In this document: one piece after another, positions 1 to 6,267 of the stretch
How positions within the stretch are numbered: position 1 is the stretch's first letter
How the letters are laid out: each line of letters opens with the position of its first letter
From: Acidobacteriota bacterium
Lineage (GTDB): Bacteria; Acidobacteriota; Vicinamibacteria; Vicinamibacterales; UBA8438
Length of the DNA: 6,267 nucleotides
Assembly: GCA_011523485.1 (NCBI GenBank)
Contig: WTGR01000505.1
Coordinates: forward strand, 1-6,267
Direction: 5' to 3'
Translations under genes and position numbers: made by a program
The notes under the pieces: generated by a model
What the model was told of the DNA's origin: nothing
What the model saw: the letters and a program-made list of their open reading frames with translations, nothing else
The model's database searches: none

Positions 1-1366
1 TGTAGAGCGCGTCCTGCCGCGTCGTCATGCCGCGGCTGGCCGCCACCCACGGCTTCGCCTGCGCCGTGCCGATGAAGAAGAGCCCCAGATCCGGATCGTA
101 GCTCCCCGGGATCCAGGCGTCGCCGCCCGCGCGCAGGTACGGCGGCGTATCGCCCCACGAGGCGTCGTTCGGATCGCCGGGCAGCGCGATCGTGGACGTG
201 CGCCACAGCTCTTCTCCGGTGTCCGGATCGTGCCCGGTGATAAAGCAGCTCTGCTCCGTGTACCGCTCGCAGCCGTTCGTGCCGGTGATGACGACGCCGT
301 TGGCGACGACCGGGCCGGCGTTCTGTCGGAAGCCCTGCGTGTAGTCGGTCTTGACCGACCGCCACACTTCCTCGCCGGTTCGCGCGTCGAGCGCGACCAG
401 GGAAGCGTCCGCCCGCGCGAGGAACAGCTTGTCGCCGTAGAGCGCCAGCGTGCGGGTGGCGCCGGCCCGCACATCCTCCGGCAGCCGCGCGCGGTAGACC
501 CAGATCACGTCGCCCGTCGCCGCGTCGATCGCCTGCACCACGTTCCCCGGGTTGGCCAGGAACATCACGCCGTCGTGCACCAGCGGCGTCGTCTGGTTGT
601 TGCCCGGCCGCACCGCGATCGACCACGCGAGCTTCAGATCGGCGACGTTGTCGCGCGTCACCTGATCGAGCGTGCTGTAGCCGTGGCTGTTGCGCGTCCG
701 CCGCCAGCTCAGCCAGTCGCCGGGCGGCGGGTCGGCGAGCATCTCGTCGGTCACCGGGGTCAGCTCGTGCGGCACCTCCTGGTTGATGAAGCGCGACACG
801 CGCCGCCGCACCCGCTCGCCCGCCTGCTCCGCGCGGCGCGCCTCGGCCATGTCGGCGGCATCGCCGATCGGCACCCCCGCATCCACCGTCAGCACGCCGT
901 CGCCCGGCACCGCGCCGTTCGCCTCCAGCAGGTACGCCACCAGATCCACGTAGGCCTGATCGCTGAGCGAGCCGGCCTGCCCCGGGGGCATCGTGTCCCG
1001 CATGTAGGCGAACAGGTCATCGGTCGTCTGCCCCACCCAACTGTTCAGGAAGTCCACACCCGACAGAGGCGGCGCGTGCACCATGCCCTCCAGGGCCGGT
1101 CCGTGACACTCTTCGCACTGCACGCCGTAGACCGACCAGCCGCCGGACGCCTGGTCCGAGGTGAAGGCCCCCTCCGCCACGGGGGCCTGCGCCGCCGCCA
1201 CGGGGGCGCCCGGTCCACCGGCGAAGCCAGCCGCCACGATCAGCCCGACGGCTGCCGCCCGGAGCAGCGCTCGCGCGAGATTCCGTCCCTGGAGCGTGCA
1301 CAGTGTCAGCGAGCGCGCTCCGCTCCAACGCGATCCGCCGCTGCCGACGCGAGTTTCGTTCGACAT
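1..1366 (-). CDS. PQQ-dependent alcohol dehydrogenase-type quinoprotein with N-terminal cytochrome c domain (C-terminus cut by window edge)
   Basis: Seen: 455 codons from ATG 1364-1366, preceded by AGGAG at 1376-1380 (9-nt spacing), open to the left edge. Residues 31-60 form a hydrophobic Sec-type export segment behind a long, basic N-terminus. A cytochrome c domain follows: CEECH at 84-88 binds haem and Met126 in MPPG is the likely axial ligand. From about residue 216 the sequence is PQQ beta-propeller: W-motif repeats such as DAATGDVIW (281-289), DARTGEEVW (327-335) and DPDTGEELW (380-388), then GSYDPDLGLFFIGTAQAKPW (421-440). Known of the family: periplasmic quinoproteins oxidise alcohols or related substrates and pass electrons to cytochrome c. 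Inferred: the fused haem domain is the first electron acceptor. The vicinal Cys-Cys of methanol dehydrogenases is absent; the aligned stretch reads DVRAGATRTLALYG. The substrate cannot be told. The full protein is probably around 650-750 residues. It lies 87 bp downstream of the MBL gene, probably in one operon. Confidence 0.93.
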   Translation of the reverse strand, partial: MSNETRVGSGGSRWSGARSLTLCTLQGRNLARALLRAAAVGLIVAAGFAGGPGAPVAAAQAPVAEGAFTSDQASGGWSVYGVQCEECHGPALEGMVHAPPLSGVDFLNSWVGQTTDDLFAYMRDTMPPGQAGSLSDQAYVDLVAYLLEANGAVPGDGVLTVDAGVPIGDAADMAEARRAEQAGERVRRRVSRFINQEVPHELTPVTDEMLADPPPGDWLSWRRTRNSHGYSTLDQVTRDNVADLKLAWSIAVRPGNNQTTPLVHDGVMFLANPGNVVQAIDAATGDVIWVYRARLPEDVRAGATRTLALYGDKLFLARADASLVALDARTGEEVWRSVKTDYTQGFRQNAGPVVANGVVITGTNGCERYTEQSCFITGHDPDTGEELWRTSTIALPGDPNDASWGDTPPYLRAGGDAWIPGSYDPDLGLFFIGTAQAKPWVAASRGMTTRQDALY

Positions 1367-1375
1367 GATCCGCTA

Positions 1376-1380
1376 CTCCT
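1376..1380 (-). promoter_or_regulatory. Ribosome binding site of the quinoprotein gene
   Basis: AGGAG on the minus strand, 9 nt before ATG 1364-1366. It supports this start despite the unusually long N-terminal region (about 30 residues) ahead of the hydrophobic export segment; the next in-frame Met is residue 95, inside the cytochrome domain. Confidence 0.75.
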
Positions 1381-1453
1381 CGGTGCCTTCACGCGGGTTC
1401 GCACAGCGCGTGGGCGTCAATGCCGTTTGCATGAGCCGACACTTGGCCGACAC

Positions 1454-2350
1454 TCAGCCGGCGGTAACCTCTTCGTAGGCCGTTCCAATGTTGCGCGCCG
1501 GCTGGCCGGAGTATTCCGCGAACCCCGGTAGCTGCTCGACCTGCGCGATCTCCTCCGCCGACCTGCCGGCGGCAATCCCCTGCTCGACGTACTCGAGGAG
1601 TCCGGCGAAGTAGTCGCGCATTCCGAGCAGCACGCTCTGCGGACCGGTAATCGGCCACCCCGGCCCCGAATGGCCGAAGATGTAGGTGGTGTCGCTGTCG
1701 TGGTCCGCGACGACCTGCTCGAGGGTCGTAATCCAGTTGCGGATCGAGGCGCCGCCCGGGCGGTCGACGAACGGGTGACGGTGGTTGAACATCAGGTCGC
1801 CCATGTGAACGACGTTGGCGTCCTCGAAGAAGATGACGCCGTCCCCGCCGGTGTGGGCCGGGCCGTAGTGCCTGGCCGACACCCGCTCGCCACCGGCGTC
1901 GAGACTCCAGTTCTCGTCGAACGTCTCGTCCGCATAGGCCTGGGCCGCCTCGGTGTCCCGCGCTTCCGCCTGGCGCCGCTGCAGTCCCGGCACGTTGGCG
2001 TGGGCGACGATCTTCTCCACCGCAGGCCGCAGCGTCTGGTTCCCGGCGGTGTGATCGCCATGATGGTGCGTGTTGACGAGAACGTCGATCCTGCGGGACG
2101 TCCGCTCGCCGAGGCCGTCGAGGAACATCCGGGCCGTATCCGCGAACTGGCTGTCGACGACCACGACCGCATCCGAATTGATGAGCCAACCCATCGTCCC
2201 GCCGCGGGCGGTGAAGATGCCCACGTTGCCGCGTACGGCGGTGAATTCCGGGGTTGCCGGCGGCTGCGCGAGGAGCGGAACCCTGTACAGCGCGGACCCA
2301 ACCACTCCGCATGTCGAGGTGACGATGAACTCACGGCGATTCCACTTCAT
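1454..2350 (-). CDS. Tat-exported MBL-fold metallo-hydrolase
   Basis: Seen: 298 residues, ATG 2348-2350, stop TGA 1454-1456. The N-terminus has a twin-arginine motif (NRREFIV, residues 4-10) followed by a hydrophobic stretch to about residue 28, so folded export to the periplasm by Tat is likely. The metallo-beta-lactamase fold is marked by the HxHxDH motif (THHHGDH, His95, His97, Asp99, His100), His166 in GPAHTGGD, Asp185 in HMGDLMF and His227 in FGHSGP; together these are the full set of ligands for a dinuclear metal site, so the enzyme looks catalytically intact. Known: such periplasmic MBL proteins include SoxH-like and quinoprotein-associated hydrolases, most without a defined substrate. 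Inferred: its position directly before a PQQ dehydrogenase suggests a joint role, for example acting on a substrate or product of that enzyme. It does not look like a true beta-lactamase, but the exact reaction cannot be read from sequence. Confidence 0.93.
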   Translation of the reverse strand: MKWNRREFIVTSTCGVVGSALYRVPLLAQPPATPEFTAVRGNVGIFTARGGTMGWLINSDAVVVVDSQFADTARMFLDGLGERTSRRIDVLVNTHHHGDHTAGNQTLRPAVEKIVAHANVPGLQRRQAEARDTEAAQAYADETFDENWSLDAGGERVSARHYGPAHTGGDGVIFFEDANVVHMGDLMFNHRHPFVDRPGGASIRNWITTLEQVVADHDSDTTYIFGHSGPGWPITGPQSVLLGMRDYFAGLLEYVEQGIAAGRSAEEIAQVEQLPGFAEYSGQPARNIGTAYEEVTAG

Positions 2351-2356
2351 GTCGGA

Positions 2357-2365
2357 CTCCTCTCC
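2357..2365 (-). promoter_or_regulatory. Ribosome binding site of the MBL hydrolase gene
   Basis: GGAGAGGAG on the minus strand, 6 nt before ATG 2348-2350. A strong Shine-Dalgarno sequence which, with the twin-arginine motif starting at residue 4, fixes this start. Confidence 0.8.
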
Positions 2366-2412
2366 AGGCGTGAAACGTTCCTACTCCGGGCAGCGCCAGC
2401 ACGATTGAAACC

Positions 2413-2474
2413 GTAAACTACTGATTACATGTAATTTACAGGCATGCCTGTGGCGGGTATACCACGATATACCC
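2413..2474. promoter_or_regulatory. AT-rich control region with three inverted repeats upstream of the MBL-quinoprotein operon
   Basis: Three inverted repeats lie close together in the only clearly AT-rich pocket of the window. ATTACATGTAAT (2424-2435) is a perfect palindrome; GTAAA at 2413-2417 and TTTAC at 2435-2439 form a wider pair around it. ACAGGCATGCCTGT (2438-2451) is a perfect 14-bp palindrome. GGGTATA (2455-2461) and TATACCC (2468-2474) form an arm pair with a 6-bp spacer. The set sits 63-124 bp upstream of the MBL start codon, where a promoter and operators would be expected. No -35/-10 pair stands out clearly enough to place, so operator function is an inference from symmetry and position. 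Confidence 0.5.
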
Positions 2475-3013
2475 CACAACGTCCGGAAGGACCCGCTGGC
2501 GCCTAGCTCAAGGTGACCGCGCCCTGACCCATGCTGCCGACCGCGGGCTCGGGTCTTGAGGATCTGCGCCTTGCCCGTGCCGCGAATGTCGCTGCGGGCC
2601 GATAGCGATCATGTGCCCATGATACGCCGAGTCCCACAGGTGCCAGCCGCCGTGATCCAGCCCAAGCGGTAAGCGGACCGGCGAATGGGGCGCCGGAGTC
2701 GGTTCCCGGACGTTGGCCGTGACTGATCCATCGAATTCGCCGCAGGGGCACAGCGCCAAAGGAACGGCCCAGACGGCGAACGCCGCCAAGCCGGCCGCTC
2801 CCGGTCGCGGGATGGGAAGCGGCGCGATCATCGCCAGACCGCACCCGGTGAACAACGCGGGCACGGTCCAGGACGACACCAGATCGCCATCCTCGGCGCG
2901 CTCCTGCTCCGGCGCCGCCGCTGATGTTCCTCGTCATTCCGCGCTATCCGGCGACGTCACCGTGGTCGGCGCGCCGCTCGTCGTCGCCGGCGTCGTGCTG
3001 CGGGCTGCCGCGG
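2475..3013. other. Gene-poor stretch with no recognisable intact gene
   Basis: I recognise no functional gene in these 539 bases. Overlapping frames are open on both strands, as expected by chance at this GC content. The only frame with some protein character is on the minus strand. It is open from 2933 after a TGA at 2934-2936, has a possible GTG start at 2877-2879 and ends at 2508. It encodes one or two hydrophobic segments (WTVPALFTGCGLAMIAPLP, then GLAAFAVWAVPLALCPCG), then a Pro/His-rich tail with no known motif. No Shine-Dalgarno sequence precedes the GTG. It could be a membrane-protein fragment or chance. The leftmost relic of the neighbouring reductase pseudogene may extend into 2940-3013, where a minus-strand frame reads TTSGAPTTVTS, loosely like the segment after the GTREVLRLA motif of thioester reductases. 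Confidence 0.4.
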
Positions 3014-3310
3014 CCGGGTTCCTAGCCGAACTTCGGTCAGCGGCGGCGCGGCGACCGCGGCGTGGTAGATCGCGTCGACGGCCGATCCCATTGTTGCCCG
3101 TACATCGGTCCGAAAGGCGGCAACGCTCGAGGCTCCGCCGAACGCGTCGCCGCGACTCGCCGTCCGAGCCTCGGTCCCGGACGAGACACAGGATCTCGGC
3201 GTCGGTTTCGGCCGGCAGCGCCCTGAGCAGGTGTGCGCTCAGAAGCCGGTGGCGCCGGGGAGCAGGACGCGCCCCGTCCGTGGCGCGTCCCACGGACCGG
3301 CGGCAGGGCG
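3014..3310 (-). pseudogene. Broken thioester-reductase (NAD-binding) domain remnant
   Basis: Seen: minus-strand pieces match the N-terminal Rossmann part of the thioester-reductase family (NAD_binding_4, the terminal reductase of NRPS, PKS and carboxylic acid reductases) in order but in two frames. TGRVLLPGATGF (3242-3277) carries the GxxGxxG nucleotide-binding start and runs straight into TGA at 3239-3241. One missing base there would restore GATGFLSAHLLRAL, and the next frame continues SAHLLRAL then ETDAEILCLVR and RRVRRSLERCRLSD. The reading then returns to the first frame with SAVDAIYHAAV and VRLGTR (to 3014). The usual 30 or so residues between the first arginine-rich helix and the DAIYHAA strand are largely missing. 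The catalytic Tyr/Lys half is not seen. Upstream WDAPRTG resembles the usual linker before this domain; in-frame sequence farther up to a TAG near 3393 is unrecognised. Inferred: a non-functional scrap of a biosynthetic megasynthase or ligase-reductase gene. Confidence 0.68.
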
Positions 3311-3416
3311 GATAACGAACAGCAGCACGCCGTCGGCCCGCATCAGGGCGCGCGCGTGGTCGACACGCGCTGGCGAATCCGCGGCGCCGAACTATGCGTG
3401 CACCGTGGAATCCGGA

Positions 3417-3921
3417 ACGATTTCCGTCGACGACGCGGCGGTCTCGGAGGTGATGGTCAACGGGCCGGCGGCGGTCTATGTCGAGCGCGCCGGCCGGCTG
3501 GCGGCTCTGGAGGCGCCGGCGCTGACGGCCGAGGCGGTGGCGCGGGCCGCGATCCAGATCGCCCGCCCGCTGGGCGAGGATCCGGCGACCGACCCGCGCG
3601 GCTGGCCGACGGCTTGCGAGTGGCGGTATGCAGCCCGCCGGCGGCGCCGGCAACGGCCATCACCATCCGCCGCTTCGGGGGCCGGGCGTTCACCATCGAG
3701 GAGCTGACCGCGAGCGGCTCGCTGCCCCCGGCCGTGGTCGAAGCGGCGGCGGCCGTGCTCGGCGCCGAGCGCAACGTGCTGATTTCGGGCGACACCGGCT
3801 CCGGCAAGACGACGCTCTTGAACGCCTTGGTGGCGCTCCTGCCGGCTGCGGGCCGCGTCATTTCCATCGAGGACACGCTGGAGCTGCGCCTGCGTCGCGC
3901 CAACTGCCTGCGCTTCGAGGC
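3417..3921 (+). pseudogene. Truncated and frameshifted TrbB/CpaF-type secretion ATPase
   Basis: Known: TrbB/CpaF ATPases are hexameric AAA-like motors of conjugation, type IV secretion or Tad pili. Seen: the N-terminal domain appears as VSEVMVNGPAAVYVERAGRL (3441-3500) in one frame up to DPR near 3594. The match then continues two bases over, from 3596, as RLADGLRVAVCSPPA, TIRRFGGRAFTIEEL, the Walker A motif GDTGSGKTT (3788-3814) and the acidic box ISIEDTLELRL with NCLRFEAR (ending about 3921). A single-base deletion or two-base insertion at about 3594-3596 explains the switch. After FEAR the family similarity ends abruptly. The Walker B segment, the VGEVRGGEA region and the GHxGSxxTxHAN His box are all absent, as are the first 20-30 residues. 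The family usually has about 320 or more residues; fewer than 170 remain. It cannot make an active ATPase. It points to an old conjugative or pilus element at this site. TrbB-like is preferred to CpaF because of the SPPA...AITIRRF wording. Confidence 0.8.
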
Positions 3922-4050
3922 ACGCGTTCGACAGGCGGCGGCAACTACATCGGTGCTCAGAACGATGGGGGTGCCTCAGCCAGAGCCGCCGACGCACCAG
4001 CCGCAAGCGCGAGCCAGGGCGGTTACCCTACTCTGTGGTTGAAGCGGTGA
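3922..4050 (+). other. Unassigned C-terminal-like reading frame after the ATPase breakpoint
   Basis: Directly after the point where TrbB similarity stops, a different plus-strand frame (3922-4050, TGA at 4048-4050) reads STGGGNYIGAQNDGG, then an Ala/Pro linker (RAADAPAASASQ) and ends GGYPTLWLKR. Its wording looks more like a natural protein tail than the other frames here, but I recognise no family and it has no start of its own. It may be the 3' scrap of another gene joined at a deletion or integration junction. It overlaps the end of the minus-strand gene at 4028 by 23 bp, tail to tail. Confidence 0.25.
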
Positions 4051-4324
4051 TTTTGTACGCGTACACGTGCACGGAAGCAGCGTCCCCGCCACCCTCGCCG
4101 CCCTGGAAGCCCTTGGCGAGGAAGTACGTCTCGACATCGCGCGCTACGCCAGCAGATGAAGTCTCCCTGTAGATCCAAGCGCCATTCTTCTCGCTGACAC
4201 CGTGGTCGCCGAACAGCCGACCCCTAGGGTCCTTCGTGATGCCGACGTACCAGCCGTACTGCGCGTGGCCGCACTCCTCAACATGAGCTTCGATTTCAGC
4301 AATAGCCTGCTGCTTGGTCACCAT
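4028..4324 (-). CDS. Small GIY-YIG-like protein (hypothetical)
   Basis: Seen: 98 residues, ATG 4322-4324, TAG 4028-4030. The Shine-Dalgarno is weak (GGGTGG before GACGACC). The core reads GWYVGITKDPRGRLF (24-38), His41, a helix ARDVETYFL (61-69), a glycine loop GGEGGG (75-80) and a final strand VHVYAYKI (85-92). This order resembles GIY-YIG nucleases: YVG for the YIG strand, Arg36 ten residues after Tyr26 as the catalytic arginine, and Glu65 as the metal-binding glutamate. No GIY strand is found at the expected place about ten residues earlier (the N-terminus is a Glu-rich helix with CGHAQYG), so it is a divergent or reduced version. It follows the methylase gene by 111 bp on the same strand. 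Inferred: a possible DNA-binding or nicking partner of the methylase, or an independent small accessory gene. The coding call is firmer than the fold assignment. Confidence 0.72.
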   Translation of the reverse strand: MVTKQQAIAEIEAHVEECGHAQYGWYVGITKDPRGRLFGDHGVSEKNGAWIYRETSSAGVARDVETYFLAKGFQGGEGGGDAASVHVYAYKITASTTE

Positions 4325-4340
4325 GGTCGTCCACCCGGAA

Positions 4341-4366
4341 GCGGACGGGCGCGAGCGCCCGTCCGC
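4341..4366. terminator. Perfect GC hairpin between methylase and small gene
   Basis: GCGGACGGGCGC (4341-4352) and GCGCCCGTCCGC (4355-4366) are perfect inverted copies separated by two bases (an 11-bp stem with a CGAG loop if the inner pair opens). It lies 69 bp after the methylase stop and 16 bp before the small gene's start codon. Neither strand has a T-run after the stem, so it is not a classical intrinsic terminator. It may be a Rho-independent-like pause, an mRNA-stabilising stem or an attenuator limiting expression of the small downstream gene. Confidence 0.45.
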
Positions 4367-4435
4367 GGTGCGGAACGTACACGATCTGGACGAGGAATGC
4401 CAGCGCGGCGGGGCGTTGGCGCCGTCAGGGGACGC

Positions 4436-6267
4436 TCAGTGAGCGTCGCTGAAGAGGGCCGCCTGCTCGGCAGGCGCGGATCGCGCCAGTCGTGTGATCT
4501 CCGACCAGCTCTGAACGAGCGTGTTGTAGCGCAGAGCTTCGGCCGCGCGCTTCTTCCGGTCGCAGAGCGTGTAAAGGCGGTAGCACAGTTCGCGAACCGT
4601 CTCGGCCCTGCCGCCAAGGACGGCCACGATTTCAGCCGCGCCGGTTTCGCCGCGCTCCTCGAGGACGCGAACGAGATGGTGCACCGTTTCCCACGTGGTC
4701 AGCCGCGCATCGACTGCCGGATCCCAGTCGTCGGACAACTCCTCAGGGGCCAGCAAGCGTACCGTGCCGCCCTTCGACGCGAGAATGCCAGCTTTGACCA
4801 TGCCAGCGACGCTCGTGTTCTTCGCCTTGGAGAGCGTCTCCGCGATGCCGTAGTCGCCTTCGTCGAAACCATGCTGCTCGAACCAGGCGACGGCCCAGCG
4901 GCTGTCCGCATCGAAGTCACCCTCCTGCTCGGCGAGAACCTCGTCGAGGATTTGATTGATGAGCGCCAGTGCTTCTCGAACCGACATCGACTGGCCGGCT
5001 GCGTCGAGTACCCTCTCGTAGCGCGTGTATACCCCCATGCCGGGGCCGATGGCCGCCTGGGCGAGGTCGACCGGGGCGACGTTGCCGGACTGGAGGAGGC
5101 GCAGCGCCTGGGGCAATTCCGAGCGCAGTGCGGTGAGGAACTCACGGCGCGTACCCGCTGGTGCGTCCGCGGGGCGGCGGCGACAAACCAGCACGATGCT
5201 GGAGGCGAGGGCGTTCGTGCCGATGCCGGTGGACCTTGCGGTCCGTTCGGTACGCATCGGCCAAGTGCCCGTTATCGAGAATCCGGAGCGCATCACGGCG
5301 TCGAGGAACGTCTCCCAGCCGGTACTGGCCGTTCCAGTGTCACCCTTCGTCTCCGACTGCTTGAAGGCGTAGTAGATGGTGACAGGGAATCCGGGGTGTG
5401 CGTCGTCAGCAAGGAGACCGAGCGCCCGGGTCATTCCGTCGAGGAAGAACGTCTCGGCGGCTTCACGACCCCCGTGGCGGTACGGCGTCGCGACCAGCTC
5501 CTCGGCCTTCGGAACAGCGACCGTGGCGAACAGCTCCGGGAACACAGGCTTGAGTGAGCGCCGGAGCCAGACGTAGAAGAAGTCGGACAGATCGGCGTAG
5601 CCGATGTTGTCGTAGTACGGTGGGTCCGTAGAGACGACCGCATTCAGCCCGAGTGGCTGTCCGGCTGCATCGGCCTGAACCCCCGACCCCAGTTGGTCGG
5701 CCTTCGTCCGCGGCAGCCCATCGAGTGCCTTCGCGATCCATTCGATCCCGCCGATCCAGTTGCCACTGGTCTTGCCGAAGGGTGGGGCCTCGGCATAGTC
5801 CCAAGTCATCGGGAGCGCTTGTCTTGCGAACGTCCCACGGATGAAGCCGTCAGCCGGCGTCGCGATGACAGACCAGTAGTTTGCGGCGTAGTCCACAGCA
5901 CAGGCCAAATACAGGGACACCGCCTCGGCGTACGCGGTCGCACCCGTGCCGCCCGCGCGGAGCGGTCGGTCGTCGTCCGGCAGTCCCGCAGCCGCGGCGT
6001 CACGCCGAACGCGCGCCGTCGCCTCCGCCACCAAGTCGGAGAAGGTCGTGAGGGCGGCGAGCTGTCGCGACGTGAAGATGTCGCCGTACGAGGGGAATCC
6101 GTAGAGAGGCGGAGAGAACCAGCGGCGGTCGCGTGGCATGTTCAACTCCGGGCGCCAGGCGGGAATCGACACCTGGGTGGTCCGTTGATGCTCGCGGTCG
6201 GGTGCCACGTAGAGGCGACCGCGGTCGCCTTCCGCCACGATCGCCAGCAACCGCTGGCCAATCCGCT
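4436..6267 (-). CDS. COG1743/DUF1156-type adenine-specific DNA methylase (N-terminus cut by window edge)
   Basis: Seen: the last 610 codons of a longer minus-strand gene ending at TGA 4436-4438. The frame is open to the right edge (RIGQRLLAIVAEGDRGR at the edge), so a TTG at 6248-6250 is internal, not the start. Family features include PRDRRWFSPPLYGFPSYGDIF, MTWDYAEAPPFGKTSGNW, and methyltransferase motif IV as VVSTDPPYYDNIGY, with DPPY encoded at 5615-5626. This is followed by ADLSDFFYVWLRRSL and FPVTIYYAFKQ. The DPPY form fits N6-adenine (or N4-cytosine) methylation using S-adenosylmethionine. The C-terminal third (about 4440-5100) is helical, with ALALINQILDEVL and RWAVAWFEQHGFDEGDYG, and has no motif I know; it may bind DNA or a partner. 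Known: COG1743 methylases are often encoded with DUF499 and DUF3780 proteins and helicases in predicted anti-phage islands. Here the neighbour inside the window is a GIY-YIG-like small protein. The gene appears intact; the DUF1156 domain itself would lie beyond the edge. Confidence 0.92.
   Translation of the reverse strand, partial: RIGQRLLAIVAEGDRGRLYVAPDREHQRTTQVSIPAWRPELNMPRDRRWFSPPLYGFPSYGDIFTSRQLAALTTFSDLVAEATARVRRDAAAAGLPDDDRPLRAGGTGATAYAEAVSLYLACAVDYAANYWSVIATPADGFIRGTFARQALPMTWDYAEAPPFGKTSGNWIGGIEWIAKALDGLPRTKADQLGSGVQADAAGQPLGLNAVVSTDPPYYDNIGYADLSDFFYVWLRRSLKPVFPELFATVAVPKAEELVATPYRHGGREAAETFFLDGMTRALGLLADDAHPGFPVTIYYAFKQSETKGDTGTASTGWETFLDAVMRSGFSITGTWPMRTERTARSTGIGTNALASSIVLVCRRRPADAPAGTRREFLTALRSELPQALRLLQSGNVAPVDLAQAAIGPGMGVYTRYERVLDAAGQSMSVREALALINQILDEVLAEQEGDFDADSRWAVAWFEQHGFDEGDYGIAETLSKAKNTSVAGMVKAGILASKGGTVRLLAPEELSDDWDPAVDARLTTWETVHHLVRVLEERGETGAAEIVAVLGGRAETVRELCYRLYTLCDRKKRAAEALRYNTLVQSWSEITRLARSAPAEQAALFSDAH

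Follow-up and report, generated by a model that had tools for sequence, protein, structure and literature searches.

We think it rather probable that the window (the whole stretch of 6,267 nucleotides analysed here) ends in an Hma operon, and that the small GIY-YIG-like gene lying 3' of its methylase gene HmaB is an independent neighbour, which a local rearrangement or an insertion brought to this place. None of the relatives examined repeated the pairing, which therefore looks accidental or a one-off and not like a new defence system. The original prediction had taken them for one candidate defence module, a modifying enzyme beside a possible cutting or nicking enzyme. Both open reading frames (ORFs) of that prediction were located, at 4436..6267 and 4028..4324 of the minus strand, and their identities and order were observed directly.

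HmaB methylase at the edge of the window

On the minus strand, 609 residues could be read without a stop from the right edge of the window to a natural stop at 4436, the start of the gene lying beyond the window. This ORF (4436-6265) matched the PADLOC HmaB profile with an E value of 1.1e-261, residues 1-601 of 609 being aligned to profile positions 362-962 of 967, and therefore the window carries the C-terminal two thirds of HmaB. The same ORF matched DUF1156_MTase in PADLOC weakly (3.4e-7) and DUF1156_antiphage of NCBIfam below threshold (39.2 bits vs a cut-off of 1000), and the Pfam scan gave no match at E<=1. The fragment contains STDPPYYDN, in which we take DPPYYDN to be a motif of the adenine-methylase type. 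The first-listed relative, from a Myxococcales MAG, was 68% identical over 606 residues, and the others listed were 56-76% identical in their best segment. The family is labelled DNA-adenine methylase in PADLOC-DB; it was named N6-MTase in part of the text of PMC12839542 and m5c methyltransferase in the 2021 PADLOC paper (PMC8565338). The DUF1156 domain is N-terminal in this type of methylase (described in part of PMC12839542) and falls outside the window, so that the HmaB of the window is presumed to carry it. As judged by these matches, the large ORF is a predicted DUF1156/COG1743-type N6-adenine DNA methylase, HmaB of the Hma defence system, and here the original prediction of a COG1743/DUF1156 methylase of a defence kind was supported.

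HmaC was not found by tblastn within 4.4 kb downstream of the window's HmaB (best E 0.088), the upstream side lying beyond the window. The window showed no HmaA match (best E 0.31), and the usual place of this gene, upstream of HmaB, is outside the window. GC contents by codon position were similar in the HmaB and small ORFs (0.61/0.46/0.74 and 0.67/0.52/0.80, respectively).

The small GIY-YIG-like protein

The 98-residue ORF (4028..4324, minus strand) is, as far as its sequence tells, a genuine coding sequence. It had 12 relatives besides itself at E<=1.4e-11, and a profile search collected a family of 759 proteins at E<=0.001; where names were shown in the 120 listed rows, they were only 'hypothetical' or 'uncharacterized'. 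Y26, G28, R36, H41 and E65 are conserved. Y26, H41 and E65 were kept in 120/120 and R36 in 118/120 of the listed proteins, the window's included, these being the best-scoring 120 of the 759, by which conservation is favoured. The protein scored 18.0 bits against Pfam GIY-YIG (PF01541), below the curated cut-off of 22.6, and PF01541 was matched at E<=0.1 by 57 of the 69 aligned family members including it (best 7.9e-5). PADLOC UzuA was matched weakly by 9/69 members (best 0.00097).

Among 15 relatives studied with their genome context, Y was kept in 10, R in 6, H in 14 and E in 6, and both R36 and E65 were missing in 8. Over 135 sequences (120 listed plus 15 genome), both residues were present in 123 and both missing in 8; R alone remained in 1 and E alone in 3. 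This coupling gave a Fisher p of 7e-10 over the 135 sequences and 0.011 within the 15 genome sequences alone, and the former value overstates it because several of the eight sequences lacking both residues, all of which belong to the genome sample (drawn around centres in Pseudomonadota, Chloroflexota and Planctomycetota), were close kin. The joint retention or loss of R36 and E65 fits two residues of one putative active site, with a signal inflated by relatedness.

The structure model consisted of one small domain with six secondary-structure elements, in which helix 4-17 precedes the YIG strand (25-30), and no GIY motif was present before YIG. A VYAY strand is conserved at the C-terminus of the family, and the protein has a glycine-rich loop. 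No conserved asparagine that could be equivalent to the catalytic one was seen among the invariant or nearly invariant alignment columns. Foldseek of the model against PDB gave no match at E<=0.001, and no GIY-YIG structure appeared among the 50 of 64 rows listed or among the 42 rows of a second look; a PDB sequence search with the family profile returned just two chance-level rows. A sequence-level circular permutation, with the C-terminal strand moved before the YIG part, found no support. In 10 of the 69 aligned members, each scanned in natural order, after moving the segment and after shuffling the moved segment once, the PF01541 bits were about equal in the three forms; two of the ten had no match in any form, and only P0108 rose (20.5 bits natural, 23.4 moved, 19.8 shuffled).

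These comparisons support a GIY-YIG-like protein with most of the catalytic residues, in an uncharacterised family, and its enzymatic activity is predicted from the conserved residues. The GIY-YIG likeness originally proposed thus stood as regards the residues, whereas the score remained below the PF01541 cut-off and the GIY motif is missing.

Recurrence of the pair

In the comparison of HmaB relatives, 94 loci were used. Genomes contributed 80, the best among 588 relatives, and viral sequences 14, of which two showed just 25% identity. The small gene was present in 0/94 when ORFs of at least 40 residues (1,445,887 bases) were scanned with the HMM at E<=10, and the positive control, the window's own ORF, was the sole match. 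Downstream room was at least 500 bp in 90 of these loci and at least 2 kb in 86. Thirteen members of the small-protein family searched by tblastn against the 80 genome loci gave nothing at E<=1e-3 (best 0.015). HmaB was found at E<=1e-50 on 55 plasmid records among 72,556 plasmids, none of which matched the window's small protein or P0015 at E<=0.01.

The reverse search, of 1,831 genome visits with some genomes visited twice, matched the small gene in 16 distinct genomes. Neighbourhoods from 15 of them were compared (G1748 was left out); they include divergent relatives without the catalytic residues, and some stop at a contig end, e.g., L107 and L090, which have 0.4 kb and 1.5 kb, respectively, on one side. 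HmaA, HmaB and HmaC were detected at E<=1e-3 in 0/15 of these neighbourhoods. A close HmaB was not found elsewhere in the 16 genomes either, the positive control G1445 giving 2.9e-280; G1350 and G1760 had distant HmaB matches in pieces (27-37% identical). The lack of recurrence in the samples searched was therefore observed from both sides, and it leaves the proposal that methylase and small protein form one module without support (0/94 loci, 0/15 neighbourhoods, 55 HmaB plasmid records vs 0). The original prediction had itself named, as evidence against a module, homologues of the small protein lacking a link to COG1743 genes, and this is what was seen in the sample compared, with an Hma gene in 0/15 neighbourhoods.

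The neighbour scan covered 77 ORFs (up to three of at least 100 residues per side; PADLOC at E<=1e-5), and HsdS and HsdM of L083 were the sole defence genes placed among them with 25 of the 88 matched PADLOC families listed. In L083, 77 bp separate the relative of the small gene from hsdS, which follows it on the same strand; in this region (1-2340, minus strand) hsdS is half-size and hsdM is interrupted by the contig start. The L084 cysteine desulfurase (strong PADLOC match, DndA/SspA models), the L084 HD-domain sensor (weak matches to Cas3 models) and the L094 FtsK-like translocase (strong PADLOC match) are read as housekeeping or signalling, and the remaining neighbours, read by eye, resemble metabolism, transport or signalling genes. 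A further defence neighbour may exist, because 25 of the 88 families were listed and a second mad2-matching ORF lies outside those placed.

Two relatives (L084 10709-11011 and L093 3087-3389) each follow, in the same orientation, a gene whose product by eye resembles a PAS-type signalling protein. In L104, a tyrosine recombinase (4091-5080, minus strand; PF00589), which we take to resemble integron integrases, is 2.1 kb from the relative. An integron cassette was considered and rejected: a simple strict scan detected no attC site within 2.5 kb in L104 or near the window's small gene, and its only two matches were the two strands of L084 8801-8919. No relatives of the small protein were found in phages, and 13 pattern matches in viral contigs included no true relative.

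The HmaB-HmaC gap

Long ORFs picked by place and size served as queries for HmaA and HmaC. They matched genes annotated as helicase-related protein and Swt1-family HEPN protein with 53-86% identity over long stretches, and the matched genes adjoin DUF1156 genes on two plasmids, of Meiothermus and Gloeocapsa. The HmaC query matches agree with the DUF499 ATPase fused to HEPN that is described in part of PMC12839542. Downstream sequence of 500 bp or more was available in 77 loci, 67 of which had HmaC downstream of HmaB on the same strand; of the 60 loci whose upstream sequence reached 4.5 kb or more, 52 had HmaA upstream of HmaB. The distance between HmaB and HmaC in the 67 loci was <=200 bp in 43, 200-900 bp in 6 and >900 bp in 18, i.e., the gap exceeded 200 bp in 24/67, including L009, L012, L018, L028, L056, L070 and L080.

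In these 24 widened gaps 47 ORFs were listed, and about 11 of the gaps contained effector-like ORFs by eye (L009, L012, L021, L028, L031, L040, L047, L049, L056, L070 and L080). The kinds, also by eye, were OLD-type ATPase with partner, MNT/HEPN, PIN, Schlafen/AlbA, DUF488 and GxxExxY. They agree with the auxiliary effectors of PMC12839542, where nucleases of seven superfamilies are described beside BREX and BR systems, and a nuclease-like gene after HmaB is thus not strange in kind. Among the loci compared, a GIY-YIG-like small gene occupied this slot in the window only. The slot of L080 holds a DUF488-like pair, a kind not seen in part 1 of section 35 of PMC12839542, and the Gloeocapsa plasmid encodes, as a further small cargo in this slot, a four-helix-bundle protein (L132 8866-9234), with the DUF1156 gene on one side and the HEPN ATPase gene on the other.

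Intergenic hairpin and left flank

The small gene and HmaB are on the same strand, as originally predicted, with 111 bp between them. A perfect 11-bp stem with a 4-nt loop (4341..4366, minus strand) is found in this gap, just before the small-gene start, and the 111-nt gap folds at -53 kcal/mol (z -1.89; 7/200 shuffles fold as well). A terminator between the two genes was considered. The hairpin is strong but the T tract is missing, indicating that 4341..4366 is not a canonical terminator, and no terminator-like or promoter-like site was found in 3900-4600.

To the left, a partial type II/IV secretion ATPase frame (3233..4042, plus strand; PF00437 1.4e-15, profile 94-200 of 370) overlaps the stop end of the small gene by 15 bp; it is the operon border and lies outside the operon. 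ORF 3231-3707, in another frame and without a Pfam match, seems by eye to carry an upstream part of the ATPase, and the gene (3231-4042, plus strand), whose P-loop part is in the 3233-4042 frame, looks broken. Four other frames between 2503 and 3707 had no Pfam matches. Further left are a metallo-beta-lactamase-fold protein with a twin-arginine-like leader by eye (1454-2350, minus strand; PF00753) and, adjoining it, a PQQ-dehydrogenase with a cytochrome c domain by Pfam (2-1366, minus strand). The 'graveyard' of mobile-element scraps that had been noted on this flank therefore comes down to one partial secretion ATPase, of a family not limited to mobile elements, and four frames without a Pfam match.

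Possible explanations of the arrangement

According to published predictions, HmaB would mark host adenines, and the HmaA helicase-nuclease and the HmaC/DUF499 ATPase would then spare self DNA. Directly 3' of HmaB, in the usual place of HmaC, the operon would be interrupted, and a small free-standing GIY-YIG-like gene would have arrived there by local rearrangement or insertion. Its product would most likely act on its own as a metal-dependent nuclease or nickase of minimal size, as Y26, R36, H41 and E65 suggest, and would have evolved no dependence on HmaB. The reverse comparison behind this reading covered a small sample of 15 neighbourhoods, and HmaA and HmaC might lie on the right flank, outside the window. 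Against it, the small gene sits exactly in the HmaB downstream slot that often takes cargo, on the same strand at 111 bp, and one relative is beside type I RM genes (L083). These same observations speak for a recruited auxiliary effector, a small protein captured into the slot as backup nuclease of one Hma operon, which would introduce nicks into invading DNA that lacks the modification, or step in once the main effector is blocked. We regard such a capture as possible but unlikely. The slot was widened in 24/67 loci, often with effector-like ORFs (about 11 by eye), which leaves room for a one-off recruitment; auxiliary nucleases of seven superfamilies stand beside BREX and BR systems in part of PMC12839542, and Y26, R36, H41 and E65 are intact. 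The relative adjoining HsdS/HsdM in L083 may point to a looser link of the small gene to defence. However, the gene was absent from 94 HmaB-relative loci and its relatives had no Hma gene in 15 reverse neighbourhoods, the term GIY-YIG does not occur in the main text of PMC12839542, and no HmaC follows the small gene in the window, so that it does not lie within an intact operon on that side. We give little credence to the wider proposal that the members of the 98-residue family are minimal GIY-YIG nucleases of rearranged topology, the GIY strand having moved to the C-terminus (VYAY), and that they are now and then recruited as effectors beside defence systems with an adenine methylase (Hma in the window, type I RM in L083).

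It is improbable that the small protein is a catalytically idle DNA- or RNA-binding relative to which the neighbour is irrelevant. The missing canonical GIY motif and asparagine equivalent, the Foldseek result and the loss of both R36 and E65 in 8/15 genome-context relatives are consistent with idleness, but Y26, H41 and E65 were kept in 120/120 and R36 in 118/120 of the best 120 of 759 proteins, and R and E usually persisted or disappeared as a pair, the pattern that coupled residues of an active site would give (kinship inflating this signal). A dedicated two-gene restriction-modification module, in which HmaB would protect and the small protein cut the same sites, is very improbable. The two genes are adjacent on one strand and GIY-YIG restriction enzymes such as R.Eco29kI exist (PMC1952068), yet a methylase and nuclease recurring together were seen in neither direction (0/94, 0/15), which largely refutes the module. 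Moreover, HmaB normally works with HmaA and HmaC (described in parts of PMC8565338 and PMC12839542), and a single domain of 98 residues would leave little room for a target-recognition part.

Comparison with known systems

The Hma system (PMC8565338) corresponds to the type-1 DUF499-centred BREX-related (BR) system in part of PMC12839542. The window resembles it in the match to HmaB profile positions 362-962, an HmaB-type DUF1156 methylase being recognised over 601 of 609 residues, and differs in having no HmaC within 4.4 kb downstream and in carrying a GIY-YIG-like gene directly behind HmaB. Taken as a system, this is for the most part a further ordinary HmaB whose neighbour is not conserved.

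The small protein shares with the GIY-YIG superfamily (I-TevI, the UvrC N-terminal domain, R.Eco29kI) the YxG strand and a conserved glutamate in a later helix, and has the YIG tyrosine, arginine, histidine and glutamate. Counted from the YIG tyrosine, its arginine is at a distance of 10 residues, which is also the I-TevI spacing on the residue number that we take for the I-TevI tyrosine. The histidine is 5 residues after the arginine vs 4 in R.Eco29kI, whose Y76, R104, H108 and E142 are the source of the residue roles (PMC1952068). In contrast to the superfamily, the protein has the YIG strand first, a C-terminal VYAY strand, only 98 residues and a glycine-rich loop; it stays below the PF01541 cut-off, and neither the GIY strand before YIG nor the catalytic asparagine was found in it.

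In our literature search, a GIY-YIG protein joined to HmaB/DUF1156 was not found, GIY-YIG with DUF1156 and defense gave none, and GIY-YIG with DUF499 led only to PMC7641849, in part of which EVE/GIY-YIG fusions and the COG1743-DUF499 operon are treated separately. The window is similar to the BREX and BR systems with auxiliary nucleases of PMC12839542 in having a nuclease-like gene beside an Hma/BR core gene. However, it is a single case, and the effector classes there are PD-(D/E)XK, HNH, HKD, TOPRIM/OLD, HEPN, PIN and Schlafen, GIY-YIG being absent from the main text. The Hma methylase is known, whereas the small-protein family is uncharacterised and of a kind outside the classes named in that main text. 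The family is worth a look for its active-site-like residue set on an unusual element order, with 759 proteins from one profile, and for relatives in which the arginine and the glutamate mostly disappeared jointly. Should the small protein cut DNA, this would be a GIY-YIG nuclease of very small size, and through its position in the effector slot of Hma the list of nuclease classes for BREX-related systems would grow by one.
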